Assembly: GCA_017450125.1 (NCBI GenBank)
Contig: JAFSWZ010000016.1
Location: 1-46,688, forward strand
Direction of reading: 5' to 3'
Length of the DNA: 46,688 nt
From: Synergistaceae bacterium
GTDB lineage: Bacteria > Synergistota > Synergistia > Synergistales > Aminobacteriaceae
Position numbers and translations under genes: made by a program
The notes under the pieces: generated by a model
The model's input: only the letters and a program-made list of their open reading frames with translations
The model's database searches: none
What the model was told of the DNA's origin: nothing
Shown here: piece after piece, positions 1 through 46,688 of the stretch
Layout of the letters: the number at the start of each line of letters is the position of its first letter
Numbering within the stretch: the stretch's first letter is position 1

Positions 1-524
1 GGAACATGAACAGCGACTTCTGGCTGGAAGTTCCGAGCTACGAGAACTACGAGAAAACCGACGAACAGGGGCGGAGGCTGAAGCACATAATGGCTTGCTG
101 GTACACGAACCTTCCGATCACGAAGCGGCATGAGTTCCTGACGCTGCTCTACCCCTACACGCCCGAAGCCTACCCCCGCTACGACAACTACGACGCAATC
201 GAGGTGAGCCGCACGGACCGCATTCCGATGGACTACGACGGCGTGATGGGCGTGCCGATAACCTTCCTCGACAAGTACTGCCCCAGCCAGTTCGAGATTC
301 TCGGAATAACGCAGAGAGGAGACGTACCGTTCAAGACGCGGGTCTACACGAGCGCAGACGCGCCGAACTACGGAGACCTTAACGCCCGCGCGGTCATCCG
401 CGACGCAGACGGGACACTGCGGAGCACGTACGCACGCTTGCTCATCCGCAGGAAGCCCCGAGACGAATCAGGAGACTTCTACGAGATCGTTCATCACGGA
501 CAGCAAAATACTCCCCCAGCGTAA
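1..524 (+). CDS. EcoRI-type adenine-specific DNA methyltransferase, C-terminal part (5' end outside window)
   Basis: The frame is open from the left edge, so the ATG at position 6 is probably internal and the gene is cut by the window. The visible 172 residues match the C-terminal half of EcoRI-family N6-adenine methyltransferases as I recall them. Landmarks are a W-Y-T-N-L segment followed by a basic patch, then PRYDNYDAIEV, then GVPITFLDKY and QFEILG. The family transfers a methyl group from S-adenosylmethionine to adenine in DNA. The S-adenosylmethionine-binding and catalytic motifs lie upstream and cannot be checked. The downstream neighbour is convergent and belongs to a sugar operon, so no restriction endonuclease is visible on this side. 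It could be part of a restriction-modification system, a mobile element or an orphan methylase. The family call is fairly secure; the role is not. Confidence 0.72.
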   Translation, partial: NMNSDFWLEVPSYENYEKTDEQGRRLKHIMACWYTNLPITKRHEFLTLLYPYTPEAYPRYDNYDAIEVSRTDRIPMDYDGVMGVPITFLDKYCPSQFEILGITQRGDVPFKTRVYTSADAPNYGDLNARAVIRDADGTLRSTYARLLIRRKPRDESGDFYEIVHHGQQNTPPA

Positions 525-536
525 AATCAGGGGGAG
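511..536. terminator. Bidirectional terminator between methyltransferase and aldolase genes
   Basis: A perfect 7-bp stem (CTCCCCC at 511-517, GGGGGAG at 530-536) has a 12-nt loop and overlaps the end of the methyltransferase gene. It lies just beyond the stop of the convergent aldolase gene. On the minus strand the stem is followed by TATTTTG, giving a T-rich tail. On the plus strand the tail is weaker. Confidence 0.55.
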
Positions 537-549
537 CATCATTCTTCCT

Positions 550-1401
550 CTACGCTTTTCCGCAGCTCCCGATTACCTGCATACGGCCGATAACGTACTT
601 CTTTACTTCCTCCATCCCAACAGCTCCGTACTTCTTCGGGTCAAAGCCGCTGGGATTCTCCGCCATGTACTTCTTCACGCCCTCCGTGTACGCTATGCGC
701 AGATCTGTCGCGTAATTCACCTTCGCCATCCCCATGCTCACACAGCGTCTCACCTGGTCGTCCGGCACTCCCGAAGTCCCGTGAAGCACCAGCGGAACGC
801 CAACAACCTCGAGAATCTTCCCCAGAACCTCAAAGTTCACCTGCGGAGTACCCTTATAGATTCCGTGCGCAGTGCCGATTGCAACCGCCAGCGAATCACA
901 CTTTGTGCGTTCAACGAACTCTGCAGCTTCCTGCGGGTCGGTGAAGGGGTTGATTACCGCTGTGTTGTCGAGGCCGTCTTCTTTGCCCCCGACGCGGCCA
1001 AGTTCAGCCTCAACGGGGATATTCGCGGCGTGGCAGATGTCCACAACCGAACGTGTCAGCGCAATGTTCTCCTCGAATGGCAGCTTGCTTCCGTCTATCA
1101 TGATTGACGTGTAGCCCGTGTGGAACGCAAGAACCGCCGTCTCGAAGCTGTTTCCGTGATCCAGATGGCACACTACGGGCACTCCTGCCCTCTCTGCGGC
1201 GGCCTTGATGTTCGCGAAGTAGAAATCTGCACCGGCGTACTTGAGCGTTCCCGGAGTTGTCTGCATTATCACCGGCGACAAAGTTTCTTCGGCGGCGTTG
1301 AGGACGGCTATCACCATCTCCATGTTCTCAACGTTGAACGCACCGACTGCGTATTTATTCTTCTGCGCGTCGAGCAGAAGCTCTCGTGAAGTTACGAGCA
1401 A
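550..1401 (-). CDS. gatY: Class II tagatose/fructose-bisphosphate aldolase, GatY/KbaY-like catalytic subunit
   Basis: A 283-residue class II aldolase, the usual length for the GatY/KbaY group. It cleaves D-tagatose (or fructose) 1,6-bisphosphate to dihydroxyacetone phosphate and glyceraldehyde 3-phosphate with a zinc ion, in the cytoplasm. Visible active-site features are LDHG (Asp81, His82), EAELG (around 131-135), His179 in AIGTAHG, and His207 in LVLHGTSG. The start is a TTG at 1401, supported by GGAGG 7 nt upstream. No better start in frame fits that spacing. It is the third gene of an operon with a PfkB kinase and a GatZ-like subunit. The GatZ-like partner 12 nt upstream favours tagatose over fructose bisphosphate. 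The exact substrate is inferred from context, since the ligand-discriminating residues were not resolved here. Confidence 0.85.
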   Translation of the reverse strand: MLVTSRELLLDAQKNKYAVGAFNVENMEMVIAVLNAAEETLSPVIMQTTPGTLKYAGADFYFANIKAAAERAGVPVVCHLDHGNSFETAVLAFHTGYTSIMIDGSKLPFEENIALTRSVVDICHAANIPVEAELGRVGGKEDGLDNTAVINPFTDPQEAAEFVERTKCDSLAVAIGTAHGIYKGTPQVNFEVLGKILEVVGVPLVLHGTSGVPDDQVRRCVSMGMAKVNYATDLRIAYTEGVKKYMAENPSGFDPKKYGAVGMEEVKKYVIGRMQVIGSCGKA

Positions 1402-1413
1402 TATAATTCCTCC

Positions 1414-2724
1414 CTAAATCGTGTAATTTGGGTTGACCGCATAATTATAATCGTCAGTGCACTCAACTACATAATCTTTCACGAGCGAGGCCGCCTTCAT
1501 CGCTAATTTCCCGTCCCTAACGAGCTTGTACTGTCTGGGCATGAACTGGCTCAGGAGTCCTGCGGGAACTTCTACGCTGTCGATGTTCGCGAACAGCTTA
1601 GTGATTGCCGACTTGATTTCAGGAAGACTGAAGTAGTACCTGCATCTGTCGGAGTAGCTGTACTTGCGGGCGATTCGCTTGTCCTCGTCCGAACCGTGAT
1701 AATGTTTCTGCCAGTTCTTTGGGTTATCGAGCATCACGCGTTCAAGCACCTCTATGAAGTCTGCGCGCTTTTCTGCCGGGATTAACTCACGCTCAATCAT
1801 GCTGAGTGCGAAGAGTCCTTCTCTGAGCTTGAAGGTTAAAGCCGGGCCGACTTTGAGGATAGCTATTCCGTCCTCGACCATTTCGCGGAGTTTTTCTGCG
1901 GGCTGGTAATCCGTCGAATGCCCCTCGAACACGAAGCCGGGATGATTCTTCAGGGATGCGCACAGTTCTTTTGCGGCTTGTCTGTCGTAGGCGTGAATGT
2001 CCTTGTCCCCGAACTCAACGCCCGGCTGAACCACGACAGCAATAACGTCCTGCCACCTATCAGCGATTCCGTGCTCCTCGAATTTCCGTTTGTACACTGC
2101 TAACGTCGTCTCGAAGTCCTTTACACTGGTAACCTGCAGGCCTGCTTCTTCCTCCTGTGCTCCGCCGGGAATCGGTACTTCACTCCCGATGATGTACGCG
2201 GGACGAACAGCGTCGGGCTTGGACTTCAGGAGTTCCTGATACGCGGCCTCACAGACCTCGAGCAATGCTGCCCCGCGTTCAGCGATAACTTCATCGCTAA
2301 GGCGTTCATCCTTCGGGTCATCCGCGAGCTTCATGCTGGTATCCAGATGAATCTTCGTGAAACCGGCCAGGACGCACTGCCTCAATAGCTCCTTAGAGTT
2401 CGACATAGCTTCTGACTCGGGAAGGTCTGACCACACCAACGGCCCCATATGGTCGCCGCCGAGCATTATTCTTTCACGCTCAAACCCTACCTTGTCCGCC
2501 AGAGCGTAAACATAATCGCGGAAGTCTGCGGGCTTCATTCCCGTGTAGCCTCCGAACTGGTTGATCTGGTTCGCTGTTCCCTCAATCAGAACGGGAGAAT
2601 CAAAACGTAATGCCTGTTCGAGGATTGCTTCTATCGCGAGCTCGTTTGCTGTGCAGTATGACGGAATACCGGCGTGAATACCGGCCTTCCTCTTGTCGGT
2701 CATCGCAACTAAAGGATTCTTCAT
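1414..2724 (-). CDS. gatZ: D-tagatose-bisphosphate aldolase, non-catalytic subunit GatZ/KbaZ-like
   Basis: A 436-residue protein matching the GatZ/KbaZ family throughout. Recognisable segments are AGIPSYCTANELAIEAIL near the N-terminus, LIEGTANQINQFGGYTGM, IMLGGDHMGP, then EVPIPGGAQEEE, and VEFGDKDIHAYD with FEGHSTDYQ in the C-terminal half. In E. coli this subunit stabilises and activates the class II aldolase GatY/KbaY. The gene starts 3 nt after the PfkB kinase stop and ends 12 nt before the aldolase start, so all three are probably co-transcribed. No phosphotransferase or isomerase for galactitol or N-acetylgalactosamine is visible nearby, so the sugar entering the pathway is unknown. The family call is secure. 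Confidence 0.88.
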   Translation of the reverse strand: MKNPLVAMTDKRKAGIHAGIPSYCTANELAIEAILEQALRFDSPVLIEGTANQINQFGGYTGMKPADFRDYVYALADKVGFERERIMLGGDHMGPLVWSDLPESEAMSNSKELLRQCVLAGFTKIHLDTSMKLADDPKDERLSDEVIAERGAALLEVCEAAYQELLKSKPDAVRPAYIIGSEVPIPGGAQEEEAGLQVTSVKDFETTLAVYKRKFEEHGIADRWQDVIAVVVQPGVEFGDKDIHAYDRQAAKELCASLKNHPGFVFEGHSTDYQPAEKLREMVEDGIAILKVGPALTFKLREGLFALSMIERELIPAEKRADFIEVLERVMLDNPKNWQKHYHGSDEDKRIARKYSYSDRCRYYFSLPEIKSAITKLFANIDSVEVPAGLLSQFMPRQYKLVRDGKLAMKAASLVKDYVVECTDDYNYAVNPNYTI

Positions 2725-2727
2725 GGT

Positions 2728-3669
2728 TTAACCCCTCTCTATCATCTCTCTGACTGTCTCGGGAGAAATGTTGCCCTCCATCGGCCCGAACGCCATAACG
2801 TTAAGCGCACCGGCAGCCGCTCCCATCCTGGCCGCATCGGCAAGGGATTTTCCTTCCGCGAGACCGCAGATGAATGCTGCGTCGTACGAATCTCCTGCTC
2901 CCGTAGCGTCAGCCTGTTCGACCTTGTAGATGGGCTGCTCTGCTTCGAGGCCCTTGCGCGTCCAGATCTGCGAACCCTTGCCGCCGTTCTTCAGCACGAG
3001 GATTTCGAGCGAAGGATTCTCGAAGACTGCCTTGATGGCTTCATCAACGTCCTCTTTGCCCGTGAACATCTTTATCTCGCTCACTCCGGGCATCAGGATC
3101 GACGAACTCATGAAGACTTCCTGCAGAATGCCGAAAACTGCCTTGTCCTTCATCATTTCGGGGCGGATGTTGGGGTCAAAGGAAATTTTCACGCCGGCGT
3201 TCTTCATCATGTTCATGAACTTCACGATCTCGCGGGCAAAATTCACGTCGCTCATGAGTGAACAGCCCATTATGTGCATGTACTTTGTGTCCTCGAAGCC
3301 TGACATTGACGCGGGGGCTTTGGCCTTCGTGAACGGAGAATTATCCGTATAGAACAAGAACTTTCTCTCGCCGTCGGCAAAGTACGTTACGAAAGCTATA
3401 CCTGTCCGGCCTTCGTCGGAAACTATTACGCGGCTGATGTCTACTCCGTCCTTCTTGAGGCGGCGGGTTACTGTTTCGCCGAAGTCGTCCGCTCCGACTC
3501 CGCTGATGATTGCCGTCGAATGTCCTAACCTTGCGGCTGTGCTGATGAAGATTCCCGGTGCTCCGCTGGGGAAAGGCCCTCTGAACCAGTCCGTAGCATA
3601 AAGCGGAATTTCTTCCTGCGGCCTCATTATTTCGACGAGAAGTTCACCCATAATTACTATCTCAGGCAT
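2728..3669 (-). CDS. PfkB-family sugar kinase (tagatose/fructose-type)
   Basis: A 313-residue ribokinase/PfkB-family kinase. The N-terminal beta strand and lid begin at MPEIVIMGELLVEI. The substrate-pocket segment GVGADDFG lies near residues 57-64. The C-terminal signature DATGAGDSYDAAFICGL carries the anion hole and the catalytic Asp. The late motif GPMEGN resembles that of tagatose- and fructose-type kinases I know of. As first gene of the operon with the GatZ/GatY-like pair, it probably phosphorylates tagatose, tagatose 6-phosphate or a related ketose before aldol cleavage. AAGGAGG sits 8 nt before the ATG. The family is certain; the substrate is a contextual inference, and a 2-keto-3-deoxygluconate or fructose kinase remains possible. 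Confidence 0.8.
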   Translation of the reverse strand: MPEIVIMGELLVEIMRPQEEIPLYATDWFRGPFPSGAPGIFISTAARLGHSTAIISGVGADDFGETVTRRLKKDGVDISRVIVSDEGRTGIAFVTYFADGERKFLFYTDNSPFTKAKAPASMSGFEDTKYMHIMGCSLMSDVNFAREIVKFMNMMKNAGVKISFDPNIRPEMMKDKAVFGILQEVFMSSSILMPGVSEIKMFTGKEDVDEAIKAVFENPSLEILVLKNGGKGSQIWTRKGLEAEQPIYKVEQADATGAGDSYDAAFICGLAEGKSLADAARMGAAAGALNVMAFGPMEGNISPETVREMIERG

Positions 3670-3709
3670 GATGTGTCCTCCTTAATTGTGCTGGAATTGG
3701 GATGATGAG

Positions 3710-3718
3710 ATTGTAACA
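3710..3718 (-). promoter_or_regulatory. Extended -10 promoter (TGTTACAAT) for the tagatose operon
   Basis: On the minus strand this reads TG-T-TACAAT, an extended -10 element, about 41 nt upstream of the kinase ATG. The -35 region falls inside the terminator hairpin of the upstream operon and shows no clear TTGACA. Confidence 0.4.
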
Positions 3719-3722
3719 TAAA

Positions 3723-3746
3723 CCCCCCGCCGTTTTCAGCAGGGGG
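3723..3746 (-). terminator. Terminator of the RiPP operon
   Basis: A GC-rich hairpin pairs CCCCC (3723-3727) with GGGGG (3742-3746), with two further inner pairs. On the minus strand it is followed by TTTATGTT. It lies 11 nt beyond the stop of the last gene of the RiPP operon and ahead of the tagatose operon promoter. Confidence 0.6.
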
Positions 3747-3757
3747 TGAACGCTTCG

Positions 3758-4489
3758 TTAAGGGTGAGCGATGATGAACGGCTGTTCGCGCTGATCCGGC
3801 GGAAGTATCGAGTGGTCAAACCACATCGAGTAGAACCGCTCGGCGTTGTTCACGGTGTAGCCGTCCTGCAGGTGGTCTGAGGTGTCGTAGGGGTCAACCA
3901 TAACCAGAACGTCATCAAGTGTGTTGTCCGTGCCCATAGTGTCATAGCCGATGATAACTCTCCAGTGTCCGCCCCACTCGACATTCTCTACAATGATGGG
4001 GATTCCGGCAGAGAGATTCTCACGGACGAACGACATGAACTCGTCGTACTCCTCGAACCTTGCGTGAGTTAGGCTGCTTTCCGTCTTCCAGCCCAGCCTA
4101 TCAAAGAACGCCAGCATGTCCTTCGGTGTTGTGCCTATGGGGTAGGCTCGAGTCTTCATGTCGTGCGAGAGCATCTCTTCAGTAAAATCCTTAACGCCGT
4201 AATACCAGAGCACCGTCAAGGCACTTGCAGGGCCGCAGGTGTATTCCGTTGTCTGCTGGTAGGTGGGGTAGTTCGTGAGAATTATGCGGCTGTCGGTTGA
4301 AGCTGCCTCGTAGAAGTCCGTAACCGTGTCGAAATACACAGAGCCTTTGTGATTTATCTCTGCGGGGGCTGAGGAAGCACCTTCACTCGTTGTGTCGAGG
4401 CCTTCAGGGAACGGAATCACTCTGACTCCCGCACTGCTCACACCGCAAAGAACCAGCAAACACATTAACGCTGAAAGTATCTTCTTCAT
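3758..4489 (-). CDS. Exported C39-like cysteine peptidase (Peptidase_C39_2 type)
   Basis: A 243-residue protein with a Sec signal peptide (about residues 1-20, ending VSSA). A papain-like C39-type peptidase domain follows: nucleophile Cys85 in YTCGPAS, His175 in GGHWRVIIGYD, and Asp199 in MVDPYD. It is the last gene of the RiPP operon, overlapping the preceding gene by 4 nt, and a strong terminator follows. Because the exporter already has its own C39 domain for leader removal, this second enzyme probably acts outside the cytoplasm, perhaps on the exported peptide, on a sensor or in self-protection. That role is inference. Members of this family are often annotated only as C39-family or papain-like peptidases. 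The fold and triad are well supported by sequence. Confidence 0.75.
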   Translation of the reverse strand: MKKILSALMCLLVLCGVSSAGVRVIPFPEGLDTTSEGASSAPAEINHKGSVYFDTVTDFYEAASTDSRIILTNYPTYQQTTEYTCGPASALTVLWYYGVKDFTEEMLSHDMKTRAYPIGTTPKDMLAFFDRLGWKTESSLTHARFEEYDEFMSFVRENLSAGIPIIVENVEWGGHWRVIIGYDTMGTDNTLDDVLVMVDPYDTSDHLQDGYTVNNAERFYSMWFDHSILPPDQREQPFIIAHP

Positions 4490-5385
4490 TTCACAACTCC
4501 TATCACTAAATCAACGTCCCATTCATAATAGGGGTTGGAGAGTATTACGCCGTCTGCTGTATCCTTCATCTTGCTTCTGACGTTGACTTTGCGCGGAACT
4601 TTCAGGCCTTCGGTGTTCCTGTACCAGAAGACAACATCTGCTCTCTCCGACGCGAGTGCCGCAGAACGCCCGCCCGCATCCACGCTGATTAAGCGTACAT
4701 TCTTCTTGAGACGGCGGCCGATTTCAGCGAGAATTGCTGTGTTGTAGCCCGCAGGACGGCCGTCAGCCGCGATAAAGTCTATCGGCGGGAGGTCTCCTGT
4801 TACGGCGGCACGTATTGTCTTTGCTCCCTTGAACTCCGAGAACTTCACCTGTTCCGGCTCACCTGCAAGCTCCGTGATGTACTTCTTCTCGAGGCGGGCA
4901 AGAGTACCGTCCTTCTTCATGGCGGCTATTGCGCCGTTGAACTCCTGCTGAAGTTCCGTGTTGCCCCTCTTGAAGCCGAATGATATTGTCGAGGGCATCA
5001 TGTTCAGCGAGAACTGTATATCGTACTGGGGATTGTTTTTGACGAGGTACATTCCGACTGCTTCAGGAAGAATTATCTCGTCAATCCGTGTTGAACGCAA
5101 CGCCATCTGCATCGACAGCAGGGAGTCGAAGAAGCGTATCACCCTTCTTGTCTTTATGATTTCGGTAAGGAAACCGTCAAGCCCGTCTTCCTGCATCCAG
5201 TCATTAGCTCCGCTCTCACTGATGAGGGGTGCTAATGCCTTCCTCAAATCGTCAAGCCCCTCCTGAAACTCCGCCTCAGTCGTCCCGAGCCACGTGAGGA
5301 CTCCGCTCTCCACAACATTTTCTGCCCCGAAGCACGAGGCCGCCGACAGCACCACAAGCATAACTGCACACAATAACTTCTTCAT
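4486..5385 (-). CDS. Circularly permuted type-3 solute-binding protein (copy 1 of the RiPP operon)
   Basis: 299 residues with a signal peptide (1-20). The order of the solute-binding lobes is reversed. Residues about 101-172 look like the end of a GlnH/HisJ-type protein: ISFGFKRGNTELQQEFN, then MKKDGTLARLEKKYI. Residues about 190-297 look like the beginning of one: a TGDLPPIDFIAADGRPAGYN segment, then ALASERADVVFW and ILSNPYYEWD. The usual Thr-Asp/Pro-Glu-Arg ligand loop after the first lobe is replaced by YRNTEG, so a classic amino-acid ligand is doubtful. It overlaps both neighbours by 4 nt, so it is translationally coupled to the STAS and C39-peptidase genes. No permease is adjacent, which suggests a sensor or peptide-binding role rather than uptake. 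That last point is inference. Confidence 0.7.
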   Translation of the reverse strand: MKKLLCAVMLVVLSAASCFGAENVVESGVLTWLGTTEAEFQEGLDDLRKALAPLISESGANDWMQEDGLDGFLTEIIKTRRVIRFFDSLLSMQMALRSTRIDEIILPEAVGMYLVKNNPQYDIQFSLNMMPSTISFGFKRGNTELQQEFNGAIAAMKKDGTLARLEKKYITELAGEPEQVKFSEFKGAKTIRAAVTGDLPPIDFIAADGRPAGYNTAILAEIGRRLKKNVRLISVDAGGRSAALASERADVVFWYRNTEGLKVPRKVNVRSKMKDTADGVILSNPYYEWDVDLVIGVVK

Positions 5386-5699
5386 TCTTCTCCTCCTGCA
5401 ACATCAAATATCTGCGAAAATCCCGTGATGTTCAGTATGCTCATCACTTCATGAGAGACATTCACGAGCTTTATGGGACTGCTTCTCCTCTTGGCCAGAG
5501 AAAGAAGAACCCTCAGCCCCATGCTCGAAATGTACTCGAGGCTTCCGCAGTCGAACACAACAACTTCGTCCTTGCCTTCACCCAGCACTGACGCAACGGC
5601 ATCGCTGAAGCTGTACGCGTTTGTCGCGTCGATGCGTCCCGAAAGCGTGAAGGTCAGAGCTTCAGAATCGCGCGAAAAATCAACCGTGAGCTTTCCCAT
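5382..5699 (-). CDS. STAS-domain anti-sigma-factor antagonist (SpoIIAA/RsbV-like)
   Basis: A 105-residue single STAS domain. The fold is recognisable from the strand LTFTLSGRIDATNAYSF, then VVVFDCGSLEYISSMGLRVLL. The Ser-Ser-Met-Gly segment (around residues 58-61) is where SpoIIAA/RsbV-type proteins are phosphorylated by their partner kinase. Such proteins release a sigma factor, or another target, by binding an anti-sigma kinase in the cytoplasm. The gene overlaps the upstream RsbW-like gene by 20 nt and the downstream binding-protein gene by 4 nt, so the pair is clearly co-expressed. No PP2C-type phosphatase and no sigma factor are present in the operon, so the switch is either completed elsewhere or has been repurposed. 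Confidence 0.78.
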   Translation of the reverse strand: MGKLTVDFSRDSEALTFTLSGRIDATNAYSFSDAVASVLGEGKDEVVVFDCGSLEYISSMGLRVLLSLAKRRSSPIKLVNVSHEVMSILNITGFSQIFDVAGGEE

Positions 5700-6300
5700 A
5701 GTTCTTGCGCACCGTTAGTTCCACGCCGTCCCGACGAACGCCGACAGATACCTCATCGGCAATGTTAGCGATGATCGATTTCTCGAGTTCATCCCAAGCG
5801 TCGGAGTCTTCCTCAGCTTTAACGTCCTCCTTGTACTTCTGCATTGACCAGGCGTACATTGCTCTGGACATTCCTGCATCGAGGGATAACATACCGTACT
5901 CCGCAATTCCTGGCCCGTACTCTGACTGAAGCGCGAAACCCTCCTCCATTCCATACAGGCCGGCCTCAAAGATACAGCGGATCTTTTCCATGATGCCCAG
6001 CCGTGCTGTGTTCCGGCCGCTGGTCGATACTGAGAGGAGCTCCCTGCGCTTCGCGTAATCCAGCTCAGATTTTGCCGACAGGTGAAGCGTGCAGTCCTTG
6101 CCCTCGTGCTCAATCCAGAACTCCGCGCTGAATGAGCCCGCTATTGACTGAACCATATTCAGCATTTCCTCAGCAAGAAGCCTGAGCCTCAGTGCCTCTT
6201 TGCCTGTGAGGCCTATGGACCCCGCGATTCTCTCCGTAAGCTCGAGAGCCTCATTGGCTGATGCTGTGCTGCCTGCGATTGCGATTCTGTATTCTGCCAT
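5680..6300 (-). CDS. Degenerate RsbW/SpoIIAB-like (GHKL) protein, partner of the STAS protein
   Basis: 206 residues, starting at the ATG at 6300. GGAGG sits 8 nt upstream, inside the end of the preceding gene, which rules out the longer in-frame extension. Residues about 35-50 (LRLRLLAEEMLNMVQSI) match the N-box helix of GHKL anti-sigma kinases, with the conserved Glu and Asn. The next expected element, a D-x-G-x-G ATP-lid motif, is missing: the corresponding stretch is KSELDYAKRRELL. A later GIMEKIR segment resembles the helix after the lid. The protein may therefore bind its STAS partner without phosphorylating it. The last about 60 residues are of unrecognised type. Its position directly upstream of a STAS gene, with a 20-nt overlap, supports the pairing. 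Family assignment is moderately secure. Confidence 0.55.
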   Translation of the reverse strand: MAEYRIAIAGSTASANEALELTERIAGSIGLTGKEALRLRLLAEEMLNMVQSIAGSFSAEFWIEHEGKDCTLHLSAKSELDYAKRRELLSVSTSGRNTARLGIMEKIRCIFEAGLYGMEEGFALQSEYGPGIAEYGMLSLDAGMSRAMYAWSMQKYKEDVKAEEDSDAWDELEKSIIANIADEVSVGVRRDGVELTVRKNYGKAHG

Positions 6301-6301
6301 T

Positions 6302-7162
6302 CTACATACCTCCGTAAAGATTAAGTATTGCACTCTTGAAGTCCCACCAGCTTGATGCTTTCGGCGGAGCTTTCCGCAGGTGTATGAACTTTTCCCACTC
6401 GTAATAAGGCTGTGAGAGTATAACACCTTCGGGAACATCCGGCTGAGTTTCTGCGTCAGAGTTGACCTCGTACCAGAAGACTACGTCGGCTCTTCCCGAT
6501 GTCAGCGCGGCAGTCCTTGCTCCTGCGTCGGTCTCTGTGAGCTCGATGTTCACGCGGAGGATGCTGCCGATTTCCGCGAGTATCGCCGTGTTGAAGCCTG
6601 CGGGTGTGCCGTCGGGAGCTATGTAGTCCAGAGGCGGAAGGTCGCCCGTAACCGCAACCTTGACCGTCGGTGCTCCGTCGAACCTCTGGAACTTCACGGG
6701 GTCAGGGTCTTTTCGCGAGGCCAAGTAACTGCCCTCAAGGACTGACAGCGTCCAGTTGTCCCGCAAGAGCTTCAATGCTTCGTTGAACCTGTCGCGGAGC
6801 TCCTCGTCCTCAGCACGGAAACCGAACGACAGACCCATTCCCTTAGAGCGCAGGACTAACGTAGCTTCGAGCCCGTCATTCATCCTCAGGACGTATTCTG
6901 CCGCCGCCTCAGGAAGAACCATCTCGTGAATCTCCTTCCTGTTCACCGCCATCAACATGCCCGTGATGTTGTCGTAGAACTTCACGATGACTTCAAGATT
7001 TCCGTTTGCTGGGGCAAAAGTCTTCTGCCACTGTTCTGAAAACTCTTCCTCCGTAGTGTTGAGCTTCGCGAGCAGGCCGAGACGTATGAGGCTCTTCTCT
7101 GCCGGACTGACCAGTGCCGCCATAACCAGCACAACCGCAACTGCGCATAATACCTTCTTCAT
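6302..7162 (-). CDS. Circularly permuted type-3 solute-binding protein (copy 2 of the RiPP operon)
   Basis: 286 residues with a signal peptide (about 1-20). It is a paralogue of the protein encoded at 4486-5385. The reversed lobe order is the same: LSFGFRAEDEELRDRFNEAL around 111-130 (a C-terminal-lobe end), then TGDLPPLDYIAPDGTPAGFN and LTSGRADVVFW (an N-terminal-lobe beginning), then ILSQPYYEWE. Both copies share a KLNTTEEEF or WLGTTEAEF segment soon after the signal peptide. A C-terminal tail of about 25 residues is extra and Trp-rich. The gene overlaps the second ABC exporter gene by 4 nt and ends 1 nt before the RsbW-like gene. I infer an extracytoplasmic sensor or accessory of the exporter. 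The ligand cannot be predicted. Confidence 0.7.
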   Translation of the reverse strand: MKKVLCAVAVVLVMAALVSPAEKSLIRLGLLAKLNTTEEEFSEQWQKTFAPANGNLEVIVKFYDNITGMLMAVNRKEIHEMVLPEAAAEYVLRMNDGLEATLVLRSKGMGLSFGFRAEDEELRDRFNEALKLLRDNWTLSVLEGSYLASRKDPDPVKFQRFDGAPTVKVAVTGDLPPLDYIAPDGTPAGFNTAILAEIGSILRVNIELTETDAGARTAALTSGRADVVFWYEVNSDAETQPDVPEGVILSQPYYEWEKFIHLRKAPPKASSWWDFKSAILNLYGGM

Positions 7163-9303
7163 TTGGTGCCTCCTGTTCTTTGTCGTTCGACGAGGGACGC
7201 GAAAAGCCCTTTTCTGCTCATGAGGTCGTCATAGCTGCCTTCTTCCGCGATTCTTCCGCCGTCAATCACCAGAATACGCCCGCAATGCCTGACTGTCGAG
7301 AGGCGGTGCGCAATAACTATACGTGTGCACTTCAGGCCGTCAAGCGACTCGGAGACTATCCGCTGTGTGATGTTGTCGAGCGCGCTTGTTGCTTCGTCGA
7401 AGAGGAGAATCTTCGGCTTAGGGGCAATTGCGCGGGCAATGATTATTCTCTGACGCTGGCCTCCTGAGATCGTGCCTGCTCCCTCGCTTATGAGAGTGTG
7501 CATCTTCATGGGCATTCGGCGGATGTCGTCGGCAATACCGGCCATTTCGGCGGCTTGCCACGCGTCGGCTTCGGTGAGGTGCGGAGCAGAGATGACTATG
7601 TTGCTGTAGATGCTGCCGGGAAAAAGCCTGCTGTTCTGCATTACGCACCCGATGCTTCGCCTAAGCGCGCGGAGGTTGAGGGTCTTAATGTCGCTGCTGT
7701 CGTAGTAGATGACTCCGCTGTCCGGCGTGTCGAACCCAAGCAGAAGCCTCATCAAGGTACTTTTTCCGCACCCGGACTTCCCGACAATCGCGACGTATTC
7801 GCCTAGCTTTACGCGGAACGAAATCTTGTCGAGGACGAGCGGCGACTTCGCGGAGTACCTGAAGGTTACGCTGTTGACCTCAATTCCTCCCCTGACGCGC
7901 GCGGGTGTCCTGCCCTGCGAGATTTCAGGTACTTCTTCAAGCACTGGACGAATCATGTCGGCCATCGGCCCGATCATCGCCATCGAGAGAGTTACCCCGC
8001 ACAGCGCAGTGAACGCACCTGACAGCATGCCGTACGACACCGTGAACGCCATGTACTCGGCTGGCTGAACCTTCGCGCCCCACGCGGCACGGTAGAGCAG
8101 GAACGTTCCGGCGAGCATCACGACGGGCTGAATTACGTTCGTGAGCTTCAGGAACAGCGGAGGGTTGTACTCGAGCTTTGCGTCCTTGCTGTAATGACCT
8201 GCCCACTTCGAGAACGCACGTTTCTCCGAGCCCGTGAGACGTATCTTCTGTATGCCGGTTATCAGCGCGTAAAGCAGTCCGTATTCCTCAGCACGGAGCT
8301 TGGTTCTGCGTTTCAGCAGCTTCGTGTGCCACCACGCCGACAGGACAGCGAGTGCCGCCATCACCGACACGATACACAGCGCGGGGAAGACCAGCGACGG
8401 CGCGAAGGCAAATATCTGCTGGAGGTAGACGAGGCTCATCAACGCAGTTAGTGCCGCAGAGAAAATCACTTCCGCCCCCATCGAACAGAGCATCTCTGTG
8501 CCCGAAACCCTCTGCGCAAGTTCCCCTGCTGAATACTTCCTGAAGAACTCAGCAGGAAGATTTATAACACGCATCATCACCGCCGCGTTCAGTGAAGTGT
8601 TGGTCTTGAGCTGTATCCGCGCGAGCAGCAGCATCTTCGAGACCGTCAGCAGTGCCGCAGAGATTCCGGCGCACGACATGAACACTATCAGTGAGGCCAG
8701 AGCTCCGATGTTCTGCGTGTGAATCGCGTGGGTGTAGATTATTCGGGTCAAGTAGGGCGGAATCATCGACACAAGAACGGCGGCGAGAGTTACCAGCGCG
8801 ATATAGACGATGTCGTAAAGGGAGATGCATTTTGCCGCGAAACTCAGCAAGTCCTTAACGCCCAGCTTTTCCGCCGGAAGAGGACGGTAGAAGCACACCG
8901 CCTCAGCCTTCAGCTCCTTCTGCGTTGAAGCGTTCACGCGAACGGTCTTTCCCGTATCGTAATCCCTGTACGTGTAGCCCCGCCAGTCAGGGATCAGTGC
9001 GGCGTAGTCTCCAGCCTTCGTCGTTGCAAGGTACACGCCTGCCGCGTCCTTGTACCAGCCGTCAGTGAGCTCGACTGTCCTGCGCATCACACCGCACGGC
9101 CCGAAAATGTCTTCAAGCGTATCGTGTTCAAGAAGTGCCTCAGGTACTCCGAACACTCCGGCAATCTCAGCAACAGCACCCTTAGCTGACTGAACGGAAA
9201 CTTTTTCGCCGTCTACGGCCTCCGCAATCTTCCCGAAAGCATCGGCAAACGCTTCGTTGTCCGAGTTGACCCGTATTCTTATCTGTTCATCAAACCATCC
9301 CAT
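7159..9303 (-). CDS. NHLP-type peptide-export ABC transporter, permease/ATPase subunit without peptidase
   Basis: 714 residues: a soluble N-terminal region of about 150 residues, a six-helix exporter membrane domain (about 165-440) and a C-terminal ATPase. ATPase motifs are Walker A GKSGCGKST, signature ISGGQRQR, Walker B ILLFDEATSALD and the H-loop IVIAHRLST. There is no C39 domain. The arrangement matches the second ABC subunit of NHLP/NHLM bacteriocin systems, which normally works with a peptidase-bearing partner. That partner is encoded 9 nt upstream (9313-11466). The pair probably forms a heterodimer that exports the peptide across the inner membrane. GAGGTG precedes the ATG at good spacing. 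Family and role are well supported by motif content and neighbourhood. Confidence 0.85.
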   Translation of the reverse strand: MGWFDEQIRIRVNSDNEAFADAFGKIAEAVDGEKVSVQSAKGAVAEIAGVFGVPEALLEHDTLEDIFGPCGVMRRTVELTDGWYKDAAGVYLATTKAGDYAALIPDWRGYTYRDYDTGKTVRVNASTQKELKAEAVCFYRPLPAEKLGVKDLLSFAAKCISLYDIVYIALVTLAAVLVSMIPPYLTRIIYTHAIHTQNIGALASLIVFMSCAGISAALLTVSKMLLLARIQLKTNTSLNAAVMMRVINLPAEFFRKYSAGELAQRVSGTEMLCSMGAEVIFSAALTALMSLVYLQQIFAFAPSLVFPALCIVSVMAALAVLSAWWHTKLLKRRTKLRAEEYGLLYALITGIQKIRLTGSEKRAFSKWAGHYSKDAKLEYNPPLFLKLTNVIQPVVMLAGTFLLYRAAWGAKVQPAEYMAFTVSYGMLSGAFTALCGVTLSMAMIGPMADMIRPVLEEVPEISQGRTPARVRGGIEVNSVTFRYSAKSPLVLDKISFRVKLGEYVAIVGKSGCGKSTLMRLLLGFDTPDSGVIYYDSSDIKTLNLRALRRSIGCVMQNSRLFPGSIYSNIVISAPHLTEADAWQAAEMAGIADDIRRMPMKMHTLISEGAGTISGGQRQRIIIARAIAPKPKILLFDEATSALDNITQRIVSESLDGLKCTRIVIAHRLSTVRHCGRILVIDGGRIAEEGSYDDLMSRKGLFASLVERQRTGGTK

Positions 9304-9312
9304 GAGTGCACC

Positions 9313-11466
9313 TCATTCGTTCGTGATAAGTTCAGCGTAATACTCACAGCGTCCCATCAGCTCAGCGTGAGTGCCCCTGTCGAGGATTTCTCCCTGCTTC
9401 ATCACGATGATTTCGTCGCAGTCCCGAATTATCGAGAGGCGGTGAGAGATGATGATTCGGGTTATTCCGCGTGCGGCTATGGCCGTCATGATCTTGTACT
9501 CGGTCTGGCTGTCCAGCGCGCTTGTAGCTTCGTCCATGATGATTACCGTCGGGTCTTGGGCGAGCACTCCCGCGATCTCTATCCTCTGACGCTGTCCGCC
9601 GGAAAGGTTGCGTCCTCCTTCGCTCACAGGGGCGGAGTAATCACCTTCACGCTGGACTATCTCGTCGTGAATCGCGGCATCACGTGCGGCAAGGACAACC
9701 TCGAAGTTCTCGATGGACTTGTCCCACATCCTGATGTTGTCGGCTATCGTGTCCTCAAACAGCGTTACGTCCTGAGTTACGCACGCGACACTGCCCGTAA
9801 AGACACTGCGGTTGACTGCGCTGATGGGTCTGCCGTCAAAGAGTATCTCGCCCTCCCACGCAGGATAAAGGCCGGTGAGCAGCTTTGCCGTCGTAGATTT
9901 CCCGCAGCCCGAAGGCCCGACGATCGCGACGCTGCTGCCCGGTTCAACCGTCAGCGAAAAATTCCGCAGTATCGGGGGCTCAAGCCTGTTGTACCCGAAC
10001 GAAACATTACGCATCTCGACAAGCCCCGAGAGCTTGGCCAAGTCCTCGTCAGGCAGTTCACCCGACAATCCTTCGGCGAGCGGGTACTTGAAGACATCCT
10101 GCACGCGCTCCATCTGTGTGCGCATCTCCTGAAGCTGAGTACCTGCATTAATCAGCTGTGCCGCAGGGTTCGAGAACGCAGTCAGGTAGCCGTTGAACGC
10201 AGAGACGAGGCCTATCGTCCATTCGCCCTGAATGATGAGCCTCACTCCCAAGAACAGAATCAGGTTCGACATCAGCAGCGAGACGAGGGGCGGAATCTGG
10301 CCAAGCGTGGTGTTGAGGCGCGCGAACTTCACAGCCTGAGCGTTTGCGTTTGCCTGAAAGCCTGACCACCGCGTGAAGAACCCGTTTTCCGCACCGGCTG
10401 ACTTTATCGTCTCGATCATGTCTATTCCCGACACAGTTGCCCCCTGAAGGTTAGCGTTGTCCCTCATCTGCACGCGAGTGATGTTGATGCGCTGCTTGGA
10501 GATTAACCGCGCAAGAAGCAGGTTGATGCACACCGACGCAACTCCCGCGAGGGCAAGAACAGGGCTGTAGTCGATCATGATGAGGAGGTTGAAGATCATC
10601 GCGGCGGAGTTCAGAAGAAGAGGCGTGAAGGTGTTGATGAGCGTGCTTGTGATGTTCTGGTTGGACTGCTGGCGCGAGGCAATATCTCCGGCCATTCTCT
10701 GCTCGAAGAACTCGACCGGCAACCTCAGTATGTGCCACAAGAACGACGCGTTAGCGACACCCGCCGTCCTGCCCTGAATCCTCAGCATACAGACAGCGTT
10801 GATGACGAGAGAAGCACATTGCGCGAGGATAACCAGCCCCAGCAGCACGAAGAAGCCTCCGGCGAGCTGTGGTGTCTTTGCGGTGAGTATGTTGTCCACG
10901 AAGAACCGCCCGAACGCCGGAAGCAGAAGCCCCGTCAATGCGGCAATCAGCGTGGTTATCGCAACCATCACGAAGGCAGGGAGAGTACCCGTCAGCCTCT
11001 GCAGCGCGAATTTCAGGATCGAGGCGGGCTTCCCTCCTTTCTCGAAGTCCTCTGACGGCGCGAACATCATGCATATCCCAGAGTACGACTTCTTGAACTC
11101 CTCGAAGGTTATGCTGACTTTTCCGCGCGCAGGGTCATTGAGGTATACCTTGTCGCCCTTGAAGCCGTCGAGCACGACGAAGTGATTGAACTCCCAGAAG
11201 ATGATACACGGGAAACTGTCATGCTTCCTCAAAACTTCTGCTGTTGCCTTGAAGGCTTTGGGGTTGAGCTTGTATTTCTTTGCGACCGCGTGAATGCTCT
11301 TGAGGTTGGAGCCGTCCCGCGAGACCCCGCACTCCTGCCGCAGCTGCTCGAGAGGAATCCACAGGCCGTGATACGCCATGACCATAGCCAGCGAAGCCGC
11401 CCCGCACTCGAGAGCCTCCAGCTGCATTACGACGGGAACGTCCGCGATAGATTTTCGTGTGAACAT
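9313..11466 (-). CDS. NHLP-type peptide-export ABC transporter with N-terminal C39 leader peptidase
   Basis: 717 residues in the order C39 peptidase, membrane domain, ATPase. The peptidase (1-135) shows Cys21 in ECGAAS, His95 in NHFVVLDG and Asp111 in NDPARG, a complete triad. Six membrane helices follow (about 155-430). The ATPase has GPSGCGKST, LSGGQRQR, IIMDEATSALD and IISHRLS. C39 exporters cut leader peptides after a Gly-Gly pair and transport the core. Both precursors here end their leaders in Gly-Gly, so they are the natural substrates. The start is 1 nt after the stop of the small HlyD-like gene, so the two are tightly coupled. Confidence in function is high; stoichiometry with the second subunit is inferred. 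Confidence 0.88.
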   Translation of the reverse strand: MFTRKSIADVPVVMQLEALECGAASLAMVMAYHGLWIPLEQLRQECGVSRDGSNLKSIHAVAKKYKLNPKAFKATAEVLRKHDSFPCIIFWEFNHFVVLDGFKGDKVYLNDPARGKVSITFEEFKKSYSGICMMFAPSEDFEKGGKPASILKFALQRLTGTLPAFVMVAITTLIAALTGLLLPAFGRFFVDNILTAKTPQLAGGFFVLLGLVILAQCASLVINAVCMLRIQGRTAGVANASFLWHILRLPVEFFEQRMAGDIASRQQSNQNITSTLINTFTPLLLNSAAMIFNLLIMIDYSPVLALAGVASVCINLLLARLISKQRINITRVQMRDNANLQGATVSGIDMIETIKSAGAENGFFTRWSGFQANANAQAVKFARLNTTLGQIPPLVSLLMSNLILFLGVRLIIQGEWTIGLVSAFNGYLTAFSNPAAQLINAGTQLQEMRTQMERVQDVFKYPLAEGLSGELPDEDLAKLSGLVEMRNVSFGYNRLEPPILRNFSLTVEPGSSVAIVGPSGCGKSTTAKLLTGLYPAWEGEILFDGRPISAVNRSVFTGSVACVTQDVTLFEDTIADNIRMWDKSIENFEVVLAARDAAIHDEIVQREGDYSAPVSEGGRNLSGGQRQRIEIAGVLAQDPTVIIMDEATSALDSQTEYKIMTAIAARGITRIIISHRLSIIRDCDEIIVMKQGEILDRGTHAELMGRCEYYAELITNE

Positions 11467-11467
11467 G

Positions 11468-11659
11468 TTACTTCAGGAGGAAGGTCAGGGGCTTGATGGT
11501 TTGTCCGTTGACTGAAAGTTCGCCGAAGAACAGCCAGGTGAACAGTCCGAGCAGGAAGATTGCTGCCGAAGTAAGGATTATCCAAGCTCCGGGACTTGCT
11601 GCGCGTATGTAGCTGTTTAGCTGTTCGGGGGAAGAGATTTTGTTAGGATTGTCTGGCAT
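11468..11659 (-). CDS. 63-residue membrane-anchor remnant of an NHLP-type HlyD secretion protein
   Basis: 63 residues. The segment KISSPEQLNSYIRAASPGAW is followed by one transmembrane helix (about 27-46) and the short tail FFGELSVNGQTIKPLTFLLK. The SPEQL-to-FFG stretch closely resembles the N-terminus of NHLP-system HlyD/membrane-fusion proteins as I know them. Those normally continue for several hundred residues of periplasmic coiled coil and barrel. Here an ordinary stop codon ends the frame and the exporter ATG comes 1 nt later, so nothing of the body remains. GAGGTG precedes the ATG, so it is probably translated. It may be a true minimal anchor that docks the exporter, or a deletion product. 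The truncation is seen; the function is inference. Confidence 0.6.
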   Translation of the reverse strand: MPDNPNKISSPEQLNSYIRAASPGAWIILTSAAIFLLGLFTWLFFGELSVNGQTIKPLTFLLK

Positions 11660-11697
11660 GTCTGCACCTCACTGATATAGTTTTGCATACACAACGA

Positions 11698-11721
11698 CCG
11701 CCGTGATTCTGCTCACAGCGG
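11698..11721 (-). terminator. Hairpin between precursor gene and exporter genes (possible attenuator)
   Basis: A 9-bp stem with one G-T wobble (arms 11698-11706 and 11713-11721, 6-nt loop) lies 18 nt after the second precursor stop in the 80-nt gap before the HlyD-like gene. On the minus strand it is followed by TCGTTGTGT rather than a clean T-run. A partial terminator here would make precursor mRNA more abundant than exporter mRNA, a common layout in peptide operons. It may also stabilise the upstream RNA. Confidence 0.4.
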
Positions 11722-11739
11722 CCGGAATCGTCCTTAATT

Positions 11740-12105
11740 CTACGCTAGTCCGAGCCCTTCAGAAGAACACCAGCATCTTTCGTGCCCGTTGTTGGTGTTG
11801 ATACCTGTTCCGCTGCCTGAGCAGTCGCAGGAGAGCTCCCACGTCAGGCCTGAGCCGTAGTTCTGGCATCTGCAGGAGCTGGTTACTTTCGCAGCGAAAA
11901 ACCCTGTTCCGCCCGACACTGCCGCCATCTCGTCCTCCGAGAGCTCGGATGTCTCTGAGGGAGCTAAGTCCTCCGCCGTAATCGCGAACCCTCGAGAAGC
12001 CGCCAGCTTCACGATCGCATCAAAGCCCTTCGCACTCTTCATCGCATCCTTGAGTGCCTCATCCTGCGACACTGCTTCAAGAAACTTCTTTACGTTATCT
12101 GTCAT
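11740..12105 (-). CDS. Nif11-type RiPP precursor 2 with three CxC pairs in the core
   Basis: 121 residues. The leader (1-66) is typical of the Nif11-like group: MTDNVKKFLEAVSQDEAL at the start, FAITAEDL in the middle, and ELSEDEMAAVSGG before the cleavage point. The predicted core is 67-121 and rich in Gly, Ser and Asn. It contains exactly six cysteines as three Cys-x-Cys pairs at 78/80, 93/95 and 111/113, with x being Arg, Asp and Trp. A Tyr-Gly pair follows the first CxC pair. GGAGG sits 8 nt before the ATG. The gene lies 12 nt downstream of the radical SAM maturase. The leader closely resembles that of precursor 1, while the cores share little apart from the cysteine pattern. It probably becomes a secreted, crosslinked peptide; the chemistry is unknown. 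Confidence 0.85.
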   Translation of the reverse strand: MTDNVKKFLEAVSQDEALKDAMKSAKGFDAIVKLAASRGFAITAEDLAPSETSELSEDEMAAVSGGTGFFAAKVTSSCRCQNYGSGLTWELSCDCSGSGTGINTNNGHERCWCSSEGLGLA

Positions 12106-12117
12106 TATCTTTGCCTC

Positions 12118-13542
12118 CTAATTCTGCCACAATGGATTGTCCATGACGGGAGATGTTGCGCCCGGCCGACACTTCCTTACGGCATCAATGATTCTATCAA
12201 CCCATCCGCCCTTGAACAACTCGCAAGAAGAGCGTGATTTCCCCATCAGGCCATTGCCGTCGCCGAAAGCATCAGCCCGACATCCGCCGTAACAGCACCG
12301 AGAGTACCGGCACTCCCTGCAGTCGTCGTGAAGCGCGAAGTACTCGCTTGCCCGCGTGTTGATGATGCTCATGTAGTATGAGTCAGTGATGCACTGCGCG
12401 AGTCCCTGTTCGGTGATGAGGGGGAACTTCTCCTGAATCTCGAAGCCGGAGAGCGACGTACACGGCAGGGTTCTTCCGTCGGGAGCGATGTACATGACCA
12501 GCCTTGCATGCCCGCACATGCAGAAGGTTTCGGGGTCGCAGTCCGGCTTGTACGAGGGAATGTGAAACATATCCGGCTCTCTTTGGTCAGCCATGAAGAA
12601 GCCGCCGAGCATTATTCCCATCGGCATACCGTCTTCATAGTAGTGCGGGATATAGTCAAGGTACAGCTGATAAAGCTCACGGTTCGTGAATGACTCTCCG
12701 TAACCGTTTTTGAGCCATTCGCCGGAGTTGGAGACGGGGTTAGTCTTGACGCTCCTAACACCCAGCTTCCCCATGTGCCGGATACTTTCTCTGAGGGTGT
12801 GCTTGTTGCGGGTATGAAGGCACATCTCCGCCCCCGTCGGGAAGCCGTTGTCCCTGCAGAGAGCAAACGCTCTGTCCACTGCTTCTTCTGCTCCGCTGAC
12901 TCCTCTCAGCCAATCGTGCCAGCCTACGCCGTCATAGCTCATATTGAACTCCGGGTGAATGTTCCTTCTGTCGAGCTCACGCAACAGGGTTTCATTGACT
13001 AATGCTCCATTGCTGTAGATTGTCCTGATGTGTATTCCGCGCTCAAGGAGTGCGTCAACGATCTCGAGGAAGTCCGGCCTCACGAGGGGTTCTCCGCCAG
13101 TCAGCGATACGTTCATCACGCCGCAGTCCCCGAGCTGGTTCACGATGTCCATGATTGTACTGTGCGGAAGCTCGCTGAACTTCGCGCTCGGTGCGGACAT
13201 GAAGCAGTGCTTGCACCTGTAGTTGCACCGGCCAGTGATTGACCAGTGGGCTTGCTTGATGTATCGGGCGGGATATTTGCGGTACTTCTGGATGTCGGTG
13301 AGGGCTTGGCCGGGAGCGCAGGGTTCTACGATGCCGTTTGCCTGTGCGTCGGCGATGATTGAGCGTGTCTTGTCGGAGATGAGAGGGAGAGAGACATCAA
13401 CAGTACTGTCGCAGAGATTTATTGCGTCCCACTGAGCGGGCGTGAGGAACATTGCCCCGCCGGTGTTTGCGTCAACAAGAGCATAAGGCAGACGTTCCCA
13501 GCCCCTGAGCAGAAAATTATCTTTCAGCCTGTAACTAGGCAC
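12118..13542 (-). CDS. Radical SAM/SPASM peptide maturase
   Basis: 474 residues from the GTG at 13542. A longer ATG start at 13605 would overlap precursor 1 by 71 nt and has no ribosome-binding site. The GTG overlaps the precursor stop by 8 nt, suggesting translational coupling, and gives an N-terminus (PSYRLKDNFLLRGW) that suits this family. An N-terminal PqqD/RRE-like region of about 75 residues precedes the radical SAM core with CNYRCKHC (Cys-x3-Cys-x2-Cys), then SLTGGEPLVRPDF. The C-terminal SPASM region carries CMCGHARLVMYIAPDG, LPC, then CRECRYSRCCYGGC and a final SSC, enough ligands for auxiliary [4Fe-4S] clusters. Such enzymes make thioether or carbon-carbon crosslinks in peptides. 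Flanked by two precursor genes, it very probably modifies both. Confidence 0.87.
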   Translation of the reverse strand: MPSYRLKDNFLLRGWERLPYALVDANTGGAMFLTPAQWDAINLCDSTVDVSLPLISDKTRSIIADAQANGIVEPCAPGQALTDIQKYRKYPARYIKQAHWSITGRCNYRCKHCFMSAPSAKFSELPHSTIMDIVNQLGDCGVMNVSLTGGEPLVRPDFLEIVDALLERGIHIRTIYSNGALVNETLLRELDRRNIHPEFNMSYDGVGWHDWLRGVSGAEEAVDRAFALCRDNGFPTGAEMCLHTRNKHTLRESIRHMGKLGVRSVKTNPVSNSGEWLKNGYGESFTNRELYQLYLDYIPHYYEDGMPMGIMLGGFFMADQREPDMFHIPSYKPDCDPETFCMCGHARLVMYIAPDGRTLPCTSLSGFEIQEKFPLITEQGLAQCITDSYYMSIINTRASEYFALHDDCRECRYSRCCYGGCRADAFGDGNGLMGKSRSSCELFKGGWVDRIIDAVRKCRPGATSPVMDNPLWQN

Positions 13543-13906
13543 CTTCGCCGTAATTAGAGCATCCGCAGACTCCTCCAGCCCCGAATCCTCCTTCACCCCT
13601 GCCATCGCAGTAGCACGTGCTGAACGGAACAGAGAAAATCAAAAAAGTTCCAGTTCCCTGAGGATTACACGTGCACGTTGCACCGCCAGCAACAGCCTTC
13701 ATCTCGTCCTCGCTGAGTTCCTCCATCTCTGAGGGCTTGAAGTCGTCCGCAGTGAGCGTGAGCCCGTGCTTGCCCGCGAACTCGACTGCCGCTGCCGCCA
13801 TAGCGTCGGTGTCCTTCGGCGTGCCGTCCGCGAGAGCCTTGAACTCTTCTAGCAGTGCCTCGTCCTTCGAGACAGCCTCAAGAAACTTCTTCATGTTGTC
13901 CGTCAT
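13535..13906 (-). CDS. Nif11-type RiPP precursor 1 with three CxC pairs in the core
   Basis: 123 residues from the second of two adjacent ATGs. That start gives the same MTDN beginning as precursor 2 and an 8-nt spacing to GGAGG. The leader runs to Gly74-Gly75: MTDNMKKFLEAVSKDEAL, then LTLTADDF, then ELSEDEMKAVAGG. The predicted core (76-123) has six cysteines as three Cys-x-Cys pairs at 78/80, 98/100 and 114/116, with x being Thr, Tyr and Gly. Between the first two pairs is a hydrophobic FLIFSVPF stretch; between the last two is a Gly-rich DGRGEGGFGAGG. It ends SNYGEGA. It is the first gene of the operon, so it is likely the most abundant product. The precursor role rests on leader, Gly-Gly, exporter and maturase together. 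Confidence 0.87.
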   Translation of the reverse strand: MTDNMKKFLEAVSKDEALLEEFKALADGTPKDTDAMAAAAVEFAGKHGLTLTADDFKPSEMEELSEDEMKAVAGGATCTCNPQGTGTFLIFSVPFSTCYCDGRGEGGFGAGGVCGCSNYGEGA

Positions 13907-13935
13907 CATTAATGCCTCCTCTGGGATTCAGGCAC

Positions 13936-13963
13936 ATTATACAACCTGCAGCTAAGGTATAAT
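13936..13963. promoter_or_regulatory. Divergent -10 boxes in an inverted repeat (RiPP operon / hydrolase gene)
   Basis: ATTATAC (13936-13942) and GTATAAT (13957-13963) form a perfect 7-bp inverted repeat around a centre containing CTGCAG. Read outward, each arm is a TATAAT -10 box: one for the minus-strand RiPP operon (about 30 nt before precursor 1), one for the plus-strand hydrolase (about 42 nt before its ATG). Neither has a good TTGACA -35, so an activator or alternative regulation is possible. Confidence 0.5.
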
Positions 13964-14004
13964 TCAGTCATACATAACACAAAACGAAAGGCAGGCTTCT
14001 CACA

Positions 14005-14820
14005 ATGAAGAAATGTGTTGTTGCGGTAATGTTGGTGCTGTCGTTCACGATGGCGGCATTCGGCGAGACGATACCCGTCCAGATCGACGGAGCAGTCGGG
14101 AAACTCTCGGCAGTTATCCAGAAGCCCGAAGGCGACAAGATGCCGATGGTGATGCTGCTTCACGGGTTCACCGGCAGCAAGACCAACCGCCCCTTAACGG
14201 ACACTGCTGACCTCCTCGAGAAGAACGGCATTGCGTCGATACGCTTCGACTTTAATGGGCACGGCGACAGTGAAGGCGACTTCGTGAACATGACGGTACT
14301 CAATGAGATTGAGGACGCGCGCAAAGTCTTCGAGTACGTCAAGGCTCTGGACTACGTGTCGTCGGTCGCAATCGGCGGGCACTCTCAGGGCGGAGTCGTA
14401 ACCAGTATGCTGGCCGGAGAGCTCGGAGCAGAGAACGTGAAAGCCGTCGTGCTGTTCGCCCCTGCGGCAGTCCTGCGGGACGATGCGATTCGCGGCAACG
14501 TCATGGGCACTGCTTACGATGCCGGAAACCCGCCCGAGAGCGTGAAGATTTTCGGTCGCTTCGACTTGGGACGTGAATACATGGTTACGTCGCAGACACT
14601 CCCGATCTACGAGACTGCGGCCAAGTTCACTGGCCCGGCGTGCGTGATTCACGGCACAGGCGACAGAATCGTACCCTACACTTACGGCGAACGTTACTAC
14701 AAGGGCTACAAGAACGGAGAGCTTCACCTCATCAACGGTGCAGATCACGGCTTCACTGGCTTCGAGGAAGATGCGGCGGAACTTGCGGTGTCCTTCCTGA
14801 AGAAACAGCTTCATGAATAA
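14005..14820 (+). CDS. Exported alpha/beta hydrolase (esterase-like)
   Basis: 271 residues with a signal peptide (about 1-20, ending AAFG). The alpha/beta-hydrolase domain is complete: oxyanion motif LLHGFTGSK, nucleophile elbow GGHSQGG, acid loop IHGTGDRIVPY and catalytic His in GADHGF. The DFNGHGDSEG segment and overall layout resemble bacterial cinnamoyl/feruloyl esterases and related acyl esterases, which release hydroxycinnamates from plant polymers. That substrate is only a suggestion. The protein would act in the periplasm or outside the cell. The stop overlaps the following exporter gene by 8 nt. It is divergent from the RiPP operon with a shared promoter region, so co-regulation with the peptide system is possible but unproven. 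Confidence 0.78.
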   Translation: MKKCVVAVMLVLSFTMAAFGETIPVQIDGAVGKLSAVIQKPEGDKMPMVMLLHGFTGSKTNRPLTDTADLLEKNGIASIRFDFNGHGDSEGDFVNMTVLNEIEDARKVFEYVKALDYVSSVAIGGHSQGGVVTSMLAGELGAENVKAVVLFAPAAVLRDDAIRGNVMGTAYDAGNPPESVKIFGRFDLGREYMVTSQTLPIYETAAKFTGPACVIHGTGDRIVPYTYGERYYKGYKNGELHLINGADHGFTGFEEDAAELAVSFLKKQLHE

Positions 14821-16060
14821 TATCGATTACATCATATCTTTCTGCGTAAACCTCGCGCGGCAGATGATAGTCTCGGGCGCAAACCTCGAGCGCGTTCACC
14901 TCGCCGTCGAGGTCATCTGCAAGTCCTACGGCCTCCGCGACGTGAGCATCTTCTTCCTGAGCAACTATATTTCTCTGGGAGCTTATGACCCAGAAGGAAA
15001 CTACTCCTACCGGCAGGCCTCAATTCCTCCGGCAGGAATCCACCTCGACAGGCTGCGGAAACTTAACCAGCTCTCCTACAAGATAGCGGAGATTACCCCA
15101 CAGCCCAAGCTCCTCGACAAGATGCTTCATCGCGCAATGGACACCAAGAGCTACAGCAATCTTGTTGTGCTTCTCGGCAGGATCGTCGCGATGTCGTGCC
15201 TGTGCTTCATGTTCGGCGGGACGGTCAATGAGCTATTCCCCGTCGCGGCGGTAACTGCACTGATTCACTTCCTCATGCCCGTGCTCGAGAACTCAGGCCT
15301 TGACCGCATCGTCAGCAATGCCCTCACTATGTACATATCTGCTTCTGCGGCGTTGATGTTCGTGTATTCGGGCTTCAGCAGCAATCTTCCCGTGATTATG
15401 ATCACCGTCTCGATGATAGTAATTCCCGGCATCCCTCTCGTGAACGCAATGCGCAACCTCCTCTGCGGGCGCGAGAACAACGGCATTCTTCAGATGCTGA
15501 AGATATTTATTGAGACGATGGCTCTTGGAATGGGAATGTATGTAGCTATCGCGATGTTCGGGCACAACGCCATTCAGAACGCAGAACATGTAGTCGCAAT
15601 GACTGACCCGGTGATTCTGGTGGTGCTGTCGTACATTGCCTCTGTGGGGTTCGGGATTGTGTTCATGATTCCGCCTAAAGATTTATGGCTCGCGGGGCTG
15701 GGCGGAGCACTGGCAAGGCTTGCGCTGGTCAGCCTCACTCCAGTAACGGACAACCGTCTGCTGTTCGTAACATTGTCGGCAATGGCGGCGGCACTTTACG
15801 CGGAGTTCTTGGCCGTAACGCGCAAACAGCCTTCAACGTACTTCGTCTATCCGTCAATAATCCCGCTGATACCCGGCGACTTGTTCTTCTTCGCGATGGT
15901 TGGGCTGTATCTGGGCGACAGGGCGAGCGTTGAGAGTTACGGGGTGAACTGTCTGCTGTCATTGGCCGGACTGAGCATCGGGTTCGTGCTGAGCTCGACG
16001 GTTGCGCACCACGTCAGGAGAAGTTACTACAGGAGCAGCTTCTCTACACCTCATCAATAA
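14813..16060 (+). CDS. Threonine/serine exporter, ThrE family (fused form)
   Basis: 415 residues. The N-terminal domain (about 1-120, YIISFCVNLARQMIVSGANLERVHLAVEVI) is the soluble ThrE_1/YjjP-type domain. It is followed by about ten hydrophobic segments covering ThrE_1 membrane helices and the ThrE_2/YjjB-like part (PSIIPLIPGDLFF near the C-terminus). Fused proteins of this kind export threonine and serine by proton antiport in Corynebacterium; YjjP/YjjB does so for succinate in E. coli. Which applies here is not decidable from sequence. The start overlaps the hydrolase gene by 8 nt, so the two are co-translated. The 3' end overlaps the convergent WYL gene by 17 nt. Confidence 0.8.
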   Translation: MNNIDYIISFCVNLARQMIVSGANLERVHLAVEVICKSYGLRDVSIFFLSNYISLGAYDPEGNYSYRQASIPPAGIHLDRLRKLNQLSYKIAEITPQPKLLDKMLHRAMDTKSYSNLVVLLGRIVAMSCLCFMFGGTVNELFPVAAVTALIHFLMPVLENSGLDRIVSNALTMYISASAALMFVYSGFSSNLPVIMITVSMIVIPGIPLVNAMRNLLCGRENNGILQMLKIFIETMALGMGMYVAIAMFGHNAIQNAEHVVAMTDPVILVVLSYIASVGFGIVFMIPPKDLWLAGLGGALARLALVSLTPVTDNRLLFVTLSAMAAALYAEFLAVTRKQPSTYFVYPSIIPLIPGDLFFFAMVGLYLGDRASVESYGVNCLLSLAGLSIGFVLSSTVAHHVRRSYYRSSFSTPHQ

Positions 16061-17045
16061 TCTTCATCGCCATATTGCGAACGATGCATTTCAGTGCCGG
16101 AGGCTCTATGACCTTAGCGTTCGGAGCTCCGGCCAATACCCACCTCGCAACGTCGTCAAGATGCGGCACTTCCGCAGTGAGGATTACGCTTCCGTCTTCT
16201 TGTTCTTCTGTCTTCTGTGAAGGATGCCACTTCACCAGCAAAGCAGACCCCGCAAGCCCTCCTTTGAGCCTCAGGCGTATTCTGTGCCGCTCCGTTCCGG
16301 GCGAAACGTACCACGCTGATGCTGTGTATTCCGCGCTGAAGCCTCCTTCTGTAGGCGGAATGTACCTCTCCCCAGAAGGATATACCCTCGTTATGCGGCT
16401 GATTCTGTGGGTGCTTAATGCCCCGTGCTTGTGGTTGAAGGAGATCATGTACCACGCGCTGCCTCTGAAGTAGAAATCGTACGGAGAGATTACCCACTTC
16501 CTCGCGTCTTTGCCCGGAGAAGTGTAGCGTATCTGCACAGCCTGCCCTGCGTTGCGCGCATCCGTGAGTGCCTTGAAGAGTTCGGGGTTCACCGGTTCGA
16601 CAGGAATCGCGGCGAGCGTGGCTTCTGCGAGTGCTTCACCTTGTCCGGCCAAGTCTGCGGGAATGTAGTTAGCGATTTTCGCCCAGAGCTTCAGAGCGTC
16701 CTTCTTCAGGTGGGGCAGGAAGTGTGAAGCCATCTTCAGCCCCGCGCTGAGTGCCTCAATCTCTGCGGGCGTGGCCTCGATGTTCACCAGCAGAGAGCCT
16801 TCATGCTTGAGGACGTAGAGGCCGCTTCTGTGGTCGTAATCAATTTCCGCCCCCATGAAGTTGCGCATGAACGTCAAGTCATTCTGCAGCATCCGATTCT
16901 GCCGGTAAGTTCCTCCGCCGTCCTTCGCGTAACCGCCTACGTTCTGTTCAATGGCTCTGCGTGTCGCCTTCCCGCCGCTGCGTTTCAGGAAAGCTACGAG
17001 GTCGAGGATTCTCCTGTAACGTTCAGAGCCTATATCTTTTGACAC
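16044..17045 (-). CDS. WYL-domain transcriptional regulator (YafY-like)
   Basis: 333 residues from a GTG at 17045, chosen because GAGGTG lies 8 nt upstream. An ATG at 17063 would add six residues but has no ribosome-binding site, and the much longer frame extension has no support. The N-terminus (SKDIGSERYRRILDLVAFLKRSGGKATRRAIEQNV) is a winged-helix DNA-binding domain. The middle and C-terminal parts form the WYL ligand-sensing domain: QIRYTSPGKDARKWVISPYDFYFRGSAWYMISFNH, then THRISRITRV, and a WYL C-extension ending KIIDEV. Such proteins sense nucleic acids, nucleotides or other ligands. The target is unknown. It faces the ankyrin gene divergently across a 70-nt gap. Confidence 0.78.
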   Translation of the reverse strand: MSKDIGSERYRRILDLVAFLKRSGGKATRRAIEQNVGGYAKDGGGTYRQNRMLQNDLTFMRNFMGAEIDYDHRSGLYVLKHEGSLLVNIEATPAEIEALSAGLKMASHFLPHLKKDALKLWAKIANYIPADLAGQGEALAEATLAAIPVEPVNPELFKALTDARNAGQAVQIRYTSPGKDARKWVISPYDFYFRGSAWYMISFNHKHGALSTHRISRITRVYPSGERYIPPTEGGFSAEYTASAWYVSPGTERHRIRLRLKGGLAGSALLVKWHPSQKTEEQEDGSVILTAEVPHLDDVARWVLAGAPNAKVIEPPALKCIVRNMAMKIIDEV

Positions 17046-17118
17046 TGCGGACACCTCACACATTAAGATAGTGGGAACATGTATCATAATATACACCAAG
17101 CTGAACAGAAAGGAGCAG

Positions 17119-18120
17119 ATGAATTTGGAGACTTCATCCGCAAGCTCTGAAGCACTCAAGCAAGCACTTAACGGGTTTGTACACCACAAATTTAGTGCAC
17201 CGGCATTAATGGCTATTATCCGCGACGGCGCGAAATGCACGGAAGACGAGTTTAAGCAGTCCCTGCGGGGAGACCTTTTTCACAACGTGTGGAGTGATGA
17301 CAGCCAGCTGGCATTCATCAACGAAATGCATTGCCTGATGCTCGGACAAAGTATCATGACCCCAGCCGAGCTGGAACTTATCGCCTACACGTATGCAGGT
17401 GATACCGAGTCGGTACGGCGTATCCTCAGCTCTGCGCCCGGCATCAACATAAACGTTCAGACGAGAGTCGGGCGGTACACCCCGCTGATTATAGCGGCAG
17501 ACGAAGGGTGGATCGAGCTGGTTCGGCTTCTCCTCGAGTCAGGAGCAGACCCCGAAGTCAAGAACCACATGGGAAGAACCGCGCTGTTCGTGGCCGCACA
17601 AGGTGTGCTCATGTGCGTAGAACCTCTGCTTGAATACGGAGCGGACCCGAACATTACGGACAAGGTAGGCAATGAGGCATTCGCAAAAATCTTCGAGAGC
17701 ACGCTTGAGGACATAACGTTCGATATGGTCAGGCTCATGCTGAAGCACGGAGCAGATGTCGACGCACGCAACTCCGCTGAACAGACACCTCTGATGCTGT
17801 GCATAAAGGGGAACGAAATTTTTCCCGAGCTGCGCAGAGAAATGGCAAAGCTCCTCCTTGAGCATGGTGCTGACGTTCACGCTAGGGATGACTGCGGCTG
17901 CTCTCCGATGTTTTACGCGGTGAATAACGGCAGGGATGAAGAACTGATAGATATTCTCCTTGATGCCGGAGCAGACATGACGGAAGGGCACAGCGACGAG
18001 TACAACAGGATCAGGGCCAGGATATGGGGCACGTTCAGCCCTGAAGATTTCGTAACATACGACGATAAAGATGATGATGACGAGGAAGACGACGACGAAG
18101 GAGAAGGGCTCGATGACTGA
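17119..18120 (+). CDS. Ankyrin-repeat protein with acidic tail
   Basis: 333 residues from the ATG at 17119, just after AAGGAG; an upstream GTG in frame lacks a ribosome-binding site. No signal peptide, so probably cytoplasmic. The N-terminal about 100 residues are helical and unrecognised. At least four ankyrin repeats follow, visible as GRYTPLIIAADEGWIELVRLLLESGADP, then GRTALFVAAQ, then VRLMLKHGADVDARN, and AKLLLEHGADVHARD with YAVNNGRDEELIDILLDAGAD. The end is strongly acidic (a run of Asp and Glu over the last about 20 residues). It probably mediates protein-protein contacts. The next gene, a metallopeptidase, starts 8 nt before this stop, so the two may work together. Confidence 0.8.
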   Translation: MNLETSSASSEALKQALNGFVHHKFSAPALMAIIRDGAKCTEDEFKQSLRGDLFHNVWSDDSQLAFINEMHCLMLGQSIMTPAELELIAYTYAGDTESVRRILSSAPGININVQTRVGRYTPLIIAADEGWIELVRLLLESGADPEVKNHMGRTALFVAAQGVLMCVEPLLEYGADPNITDKVGNEAFAKIFESTLEDITFDMVRLMLKHGADVDARNSAEQTPLMLCIKGNEIFPELRREMAKLLLEHGADVHARDDCGCSPMFYAVNNGRDEELIDILLDAGADMTEGHSDEYNRIRARIWGTFSPEDFVTYDDKDDDDEEDDDEGEGLDD

Positions 18121-18823
18121 CAAGGAAACGCTGGAGATGTTCCTAAGCTGCGACATGTCAACCCCCGAAGAAGTGTTCACGAAGTTCCTCACGCTTCCGG
18201 GCGCAAGGAGGTGCGAGCATATAGACTACACCTGCGGCGTGTACGTTCCGGGCACGAGGAGCGACAGGGTTCTTCTTGTTGCGCACGCTGATACTGTGTT
18301 CGGCCTCAGAGGGAGGCACAGGATGAAGTTCGAGGACGGCAAATATTCCAGTCTCGAGCCCGGCGAAGGAATCGGAGCAGACGACCGCGCTGGCTGTGCG
18401 ATACTCTGGCAGCTCAGGGACTCCGGGCACTCGCTGCTAATCACTAACGACGAGGAGATAGGGAGCGTCGGTGCAGACACAATAAGCGTCCGCAAGCCCA
18501 ACCTTTACGAGGAGCTGAACAATCACAGCTACATTCTCGAGTTCGACAGGAGGCACGGAAGGGACTACAAGGTCTATGACATTCCCGTAACAGACGAGTT
18601 CAAGAGGTTCATCGAGGAAGGAACAGGCTACGAGGAGGCCGACAGACGCTCATCAACAGACATCCGTACGCTGTGCGGCTCAATCTGCGGCGCGAACCTG
18701 AGCGTCGGCTACTACTGCGAACACACAGAAGCCGAGTTCCTCATCCTCAAGGAGTGGCAGAACACCCTAGACATTGCCCGCAAGCTCCTCGAACCTCCGC
18801 AGAAAAGATTTCCCTTAAGATAA
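18113..18823 (+). CDS. M20/M28-like zinc peptidase homologue, short form
   Basis: 236 residues from the ATG at 18113 (AAGGAG 9 nt upstream). The longer frame extension merely reads through the acidic tail of the ankyrin gene. A di-zinc aminopeptidase pattern is visible: His and Asp in VAHADTVFG, Asp in GIGADDRAG, the Glu pair in TNDEEIGSVGA, Asp in EFDRR, and His in YYCEHTEAEF. That covers all the metal and catalytic positions expected for M20/M28/M42 enzymes. At 236 residues it is short, so the dimerisation or lid domain is reduced or absent. It overlaps the ankyrin gene by 8 nt. Likely a cytoplasmic peptidase; the substrate is unknown. Confidence 0.72.
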   Translation: MTDKETLEMFLSCDMSTPEEVFTKFLTLPGARRCEHIDYTCGVYVPGTRSDRVLLVAHADTVFGLRGRHRMKFEDGKYSSLEPGEGIGADDRAGCAILWQLRDSGHSLLITNDEEIGSVGADTISVRKPNLYEELNNHSYILEFDRRHGRDYKVYDIPVTDEFKRFIEEGTGYEEADRRSSTDIRTLCGSICGANLSVGYYCEHTEAEFLILKEWQNTLDIARKLLEPPQKRFPLR

Positions 18824-18828
18824 CGCAA

Positions 18829-18865
18829 AACCCGCTCTCTCAGCAAGGGGGCGGGTTCTCTTTTT
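18829..18865. terminator. Intrinsic terminator after the peptidase gene
   Basis: The stem AACCCGC (18829-18835) pairs with GCGGGTT (18851-18857) and is followed by CTCTTTTT on the plus strand. It lies 5 nt after the peptidase stop and 6 nt before the convergent MalQ stop, so it can also serve MalQ. The minus-strand tail (TTTTGCG) is shorter. Confidence 0.75.
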
Positions 18866-18870
18866 CCCTG

Positions 18871-20391
18871 CTAGTCTTCCTTGCGAACTCTGCCGTAGAG
18901 CTTGCAGGCGGCACGTATTCTGTCGGCCAGTCCGTCAGGAATCGCGTCAGCCTTCATCCTCCACGCCCAGTTTCCCGACGCTGTTGAAGGCACGTTGATG
19001 CGCGCTTCTGCACCGAGACGCAGATAGTCCTGCATTGGAATCACTGCCGTGTCCGCAACCGAACTCACTGCCAGCCTCGTAACCTCTGACGTGAAGATGT
19101 AGCCGTCCATTACGTCGCGGCCGATATACGAAGCGAAGTTCTTTATCTCGTCCTCCGTCGCGTCATTCTCGAACCATCCGCGCGAGGTGTTGTTGTCGTG
19201 AGTTCCTGTGTACACTACGCTGTTGCGGGTGTGGTTGTGCGGAGCGTAAGGGTTGTCGGCTGGATTTCCCCACGCGAAGTGAAGCACGGTCATGCCCGGC
19301 ATTGCGTAATTACAGCGGACTTCTTCAACATCCGGCGTGATTATCCCCAAGTTCTCCGCCCAGAAAGGCATCTCCGGGAAGTTCTCTTCCAGTGCCGCGA
19401 AGAACTCTTTGTGCGGAACGTCAACCCACTCGCCGTTCTTGGCCGTAATCTCGCCTGCAGGAACTGCCCAGTATGCCACTAGCCCCCTGAAGTGGTCTAT
19501 CCTTACCCTGTCGAACATCGAGAGCAGATTCTTCAGCCTGCGTATCCACCAGTCAAAGCCGTCTGCCTCGTGAGCTTCCCACTTGTAGCACGGGTTGCCC
19601 CAGAGCTGTCCGTCCGCGCTGAAGTAATCCGGCGGAACTCCCGCGACTGTTACGGGGTTGAGGTCTTCGTCGAGGTCAAAGAGGCCGGGCTTCTGCCACA
19701 CGTCGGCACAGTCCATCGTTACATAGAGGGGCATATCTCCCACAAGCTCTATGTGAAGGTCGTTGAGGTGCTCGCGGAGCCTGCTTATCTGGTCGAAGAA
19801 TATGTACTGACAGAACTCCTGCAGTGCTATTTCCTCCGAGTACTCGGCCTTGAAGTCAGCGAGAGCTTTCGGGTCTCTGTGCCTGAGTTCTTCCGGCCAT
19901 TCCGTCCACGCTGAACCTCCCTGCACGTGCTTTATCACGCTGAACAGCGCAAAGTCCTCGAGCCATTCCGTGTCATGCACAAACTCTTCACAGTCGCAGC
20001 TCGTGCTTCTCATGTAATGTTTGTACGCCGCCTTCAGAATCTCCGTCTTGAACTCACGCGCTGACTCGTAATCCACACGTTCAGGGTTCGCGCTGAAGTC
20101 ATACTTTGCCGCAAACCTCTTCAGTTCGTCGGACAGAAGCAGGCCGTCTTCCACGAGCAGTTCCGGGCTCACGAGAAGATAATTCCCCGCAAACGCGCTC
20201 GTCGGACTGTAGGGAGAGTTCCCGCAGCCCGGGTCTATTGTCGTCATGGGGAGAACCTGCCACATGCTTTGCCCGGCATCATGAAGAAACTCAGCGAACC
20301 TCAGTGCTTCGGGCCCGAAGTCTCCTATTCCGTACGGCGACGGAAGCGACGTAACAGGCAGCAATATTCCTGCACCGCGTTTATCAGCCAT
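18871..20391 (-). CDS. malQ: 4-alpha-glucanotransferase (amylomaltase, GH77)
   Basis: 506 residues, the normal length for bacterial GH77 enzymes. It opens with RGAGILLPVTSLPSPYGIGDFGP, and GNSPYSPTSAFAGNYLLVS follows. The three catalytic acids sit in VRIDHFRGL (nucleophile Asp), AENLGIITPDV (acid/base Glu) and YTGTHDNNTSRGWF (transition-state Asp). The enzyme transfers alpha-1,4-glucan segments between maltodextrins in the cytoplasm, in glycogen or maltodextrin use. It is followed 20 nt further along the minus strand's upstream side by the amidohydrolase-like gene, with no evident functional link. The call is secure. Confidence 0.95.
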   Translation of the reverse strand: MADKRGAGILLPVTSLPSPYGIGDFGPEALRFAEFLHDAGQSMWQVLPMTTIDPGCGNSPYSPTSAFAGNYLLVSPELLVEDGLLLSDELKRFAAKYDFSANPERVDYESAREFKTEILKAAYKHYMRSTSCDCEEFVHDTEWLEDFALFSVIKHVQGGSAWTEWPEELRHRDPKALADFKAEYSEEIALQEFCQYIFFDQISRLREHLNDLHIELVGDMPLYVTMDCADVWQKPGLFDLDEDLNPVTVAGVPPDYFSADGQLWGNPCYKWEAHEADGFDWWIRRLKNLLSMFDRVRIDHFRGLVAYWAVPAGEITAKNGEWVDVPHKEFFAALEENFPEMPFWAENLGIITPDVEEVRCNYAMPGMTVLHFAWGNPADNPYAPHNHTRNSVVYTGTHDNNTSRGWFENDATEDEIKNFASYIGRDVMDGYIFTSEVTRLAVSSVADTAVIPMQDYLRLGAEARINVPSTASGNWAWRMKADAIPDGLADRIRAACKLYGRVRKED

Positions 20392-20411
20392 AATTTACCC
20401 TCCCAAAAAGT

Positions 20412-21740
20412 TTATGAATCGTTCTTGTCGTAGACCTTGACTCCGGCACAGAAAGTCATCGCTACATCAATTCCGGCGATCTCCTCAGGCTTGGCCGAGA
20501 AGGGATCTTTTTCCGCGACCGCAACATCAGCATCATTCCCGACAGTAAGCTCGCCCCTGCGCATCTCCGTACTGCCGTTCCACGCCGAAGCCCATGAATA
20601 CACGCTCACAGCTTCAGCAACGCTCAGCCCTGCGGAAACCATGAGGCCGGTCTTCTTCATCGGTGAAGCCAGCACCTGCCCTGAGCCCGCAGAAATCACT
20701 ATGCCGTTCATGAACGCAGAATGAAGCTCGTTGTCCTCGCTGCTTGAGGTGGAGATTCCTCCGAGACCGAGTATCCTCATGCGGTCGATGAGCTTGCTGT
20801 TGAAGCTGCTGCTCCTCACGAGGTGTCTGGGATTCTTGGGGAACTTCTTGATGATGCGCTCGAGAACGTTGATGCTGTACTGGCTGTTGTCGGCGATAAC
20901 CTGACAGCCCGAAAGGTGCGCGCTCGTTATCATGTTCTTCTGGTCTTCCTGCTTGAGGTCATCCCTCACCAGAATGCCGCCGAGCCTGCACATCGGAAGC
21001 CCGTCGCCGGTCCTCAGGCCTGACGCGAGAAATTCATTCATGCTTATTACTTCATCAAAGCCGAAGTTCAGCCGTACCCTGAAGCTCAACTCTCCATAAG
21101 CCTCCGACGAAAAGATGTCCCATATCTTTCCGGCATCCGTATACGCGTCAATCCACACCTCAGAGATTCCCAGTGCGTTCACCTTCGGGGAATACGTCCT
21201 GATGAGGTAGAGGATGTCATTCGTGCTCAGCGGAGGAAGGTGCTGTGCTAGGCCGTCAAGCTCTATGTTGTCCTGCGGCATGTTGAACTCGCTCATTGCG
21301 GGCGTGTTCAGGACTGCGTGCGTTCTTTTCGCGCCTATGACAGCGCAGGGACGTGAAGGAATTACAGCATCAATGTCGTCGCGGGAGATGTTCACGCTCT
21401 CGGGCAGGCCTTGCGCAATGTACCACCCCCGCAGAGGCTCAGGGTTGCTCTGCTGGTACGCGGTCAGCGCGCCGGTGAACTCCTGCAGTGAACGCACAGT
21501 ACTGAGGCTGAGCCGTTCCTGGTCTTCTGCCCAGCCGAAAAAATCCAGGCTCGTGTCGCAGAACGCAGGCAGCACCGTTTTGCCCTGAAGGTCGATGACT
21601 TTGCCGTTAAGTGCGGCGGCTTCGTCGTCAATCGAGACTATACGGCCATGCTCGAACGTTATACATGAGGCTGTTGAGGTCGGTGTATGGATGATGCCGT
21701 TGATGAGCGAAAGTTTCTGTGTGTCGTTACGGGTCTGCAC
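20412..21740 (-). CDS. Amidohydrolase-fold protein lacking the metal-binding histidines
   Basis: 442 residues from a GTG at 21740, with GGGGAG 6 nt upstream. The frame of the YtcJ/amidohydrolase-3 family is visible: an N-terminal LINGIIHTPTS strand, DLQGKTVLPAF, and the C-terminal composite beta-sandwich RGELTVGNDADVAV. The catalytic landmarks are gone. The expected His-x-His after PGFID is CDTSLDFF (61-68). The positions where YtcJ proteins have a late His-Gly-Asp and Arg-His-Arg-Ile-Glu-His read ADNSQYS and RHLVRSSSF. It is therefore probably not a metallohydrolase. It may bind a ligand or have a structural role, or it may be an enzyme under decay. The reading frame itself is intact over the full length, which argues for continued function. 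Confidence 0.65.
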   Translation of the reverse strand: MQTRNDTQKLSLINGIIHTPTSTASCITFEHGRIVSIDDEAAALNGKVIDLQGKTVLPAFCDTSLDFFGWAEDQERLSLSTVRSLQEFTGALTAYQQSNPEPLRGWYIAQGLPESVNISRDDIDAVIPSRPCAVIGAKRTHAVLNTPAMSEFNMPQDNIELDGLAQHLPPLSTNDILYLIRTYSPKVNALGISEVWIDAYTDAGKIWDIFSSEAYGELSFRVRLNFGFDEVISMNEFLASGLRTGDGLPMCRLGGILVRDDLKQEDQKNMITSAHLSGCQVIADNSQYSINVLERIIKKFPKNPRHLVRSSSFNSKLIDRMRILGLGGISTSSSEDNELHSAFMNGIVISAGSGQVLASPMKKTGLMVSAGLSVAEAVSVYSWASAWNGSTEMRRGELTVGNDADVAVAEKDPFSAKPEEIAGIDVAMTFCAGVKVYDKNDS

Positions 21741-21776
21741 GCCCTGCTCCCCTTCCGTGTGCGTGTAAAGTTTGCA

Positions 21777-21799
21777 GCCCGCCCGTCAATGAGGCAGGC
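21777..21799 (-). terminator. Weak hairpin after the YjfB-like gene
   Basis: GCCCGCC (21777-21783) faces GGCAGGC (21793-21799), six of seven positions paired, with a 9-nt loop. It lies 10 nt beyond the YjfB-like stop. The minus-strand tail (TGCAAACTTTAC) is only weakly T-rich, so termination is uncertain. Confidence 0.3.
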
Positions 21800-21808
21800 C
21801 GCTGTGTG

Positions 21809-22072
21809 TTATGCAAGCCCTGAATAGTTCTTGCCGATGCCGAATATCTGGAGAGAAGTCTCCATCAGTTCATTCTGCTGCTGTACGAGCCATGCTCCAA
21901 CTGCCATCTGAGCCTTTGCCTGGCTGATATCCATTGACGCTTCGGCTATGCTCATTGGGTCTGCTCCGCTCTCGAGTGCCTGAGCACTTGCGGCGTTCGC
22001 GGTGTTCAGGCCGTTCTGCATCATGGCGAGGCCGTTCTTGCCGAGAGTGTCATAGCTGTTCATGCTTATCAT
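21809..22072 (-). CDS. YjfB-like putative motility-associated small protein
   Basis: 87 residues from the ATG at 22072, with GAGAGGTG about 7 nt upstream. The longer frame has no ribosome-binding site. The C-terminal half (DPMSIAEASMDISQAKAQMAVGAWLVQQQNELMETSLQIFG) resembles the YjfB family, small proteins annotated as putative motility proteins, with the characteristic alternating S/Q/A helix. The N-terminal about 35 residues (SYDTLGKNGLAMMQNGLNTANAASA) are a second amphipathic helix not typical of the shorter members. No flagellar genes are nearby. The gene is divergent from the hydrogenase regulator. Family assignment is tentative and rests on pattern alone. Confidence 0.4.
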   Translation of the reverse strand: MISMNSYDTLGKNGLAMMQNGLNTANAASAQALESGADPMSIAEASMDISQAKAQMAVGAWLVQQQNELMETSLQIFGIGKNYSGLA

Positions 22073-22123
22073 GATTATCACCTCTCTGAAAATTTTACGG
22101 GTAACTGATATTCTACTACGAAT

Positions 22124-22132
22124 TGATATAAT
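22124..22132 (+). promoter_or_regulatory. Extended -10 promoter for the TM1266-like/hydE operon
   Basis: TG-A-TATAAT lies 37 nt before the ATG of the regulator gene. No strong -35 box is visible, as expected for an extended -10 promoter. Confidence 0.5.
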
Positions 22133-22168
22133 TACGGCATCCCATAAGTTCAAGGAGGCAATCTGTTA

Positions 22169-22411
22169 ATGGAAACGCGCGTAGCAGTCATGAGCATCAT
22201 TGTTGAGGACACGTCGTCAATCGAGGAGCTCAACGGAATACTTCACGAGTACAGGGACTACATAATAGGGAGGATGGGGCTTCCCTACAAGCCGAAGCAC
22301 ATAAACCTGATAAGCATAGCCATTGATGCCCCGCAGGACGTAATCTCCGCGTTGTCAGGGAGAATCGGCAACCTTGAGGGCGTGAGCGTTAAGGCCGCCT
22401 TCTCGAAGTGA
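22169..22411 (+). CDS. TM1266-like iron-only hydrogenase system regulator
   Basis: 80 residues, a single ferredoxin-like alpha/beta domain: METRVAVMSIIVED, then LNGILHEYRDYIIGRMGLPYK, then INLISIAIDAPQDVISALSGRIGNLEGVSVKAAFSK. Length and pattern match the TM1266/NikR-C-like family, whose genes commonly sit beside [FeFe]-hydrogenase maturation genes in anaerobes. It has no DNA-binding domain, so it would act by ligand binding or protein contact. AAGGAGG lies 10 nt before the ATG. Its TGA overlaps the GTG of hydE by 4 nt, which strongly supports the link to hydrogenase assembly. Confidence 0.75.
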   Translation: METRVAVMSIIVEDTSSIEELNGILHEYRDYIIGRMGLPYKPKHINLISIAIDAPQDVISALSGRIGNLEGVSVKAAFSK

Positions 22412-23448
22412 ACGCAGAACTAATCCGCAAGCTCGCAGAGACTCACTCGCTGAGCCTCTACGAGTACGAGGAACTTATCACCGGCCGGGACGACTCGGAC
22501 GCGAGGCTTCTGCGTTCTCTTGCGGTTGAAGCACGTCAGAGAATCTACGGCAATGATGTTTACGTGAGGGGCTTAATCGAAATCTCCAACATCTGCCGCA
22601 ATGACTGTCTTTACTGCGGAATACGACGGAGCAACCCTAACGCTGAACGTTACCGCCTCACGCCTGAGGAGATAATCTCGTGCAGTGATGAAGGGTACAG
22701 GCTGGGGTTCATGACGTTCGTGCTTCAGGGCGGAGAGGACTCGTACTTCACTGATGAGGTGCTAGGCGGAATCGTGAGGGAGATTAAGGCGCGGCATCCC
22801 GACTGCGCAATCACCCTATCAATGGGCGAACGTTCACGGGAAAGCTACGCGTACCTTCGCGGGTGCGGGGCTGACAGATACCTTCTGCGCCACGAGACCG
22901 CTGACCCGGAGCACTACGCGCGCCTTCACCCGTCCGGCATGTCGTGGGAACACCGCATGAACTGTCTCCGCGAACTCCGGGAGCTGGGTTACGCTGTGGG
23001 GTGCGGGTTCATGGTAGGAAGTCCGTACCAGATTGCGGCGACTCTTGCGCGGGACTTGAAGTTCATCGAGGAGTTCAAGCCGGAGATGTGCGGTATCGGG
23101 CCGTTCATTCCGCACAAGGATACGCCGTTCAAGAACGAGCCAGCAGGTACTCTTGAGCTCACGTGCTTTCTGCTCTCGGTGATACGTCTGATTCACCCGC
23201 CCGTTCTCCTTCCTGCGACGACTGCGCTGGGAACGATTGACCCTCTCGGCCGTGAGAAGGGAATTATGGCGGGGGCTAATGTCGTGATGCCGAATCTGTC
23301 TCCCGTGAGTGTGCGGAAGAAGTACGAGCTCTACGACAACAAGATTTGCACGGGAGAAGAGTCCGCGCAGTGCAGAGACTGCCTGAGCAGAAGGATGGAG
23401 AGCATAGGCTATCATGTAGTAACCTGCAGAGGAGATATAATCCGTTAA
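22408..23448 (+). CDS. hydE: [FeFe]-hydrogenase maturase HydE (radical SAM)
   Basis: 346 residues starting with GTG in a GTGA overlap with the upstream regulator. The radical SAM cluster motif is CRNDCLYCG (Cys-x3-Cys-x2-Cys). The HydE-specific segments YRLTPEEII, TFVLQGGEDSYFTDE and LRHETADPEHYARLHP are all present. A second iron-sulfur cluster motif near the C-terminus, Cys-x7-Cys-x2-Cys (CTGEESAQCRDC), matches the auxiliary site found in HydE of thermophilic anaerobes. HydE makes an intermediate for the cyanide/carbonyl iron unit of the hydrogenase H-cluster, together with HydG and HydF, which are not in this window. The organism therefore probably evolves or uses hydrogen. Confidence 0.92.
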   Translation: MNAELIRKLAETHSLSLYEYEELITGRDDSDARLLRSLAVEARQRIYGNDVYVRGLIEISNICRNDCLYCGIRRSNPNAERYRLTPEEIISCSDEGYRLGFMTFVLQGGEDSYFTDEVLGGIVREIKARHPDCAITLSMGERSRESYAYLRGCGADRYLLRHETADPEHYARLHPSGMSWEHRMNCLRELRELGYAVGCGFMVGSPYQIAATLARDLKFIEEFKPEMCGIGPFIPHKDTPFKNEPAGTLELTCFLLSVIRLIHPPVLLPATTALGTIDPLGREKGIMAGANVVMPNLSPVSVRKKYELYDNKICTGEESAQCRDCLSRRMESIGYHVVTCRGDIIR

Positions 23449-23466
23449 TACTTCACAAGTTCTTCA

Positions 23467-23499
23467 TATCATCGTGATATATACCGCTATGTTATAATC
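23467..23499 (+). promoter_or_regulatory. Operator-like palindrome and extended -10 promoter of the RND efflux operon
   Basis: ATATCA-TCG-TGATAT (23467-23481) is a palindrome with 6-bp arms. It overlaps the -35 region of TG-T-TATAAT (23491-23499), an extended -10 element 53 nt before the adaptor ATG. The position suits repression by a small helix-turn-helix regulator. No such regulator gene is adjacent. Confidence 0.5.
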
Positions 23500-23552
23500 G
23501 CAAAAATTTCACACATAATCTATAACATTACTATTTGGAGGCGGTCAGATTA

Positions 23553-24653
23553 ATGCTGAAGTTCTTTACCCGCATTCGTATATTACTGTGGATCTTGCTG
23601 CTTGTAGCTGTAGGCTTCATGGTCAGCACTCAGGTACGCGCAAAACTCGCCCAAGCGGCGGCTAATCTTCGTTCTCTGGAGACAGAGACAGTAACAGTAT
23701 ACCCCGTCGAGACGCAGAGAGTAACCACAGCCAACTGGGAAGTGTGGCGGAGCTATTACGGTCAGGCCAAGAGCGCGCACACACAGAACATCACCACCTA
23801 CGAACGCGAGATCGTCAGGAGCGTGAACGTCGACGTAGGAAGTCCCGTTAAGGCCGGACAGACGTTAATCACACTGCAGGTTGCCGCAAGAGGTGCGCAG
23901 GTTCAGTCGGGGAAGACAGCCTATGATGAAGCAGTCCTCAACTACAACAGGCTTAAACAGCTCAATGCTAAGGGCGGCATCTCCAAGAGCGAAGTGGACT
24001 CAGCTTATTCGCGCCTAAAGACAGCGGAAGCAGCTTTGAGATCAACACAGTCATCACTACAGCGCACGAGCCTCAAGGCCAGCATCACCGGCATAGTGTC
24101 AGCGCGCAACGTCGAACCCGGAGAAATAGCCGAGTCCGGCAAAGTACTCCTCTCTATCGTTGACCCGAAAGAGATGGAAGCCGAGCTCATGGTCTCCAAG
24201 AAAGACATCCTCAAGATAAGTCATGGCACAGACGTAGAAATCCGTGTCGACGGGCAAACTCATCAAGGCTTCGTCAAGCGCATCAGCCCCGAAGCACAGA
24301 GCGGCTCCGGCCTCTATCCCGTCGTCGTCGGACTGCCCGAGAACTCGGGGATTCTGCCGGGAACGTACGTAGAGGGACGCTTCAAGGTCAGCAGTCAGTA
24401 TAACGTCGTGGTGATTCCGTCGAGCGTCGTGATTTATCGCGGAAACACGCAGTCAGTCTACCTTGCGGACGGCAATAAAGCCAAGCTCACGGCAATAACG
24501 ACAGGTGAGGGACGTGAAGGCAGGGTAATAGTTACGTCCGGCCTTAAGCCCGGCGACCAGCTCATCACCAGCGGAAACAGAGTGCTTTACGACGGCGCAG
24601 AAATCACGGTTAATTCCTCTGTTGCTGACAGCAATAATTCTAACGAGGGGTAA
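23553..24653 (+). CDS. RND efflux periplasmic adaptor (membrane-fusion protein)
   Basis: 366 residues from the ATG at 23553, following GGAGG; a TTG further upstream would bury that site. One N-terminal transmembrane or signal helix (ILLWILLLVAVGFMV) is followed by a biotinyl/lipoyl half-motif (VDVGSPVKAGQTLITLQ), a short coiled hairpin (about 125-175), the second lipoyl half (GIVSARNVEPGEIAESGKVLLSIVD), then beta-barrel and membrane-proximal domains. This is the usual HlyD_D23/AcrA-like order. It bridges the RND pump to an outer-membrane channel in the periplasm. The pump gene starts 3 nt downstream. No outer-membrane factor gene is in the window. Confidence 0.85.
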   Translation: MLKFFTRIRILLWILLLVAVGFMVSTQVRAKLAQAAANLRSLETETVTVYPVETQRVTTANWEVWRSYYGQAKSAHTQNITTYEREIVRSVNVDVGSPVKAGQTLITLQVAARGAQVQSGKTAYDEAVLNYNRLKQLNAKGGISKSEVDSAYSRLKTAEAALRSTQSSLQRTSLKASITGIVSARNVEPGEIAESGKVLLSIVDPKEMEAELMVSKKDILKISHGTDVEIRVDGQTHQGFVKRISPEAQSGSGLYPVVVGLPENSGILPGTYVEGRFKVSSQYNVVVIPSSVVIYRGNTQSVYLADGNKAKLTAITTGEGREGRVIVTSGLKPGDQLITSGNRVLYDGAEITVNSSVADSNNSNEG

Positions 24654-24656
24654 TTT

Positions 24657-27600
24657 ATGCGAGGCTTCATCAGATTCTGCATTTATCACCCCGTTTTCAC
24701 AGGCTGTTCCGTCGTTATCTGGATACTGCTCGGAATCTCAAGCTATTTCACGCTCGGTGTTACGCTCTACCCTGACGTTGAGCTTCCGTTTGTCCTTGTC
24801 CGCACGGTCTATCAGGGAGCTGGCCCGAACGAAATCGAGCAGTTAATCAGCAAACCTCTCGAGGATGCATTAGCCGACCTTGAGAACCTCAAATCCATAA
24901 CCACCTACTCAATCGAGGGCATCTCGATGGTTGCTGTCGAAATGGAGGCAGGAACTAACCCCGACCTTGCCCTCGTCGACGTGAACAACAAGGTTAAAGC
25001 GAAAGTCCCTGACCTTCCCGATGATGCGGACGAGCCGGTCTCCAGCAAGTTCGACATCAGCGCACAGCCCTTCCTGATTGTGTCATTCACGTCGGACATG
25101 CCGGAGAAGACGGCCAAGAAGATGATTGAGGACAGAATACAGCCTGTTGTTGCGAGAGTTGAGGGAGTCGGACGCGTTGACGTTACGGGAGGACGGGACA
25201 GAGAAATACACGTCAATCTTGACCCTGCGGCACTGAGCGATTACGGTATAAGCTACATGCAGGTGTGCAATGTTGTGGCCGCGAACAACCAGACCACGCC
25301 CAGCGGGTACATTACGCAGAGGCAGGACGAAGTGTCGTTAAGGTTGATGGGAGAGTTCAACGAGGTAGAACAGCTCGAGGACATCCTTATTCCGACACCC
25401 AACGGCCAGCCTGTGAGGCTCTCGATGCTCGGCGAAGTTGTCGACGGAGAGGAAGACCAGCGCAGTATGGCACGTGCGGACGGTCATCCTGTCGTTCAGC
25501 TCAGAATCAGCCCGCGTTCGAATGCTGACGTTGTCGAAGCAGGACGGCAGATTAAGCGTCTAATGGAACGCACAATGAGGGATTTTCCCGACTTCACGTA
25601 CGAATATACTTACGATGATACGGGCTTCGTAGAGTCGGCGGTCAAGAACATCATACGTGATACAGCAATCGGTATCGCGCTCACCGCGTTGGTGATTTAT
25701 CTATTTCTCGGCAGGTTCGGAGCTACGTTCATTGTCGCGTTCTCAATGCCCGTTGCGTTTGCGGCTACGTTCGTCCCTCTTCAGATGCACGGCTACACAC
25801 TTAACCTAATGAGCACGCTCGGCCTCGCACTGTCGATGGGTACGCTCGTCATGAACGCGATACTAATCATCCAGAACATTTACCGTTTCCGCGATATGGG
25901 CTATGAACCCTTCGAGGCAGCCGAAGAAGGCACAGTCGAAATCTCAATGTCTGTCTTGGCCGGAGTCTTCACGAATCTCGGGGTGTTTATGCCCGTCGCA
26001 CTGATGAGCACGATTGCGGGACAGTTCCTGAAGCCTTACGCGGTTACGATTGTTTACGCTACTGCATTTTCGCTGTGGGTAACAATGGCGGTAACTCCAT
26101 GCCTTGCCGCACGGATGAGGAAGCAGAAAGGCGACACAGGAGAGCTTCCGTTAATCGGCAAGATTCTTACTGGCTGGTGGAACTGGATATTTGACGGCTT
26201 CAGGGATTTGTTCTTCATCATCCTGCATGTTGCGATGAGATTCCCTCTGCTCACCGTGCTGTTCACGATACTTGCTACGTACGGTTCTCTGAAGCTGGGC
26301 GGGTTCATCGGTACGGAGTTCACGCCGTCGATGGATGACGGGACTGTGAGAATCACCATGACCCTCGACAACAATTCATCGATACACAGGACAGCCGACC
26401 TGATTTATCACGTTGAGGATTACATCAACTCACTTCCTGAGCGCAAGTACATCAAGAACGTAGTCTCAACCGTAGCCAGCTCGATGCGTTCGAACTCAAT
26501 CAGCGAAGCACAGATAGCCCTCTACATGAACGACGATCCCGGCAGACCATCAACGCAGGTTCTGGCTGACAAGATAAGGCCGTACCTTTCGGGGCTTCCC
26601 GGAGTGCAGATCTCGATAGCGGCGACGCGTTCAGGTTTCGGCAACCCTATAGAGATTCAGATTAAGGGACAGGACTTGAACCAGCTCTACAGCATCGCAG
26701 AAGAGATAGTGGCGCGGGGCAGGAGCGTTCCCGGAGTTAGAGACCTTACGATAGGGATGGAGATGGGCAAGCCGGAGCTTCAGGTCAAGCCGATACGCTG
26801 GAGGCTCGCACCTTTGGGGCTGAACATCTCGGACTTGGCCGGAATCGTTAGGGGCTACCTCATCGGACGAGACGCAGGGAAATTCCGTCAGGGAGGCTAC
26901 GAGTACGACATCAAGGCACGGATTGCTCGCGACAAAGCCAGCGACATCTTCAACGCCCGCGAGCTGCCGATAATGACGGGCTACGGACTCGTTCCGCTAG
27001 AAGAGATGGCAGACATTTCATGGAGCGACGGCCCTACGGAGATTCAGAGGGTTGAACGTGAAAGAGCAGTGGTAGTTACCGGCAGGGTGCGCTACATCAC
27101 TTCGGGTGAGGGCAATGCACGTATGCGCGAGGTCGTGGACGGCCTGACGCTTCCCGAAGGAGTAAGCATAAACTTCGGCGGTGAACAGGAGGACATGGCG
27201 GAGAACTTCATAGAGCTCATACGTACTCTGGTTATCGCGATCGTAGTAACGTATCTTGTTGTTGCGGCAATCCTCGAGAGCTGGATATATTCCGTCGTAA
27301 TCTTGGCGACTGTCCCGATGGCGGCAATAGGTGTCGTTCCGGCAATGCTTATCTCTGAGGTCAACATCTCTATCTTCGCGCTAATCGGAATGATTATGCT
27401 TGTCGGAATGGTCGTGAACAACGCAATAGTTGTCGTCGATTACGCGGAAGTTCTGCGCCTTAAGGGAACTCATCCGTATGAGGCAGTCGAGGAAGCGTGT
27501 CATGTGCGCTTCAAGTCGCTGTTAATGGCAGTGGTTACGTCGGTTGTGTCGCTGATGCCGCTTCTGTCGACAGGAAGAGGAAGCGAGATGAAGAGGCCGA

Positions 27601-27770
27601 TTGCCGTCGTCGCGATAGGGGGGCTTATTGCGGGAGGAATGCTCGCAATGATCTCGATACCTGCGGCGTATAAACTTGTCTGGCGCGTGCGTCTGTTTTG
27701 GGCGAGAATCAGGGGCAGGGAGTACGGCGAGACAGATGAAGAAGAGTACGAGGACGATGATGACGAGTAA
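24657..27770 (+). CDS. RND-family efflux transporter (HAE1/AcrB-like inner-membrane pump)
   Basis: 1037 residues, full length for the family. The first helix (residues about 12-32) precedes YPDVELPFVLVRTVYQGAGPNEIEQLISKPLEDAL, a typical RND porter-domain beginning. Two large periplasmic loops and two blocks of helices follow (about 335-480 and 855-1010). Phe/Gly-rich segments (SMPVAFAATFVPL, LGLALSMGTLVMNAILII, GMIMLVGMVVNNAIVVVDY) mark helices 3-4 and 10-11. The usual proton-relay Asp-Asp pair in helix 4 appears altered: the LGLALSMGTLVMNAI segment has Ser-Met and Met-Asn where AcrB-type pumps have an acidic pair. The C-terminal tail is very acidic (EEEYEDDDDE). Exported substrates are unknown. 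It is operonic with the adaptor. Confidence 0.88.
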   Translation: MRGFIRFCIYHPVFTGCSVVIWILLGISSYFTLGVTLYPDVELPFVLVRTVYQGAGPNEIEQLISKPLEDALADLENLKSITTYSIEGISMVAVEMEAGTNPDLALVDVNNKVKAKVPDLPDDADEPVSSKFDISAQPFLIVSFTSDMPEKTAKKMIEDRIQPVVARVEGVGRVDVTGGRDREIHVNLDPAALSDYGISYMQVCNVVAANNQTTPSGYITQRQDEVSLRLMGEFNEVEQLEDILIPTPNGQPVRLSMLGEVVDGEEDQRSMARADGHPVVQLRISPRSNADVVEAGRQIKRLMERTMRDFPDFTYEYTYDDTGFVESAVKNIIRDTAIGIALTALVIYLFLGRFGATFIVAFSMPVAFAATFVPLQMHGYTLNLMSTLGLALSMGTLVMNAILIIQNIYRFRDMGYEPFEAAEEGTVEISMSVLAGVFTNLGVFMPVALMSTIAGQFLKPYAVTIVYATAFSLWVTMAVTPCLAARMRKQKGDTGELPLIGKILTGWWNWIFDGFRDLFFIILHVAMRFPLLTVLFTILATYGSLKLGGFIGTEFTPSMDDGTVRITMTLDNNSSIHRTADLIYHVEDYINSLPERKYIKNVVSTVASSMRSNSISEAQIALYMNDDPGRPSTQVLADKIRPYLSGLPGVQISIAATRSGFGNPIEIQIKGQDLNQLYSIAEEIVARGRSVPGVRDLTIGMEMGKPELQVKPIRWRLAPLGLNISDLAGIVRGYLIGRDAGKFRQGGYEYDIKARIARDKASDIFNARELPIMTGYGLVPLEEMADISWSDGPTEIQRVERERAVVVTGRVRYITSGEGNARMREVVDGLTLPEGVSINFGGEQEDMAENFIELIRTLVIAIVVTYLVVAAILESWIYSVVILATVPMAAIGVVPAMLISEVNISIFALIGMIMLVGMVVNNAIVVVDYAEVLRLKGTHPYEAVEEACHVRFKSLLMAVVTSVVSLMPLLSTGRGSEMKRPIAVVAIGGLIAGGMLAMISIPAAYKLVWRVRLFWARIRGREYGETDEEEYEDDDDE

Positions 27771-28602
27771 GGACATCGGCCGTCTGGCACTTGAAGCAAT
27801 GCTCGTTGAAGTGTCAGTAACCCCAAAACCCGGCCTCGTCGACAGGAACAACTCAGGAGCCCATAGCGATATGGGCTTCTTCACGTTCCTTAAGAGTGCG
27901 GCAGGACTTCGCGGATGGTTTGACGTTTTCGCGGAAGCAGGACAAAACGCAAGCCGCGAGGGAATTTCTCCGGCTGAACTATTCCTCGAGCTTCGGAGGA
28001 TAGGCATCGAGGCAGAACGCGACATGTTCACTGCAACAGGCGGCATCAACACCCACAAGGGAGAAATCTTCTCGCTGGGAGTCCTGAGTGCATGTGCGGG
28101 GTACTGTGCCGGTGAAGTTACGGCGGAAGAAGTCATGAGGCTTGCGGGTGAGGTGTGCGCGGGGCTGTGCGGGAGGGACTTTGCTGGTGTGGAGGATAAA
28201 CGCAACCCCACGAAGGGCGAGCGCGTGTACATCGAGCACGGAATAACGGGCATTCGCGGAGAAGCAGAGGCTGGCTACCCGTGCGTGAGGGACGCGGGGC
28301 TTCCCGCATTAACGAAGTATCTTGCTGACGGGCTCACGATGAATGACGCACTGGCTTTCACGCTCCTGCACATTATGGCGGTGAACCAAGACACTAACAT
28401 TATCGCACGCCACGACATCAGCACATCCCGCGAGGTCATGAGCACCGCACAACGCCTCATCGACGGCAGGCCAAGCCTCGAGGACTTGCTTCGGCTCGAC
28501 GCAGAATACATCTCCCGCAACATCAGCCCCAGCGGCAGTGCAGACCTCCTCGCCGCAACATACTTCCTCTACGCGCTCACTCACTCCATCCCCAATTGCT
28601 GA
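27760..28602 (+). CDS. citG: Triphosphoribosyl-dephospho-CoA synthase (CitG/MdcB family)
   Basis: 280 residues from the ATG at 27760, the last of several in-frame ATGs; GAGGA lies 5 nt upstream. It overlaps the pump gene by 11 nt. Family signatures are ALEAMLVEVSVTPKPGLVDRNNSGAHSDM, then FFTFLKSAAGL, GGINTHKGEIFSLGVLSA, and GYPCVRDAGLPAL with ALAFTLLHIMAVNQDTNII. CitG/MdcB make the precursor of the prosthetic group of citrate lyase or malonate decarboxylase from ATP and dephospho-CoA. Neither lyase nor decarboxylase genes are in the window, so the target enzyme is elsewhere. Its coupling to an efflux pump is odd and probably reflects chance operon packing. The 3' end overlaps the convergent helicase gene by 26 nt. 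Confidence 0.85.
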   Translation: MTSKDIGRLALEAMLVEVSVTPKPGLVDRNNSGAHSDMGFFTFLKSAAGLRGWFDVFAEAGQNASREGISPAELFLELRRIGIEAERDMFTATGGINTHKGEIFSLGVLSACAGYCAGEVTAEEVMRLAGEVCAGLCGRDFAGVEDKRNPTKGERVYIEHGITGIRGEAEAGYPCVRDAGLPALTKYLADGLTMNDALAFTLLHIMAVNQDTNIIARHDISTSREVMSTAQRLIDGRPSLEDLLRLDAEYISRNISPSGSADLLAATYFLYALTHSIPNC

Positions 28603-30241
28603 TGAACGTGAATTTTCCCGACACCTTGTAGTCTATCCACAGCGGAGGCTTGAAGTTCTCGTTGATGGTCTCCGCGAGCCGGTAAAGTTCCCGTGCTCCG
28701 CGTATCTCCGAGTGCGGCGGAATCATTACCCCTTGAAGTAAGCTCTTTAGGTTTCTGTAGGCTTTGGTGCTGTCGGGTTCGGGGTGAAGGAGCTTCAGGA
28801 ACAGCTGCTTCGGGCCCTGCATAAGGTCTTCACTGTAGAAGTCCGCACGTAGCATCGGGATTCCTTCCTTCTTCGAGTAAATAACCTTCCAGAACCATTT
28901 GGCGACCTTCATTCGCGTGAGGCCTTCTGATTCGGCTTCTTCTGTGTGCTCGCTTCTCCCCATGATGTCCTGAGTTGTGTTGAGCTCCGACAAATCCGTG
29001 AACATATGCCCGCAATGCGCACAGATTCTCGCCCGCCTCATTATGACTTTATGGCACTGCGGACACTCCTTGAACATCTCGCCGAGCTCCTGACGTGAAG
29101 ACTTCTTGCGGCTTATTGTCCGTCTCGGAGGGATAATCTTCGTGATTGCGCCGTGCCTCTCGATGTTGCCCGCAAAGTCCAGCACGAGGCAGTCCTGATG
29201 GTGTCCCGCGCTCTTGATGCGCATTCCCCGCCCGCTCATCTGCATGTACAGTCCCGGCGACAACGTGGGACGCGCCATCACTATCACGTCAATGTCCGGG
29301 TAGTCGAAGCCCGTTGTTGCTACTCCGACGTTGGTCAGTGCGCGAATCTTCCCAGCCTTGAACTCGCTGAAGATGCGCTCACGTTCGGCACTCGATGTCT
29401 TGCCGGTGATTACCGCCGCGCTGATGCCGTGAGAGGCGAACTCTTCGCACATCGCCTCAGCATGGGAGACGCTCACGCAGAACACAAGCCACGCCTTGCG
29501 GTCTCCTGCGCGCCTGATGGTCTCCTCGACTATGCGTGCGTTGTTGTCTGTGCTGTTGACGCGCGCTTCGAGCTCCTGCTTCTCGTAGTCGCCCTGAACC
29601 TTGCGCACTCCCTCAACGTCAAGCCGCATGTCTGTGAAGGTTGAGATCAGCTTTGCGAGGAACTTGCGCTTGATGAGTTCGTCTATCGTCGCCGCCTCGA
29701 GAAGTGCCGTGAAGATCGCCTCGTCCCCTTCCGTCAATAACCCTTGCCCGAGACGGTAAGGAGTTGCGGTGAGGCCGATGACCCGCATTGACGGGCTGGC
29801 TTCCTCAAGAGCAGCAAGAAGCGTCCTGTACATCCCTGAATCTGTGTTGGAGATGAGGTGAGCTTCATCGACGATGACGAGGTCAACACGCCCGAGCTCC
29901 CCGCCCTTCTTCCAGATTGACTGTATCCCGGCGACTGTGATTGCGTTGATGTCCTTGCTGCCCAGCCCTGCGCTGTACAGTCCTACCGGTGCACTTGGCC
30001 AGACCTGAAGAATTTTCTCCGCGTCCTGCACTAGAAGTTCTTTGACGTGAGACAGCACGAGTATCCTGCCGTCAGGTTTGCGCCGAAGAAACTCCTCGCA
30101 GAGCCCGGCACATATCCACGCCTTCCCTGAACCCGTCGGAGCGACTATGCAGGGGTTGCCCTGATTCTCCCTCAGCCAACCGAACACATCACGTATAGCT
30201 TTCGCCTGATAATCCCTCAGTCCCTTAATCAATGCGCGCAA
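28577..30241 (-). CDS. SF2 DEAD/DEAH helicase with zinc-ribbon C-terminus
   Basis: 554 residues starting with a TTG just after AAGGAG; a second TTG nine nt downstream is an alternative. Helicase motifs appear in order: Q-like LRDYQAKAI, motif I APTGSGKAW (Lys40, Ala41), motif II VDEAH (124-128), motif III GLTATPYR, motif V TNVGVATTGFDYPDI and motif VI MQMSGRGMR. A four-cysteine ribbon (CPQCHKVIMRRARICAHCGH) and an unrecognised C-terminal domain of about 150 residues follow. The layout is like phage- or element-associated ATP-dependent helicases. In motif I, the Thr or Ser that normally follows the Lys and helps bind Mg-ATP is Ala, which may weaken ATPase activity. The function in the cell is unknown. 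Confidence 0.78.
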   Translation of the reverse strand: MRALIKGLRDYQAKAIRDVFGWLRENQGNPCIVAPTGSGKAWICAGLCEEFLRRKPDGRILVLSHVKELLVQDAEKILQVWPSAPVGLYSAGLGSKDINAITVAGIQSIWKKGGELGRVDLVIVDEAHLISNTDSGMYRTLLAALEEASPSMRVIGLTATPYRLGQGLLTEGDEAIFTALLEAATIDELIKRKFLAKLISTFTDMRLDVEGVRKVQGDYEKQELEARVNSTDNNARIVEETIRRAGDRKAWLVFCVSVSHAEAMCEEFASHGISAAVITGKTSSAERERIFSEFKAGKIRALTNVGVATTGFDYPDIDVIVMARPTLSPGLYMQMSGRGMRIKSAGHHQDCLVLDFAGNIERHGAITKIIPPRRTISRKKSSRQELGEMFKECPQCHKVIMRRARICAHCGHMFTDLSELNTTQDIMGRSEHTEEAESEGLTRMKVAKWFWKVIYSKKEGIPMLRADFYSEDLMQGPKQLFLKLLHPEPDSTKAYRNLKSLLQGVMIPPHSEIRGARELYRLAETINENFKPPLWIDYKVSGKFTFISNWGWSE

Positions 30242-30275
30242 ATCTCTCCTTCGTTTGGGGTCTGTGAGTGCTGAT

Positions 30276-30293
30276 ATTATAGCGTGTTATAAT
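30276..30293. promoter_or_regulatory. Back-to-back -10 boxes for helicase and exported-protein genes
   Basis: ATTATA (30276-30281, a TATAAT on the minus strand) and TATAAT (30288-30293, with TG at 30285 making an extended -10) form an inverted repeat with a 6-nt centre. They point outward to the helicase and to the gene at 30324. Initiation in one direction probably excludes the other. Confidence 0.45.
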
Positions 30294-30323
30294 TGCGAAA
30301 ACTTCAAGGGAGATGATTTATGT

Positions 30324-31175
30324 ATGCGTTGCAGCAGAATGATTCTGTGCCTGTGCGCTGTCATGATGACGGCAGGATGTTCCTTCGCGGCCTCTGCGTA
30401 TGATGACGCGCTCGGAGAACGTATGCTGAGGCTTTCGGAGATAAGGAAGCAGACGGCGGAGATTGAGCTCAACCGGGAGAAGTTTCAGCAGGAGGAAGAT
30501 GCGCAGTACGACAGGGAGTACGAGTCCTACGAGGCGGAGATAGAGAGGCTTCGTGCGCAGGTAGAAGAGCTCGAAGAGAGGATAGACGCGCTGGAGAGGT
30601 CGAGAGACATGATGCCTCCTGCGGGCGATGAGTCTTATGCCGGGCACGAGACGAGGCTTGAGGCACTCGCTAGCGAGGAGGAGGAGATTCTGGATCTGCT
30701 GGGTGAGAGTTCGGACATTCAGGCCGAGAACATCCGCCCGTTCAACAAGAACGCGACGAGCCAGGTTATCGGCTGGGAACTTCTCGAGGACGAGGAGACC
30801 GACATTCAGAGCCTGCGCCTGACAATCCTTCACAACAGGAAGAGCAACAAGGTTACGGTGATTGAGGTTGCCTCAGACCTTACGGACAACAACGAGGTGT
30901 ACTTCAGCGTGAAGTCTCTGCCTGCGGGGCTTCAGGTGGTTGTGCCGTCTGAGGACGGAAGCACATGGAGGGTTGAGGCTGACGGCCGGGCGGGCAACAA
31001 GAGCTTCAACAGCAAGAAGGGTTACTTTGTCGCGAAGATTAACACTGTCGAGGACATCGCGAACTCGGAGATTAGCGGCGAGAGCAGGACTGAGGGCGGC
31101 AAAAAGATATTCACTTCCGGCGAAGGCTTCATAATTCTGCGTCAGAGCGGAATCACCATAAAGATGCCCGATTAA
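30324..31175 (+). CDS. Exported coiled-coil protein of unknown function
   Basis: 283 residues from the ATG at 30324, with AGGGAG 11 nt upstream; the longer frame starts before the promoter and is rejected. The N-terminus MRCSRMILCLCAVMMTAGCSFAAS is a signal sequence. The TAGC could be a weak lipobox, or cleavage may follow SFA. Residues about 35-105 are strongly charged heptads (EIRKQTAEIELNREKFQQEE, then EIERLRAQVEELEERIDALE) forming a coiled coil. The C-terminal about 130 residues are beta-rich, with alternating hydrophobics (SLRLTILHNRKSNKVTVIEVA) and a final GFIILRQSGITIKMPD. I do not recognise the family. It sits 16 nt before the magnesium transporter gene, so it may share its transcript. 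Confidence 0.7.
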   Translation: MRCSRMILCLCAVMMTAGCSFAASAYDDALGERMLRLSEIRKQTAEIELNREKFQQEEDAQYDREYESYEAEIERLRAQVEELEERIDALERSRDMMPPAGDESYAGHETRLEALASEEEEILDLLGESSDIQAENIRPFNKNATSQVIGWELLEDEETDIQSLRLTILHNRKSNKVTVIEVASDLTDNNEVYFSVKSLPAGLQVVVPSEDGSTWRVEADGRAGNKSFNSKKGYFVAKINTVEDIANSEISGESRTEGGKKIFTSGEGFIILRQSGITIKMPD

Positions 31176-31191
31176 GGGAGGTACTCACACC

Positions 31192-32526
31192 ATGCTCGAA
31201 CGTATACAATCCCTCGTAGAAGCCAAGAACGTCAAGGAACTGCGCACCATCACCGAAGACATGAACGAAGCCGACATTGCTGATGCCGTCGAAGAACTTG
31301 AGCCTGAAGGACGGGTAATTCTCTTCCGTGCCCTGCGCAAGGACATGGCCGCAGAAGTTTTCGCGTACCTTTCGCCCGACACAAAGGAAGCCCTAGTCTC
31401 ACAGCTCACAGCCCCCGAACTTGGCCGCATCGTTGATGAACTGTTCCTCGATGATGCCGCAGACCTCGTCGAAGAACTACCCGCTGATGTCGTCAAACGC
31501 ATTCTCGAGAGCGCGAGCCCCGAGACCCGCAAGGGCATCAACCAGCTCCTTCAGTATCAGGAGGACAGCGCAGGAAGCATAATGACGACGGAGTACATCT
31601 CCCTTCGTCCTGATATGAACGTCGAGGAATCCTTCAGGCACATCCGCGAGGTCGGCATGGACAAGGAGACACTCTACACCTGCTACGTTACTGACCCGAA
31701 GGGAATACTTATCGGGGTTATTACTGTCAGGACTATGCTTCTCTCGAAGTACGAGGACAAAATCAGCGACATAATGACCGACACGAACATTATCAGCGTG
31801 AACACGAACGATGACCGCGAGAAAGTTACTGAGCTCTTCCAGAAGTACGACTTCATGGCAATTCCCGTCGTGGACTCACAGAATCACCTCGTAGGAATCG
31901 TTACGGTTGACGACGCAATGGAGGTTCTCGAGGAGGAGAGTACGGAGGACTTCCACAAGATGGCGGCAATGCTCCCGATGGATGAACCGTATCTCGACAT
32001 GAGCGTCGGAGAGCTGGCCAAGAAGCGCGTAATCTGGCTGATGGTGCTGATGATTTCCGCGACGTTCTCGGGGGCGATACTCACGCACTATCAGGCTGTG
32101 TTCGCGGCGTTCCCGGCACTGATTGCCTCGATACCCATGCTCATGGACACGGGCGGAAACGCGGGCTCGCAGTCCTCTACGCTCGTTATTCGCGGTATTG
32201 CTGTCGGCGAACTGAAGCTGAGGGACGCTCTGACCGTGCTCCTGAAAGAATTGCGGGTCAGCCTCATGGTCGGAGGAGGGCTGGCAATCGTGAATTTCGC
32301 CTACAAGTACGCAATGAGCGGAGACCTTCTGCTCTCTATAATCGTGGGAATAAGCCTGTTCGGTACGGTAATTTTCGCGCAGACAGTCGGGGGAATGCTG
32401 CCGTTGCTGGCGAAATCGCTGGGGTTTGACCCTGCACTTATGGCCTCGCCGATTGTTACGACAATTGTTGATGCCGGAAGCCTGACGCTGTATTTTGCGG
32501 TTGCTAGCCGCGTAATGAATCTGTGA
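31192..32526 (+). CDS. mgtE: Magnesium transporter MgtE
   Basis: 444 residues, normal for MgtE. The cytosolic N domain (about 1-125, a superhelix of short repeats such as ADIADAVEELEPEGRVILFRAL) is followed by two CBS domains (about 130-250; TTEYISLRPDMNVEESFRHI and VGIVTVDDAMEVL). The five-helix membrane domain carries the signature MLMDTGGNAGSQSSTLVIRG. MgtE is a Mg2+-gated Mg2+ channel of the inner membrane; the cytosolic domains close it when internal Mg2+ is high. AGGGAGG precedes the ATG. There is no sign of an upstream Mg2+ riboswitch in the 16-nt gap, so control is probably mainly through the protein. Confidence 0.95.
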   Translation: MLERIQSLVEAKNVKELRTITEDMNEADIADAVEELEPEGRVILFRALRKDMAAEVFAYLSPDTKEALVSQLTAPELGRIVDELFLDDAADLVEELPADVVKRILESASPETRKGINQLLQYQEDSAGSIMTTEYISLRPDMNVEESFRHIREVGMDKETLYTCYVTDPKGILIGVITVRTMLLSKYEDKISDIMTDTNIISVNTNDDREKVTELFQKYDFMAIPVVDSQNHLVGIVTVDDAMEVLEEESTEDFHKMAAMLPMDEPYLDMSVGELAKKRVIWLMVLMISATFSGAILTHYQAVFAAFPALIASIPMLMDTGGNAGSQSSTLVIRGIAVGELKLRDALTVLLKELRVSLMVGGGLAIVNFAYKYAMSGDLLLSIIVGISLFGTVIFAQTVGGMLPLLAKSLGFDPALMASPIVTTIVDAGSLTLYFAVASRVMNL

Positions 32527-32532
32527 TTAAGC

Positions 32533-32538
32533 TATAAT
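32533..32538 (+). promoter_or_regulatory. -10 box of the amino-acid ABC operon
   Basis: TATAAT lies 32 nt before the binding-protein ATG and 6 nt after the mgtE stop. No consensus -35 is visible within mgtE at the right distance. AAAGGAGG follows at 32553-32560. Confidence 0.4.
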
Positions 32539-32570
32539 TACCCAACAATCCCAAAGGAGGCATTGTTACT

Positions 32571-33371
32571 ATGAAGAAAGTTTTTACATGTTTGATGGTG
32601 CTCGCACTTTTCGCGGGCGTGTGCTCTGCTGATGAAGCGAAGCTCAAGGAAGTATCTCAGCTCAAGACCGAGCGTCTTGCGGCTCAGCGCGGGACAGTCG
32701 GTCAGTTCTTGGCCGAAGACCTGTTAGGCGACAAGAAGGGCGAACTACTCACGACGTTTGAGAAGTACGTAGACGCTATAGCTTCACTGCGTCAGGGCAA
32801 AGTAAGGGCTGTCGTGATGGACGAGATGCCGGCCAAGAGGTTCGTGAACGAGGTAGAAGGACTCGTGATTATGGACGAGGCACTGAGCGAAGAGAATTAC
32901 GCAATCGGCTTTAAGAAGGGCAACACCGAACTTGTAGAGCAGGTCAACAAGATTCTTGCGGAGATGAAGGCAGACGGTACGCTTGCAGCGATTTTCGCGA
33001 AGTACATTGACGGCGACTATTCAGCGGTGAAGCCTGAGGATATAGACTTCAACAAGGGAGCAGAGGGCGGAAAGTTCTACGTTGGAACAGAGGCTGGGTT
33101 TGCGCCCTACGAGCTGAGGGTCGGAAGCGGCTACATCGGCATCGACGTAGAGATGTGCGCGGCAATCGCAAAGAAGCTCGGCAAGGAACTCGTCATCCTG
33201 AACATGAACTTTGACGCACTTCCGACGGCAGTATCAACCGGCAAAGTCGACATGATCTGCGCAGGAATCACCGTAACAGACGAGCGCAAGGAGAACATGG
33301 ACTTCTCGGACAACTACGTAGTCGGAGCAAAGCAGGTTGCTGTAGTACGGGCAGACGATTATGAGAAGTAG
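32571..33371 (+). CDS. Circularly permuted polar amino-acid-binding protein of an ABC importer
   Basis: 266 residues with a signal peptide (1-20). Compared with GlnH/HisJ the two halves are swapped. Residues about 36-148 correspond to the second half of GlnH: a GTVGQFLAED segment, VRAVVMDEMPAKRFV, then NYAIGFKKGNTELVEQVNKI and MKADGTLAAIFAKYIDG. Residues about 167-262 correspond to the first half: GKFYVGTEAGFAPYELRVG, YIGIDVEMCAAIAKKLGKEL, then AGITVTDERKENMDFSDNY. Ligand residues for an amino acid are kept, including Arg239 in TDERK and Asp84 in VVMDEMP. The adjacent permease and ATPase genes show it is a working importer component, and the stop overlaps the permease start by 11 nt. The permutation is directly visible; ligand identity is not. 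Confidence 0.83.
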   Translation: MKKVFTCLMVLALFAGVCSADEAKLKEVSQLKTERLAAQRGTVGQFLAEDLLGDKKGELLTTFEKYVDAIASLRQGKVRAVVMDEMPAKRFVNEVEGLVIMDEALSEENYAIGFKKGNTELVEQVNKILAEMKADGTLAAIFAKYIDGDYSAVKPEDIDFNKGAEGGKFYVGTEAGFAPYELRVGSGYIGIDVEMCAAIAKKLGKELVILNMNFDALPTAVSTGKVDMICAGITVTDERKENMDFSDNYVVGAKQVAVVRADDYEK

Positions 33372-34161
33372 CCGCAAAGGTGCGGGCAGGGGAGATATTC
33401 TGCTCGGAATAGTCGGAGTGTATCTGCTGTACCTGCTCTATGCATCGGGGTTCTTCACGGCGGCGGCATGGCAGGACTTCAACAGACGCTTCTACCAGAA
33501 CTTCATCAAGGACGACCGCTACATGATGCTTGTTGACGGCCTCAAGTCGACAATCTTCATGACCAGCGGAGCAACAGTAATCGGCGTTATCGTGGGGTTA
33601 ATACTGAGCGTGATACGTGTTGCGTACAAGGGCGGCGTTCACATTCCCGTGCTGAACAAGTTTGCGGAGACGTATATCACTGTTCTGCGCGGGACTCCTG
33701 CGATGGTTCAGCTCTTAATCTGGAACTTCACGATTTTTGCGAGCGCACGGGACCTCAACACGCAGTATATTGCGATTCTGGCGTTCGGCCTGAACAGCGG
33801 CGCGTATGTCGCAGAAATCTTCAGAGGCGGCATCGAGTCGATTGATCCGGGACAGATGGAGGCGGCGCGTTCTCTCGGACTGACTTACGGCTCATCGATG
33901 AGGCACGTTATCTTGCCTCAGGCACTCCGCAACGTAGTACCGATGCTGTTCAACGAGTTCATAGCACTCTTGAAGGAGACATCGATAGCGGGCTATATCG
34001 GCATCGATGACCTCACACGTGCAGGGCAGAACATCCAGGCACTGACGCTCGAACACTCACAGCCTCTCGTGATGGTCGCGATAATCTATCTGGTTATCGT
34101 GCTGTTCCTGTCGCACCTTGTGAGGAAGCTCGAGGAATGGCTCAGCAGGGGCAGGAGGTAA
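33361..34161 (+). CDS. Polar amino-acid ABC transporter permease (HisM/GlnP family)
   Basis: 266 residues with five or six membrane helices. The first ([20 protein letters not shown]) follows a short basic N-terminus. The coupling-helix motif [34 protein letters not shown] is typical of the HisM/GlnP group and contacts the ATPase. The segment [20 protein letters not shown] is also characteristic. It overlaps the binding-protein gene by 11 nt and precedes the ATPase gene by 5 nt. Only one permease is encoded, so the transporter probably uses a homodimer, as in many polar amino-acid systems. Confidence 0.92.
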
Positions 34162-34166
34162 CGGCG

Positions 34167-34922
34167 ATGAATGATGTGATTCTTGAAGTGAAAGACCTGC
34201 ACAAGACGTTCACCCTTCAGGACGGCCGTGAGCTCAACGTCCTCAACGGCATAAGCACAGGAATCCGCAAAGGCGAGAAGATCGCGGTTATCGGGCCTTC
34301 GGGTTCGGGAAAGAGCACGTTCCTGCGCTGCCTGAACAGAATGGAGGAGCCTACCGCCGGAACGATAACCTTCAAGGGCGAAGAGATTACGTCGCCGAAG
34401 TGCAACATCAACGTTGTGCGCAGACATATGGGGATGGTCTTCCAGCACTTCTACCTGTTCCCGCACCTGACTGTGAGGCAGAACCTGACACTTGCGCCGG
34501 TTGACCTCAAGCTGATGACTCAGGAAGAGGCTGACGCGAGGGCAAAGGAGCTTCTTGCGCGCGTCGGGCTTGCGGACAAGATAGAGGAGTGGCCGGACAG
34601 GTTATCGGGCGGACAGAAGCAGAGGGTAGCTATTGCGCGTGCAATGGCAATGAGCCCCGATATGCTGCTGTTCGACGAACCTACGAGCGCGTTAGACCCG
34701 GAAATGATAGGCGAAGTTCTGGATGTCATGAAGGAGCTTGCGGACGACGGAATGACGATGTACCTCGTTACGCACGAGATGGGATTTGCGCACGAGATTG
34801 CGGACAGGGTGTTATTCATCGACAAGGGAATAATCAGCGAGGAAGGCACACCTGCAGAGGTCTTTGACCGCCCCAAACAGCCGAGAACAATAGAGTTTCT
34901 CTCTAAGGTGCTCAGACGGTAA
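34167..34922 (+). CDS. Polar amino-acid ABC transporter ATPase (GlnQ/HisP family)
   Basis: 251 residues from the ATG at 34167, with AGGAGG 8 nt upstream; the longer frame runs back into the permease gene and is not needed. All ATPase motifs are present: Walker [11 protein letters not shown]-loop [11 protein letters not shown], signature LSGGQKQR, Walker [14 protein letters not shown] and H-loop LVTHEMGFA. It energises uptake through the permease encoded just upstream, with the permuted binding protein as receptor. A strong terminator follows, so this three-gene operon ends here. Confidence 0.93.
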
Positions 34923-34934
34923 GAATAATCAATC

Positions 34935-34954
34935 CCCCTCACGAACGAGGGGGT
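34935..34954. terminator. Bidirectional intrinsic terminator
   Basis: CCCCCTC (34935-34941) pairs perfectly with GAGGGGG (34948-34954) around a 6-nt loop. A T-rich tail (TTATTTTA) follows on the plus strand. On the minus strand it lies 5 nt beyond the glycosyltransferase remnant, with a TT-rich tail. Confidence 0.75.
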
Positions 34955-34958
34955 TATT

Positions 34959-35723
34959 TTACGCCTTCACCTGCGACTTGATGAACCTGCGGACTTTCCG
35001 CCAGAACCAGAGACCGCTCACAGTTCCTGCAAGTACAATGCGGAAGCGTTTGAAGCCCTGCGGGTGAACGAGAGCTTTTAGAGCCGTAATCATGCTTCGG
35101 AGCATCTGCTTTAGGGCTCTCTTCTTGCCGTAGTATATGATGTCGTTGGTCATGTCGTTACGGTACATGTAGTAATAATTCCTGAGGCGCGGTGTATTGG
35201 GTTCATCGAGAACAGACAGTGTCTTTATGCCCGGTCTCTTGTGGTAAACTTTGCTGTGTCCGCAGAAATATCCCGGGCCGTAATATTCCGTCAAGCGCAG
35301 GCCGTATTCATGGTCATCGCTCCAGATGAAATAGTACTTGCAGGGCAGGCCGCACTTCTCGACAGTCTTGCTGTTCACGAGAAGAGAAACAAACGTTGTC
35401 TCTCTGGTCTTAAGCAGGCCGTCCGTGAGTCTCTCGTGCCAGTCATGGTAAGTATTGCTTCCAGCCCTGAGGTCAGGTGTAACATCTCCAGCCAGCTCAC
35501 CGTCGACATCGTAGACCATGCTTTTGAGGTAGCTTGCTTTGCCGTCAAGAAGTTCTGCGGCATTCAGCAGGTTTTCGAGGGCATCGGGAAAAGGTATTGT
35601 GTCATCATCCATTATCCAGCACCACTCGGAGTCAGCTGTGTCGCGCGAAATCTTTATTCCTTCATATTGGACGGGGTATGTCTGTGATTAGATTGCTTCA
35701 AGGCATTCAAGAAGAAGTGCTAC
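34959..35723 (-). pseudogene. Decayed family-2 glycosyltransferase (in-frame stop and large internal deletion)
   Basis: The intact part (ATG at 35612, 217 residues) starts directly at the catalytic MDDDTIPFPDALENLL segment. The frame upstream continues as SQTYPVQYEGIKISRDTADSEWCWI. Before a TAA at 35688-35690 it reads VALLLECLEAI. Together VALLLECLEAI-stop-SQTYPV matches the start of GT2 rhamnosyl/galactofuranosyl-type transferases (ELLLECLEAL-x-QTYPV). The roughly 50-60 residues that should lie between QTYPV and the segment before the Asp-Asp-Asp motif are missing. No ribosome-binding site precedes the ATG at 35612. The nucleotide-sugar site cannot form, so this is a pseudogene of a cell-surface glycan enzyme. 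The C-terminal domain is otherwise well preserved, implying recent decay. Confidence 0.72.
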
Positions 35724-35777
35724 GAGTTGTGAAGCTCCTTTCTATGTATTCTGCGACATTATAGCACCACACAAAAT

Positions 35778-35804
35778 CCCTCCCGCAGAAATCCTGCAGA
35801 AGGG
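35778..35804 (-). terminator. Terminator of the cysK-cysE operon
   Basis: An 11-bp stem (arms 35778-35788 and 35794-35804, all positions paired if G-T wobbles are allowed) with a 5-nt loop lies 12 nt beyond the cysE stop. On the minus strand it is followed by ATTTTGTG. Confidence 0.6.
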
Positions 35805-35816
35805 ACACGCAAATCT

Positions 35817-36608
35817 CTATCTCTCGTTGACCACAACACATCCGGCCTTCACCGAGTGCGTCAGCCACACGTTCCCGCCGATCACGCAGTTATCGCCGAT
35901 ATACGTCTGTCCTCCCAGAATCGTAGCTCCAGCGTAAATCACTACGTTGTTCCCGATGTCGGGATGACGCTTTATGCCCTTCACCAGCGAACCGTCCGGC
36001 GAAACGTCAAAGCTCTTCGCACCTATCGTAACATTCTGGTAAATCTTCACCCTGTGCCCGATTGTCGAGGTCTCACCGATTACGACTCCTGTGCCGTGAT
36101 CTATGAAGAAGTACTCCCCAATCTTCGCGCCCGGATGAATGTCAATCCCAGTCAGACGGTGCGCGTACTCCGTGATTATTCGCGGGACAAGAGGCACGTT
36201 CATTGCGTAGAGCTCATGCGCGACACGGTAGGCACTTATCGCCGTGAAAGCCGGATACGCTAAGATTATCTCGTCGGGTGTCTTGGCCGCAGGGTCTCCC
36301 TGATACGCCGCAACAATATCCGTCCACAGCACCCGCCGGATCTCCGGCAGCCTGTTAATCAGCTTTGCCGTGAACTCCTCAGCATTGCCCTCGCCGTGAA
36401 GGACTCTAGCGATTGCCCCCGTCAGTTTTCCGGCGGCAAGTTCGAGGCTCTCCGCTATCGTCCAGCCGTTCGGGTTGACGTGCTTCGGGAACATCGCCGC
36501 CTGAATATCCCTGAACGCTTCCTCTACAGATTCTCGCAGTCCGTTATAGCTGACTGTGTCCTGCGCACTGAGAGCCTCAAGTTCTGATGCAACGCTCTCT
36601 GTGCTCAT
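35817..36608 (-). CDS. cysE: Serine O-acetyltransferase
   Basis: 263 residues from the ATG at 36608 in a TGATG junction with cysK; a GTG one codon earlier is the alternative. An N-terminal helical domain precedes the left-handed beta-helix of hexapeptide repeats: IDIHPGAKIGEYFFIDHGTGVVIGETSTIGHRVKIYQNVTIGA, then GNNVVIYAGATILGGQTYIG. Catalytic Asp-His lie in FIDHGTGVVIGET. The C-terminus VWLTHSVKAGCVVVNER is short and lacks the long tail with terminal Ile that in some species inserts into CysK. The enzyme makes O-acetylserine from serine and acetyl-CoA in the cytoplasm. It is directly coupled to cysK, the next step of cysteine synthesis. The longer N-terminal domain suits the SerAT/EpsC-like group of anaerobes. 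Confidence 0.9.
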   Translation of the reverse strand: MSTESVASELEALSAQDTVSYNGLRESVEEAFRDIQAAMFPKHVNPNGWTIAESLELAAGKLTGAIARVLHGEGNAEEFTAKLINRLPEIRRVLWTDIVAAYQGDPAAKTPDEIILAYPAFTAISAYRVAHELYAMNVPLVPRIITEYAHRLTGIDIHPGAKIGEYFFIDHGTGVVIGETSTIGHRVKIYQNVTIGAKSFDVSPDGSLVKGIKRHPDIGNNVVIYAGATILGGQTYIGDNCVIGGNVWLTHSVKAGCVVVNER

Positions 36609-37540
36609 CACTCGGCAAACAGTGCGGTAGACAGGTAACGTTCGCCAGTGTCAGGAAGAATCGCTACAATGTTCTTCCCCTCGTTCTCCGGCCTCTTCGC
36701 CAGCTCAACGGAAGCCCACACAGCCGCGCCGGACGATATTCCCGCGAGGAAGCCTTCTGCTGTTCCGAGAAGTTTTCCCGTGCTGATTGCGTCGTCGTCA
36801 GCGACAGTGATAATCTCGTCGTAAATCTTCGTGTTCAGAACGTCAGGCACAAACCCCGCGCCGATGCCCTGAATCTTGTGGCTTCCTGACCTCCCCGACG
36901 ACAGAACAGGAGACCCCGCAGGTTCAACCGCAACAACCTTGATGCTGGGCTTGCGGTCTTTCAGGTACTCGCCCGTTCCCGTGAGCGTCCCGCCGGTTCC
37001 GACTCCTGCGACGAAAATATCTACGTGCCCGTCAGTGTCGTGCCAGATTTCCGGCCCTGTGGTCTCACGGTGAATCTTCGGGTTCGACGGGTTCACGAAC
37101 TGCCCCGCTATGAAGCTGTTGGGCGTGCTGTCCGCGAGCTCGGAGGCCTTAGCGATTGCCCCGCTCATTCCCTTGCTGCCTTCCGTGAGCACAAGTTCAG
37201 CACCGTATGCCTTCATGAGCTTCCTGCGCTCGACCGACATTGTCTCGGGCATCACGATTATCACCCTGTAACCCCGTGCCGCAGCTACCGAGCACAGACC
37301 TATTCCCGTGTTGCCGCTCGTCGGTTCGATGATTACGCTGCCGGGCTTCAGGCGGCCTGCCGCTTCTGCGTCGTCAATCATTGCTTTGGCGATTCTGTCC
37401 TTGACGCTTCCGGCAGGGTTGAAGTATTCGAGCTTGGCCAAGATTTTAGCCTTGAGCTCAAAGCGTTTCTCGAGGTGCGAAAGTTCAAGCAGAGGTGTAC
37501 GGCCGATAAGCTGGTCGATGGAAGTATAAATTCTCGACAT
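36608..37540 (-). CDS. cysK: Cysteine synthase (O-acetylserine sulfhydrylase)
   Basis: 310 residues from the ATG at 37540 ([20 protein letters not shown]). The longer frame is unlikely because AAAGGAG lies between it and this ATG, at a long spacing of about 13 nt. The pyridoxal-phosphate lysine is in [14 protein letters not shown], the substrate loop is [11 protein letters not shown], and the phosphate-binding loop is [12 protein letters not shown]. The enzyme converts O-acetylserine and sulfide to cysteine. It forms an operon with cysE, overlapping by a TGATG junction. The 252-bp region upstream holds no gene and no convincing riboswitch. The call is secure. Confidence 0.94.
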
Positions 37541-37792
37541 GATGATAGATTCTCTCCTTTGTGTGTGTGTGAACAAAAAATTAACGTGGAATTGTTATTG
37601 ACGCGGAAAAGCTAGAACGCGAAACGGGGACAACAGCATAATACCTCATGAAGAGTAACGTAACGGTACATGCTGTCTCACCTCGTATGCAGAATTTCAA
37701 CGCGCTGAATTATGCCATGAATTGCCCACTAAATCAATATGCAATTTTTCTGTGCTATAGTTACTCAATCCTACACACTTTCAGGAGGAATC
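37541..37792. other. Intergenic region between cysK and the NlpC/P60 gene
   Basis: 252 bp containing the divergent regulatory regions of cysK (minus) and the peptidoglycan hydrolase (plus). It is AT-richer than its surroundings. A GTGTGTGTG run (37560-37571) lies just upstream of the cysK ribosome-binding site. TATAGT (37756-37761) is a possible -10 for the hydrolase gene, without a matching -35. AGGAGG at 37783 is the hydrolase ribosome-binding site. I see no small gene here. Confidence 0.4.
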
Positions 37793-39052
37793 ATGAGGAA
37801 GATTACTGTTCTGTTGATGTTGATGCTCTGCGCGTGCGGATGTGCTTTTGCTGAGGAGTTTATGGCCGTCGTAACCGTGCCGTCAGCTCCCCTGCTGGCC
37901 GGAAACAAAACGCTTGATGACGAGGTGCTCTACGGCATGACCATGAACGCCGTTCCCTCAGGAGACATCGTGCTTCTGCAGATGCCGTACGGTGTTGACC
38001 CCGTCGCTTACGAGAACGTTCGCCTAATCAGCAGGGAGAAAGCCGAAGAGTGGAGAGCCTCAATCACTCACACGGTTATAGCTCCGTTCGCGGATGTTCA
38101 GGCAGAACCGAGAACGTCATCATTCCCGCCCCTAATCACGTTGCCGCGCGGTGCATTGCTGGGGATAGGGCAGGTGAACTCCGACGATGAACGTTACGCA
38201 GAAGCAATACTCTTCGGAGGAGTCAGAGGCTGGATACGGAGGCCGCTTGTGCGTGAAGTAAGAGTGTGGAACACTGACGGCGAGGAGCAGACCCGCAGGC
38301 AGCTCGTGAATGACGCGATGCTGTATCTCGGGACAAGTTACCGCTGGGGAGGACAGACACCCGAAGGCGTAGACTGTTCGGGTATGACGCACATGGCTTA
38401 CATCTTGAACGGCCTCGAGATTTTCCGCAACTCCCGTCCAAAAACCGGCTTCCCCATAGCGTTGAAGCACGTACCCGGCACGTCGGACGACACCCACACC
38501 CTCGAGACGCTCGCAAGCGTTAAGCCCGGAGACCTCATACACTGGAGCGGGCACGTCGGAATGTATCTCGGCGAGGGAAAATTCATTCACGCGAACGGAC
38601 GGGACTTCAGCACGACGATAGCATCTCTGATTTCAGGTGATGAAGGTTACCGCGAGGACATCGCGCGTCCAAGCACAATCAACACCTTCGGTACAGCCTT
38701 CCCTGACGAGCCGGACAAACTCACTGTGAGGGAGTTCTACGCGCTGCCCTGCGAGCTGGGGAACATTACGGGTTACAGGTTCTACGTGCGGGCTGACGGT
38801 TACGCACCGAACAGAGCGGTACTCTACCCCGAAGGCAAGGACGGCCCGGCAATCGTTATCAGCGAGGACATTGACGTGTGGAGGTTCGTTTACTCGGGAA
38901 GGGACTCGGACAAAGCACCCGCGTACTTCTACAGCAAACCGGGAGAATACACTCCTGCCGTCGAACTCATCAACGACGAGGGCTACAGGCCATCAGGCAA
39001 AACCATAACGAGCGGAATTGTCGGGATGTCCGAGCCGCTTAAGGTTGAGTGA
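37793..39052 (+). CDS. Exported NlpC/P60 peptidoglycan hydrolase
   Basis: 419 residues from the ATG at 37793, with AGGAGG 4 nt upstream. A signal peptide (about 1-19, LLMLMLCACGCAFA) is followed by two SH3-like regions (about 20-170), then the NlpC/P60 domain. The catalytic Cys lies in TPEGVDCSGMTHMAY, the first His in HWSGHVGMYLG, and the last polar residue in FIHANG. The C-terminal about 100 residues are a beta-rich domain of unknown type. Related enzymes cut D-gamma-glutamyl-diaminopimelate links in cell-wall peptides. The SH3-plus-NlpC/P60 order resembles recycling endopeptidases such as YkfC. It stands alone between divergent and unrelated genes. Confidence 0.83.
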   Translation: MRKITVLLMLMLCACGCAFAEEFMAVVTVPSAPLLAGNKTLDDEVLYGMTMNAVPSGDIVLLQMPYGVDPVAYENVRLISREKAEEWRASITHTVIAPFADVQAEPRTSSFPPLITLPRGALLGIGQVNSDDERYAEAILFGGVRGWIRRPLVREVRVWNTDGEEQTRRQLVNDAMLYLGTSYRWGGQTPEGVDCSGMTHMAYILNGLEIFRNSRPKTGFPIALKHVPGTSDDTHTLETLASVKPGDLIHWSGHVGMYLGEGKFIHANGRDFSTTIASLISGDEGYREDIARPSTINTFGTAFPDEPDKLTVREFYALPCELGNITGYRFYVRADGYAPNRAVLYPEGKDGPAIVISEDIDVWRFVYSGRDSDKAPAYFYSKPGEYTPAVELINDEGYRPSGKTITSGIVGMSEPLKVE

Positions 39053-39140
39053 AATGCTGTCTGTGATTCTGTCGTAGCGATGGGGCTCGCGCTGGTCTGG
39101 TGCGCCGTGAAAATTATGATGTAATTTTGCTAACAAGTGA

Positions 39141-39177
39141 TATAACGGTCATTTATGTGCTTTATCTGACCGTTATA
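39141..39177. promoter_or_regulatory. 11-bp inverted repeat upstream of the ATP-grasp operon
   Basis: TATAACGGTCA (39141-39151) and TGACCGTTATA (39167-39177) are a perfect inverted repeat with a 15-nt spacer. They end 5 nt before the TTGACA box of the next promoter. The placement suits an activator or repressor site. The hairpin is too AT-rich to be a convincing terminator, although CCCTTTT follows it. Confidence 0.5.
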
Positions 39178-39182
39178 CCCTT

Positions 39183-39212
39183 TTGACATTGAGCCGCCGA
39201 AAAAGCTAATAT
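39183..39212 (+). promoter_or_regulatory. Sigma-70-type promoter of the ATP-grasp operon
   Basis: TTGACA (39183-39188) is separated by 18 nt from TAATAT (39207-39212). Transcription would start near 39219, about 27 nt before the ATG at 39246. It is one of the few consensus -35 boxes in the window. Confidence 0.6.
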
Positions 39213-39245
39213 TTTGTCCTCAAACGTTACAAGGGAGTTTTGGCT

Positions 39246-40568
39246 ATGGCAATACCAGAGGAATTGTATGCATATTCCGGAAGCGTCAACGAACTTCTTG
39301 CGCGCTACGGCGTTAAGTTCGGGATTTACAAGAACGGCGTGTTCAATGAACAGTTATTCCCCTTCGACATCATCCCCAGAATAATAGAGCACACAGAATT
39401 TGAGTACCTTGAACGCGGACTTAAGCAAAGAGTTGCGGCACTGAATGCGTTTATCAGGGACATATATTCGGACAAAAAGATAATTTCTGACGGCGTAATA
39501 CCTGAAGACTTCGTGTATTCAGGGAGCGGGTGGCTCGCGCAGTGCGACGGCGTAACTCCTCCGAAGGATATTTACGCGCACATCTCCGGCATCGACCTCG
39601 TGCAGGCACAGAACGGCGAGTGGTTCATCCTTGAGGACAACCTGCGGATTCCGTCGGGAGCATCTTACCCGATGGTTGCACGTGAATTATGCCGCAGGTC
39701 TCTGCCGTCAGTCTTCGCCGAGAACCGCATAGAGGACAACAGGAACTACGCACAGCTTCTGCGCCGTACAATGGACTACGTGAACACCAGCGGCCTCTCA
39801 GTGATTCTCACGCCCGGACGCTTCAACTCCGCTTACTTCGAGCACTCATACTTTGCCGAGCTCACAGGGGCACGGCTGGTTACGTGCGAGGATCTCACCG
39901 TCGAGGACGAGCACCTGTACTTCATCGACTGCACGGGCAGGAAGGAGCAGGTCGGAGCAGTCTACCGCCGAATCTCCGACGAGTACCTTGACCCAGTGAA
40001 CTTCAACAGGGAGTCGTTGATAGGCATTCCTCACATCTTCGACATCTACAAGAAGGGACGTGTCGCCCTCCTCAACGCACCCGGAAACGGAGCGGCCGAC
40101 GACAAGGGAATATATTACTTCGTGCCTGCGATGATACGCTACTATCTCGGCGAAGAAGCAATACTCCACAACGCACCGACTTACCTGCCTATCTACGAGC
40201 GGGACATGAGCTACATCCTTGAACGCTTCGACAGCCTCGTGATTAAGGACGTTGCAGAAGCAGGAGGCTACGGAATAATTTTCGGGGACAGCCTGAGCGC
40301 AGAGAAGAAGGCAGAGTTCATCGAGCTCCTCAAAGCAGAACCGAGAAGGTTTATCGCGCAGGAAGTGATAGACTTCAGGGACATAGACATTTATGAGGAC
40401 GGCAAACGAGTCCCGAGAAAGGCGGATTTCCGTGCGTTCGTGCTGATGAGTGATGAACCTGTTGTGTGGAAGAGCGGCCTCACGAGGTTCTCGCGCAACC
40501 CTGATTCGTTCGTCGTGAACTCGTCGCAGGGCGGGGGCTTCAAAGATACTTGGGTTATGGAGGAGTGA
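39246..40568 (+). CDS. Circularly permuted ATP-grasp protein (CP_ATPgrasp type)
   Basis: 440 residues from the ATG at 39246, with AAGGGAG 8 nt upstream. It matches the circularly permuted ATP-grasp family (DUF404/407 type): FDIIPRIIEHTEFEYLERGLKQRVAALNAFIRDIY near the N-terminus, then GIDLVQAQNGEWFILEDNLRIPSGASYP, and the C-terminal SLVIKDVAEAGGYGIIFG with RFIAQEVIDFRDI. It is the first gene of a conserved trio (ATP-grasp, alpha-E, transglutaminase-like) that comparative studies link to peptide-bond formation or removal, possibly for glutamate-type peptide tags. The actual substrate is not known. The alpha-E gene starts 3 nt after this stop. Confidence 0.85.
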   Translation: MAIPEELYAYSGSVNELLARYGVKFGIYKNGVFNEQLFPFDIIPRIIEHTEFEYLERGLKQRVAALNAFIRDIYSDKKIISDGVIPEDFVYSGSGWLAQCDGVTPPKDIYAHISGIDLVQAQNGEWFILEDNLRIPSGASYPMVARELCRRSLPSVFAENRIEDNRNYAQLLRRTMDYVNTSGLSVILTPGRFNSAYFEHSYFAELTGARLVTCEDLTVEDEHLYFIDCTGRKEQVGAVYRRISDEYLDPVNFNRESLIGIPHIFDIYKKGRVALLNAPGNGAADDKGIYYFVPAMIRYYLGEEAILHNAPTYLPIYERDMSYILERFDSLVIKDVAEAGGYGIIFGDSLSAEKKAEFIELLKAEPRRFIAQEVIDFRDIDIYEDGKRVPRKADFRAFVLMSDEPVVWKSGLTRFSRNPDSFVVNSSQGGGFKDTWVMEE

Positions 40569-40571
40569 ATC

Positions 40572-41186
40572 ATGTCAGTATTATCACGCGAGAACAGCTC
40601 ACGGTTATTCTGGCTCGGCCGCTACAGCGAGAGGGTCTACACGGGACTGCTGGACTTCATGGGGAAATTTGACGCAATGACCGGCAGCCCGTCAGCAGGA
40701 GATTTTGCTAGGCGTTTCTGCTTCGACAGCGATAACCCAGACGCAATAGCCTTCAGCCTCATGCGCACGTACGACAACGCAATAGTTCTGCGGGACGAGA
40801 TAGGCACGGGAACATTCAGCTACATTCAGATGGCGGTGTACGAGCTGAAGAACGCCGAGAGGTCTCATGCTCCGCTTCTGTCCCTGCAGAAGGTCATAGA
40901 CAACATTGCGGCATTCTGGGGGATGGCGGACGACAGGATAGAGGACGAGAAGGTACGCGGCATCATCAAGCTCGGCAAGAGGATAGAACGCGTTGACCTC
41001 TACGCGCGGATGAACGCCGATAAGGAAGACATACGCCGTGAAGTGCGGAGGCTGTCATACAGAATCGCGAAGGCAGGGCTGAACTACAGCACGGAGGGGC
41101 TTGCGCGTCTTAATGCTCTGGCAGAGTGTGAGGAGATTGACCGCGCGGGAATAGTCAGAGAGGTTGAAGCATTAATAACCGTCTAG
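40572..41186 (+). CDS. Alpha-E domain protein (DUF403)
   Basis: 204 residues, an all-helical alpha-E domain. The family start is clear: LSRENSSRLFWLGRYSERVYTGLLDFM. Later segments VIDNIAAFWGMADDRIED and RIERVDLYARMNADK fit too. At 204 residues it is shorter than many members (about 300). Its function is unknown; it is nearly always encoded between a permuted ATP-grasp protein and a transglutaminase-like protein, as here. It is cytoplasmic, with no signal peptide. The stop is 5 nt before the next gene. Confidence 0.82.
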   Translation: MSVLSRENSSRLFWLGRYSERVYTGLLDFMGKFDAMTGSPSAGDFARRFCFDSDNPDAIAFSLMRTYDNAIVLRDEIGTGTFSYIQMAVYELKNAERSHAPLLSLQKVIDNIAAFWGMADDRIEDEKVRGIIKLGKRIERVDLYARMNADKEDIRREVRRLSYRIAKAGLNYSTEGLARLNALAECEEIDRAGIVREVEALITV

Positions 41187-41191
41187 GGATA

Positions 41192-41977
41192 ATGCGCAGA
41201 CTACGATTCAGCTATCACATGGAGCTGAACTTTGAACTACCAGTGAACGAGCACCACTTCAAGCTGAGGTGTTTTCCGTCGAGCGACGAGAGGCAGAAAA
41301 TTTCCTATGAACGCATAGAGATTTACCCCGCGCACTTCAGCACGGAGGAGCGGGACTCGTTCGGGAACATGTGCATCTTCGGGACGGCAAGGCAGCAGCA
41401 CGACAGATTCTCGGTTGACGTTGAAGGAACTGCGGAAGTCGATGCGCGCGGCCAAGTTCCTGCAGTCCCCAGCAGAACAGGAATCTTCAAGTACGAGACT
41501 GCTTTAACGCGAGCCGGTGAGGCCGTCAGGGAATTTCACCGAAGCCTTGACCCAATGGGCTGGATGACGGGTTATGAACGCGCAGTGTACATGATGAATG
41601 AGCTTTACGAAGAGTTCTCGTATGTTCAGGGAGTAACGGGAATACTCACGAGCGCGGAGGAGGCCTTCACGCTGAGGCGGGGTGTGTGCCAAGACTACGC
41701 GCAGATACTTCTTGCGCTGTGCAGGCTCGAACGCATACCGTGCCGCTACGTCGCAGGAATGATTCCCGGTGAAGGGGCGACTCACGCGTGGATTGAGGTC
41801 TGCGACTCTGGAGTCTGGAGGCCTCTTGACCCGACGCACAACCGCGAGTGCGATGACACGTACATAAAGATTTCTGCGGGGCGTGATGCGCAGGACTGCG
41901 CGATAAATCAGGGAGTGTTTTACGGAGGCGGAAGGCAGACCCAGACAGTGAAGGCAACAGTTGAGGTTCTGCCTTAG
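41192..41977 (+). CDS. Transglutaminase-like cysteine peptidase of the ATP-grasp/alpha-E trio
   Basis: 261 residues. The N-terminal beta domain (MRRLRFSYHMELNFELPVNEHHFKLRCFPS) and the transglutaminase core are typical of the family. The catalytic Cys is in LRRGVCQDYAQILLALCRLERIPCRYVAGM, the His in GATHAWIEVC and the Asp in WRPLDPTHN. No signal peptide is present, so it is cytoplasmic. In this trio it may cut the peptide bond that the ATP-grasp protein makes, an inference from the literature. The ribosome-binding site (AGGGAT) is weak, consistent with translational coupling to the alpha-E gene. Confidence 0.85.
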   Translation: MRRLRFSYHMELNFELPVNEHHFKLRCFPSSDERQKISYERIEIYPAHFSTEERDSFGNMCIFGTARQQHDRFSVDVEGTAEVDARGQVPAVPSRTGIFKYETALTRAGEAVREFHRSLDPMGWMTGYERAVYMMNELYEEFSYVQGVTGILTSAEEAFTLRRGVCQDYAQILLALCRLERIPCRYVAGMIPGEGATHAWIEVCDSGVWRPLDPTHNRECDDTYIKISAGRDAQDCAINQGVFYGGGRQTQTVKATVEVLP

Positions 41978-41985
41978 CTTCTGTT

Positions 41986-43137
41986 TTACTGCGTGTTGTT
42001 CTGCATAACTTTCTCGATTGCTCCGGCTCTGAAGGCAACCACGAACAATGCCATCAAGAACGGTGTCATGAACGGTTCGACAAGCGAGATAATGATCCAC
42101 CCGGCAAAAGCTGTTGAGATTGCGCAGTAGAGCCTGACATTCTTGATCCTTCTCAGCCTGTGTCCTGCTGTAAATATCATCAGCGCGAAGAGCATTAACT
42201 GCACGAGTCCGCCCTGATGCAGGATTTCCAGCACAAGATTATGTGCGTGCATAGCCCATCCGTATTGCTCTGTGTGGACGAAGCCGTAGCCGAACACTGG
42301 ATTCCGCAGGAATGCCGCAAACGAATACACCCAAGCCTGCATTCTGCCCAAGAGAGAACCTCCCTTGCTGAAAGCGTACTCGGACACAGCATATACACGC
42401 CGGCCTATTTCTGATGAGTGGAGCACGATAATTCCCATGAAGAAGACTATCAGGACAATCCACCACATGTAATAATTAACGGCGAGTCTGGTGCGCCTGT
42501 AAAATACCAGCAGGACGGCAGTTACGGACAAGAACGCCAGAGTTCCGCCGGACTTCACCAGCAGTGCGGCAGCGTAAATCGCGGCTATCGTCAGGACAGC
42601 CCCCGCCTGTTTTCTGTACATTTCTGCGTACAGGCAAGCCATAAGTATAGCCATGACGTACAGGGTAGAGTGAGTATTGTAGTAGCCTAACAGCCAGACC
42701 TTTGGGGATGATGATGCGTACAGGCCTCCGGGAAAAGCGAGCTCTGTCGCCAGATTCATCAAGATAATCAGCAGGAAGACGGTAAACTGCGACCGTATGA
42801 ACTGTTTAGAGTTGTCAAAGCCTATCTCGTACAGCATGAAGATGATCATGTTCGAGAAGATGTAGCCGCTTTTCAGGGTCTCGAACAGGGAGATGCCGTG
42901 CATGAAAGTATTGAGCATCAGGAATGCTTCATACGCGAAGAATACTGTGTCGAGCATGTTGAACTTGTGCTTGTGTGAGAACAGGTACTGGTAGAGAATG
43001 AAGACAGCCGCAAAAAATTTCATGAGAGAGACGAGCCCCTTGATGTGCATTGCTTCAAGAAATCCGCCGATCGGCAGAAACGGGATAGTCATCAGAGTGT
43101 ACATCAGGAAGTGCTTATTTATCTTCACACACATCAA
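41986..43137 (-). CDS. O-antigen ligase/polymerase-like membrane protein (Wzy_C family)
   Basis: 383 residues with about ten to twelve membrane helices. The long periplasmic loop (about residues 255-310) carries the family pattern GRMQAWVYSFAAFLRNPVFGYGFVHTEQY, followed by WAMHAHNLVLEILHQGGLVQL. The His in HAHN and the Arg in the preceding loop are typical of O-antigen ligases and polymerases. It joins or polymerises surface polysaccharide on undecaprenol or lipid A, on the outer face of the inner membrane. No other glycan genes are next to it, though a decayed glycosyltransferase lies 6 kb away. The start could be the second codon. It is convergent with the transglutaminase gene. Confidence 0.75.
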   Translation of the reverse strand: MMCVKINKHFLMYTLMTIPFLPIGGFLEAMHIKGLVSLMKFFAAVFILYQYLFSHKHKFNMLDTVFFAYEAFLMLNTFMHGISLFETLKSGYIFSNMIIFMLYEIGFDNSKQFIRSQFTVFLLIILMNLATELAFPGGLYASSSPKVWLLGYYNTHSTLYVMAILMACLYAEMYRKQAGAVLTIAAIYAAALLVKSGGTLAFLSVTAVLLVFYRRTRLAVNYYMWWIVLIVFFMGIIVLHSSEIGRRVYAVSEYAFSKGGSLLGRMQAWVYSFAAFLRNPVFGYGFVHTEQYGWAMHAHNLVLEILHQGGLVQLMLFALMIFTAGHRLRRIKNVRLYCAISTAFAGWIIISLVEPFMTPFLMALFVVAFRAGAIEKVMQNNTQ

Positions 43138-43166
43138 CCTTTCTTCGGGAGTGAATCCTGCGGGGT

Positions 43167-43172
43167 ATTATA
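43167..43172 (-). promoter_or_regulatory. -10 box for the O-antigen-ligase-like gene
   Basis: TATAAT on the minus strand, 29 nt before the ATG. GGCACA lies 17 nt further upstream as a weak -35. Confidence 0.4.
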
Positions 43173-43236
43173 CAGGTTTCTTCACGTGCTGTGCCTCACT
43201 CTCAACTGCAATTTCGGAATACCAGTAAAATTATGT

Positions 43237-43265
43237 TTGCAATATGAATTTCGCGTGAATAAAAT
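43237..43265 (+). promoter_or_regulatory. Promoter of the shikimate-dehydrogenase-like operon
   Basis: TTGCAA (43237-43242), a 17-nt spacer and TAAAAT (43260-43265) form a good sigma-70-type promoter. The 5' untranslated region would be about 55 nt. The rest of the 190-bp gap (43138-43327) is AT-rich, with no gene visible. Confidence 0.5.
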
Positions 43266-43327
43266 TAAGTTCATTAGCAATCCCAATTTCTCAACACAAA
43301 ATTCTATAAGTCAGGAGCGTTAATGGT

Positions 43328-44200
43328 ATGCAGATTGACATCAACAGCAGACTTATCGCACTCATCGGCACACCCCTGAGCCAGTCCTTCGCGGCACGTA
43401 TGCAGAACTCGGCTTATCAGGCGGCAGGTTTCAACATGGTGTACTGTTACTGCGAGGCAGACAGCACCCACCTGAAGGAAATCATCGACGGCATCCGCTA
43501 CATGCCGACATTCTTGGGCTGTGCAGTAACGAAGCCCAACAAGGTGAACGTCATGCAGTACCTCGATGACCTTGATCCTCTGTGCAAGAAGATCGGCAGC
43601 TCCAACACAGTCGTGAAGACCGAGAGCGGCAGACTCGTCGGCTACAACACTGACGGCTACGGCGCACTTCGCGACCTCAAGGAGCACAACGCACCCATCA
43701 AGGATCACGTAATGTTCTCGTTCGGAGCAGGCGGTACGGGCAGGAGCGTATGCCTTGAGCTTGCAGAGGAAGGCGCAAAGAAGATCTACATCTCCTCGCG
43801 TTCGGAGCAGTGCGAGACACTCGCGGCGGAAATCAACAAGTTCTATCCCGGCGTTTGCTTCCCCATCAGGGCAGCTGACGAAGCAGGAATCGCGAAGGCA
43901 CTCGAGGAGACAGACGTTGTCCTGAACCTTTCGGGTCTGGGAATGCGCGGCAAAGAGGAATATACCTGCGTCGACAAGAAGTTCCTCAGACCGTCGCACG
44001 TCTGCTTTGACGCAACGTACAACCCTGCCGAGACCAGATTTCTCAAGGAAGCACGCGAGGTCGGCTGCGCAATGGTCATCAACGGGCTCGGAATGTCGCT
44101 GTATCAGGGACTGCGCCAGATTCAGCTCTGGACGGGCGGCAAGGCTGTTCCGCTGGATGTAATGCGCCAGACACTGATGGACATTCTTGCGGGCAAGTAG
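43328..44200 (+). CDS. Shikimate/quinate dehydrogenase family oxidoreductase
   Basis: 290 residues with AroE-fold features: TPLSQSFAARMQN at 16-28, CAVTKPNKVNVM with the catalytic Lys69, the Asp of YNTDGYGALRDL (Asp109), the nucleotide-binding GAGGTGRS (133-140), and the C-terminal MSLYQGLRQIQLWTGGKAVP. In classical AroE the shikimate carboxylate is held by two serines in Ser-His-Ser-x-Ser. Here the motif is Ser-Gln-Ser-Phe-Ala, so the second serine is lost. Together with its catabolic-looking operon (TIM-barrel enzyme, lyase, TRAP transporter), this suggests oxidation of a shikimate- or quinate-related compound rather than the biosynthetic step. The biosynthetic role cannot be excluded. Conclusions on substrate are inference. 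Confidence 0.8.
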   Translation: MQIDINSRLIALIGTPLSQSFAARMQNSAYQAAGFNMVYCYCEADSTHLKEIIDGIRYMPTFLGCAVTKPNKVNVMQYLDDLDPLCKKIGSSNTVVKTESGRLVGYNTDGYGALRDLKEHNAPIKDHVMFSFGAGGTGRSVCLELAEEGAKKIYISSRSEQCETLAAEINKFYPGVCFPIRAADEAGIAKALEETDVVLNLSGLGMRGKEEYTCVDKKFLRPSHVCFDATYNPAETRFLKEAREVGCAMVINGLGMSLYQGLRQIQLWTGGKAVPLDVMRQTLMDILAGK

Positions 44201-44218
44201 CAGAAAGGAGATAACGTT

Positions 44219-45067
44219 ATGTCGCGTAAATTTTCGTTAGCGTACCTCACGATCCCGGGCACCAACCCGATGGATCAGATTAAGATCGCGAAGGAAGCAG
44301 GCTATGATTATGTCAGCCTCCGCACAATCCCGATGCACCTTCCCGGCGAGCCTGAGTTCCTTCCGCAGAAAGACCCCAAGCTCTTCGCCGACATTCAGGC
44401 AGCACTGAAGGAGTACGACATGCCGCTGATGGACATCGAGCTTGCACGTATCCGCAAGGACCTCGACATCGCAGAGTACGAGCCCGCGTTCGAGACAGCC
44501 GCGAAGCTCGGAGCAACTGACGTTCTCGGGAGCGTCTGGACTAGAGACCGCGCGTGGTACACCGACACCGCAGGGAAAGTCGCAGACATGGCCAAGAAGT
44601 ACGGGCTGATGTTCAACATCGAGTTCCTTCCTTGGGCGGGAGTCAGAAACCTTCAGGAAGATATTACCCTCGTTGATGACATCGGACGCGACAACGTGTT
44701 CGTGATGGTCGACACGCTTCATGCAGGACGCGCAGGCGTAACCGGCTCAGAGCTCGCCAGAACTCCGCGCAAGTACTTCAGGTTCATCCACCTCTGCGAC
44801 GGACCTGCTCCTGAGAACGCAGAGTGCAAGGACACCGTCCTCGAGAACATCAGGGATGACCTTATGCTCTACACAGCCCGCGAGGCAAGGTACTATCCCG
44901 GCGAAGGCGACGTGAGAATCGCTGACATGGTCAGGGCAATGCCCAACATCCCGCTGTCAATCGAGCTCCCGAACCTCAAGGAGATTCAGGCGCGCGGAGT
45001 TGCAGGACACGCGGCACGCTGCCTTGAAGTCGCGAAGAAGTACTTTGCGGAGAACAGCATCTACTAG
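44219..45067 (+). CDS. Sugar phosphate isomerase/epimerase-family TIM-barrel enzyme
   Basis: 282 residues of the xylose-isomerase-like TIM-barrel superfamily. Presumed metal ligands fall in the expected order: Glu in FNIEFLPW, Asp and His in VMVDTLHAGRAG, His in RFIHLCDGP, and Glu in LSIELPN. The superfamily includes sugar epimerases, hydroxypyruvate isomerase-like enzymes and the AsbF/QuiC-type 3-dehydroshikimate dehydratases, which use the same Glu-Asp-His-Glu set. Placed directly after an AroE-like dehydrogenase, a dehydratase acting on 3-dehydroshikimate is the most economical suggestion, but epimerase activity is equally allowed by sequence. The next gene starts 2 nt downstream. Confidence 0.72.
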   Translation: MSRKFSLAYLTIPGTNPMDQIKIAKEAGYDYVSLRTIPMHLPGEPEFLPQKDPKLFADIQAALKEYDMPLMDIELARIRKDLDIAEYEPAFETAAKLGATDVLGSVWTRDRAWYTDTAGKVADMAKKYGLMFNIEFLPWAGVRNLQEDITLVDDIGRDNVFVMVDTLHAGRAGVTGSELARTPRKYFRFIHLCDGPAPENAECKDTVLENIRDDLMLYTAREARYYPGEGDVRIADMVRAMPNIPLSIELPNLKEIQARGVAGHAARCLEVAKKYFAENSIY

Positions 45068-45069
45068 CC

Positions 45070-45996
45070 ATGAACCTGCCCAGCAAAGTATCAATCTGTG
45101 AGGTCGGCCTCAGGGACGGCGTTCAGAACGAGAAGGTTTATCCCAACACTGACCAGAAGGTAGAGATTCTGCGCGGCTTCATCGATGCAGGGTACAAGGT
45201 CATCGAGGTCGGCTCGTTCATGCACCCCGTGAGAGTTCCGCAGATGGCAGACACTGACGAAGTCTTCAAGCGCATCGGCGAAGTCCCGGCAGATGTCCAG
45301 CTCCGCGCACTCATCCCCAACACTCGCGGAGTACAGCGCGCAATCGACTGCGGGTGCAAGAAGGTCAAGCTGAACGTTTCGGCCAGCAGAATGCACAACC
45401 TCAAGAACCTTAACCGCACTCCTGAAGAGAGCGTTGCAGGTTTCGCGGACTGCGTGAAGATGGCACAGGAGCACAGCATAGAGATTTCCGGCTCAATATC
45501 GATGCCTTTTGCGTCCCCGTGGGAAGGCAGAACGCCAGTTGAGGATGTCGACGCAATAATTGAGGCGTATCTCAAAGTCGGGATTAATGAGATTTCCCTC
45601 TCCGACGCATCAGGGCAGGCAGTCCCGAATCAGGTCTACGAGCTCTGCAAGCACGTTCGCGAGAAATACCCGCAGGCTACGTGGTGGCTTCACTTCCACA
45701 ACACCAGAGGCGCGGCAATCGCCAACATCGTTGCGGCAATGCAGGCCGGAATGACGCAGTTCGACTCGTCGTTCGGAGGACTGGGCGGCTGTCCGTTCGT
45801 TCCCGGTGCGGCCGGAAACATCTCGTCTGAAGATGTAATCAACATGATGGACGAGATGGGCATTGAGACGGGAGTCGACGTGCTTAAGGTTATGGCACTC
45901 TCGAGAAAAATCGGCGAGATTGTCGGTCATGGCCTCGACAGCTATGTTCTGAGGGCGGGCAGGTCTAAGGACTTGATTGCGTCTCAGGCAGAATAA
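45070..45996 (+). CDS. HMG-CoA lyase-like aldol-cleaving enzyme
   Basis: 308 residues of the HMGL/DRE-TIM metallolyase family. The catalytic Arg-Asp pair is in EVGLRDGVQNE, metal-binding His in LHFHNTRGAAIAN, and the catalytic Cys loop is GGLGGCPFVPGAAGNISSEDV, almost identical to that of 3-hydroxy-3-methylglutaryl-CoA lyases. It cleaves a 3-hydroxy-3-methylacyl-CoA-type substrate, or a related one, to acetoacetate-like and acetyl-CoA-like products. No CoA transferase or ligase is visible to feed it, so the operon is incomplete or the true substrate differs. It follows the TIM-barrel gene by 2 nt. Confidence 0.82.
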   Translation: MNLPSKVSICEVGLRDGVQNEKVYPNTDQKVEILRGFIDAGYKVIEVGSFMHPVRVPQMADTDEVFKRIGEVPADVQLRALIPNTRGVQRAIDCGCKKVKLNVSASRMHNLKNLNRTPEESVAGFADCVKMAQEHSIEISGSISMPFASPWEGRTPVEDVDAIIEAYLKVGINEISLSDASGQAVPNQVYELCKHVREKYPQATWWLHFHNTRGAAIANIVAAMQAGMTQFDSSFGGLGGCPFVPGAAGNISSEDVINMMDEMGIETGVDVLKVMALSRKIGEIVGHGLDSYVLRAGRSKDLIASQAE

Positions 45997-45998
45997 GT

Positions 45999-46061
45999 AT
46001 AGGAATAAGGGGATAGGAACAAGGGATTAATGTTCCTGTCTCCTAATCATTCAGTCAGGAG
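45999..46061 (+). repeat. Short direct repeats and hairpins before the TRAP genes
   Basis: ATAGGAATAAGGG (45999-46011) and ATAGGAACAAGGG (46013-46025) are direct repeats with one mismatch. AGGAACA (46015-46021) can pair with TGTTCCT (46031-46037). CTCCT (46040-46044) can pair with AGGAG (46057-46061), which is the ribosome-binding site of the TRAP small permease. The region may limit or control translation of the transporter. Confidence 0.35.
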
Positions 46062-46072
46062 GAATAGAATTA

Positions 46073-46645
46073 ATGTTTAAGTGGCTTGATGACCATTTCG
46101 AAGAAGTTATCATGGTCATATTTCTGATTCTGATTGCATGTGTCATGATGCTTCAGGTCGTAGTGCGCAAAATCCCCTTCATCCAGTCGCTCACTTGGGC
46201 TGAAGAGTTTTCGCGCTTCATGTGGATCGGCAGCGTGTTCATCTCCCTTCCCTACACAATCAGGAAGGCTAACATGCTCAGGGTAAGCGTAGTCCTTGAC
46301 CTCTTCCCCCAGAAGCTCCGCAAGACCATCAACCTCTGCGTTGATGTAATCGTCGCGGTGTGCATGGGTCTTCTCGCGTACCACTCCATCGAGTGCCTCA
46401 AGTGGTCCGCCGGAGAGATGCTCGAGGGCGCAAAGGCTGAGACTTCCCCCGCAATGAACTGGCCGATGTGGTGGCTGTATGCCTGCGCACTGTTCGGGTT
46501 CGCGCTCGCAACGTTGAGGGCTGTGCAGATGTTCTTCATCCACCTTGCGAAGTTCAACGAGAAGGAGCTTACCACTCTTGAGCAGACGCAGTTAGACGCT
46601 CAGGCCGAACTTGAAGCAGCAAAGTCAGCAGAGGGGGCGAAGTAA
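46073..46645 (+). CDS. TRAP transporter small permease (DctQ family)
   Basis: 190 residues with four membrane helices: about 12-32, 47-65 (EFSRFMWIGSVFISLPY), 87-108 and 130-150. The segment PFIQSLTWAEEFSRFMWIG is the DctQ signature. TRAP transporters take up organic acids using a sodium or proton gradient and a periplasmic binding protein, here not in view. The C-terminal about 40 residues are an unusual charged extension (EKELTTLEQTQLDAQAELEAA). AGGAGG precedes the ATG. The large permease gene begins 3 nt after the stop. As part of the operon it probably imports the substrate of the preceding enzymes. Confidence 0.88.
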   Translation: MFKWLDDHFEEVIMVIFLILIACVMMLQVVVRKIPFIQSLTWAEEFSRFMWIGSVFISLPYTIRKANMLRVSVVLDLFPQKLRKTINLCVDVIVAVCMGLLAYHSIECLKWSAGEMLEGAKAETSPAMNWPMWWLYACALFGFALATLRAVQMFFIHLAKFNEKELTTLEQTQLDAQAELEAAKSAEGAK

Positions 46646-46648
46646 CCA

Positions 46649-46688
46649 ATGGCAGCGTTATTAGTATTCGTTGTATTCCTTGTAGCAA
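46649..46688 (+). CDS. TRAP transporter large permease (DctM family), N-terminal fragment
   Basis: Only the first 13 residues (MAALLVFVVFLVA) lie in the window; the gene runs off the right edge. The hydrophobic start, just after the DctQ gene, is what a DctM-type 12-helix large permease looks like. The assignment rests mainly on position. Confidence 0.6.
   Translation, partial: MAALLVFVVFLVA

Follow-up and report, generated by a model that had tools for sequence, protein, structure and literature searches.

The locus raises the question of what a single radical SAM/SPASM enzyme makes of two neighbouring precursor peptides whose cores look strongly unlike, but which carry the same arrangement of cysteines. 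The window analyzed here is the whole stretch of 46,688 nucleotides of contig JAFSWZ010000016.1 from a Synergistaceae bacterium (assembly GCA_017450125.1), and a sequence-only reading of it had described two Nif11-type precursors and suggested that they belong to no class that could be named. Translation confirmed that each core holds exactly six cysteines in three CxC pairs, with the first pair at residues 78/80 in both (in the numbering of that reading) and with spacings between pairs of 17/13 and 12/15 residues. The shared unit is not CxC alone but a nine-residue CxCxxxGxG motif, present three times in both peptides, which makes the cores more alike than they appear. Our preferred reading, which we consider fairly probable, is that each motif receives two nested thioethers from its cysteines to the alpha carbons of its glycines.

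On the minus strand, positions 13909 to 7159 read as one operon, in the order precursor 1, SPASM maturase, precursor 2, HlyD-like protein, C39 ABC transporter and second ABC transporter, and all coordinates given for it below refer to this strand. Precursor 1 (13535..13909; 124 aa, or 123 aa from the second Met (13906), the start used in the sequence-only reading) consists of a Nif11 leader (residues 1–76, with GG at 75–76) and a 48-aa core with the motifs CTCNPQGTG (13649..13675), CYCDGRGEG (13589..13615) and CGCSNYGEG (13541..13567). Precursor 2 (11740..12105; 121 aa) has a leader of residues 1–66 followed by a 55-aa core with CRCQNYGSG (11848..11874), CDCSGSGTG (11803..11829) and CWCSSEGLG (11749..11775). 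The Nif11 assignment held for both, as they exceed the cut-off of 32.3 bits of the RiPP leader model TIGR03798 (54.7 bits for precursor 1 and 33.5 bits for precursor 2), are also matched by Pfam Nif11, and carry the GG sites AVSGG and AVAGG, respectively; no other Nif11 matches were found in the genome (2.16 Mb). The neighbouring radical SAM ORF (12118–13605) does sit between the two precursor ORFs. Its likely start is the GTG at 13542, because relatives align from about residue 21–25 of the longer ORF onward, and this start gives a maturase of 474 aa (12118..13542) with an 8-nt overlap with the stop of precursor 1.

In the gap that separates precursor 2 from the transporter genes lies a 12-bp GC-rich stem-loop (11695..11724), for which a role as attenuator is a faint possibility (1 found vs. 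2.2 expected by chance). Scanning the region for promoters yielded no result exceeding chance. The HlyD-like anchor protein (11468..11659) has only 63 aa, matches just the first 49 of the 421 positions of the NHLM HlyD model TIGR03794 and is not a full HlyD. A frameshift artefact was rejected as the cause, since an equally short form occurs at 65–68% identity in two related genomes (G065 and G055, loci L033 and L053), and export may thus use a minimal adaptor. The C39-peptidase ABC transporter (9313..11466, NHLM_micro_ABC1-like), expected to perform GG cleavage and export, and the second export ABC transporter (7159..9303, NHLM_micro_ABC2-like) score just below the cut-offs of the NHLM subunit models TIGR03796 (833.2 vs. 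853.3) and TIGR03797 (690.6 vs. 709.4), which are by far their best matches.

Further along, two proteins encoded at 4486–5385 and 6302–7162 have partial matches to SBP_bac_3 (solute-binding), and one of the two reading frames overlaps the second ABC gene at its end; similar copies are found beside the related loci L033, L040, L041, L045, and L053, and possibly serve immunity or sensing. A 252-aa ORF (5680–6438) that overlaps its neighbour had no Pfam or NCBIfam match and is 68% identical to a counterpart in G065, and a C39-like papain-fold peptidase (Peptidase_C39_2; 3758–4489) is encoded downstream of the export genes.

All CxC pairs in the window open a CxCxxxGxG (6/6, with 0.3 expected), a count reached in 0 of 20,000 trials when the cysteines were held fixed and the remaining core residues permuted. 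In order to see how widely the motif is kept, relatives of the maturase were gathered from the phylum (19/188 genomes), from named genomes and from three other orders, and the adjacent small ORFs were read. The search that the earlier reading had suggested, for Nif11 peptides with three CxC pairs next to enzymes of this family, was successful in many genomes. The 41 distinct cores obtained came from gut Synergistaceae, Oscillospirales, Lachnospirales, and the order of an Atopobiaceae genome (Coriobacteriia), and 99 of their 109 CxC pairs were exactly CxCx3GxG, vs. a mean of 8.4 (sd 2.6, maximum 19) in 5,000 shuffles, a statistic that is inflated by kinship among paralogues and relatives. For loops of any other length between 0 and 9 the counts were 1–24 only, and the ten deviating pairs had x4 loops or Ala, Val, or Asn at Gly7. 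When 12 cores were aligned, no column was invariant except those of the twelve motif Cys and Gly, the x positions being free. Relatives from no fewer than four orders of gut bacteria keep the motif. The leaders vary more than the cores, and in the Oscillospiraceae and some precursors of the Coriobacteriia order they are short and below the Nif11 cut-off, with the same core. Homology of the Nif11 leader alone was rejected as an explanation of the shared core, since a profile built from the core only recovers the same genomes and the Nif11 precursors of a sister enzyme clade are free of the motif.

As the only residue conserved at a constant spacing from the cysteines is glycine, which has no beta carbon, the simplest reading is an alpha-carbon thioether. 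The same observation speaks against a ranthipeptide, in which the cysteines would be joined to a beta or gamma carbon of residues that lie among or next to the fixed motif positions, where the x residues vary. Six cysteines per short core are reminiscent of SCIFF peptides, and the SCIFF/ranthipeptide enzyme CteB, which has the same architecture, is among both the structure and the sequence matches of the maturase; its sequence match is however weaker than that of SkfB (1.9e−7 vs. 8.3e−15), and the SCIFF precursor model had no match up to E 0.1 in the two window precursors or nine relatives. We thus regard ranthipeptide chemistry as quite improbable.

The way in which the cysteines and glycines pair can be read from motifs that have lost one of their cysteines. 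The second Cys of a pair has Gly at +4 in 100/109 cases and at +6 in 102/109, while a lone Cys (none at −2) has Gly at +4 in 16/21 and at +6 in only 4/21, the background Gly frequency in these counts being 0.18. Given Gly at +4, a second Gly at +6 was present or absent in 99 and 1 of the pairs vs. 4 and 12 of the lone cysteines (Fisher 3e−12, with rows that are not independent). Motifs with a lone Cys thus usually lack Gly9 as well and retain Cys3 and Gly7, a loss that recurs in Synergistaceae (L039, L056), Oscillospirales (L075, L160), Lachnospirales (L165), and the Coriobacteriia order (L079, L170/L194, L172). The joint loss of Cys1 and Gly9 suggests that Cys1 pairs with Gly9 and Cys3 with Gly7, which favours a nested arrangement in the register expected of a hairpin whose turn has three residues. 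In an AlphaFold model of precursor 2 every motif is predicted as a hairpin with CxC and GxG on opposite strands (pLDDT only 67).

A ladder of unnested Cys-to-Gly alpha-carbon thioethers (Cys1–Gly7 and Cys3–Gly9) would fit two donors, two acceptors, and a constant spacing equally well by count, and unnested sactionines are described for streptosactin (PMC8172795). It predicts the opposite of the losses seen, as Gly9 is lost and Gly7 kept when Cys1 is absent (12 vs. 4), and the predicted hairpin register, at low confidence, has Cys3 facing Gly7, so that we consider such a ladder very unlikely. For the nested sactionines themselves, four lone cysteines that still have Gly at +6 and the 10/109 deviating pairs count on the opposite side. 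In addition, Gly rarely acts as sactionine acceptor in characterised peptides, and the conservation of glycine-rich hairpins might reflect folding instead of an acceptor role.

A maturase with a different chemistry (e.g., epimerisation or a C–C linkage) would leave the cysteines to form disulfides or bind metals and give GxG a structural role. CxC pairs are common metal ligands, export leads outward to where disulfides could form, SPASM enzymes are diverse, and SuiB, which makes C–C bonds, was the top Foldseek match of the maturase. No aromatic residue, Lys, or other classic C–C acceptor is conserved, however; an odd number of cysteines in 15/41 cores argues against full disulfide pairing, and the joint loss of Cys1 and Gly9 would be unexpected for disulfides or metal sites. 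We therefore judge this explanation unlikely.

The enzyme carries a CX3CX2C motif and a full SPASM set (CX12GX4C..CX2CX5CX3C..C), invariant in 12 relatives. None of the NCBIfam equivalogs reached its cut-off (best 88 vs. 400 bits); the second-best curated match was the StsB sactipeptide maturase NF045574 (84.7 bits, cut-off 625), and the nif11-class peptide radical SAM maturase 3 (TIGR04103) gave 69.1 bits (cut-off 725). The enzyme is thus a RiPP maturase of the SPASM type that falls in none of the curated families. Its structure model (pLDDT 83) matched SuiB first, over model residues 3–443 including the N-terminal part, followed by SkfB, CteB, PqqE, and anSME, and at its N-terminus the model is similar to the part of SuiB that binds the leader (RRE). 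In sequence comparison, SkfB came out as the closest RiPP maturase of solved structure, PqqE aside, ahead of SuiB and CteB. The features that mark sactipeptide-type maturases, i.e., radical SAM, SPASM/twitch clusters, and a leader-binding domain, were found in sequence and model combined. Against nested sactionines, the enzyme is distant from every characterised sactisynthase, with approximately 15% identity in structural alignment and the low StsB score given above. No relatives of the maturase were found on viral contigs or plasmids, and a defence role was rejected, since the viperin match obtained with PADLOC covers the common radical SAM core only.

The link between enzyme and motif could be followed independently of the leader. 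A profile of the core without the leader matched 9 of the 188 phylum genomes, all of which have the maturase, and 17 of the 22 matches share a contig with the enzyme. The remaining five are found close to the end of a single contig (G047 C41, 52,942 bases); they can be read as the rest of an array that breaks off where contig C7 begins, a join that we infer. Within the genus, the CxC clade counts ten intact maturases, which group together with support 100/98 and are all located beside CxC precursors, and the fifteen of the sister clade stand beside Nif11 precursors with mostly two-Cys, GxG-free cores; the core-type label required 4 changes on the tree vs. 13.4 in shuffles. Core type thus follows enzyme clade. 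One maturase often has several precursors, with four CxC precursors per enzyme at loci L037 and L196.

The cores of the sister clade (L042–L052, L054) are short, with mostly two Cys some 7–10 residues apart and no GxG (e.g., GGYSCTGVIMKWTCDNVTW), and as judged from their sequences constitute a second, undescribed core type. One of these loci (L052, G066:C85) has three tandem maturase genes among several precursors of the two-Cys type on one 13-kb contig. At L053, L059, L063, and L064 the maturase is split into two ORFs by a frameshift or stop, probably through decay or assembly errors, and L053 adjoins an intact CxC precursor. A more distant Bacillota maturase clade (L085, L089, L090, L205) stands beside precursors with repeatedly found motifs, DxCxxTFRDxEDCWxxDGC and ATVEPGSxC among them, which look like another core type.

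Taken together, the locus would make two exported RiPPs. The RRE-like N-terminal region of the maturase would bind the Nif11 leader, and a 5′-deoxyadenosyl radical would abstract an alpha hydrogen from the motif glycines, to whose alpha carbons the motif cysteines would then add to give S-to-alpha-carbon thioethers (sactionines). Each motif would obtain two nested bridges, an inner Cys3–Gly7 (i to i+4) and an outer Cys1–Gly9 (i to i+8), which together would staple it into a beta-hairpin whose turn has three residues. A core with its three motifs would thereby become a string of three such mini-hairpins carrying six thioethers, with a predicted mass change of −12.09 Da (core 1 from 4717.938 to 4705.844 Da, core 2 from 5721.453 to 5709.360 Da). 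The C39 peptidase/ABC transporter would cut the leader after GG and then export the peptide, whose function is most likely competition between bacteria or signalling in the gut.

The topology was predicted from the joint loss of residue pairs and can be tested directly with point variants. If true, a short, repeatable nine-residue code would put two nested thioethers on glycine, offering a compact means of stapling designed peptides and a new gut peptide family to screen. The sister clade with two-Cys cores provides a natural comparison for substrate switching in these enzymes. We put forward only tentatively, at somewhat less than even chances, a separate RiPP class found across the gut, with CxCxxxGxG as its substrate code and, as its unit, a doubly stapled mini-hairpin of Cys and Gly, nine residues long and repeatable within a chain, which one SPASM family builds on many precursors. 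A literature search, mostly outside subscription papers, found neither the motif nor three-CxC Nif11 peptides, and an earlier description may exist.

Of comparable known systems, the Nif11/NHLM RiPPs (Haft et al. 2010, PMC2887384) share the Nif11 leader with GG, the C39-ABC and second ABC transporters, and Cys/Gly/Ser-rich cores. That work linked them to TOMM and LanM enzymes and does not mention radical SAM, while a SPASM enzyme is the sole maturase seen in the operon described here. Ranthipeptides and SCIFF peptides (maturases CteB, PapB) likewise combine six cysteines in a short core with an RRE-bearing SPASM radical SAM enzyme, but their acceptors are Asp, Glu, Thr, and Asn at the beta or gamma carbon (PMC11002830), whereas here Gly alone is conserved. 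The locus probably works like a sactipeptide system, membership of that class depending on the bond being seen. The earlier statement that no class could be named holds in that the window precursors and nine relatives matched no core-specific family among curated profiles (a Foldseek search with the low-confidence precursor model also returned nothing at E 0.001), and is weakened in that ruminococcin C1 has CxC donors (PMC8172795) and the Gly pair suggests sactipeptide chemistry.

According to the same paper, ruminococcin C1 (RumMC maturases) comes from gut bacteria, has multiple precursor genes per locus, and uses a CxC donor pair (Cys3/Cys5) and a SPASM radical SAM maturase, with nested thioethers in which Cys5–Ala12 lies inside Cys3–Asn16; the inner bond of ruminococcin C is reported to form first (PMC8326336). 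Unlike here, the acceptors described there are Ala, Asn, Arg, and Lys, with larger loops and no repeated CxCx3GxG, and the leaders given for known sactipeptides have 8–29 aa (PMC8326336) vs. about 66–76 aa in this locus. Streptosactin (GggA/GggB, StsB family) has a Gly acceptor (Cys31–Gly34, PMC8172795), with bridges that are unnested and span i to i+3, and no Nif11 leader or NHLM export in the description given there. Both halves of the proposed chemistry have precedents, the nesting of CxC donors in ruminococcin C1 and the use of Gly as acceptor in streptosactin.
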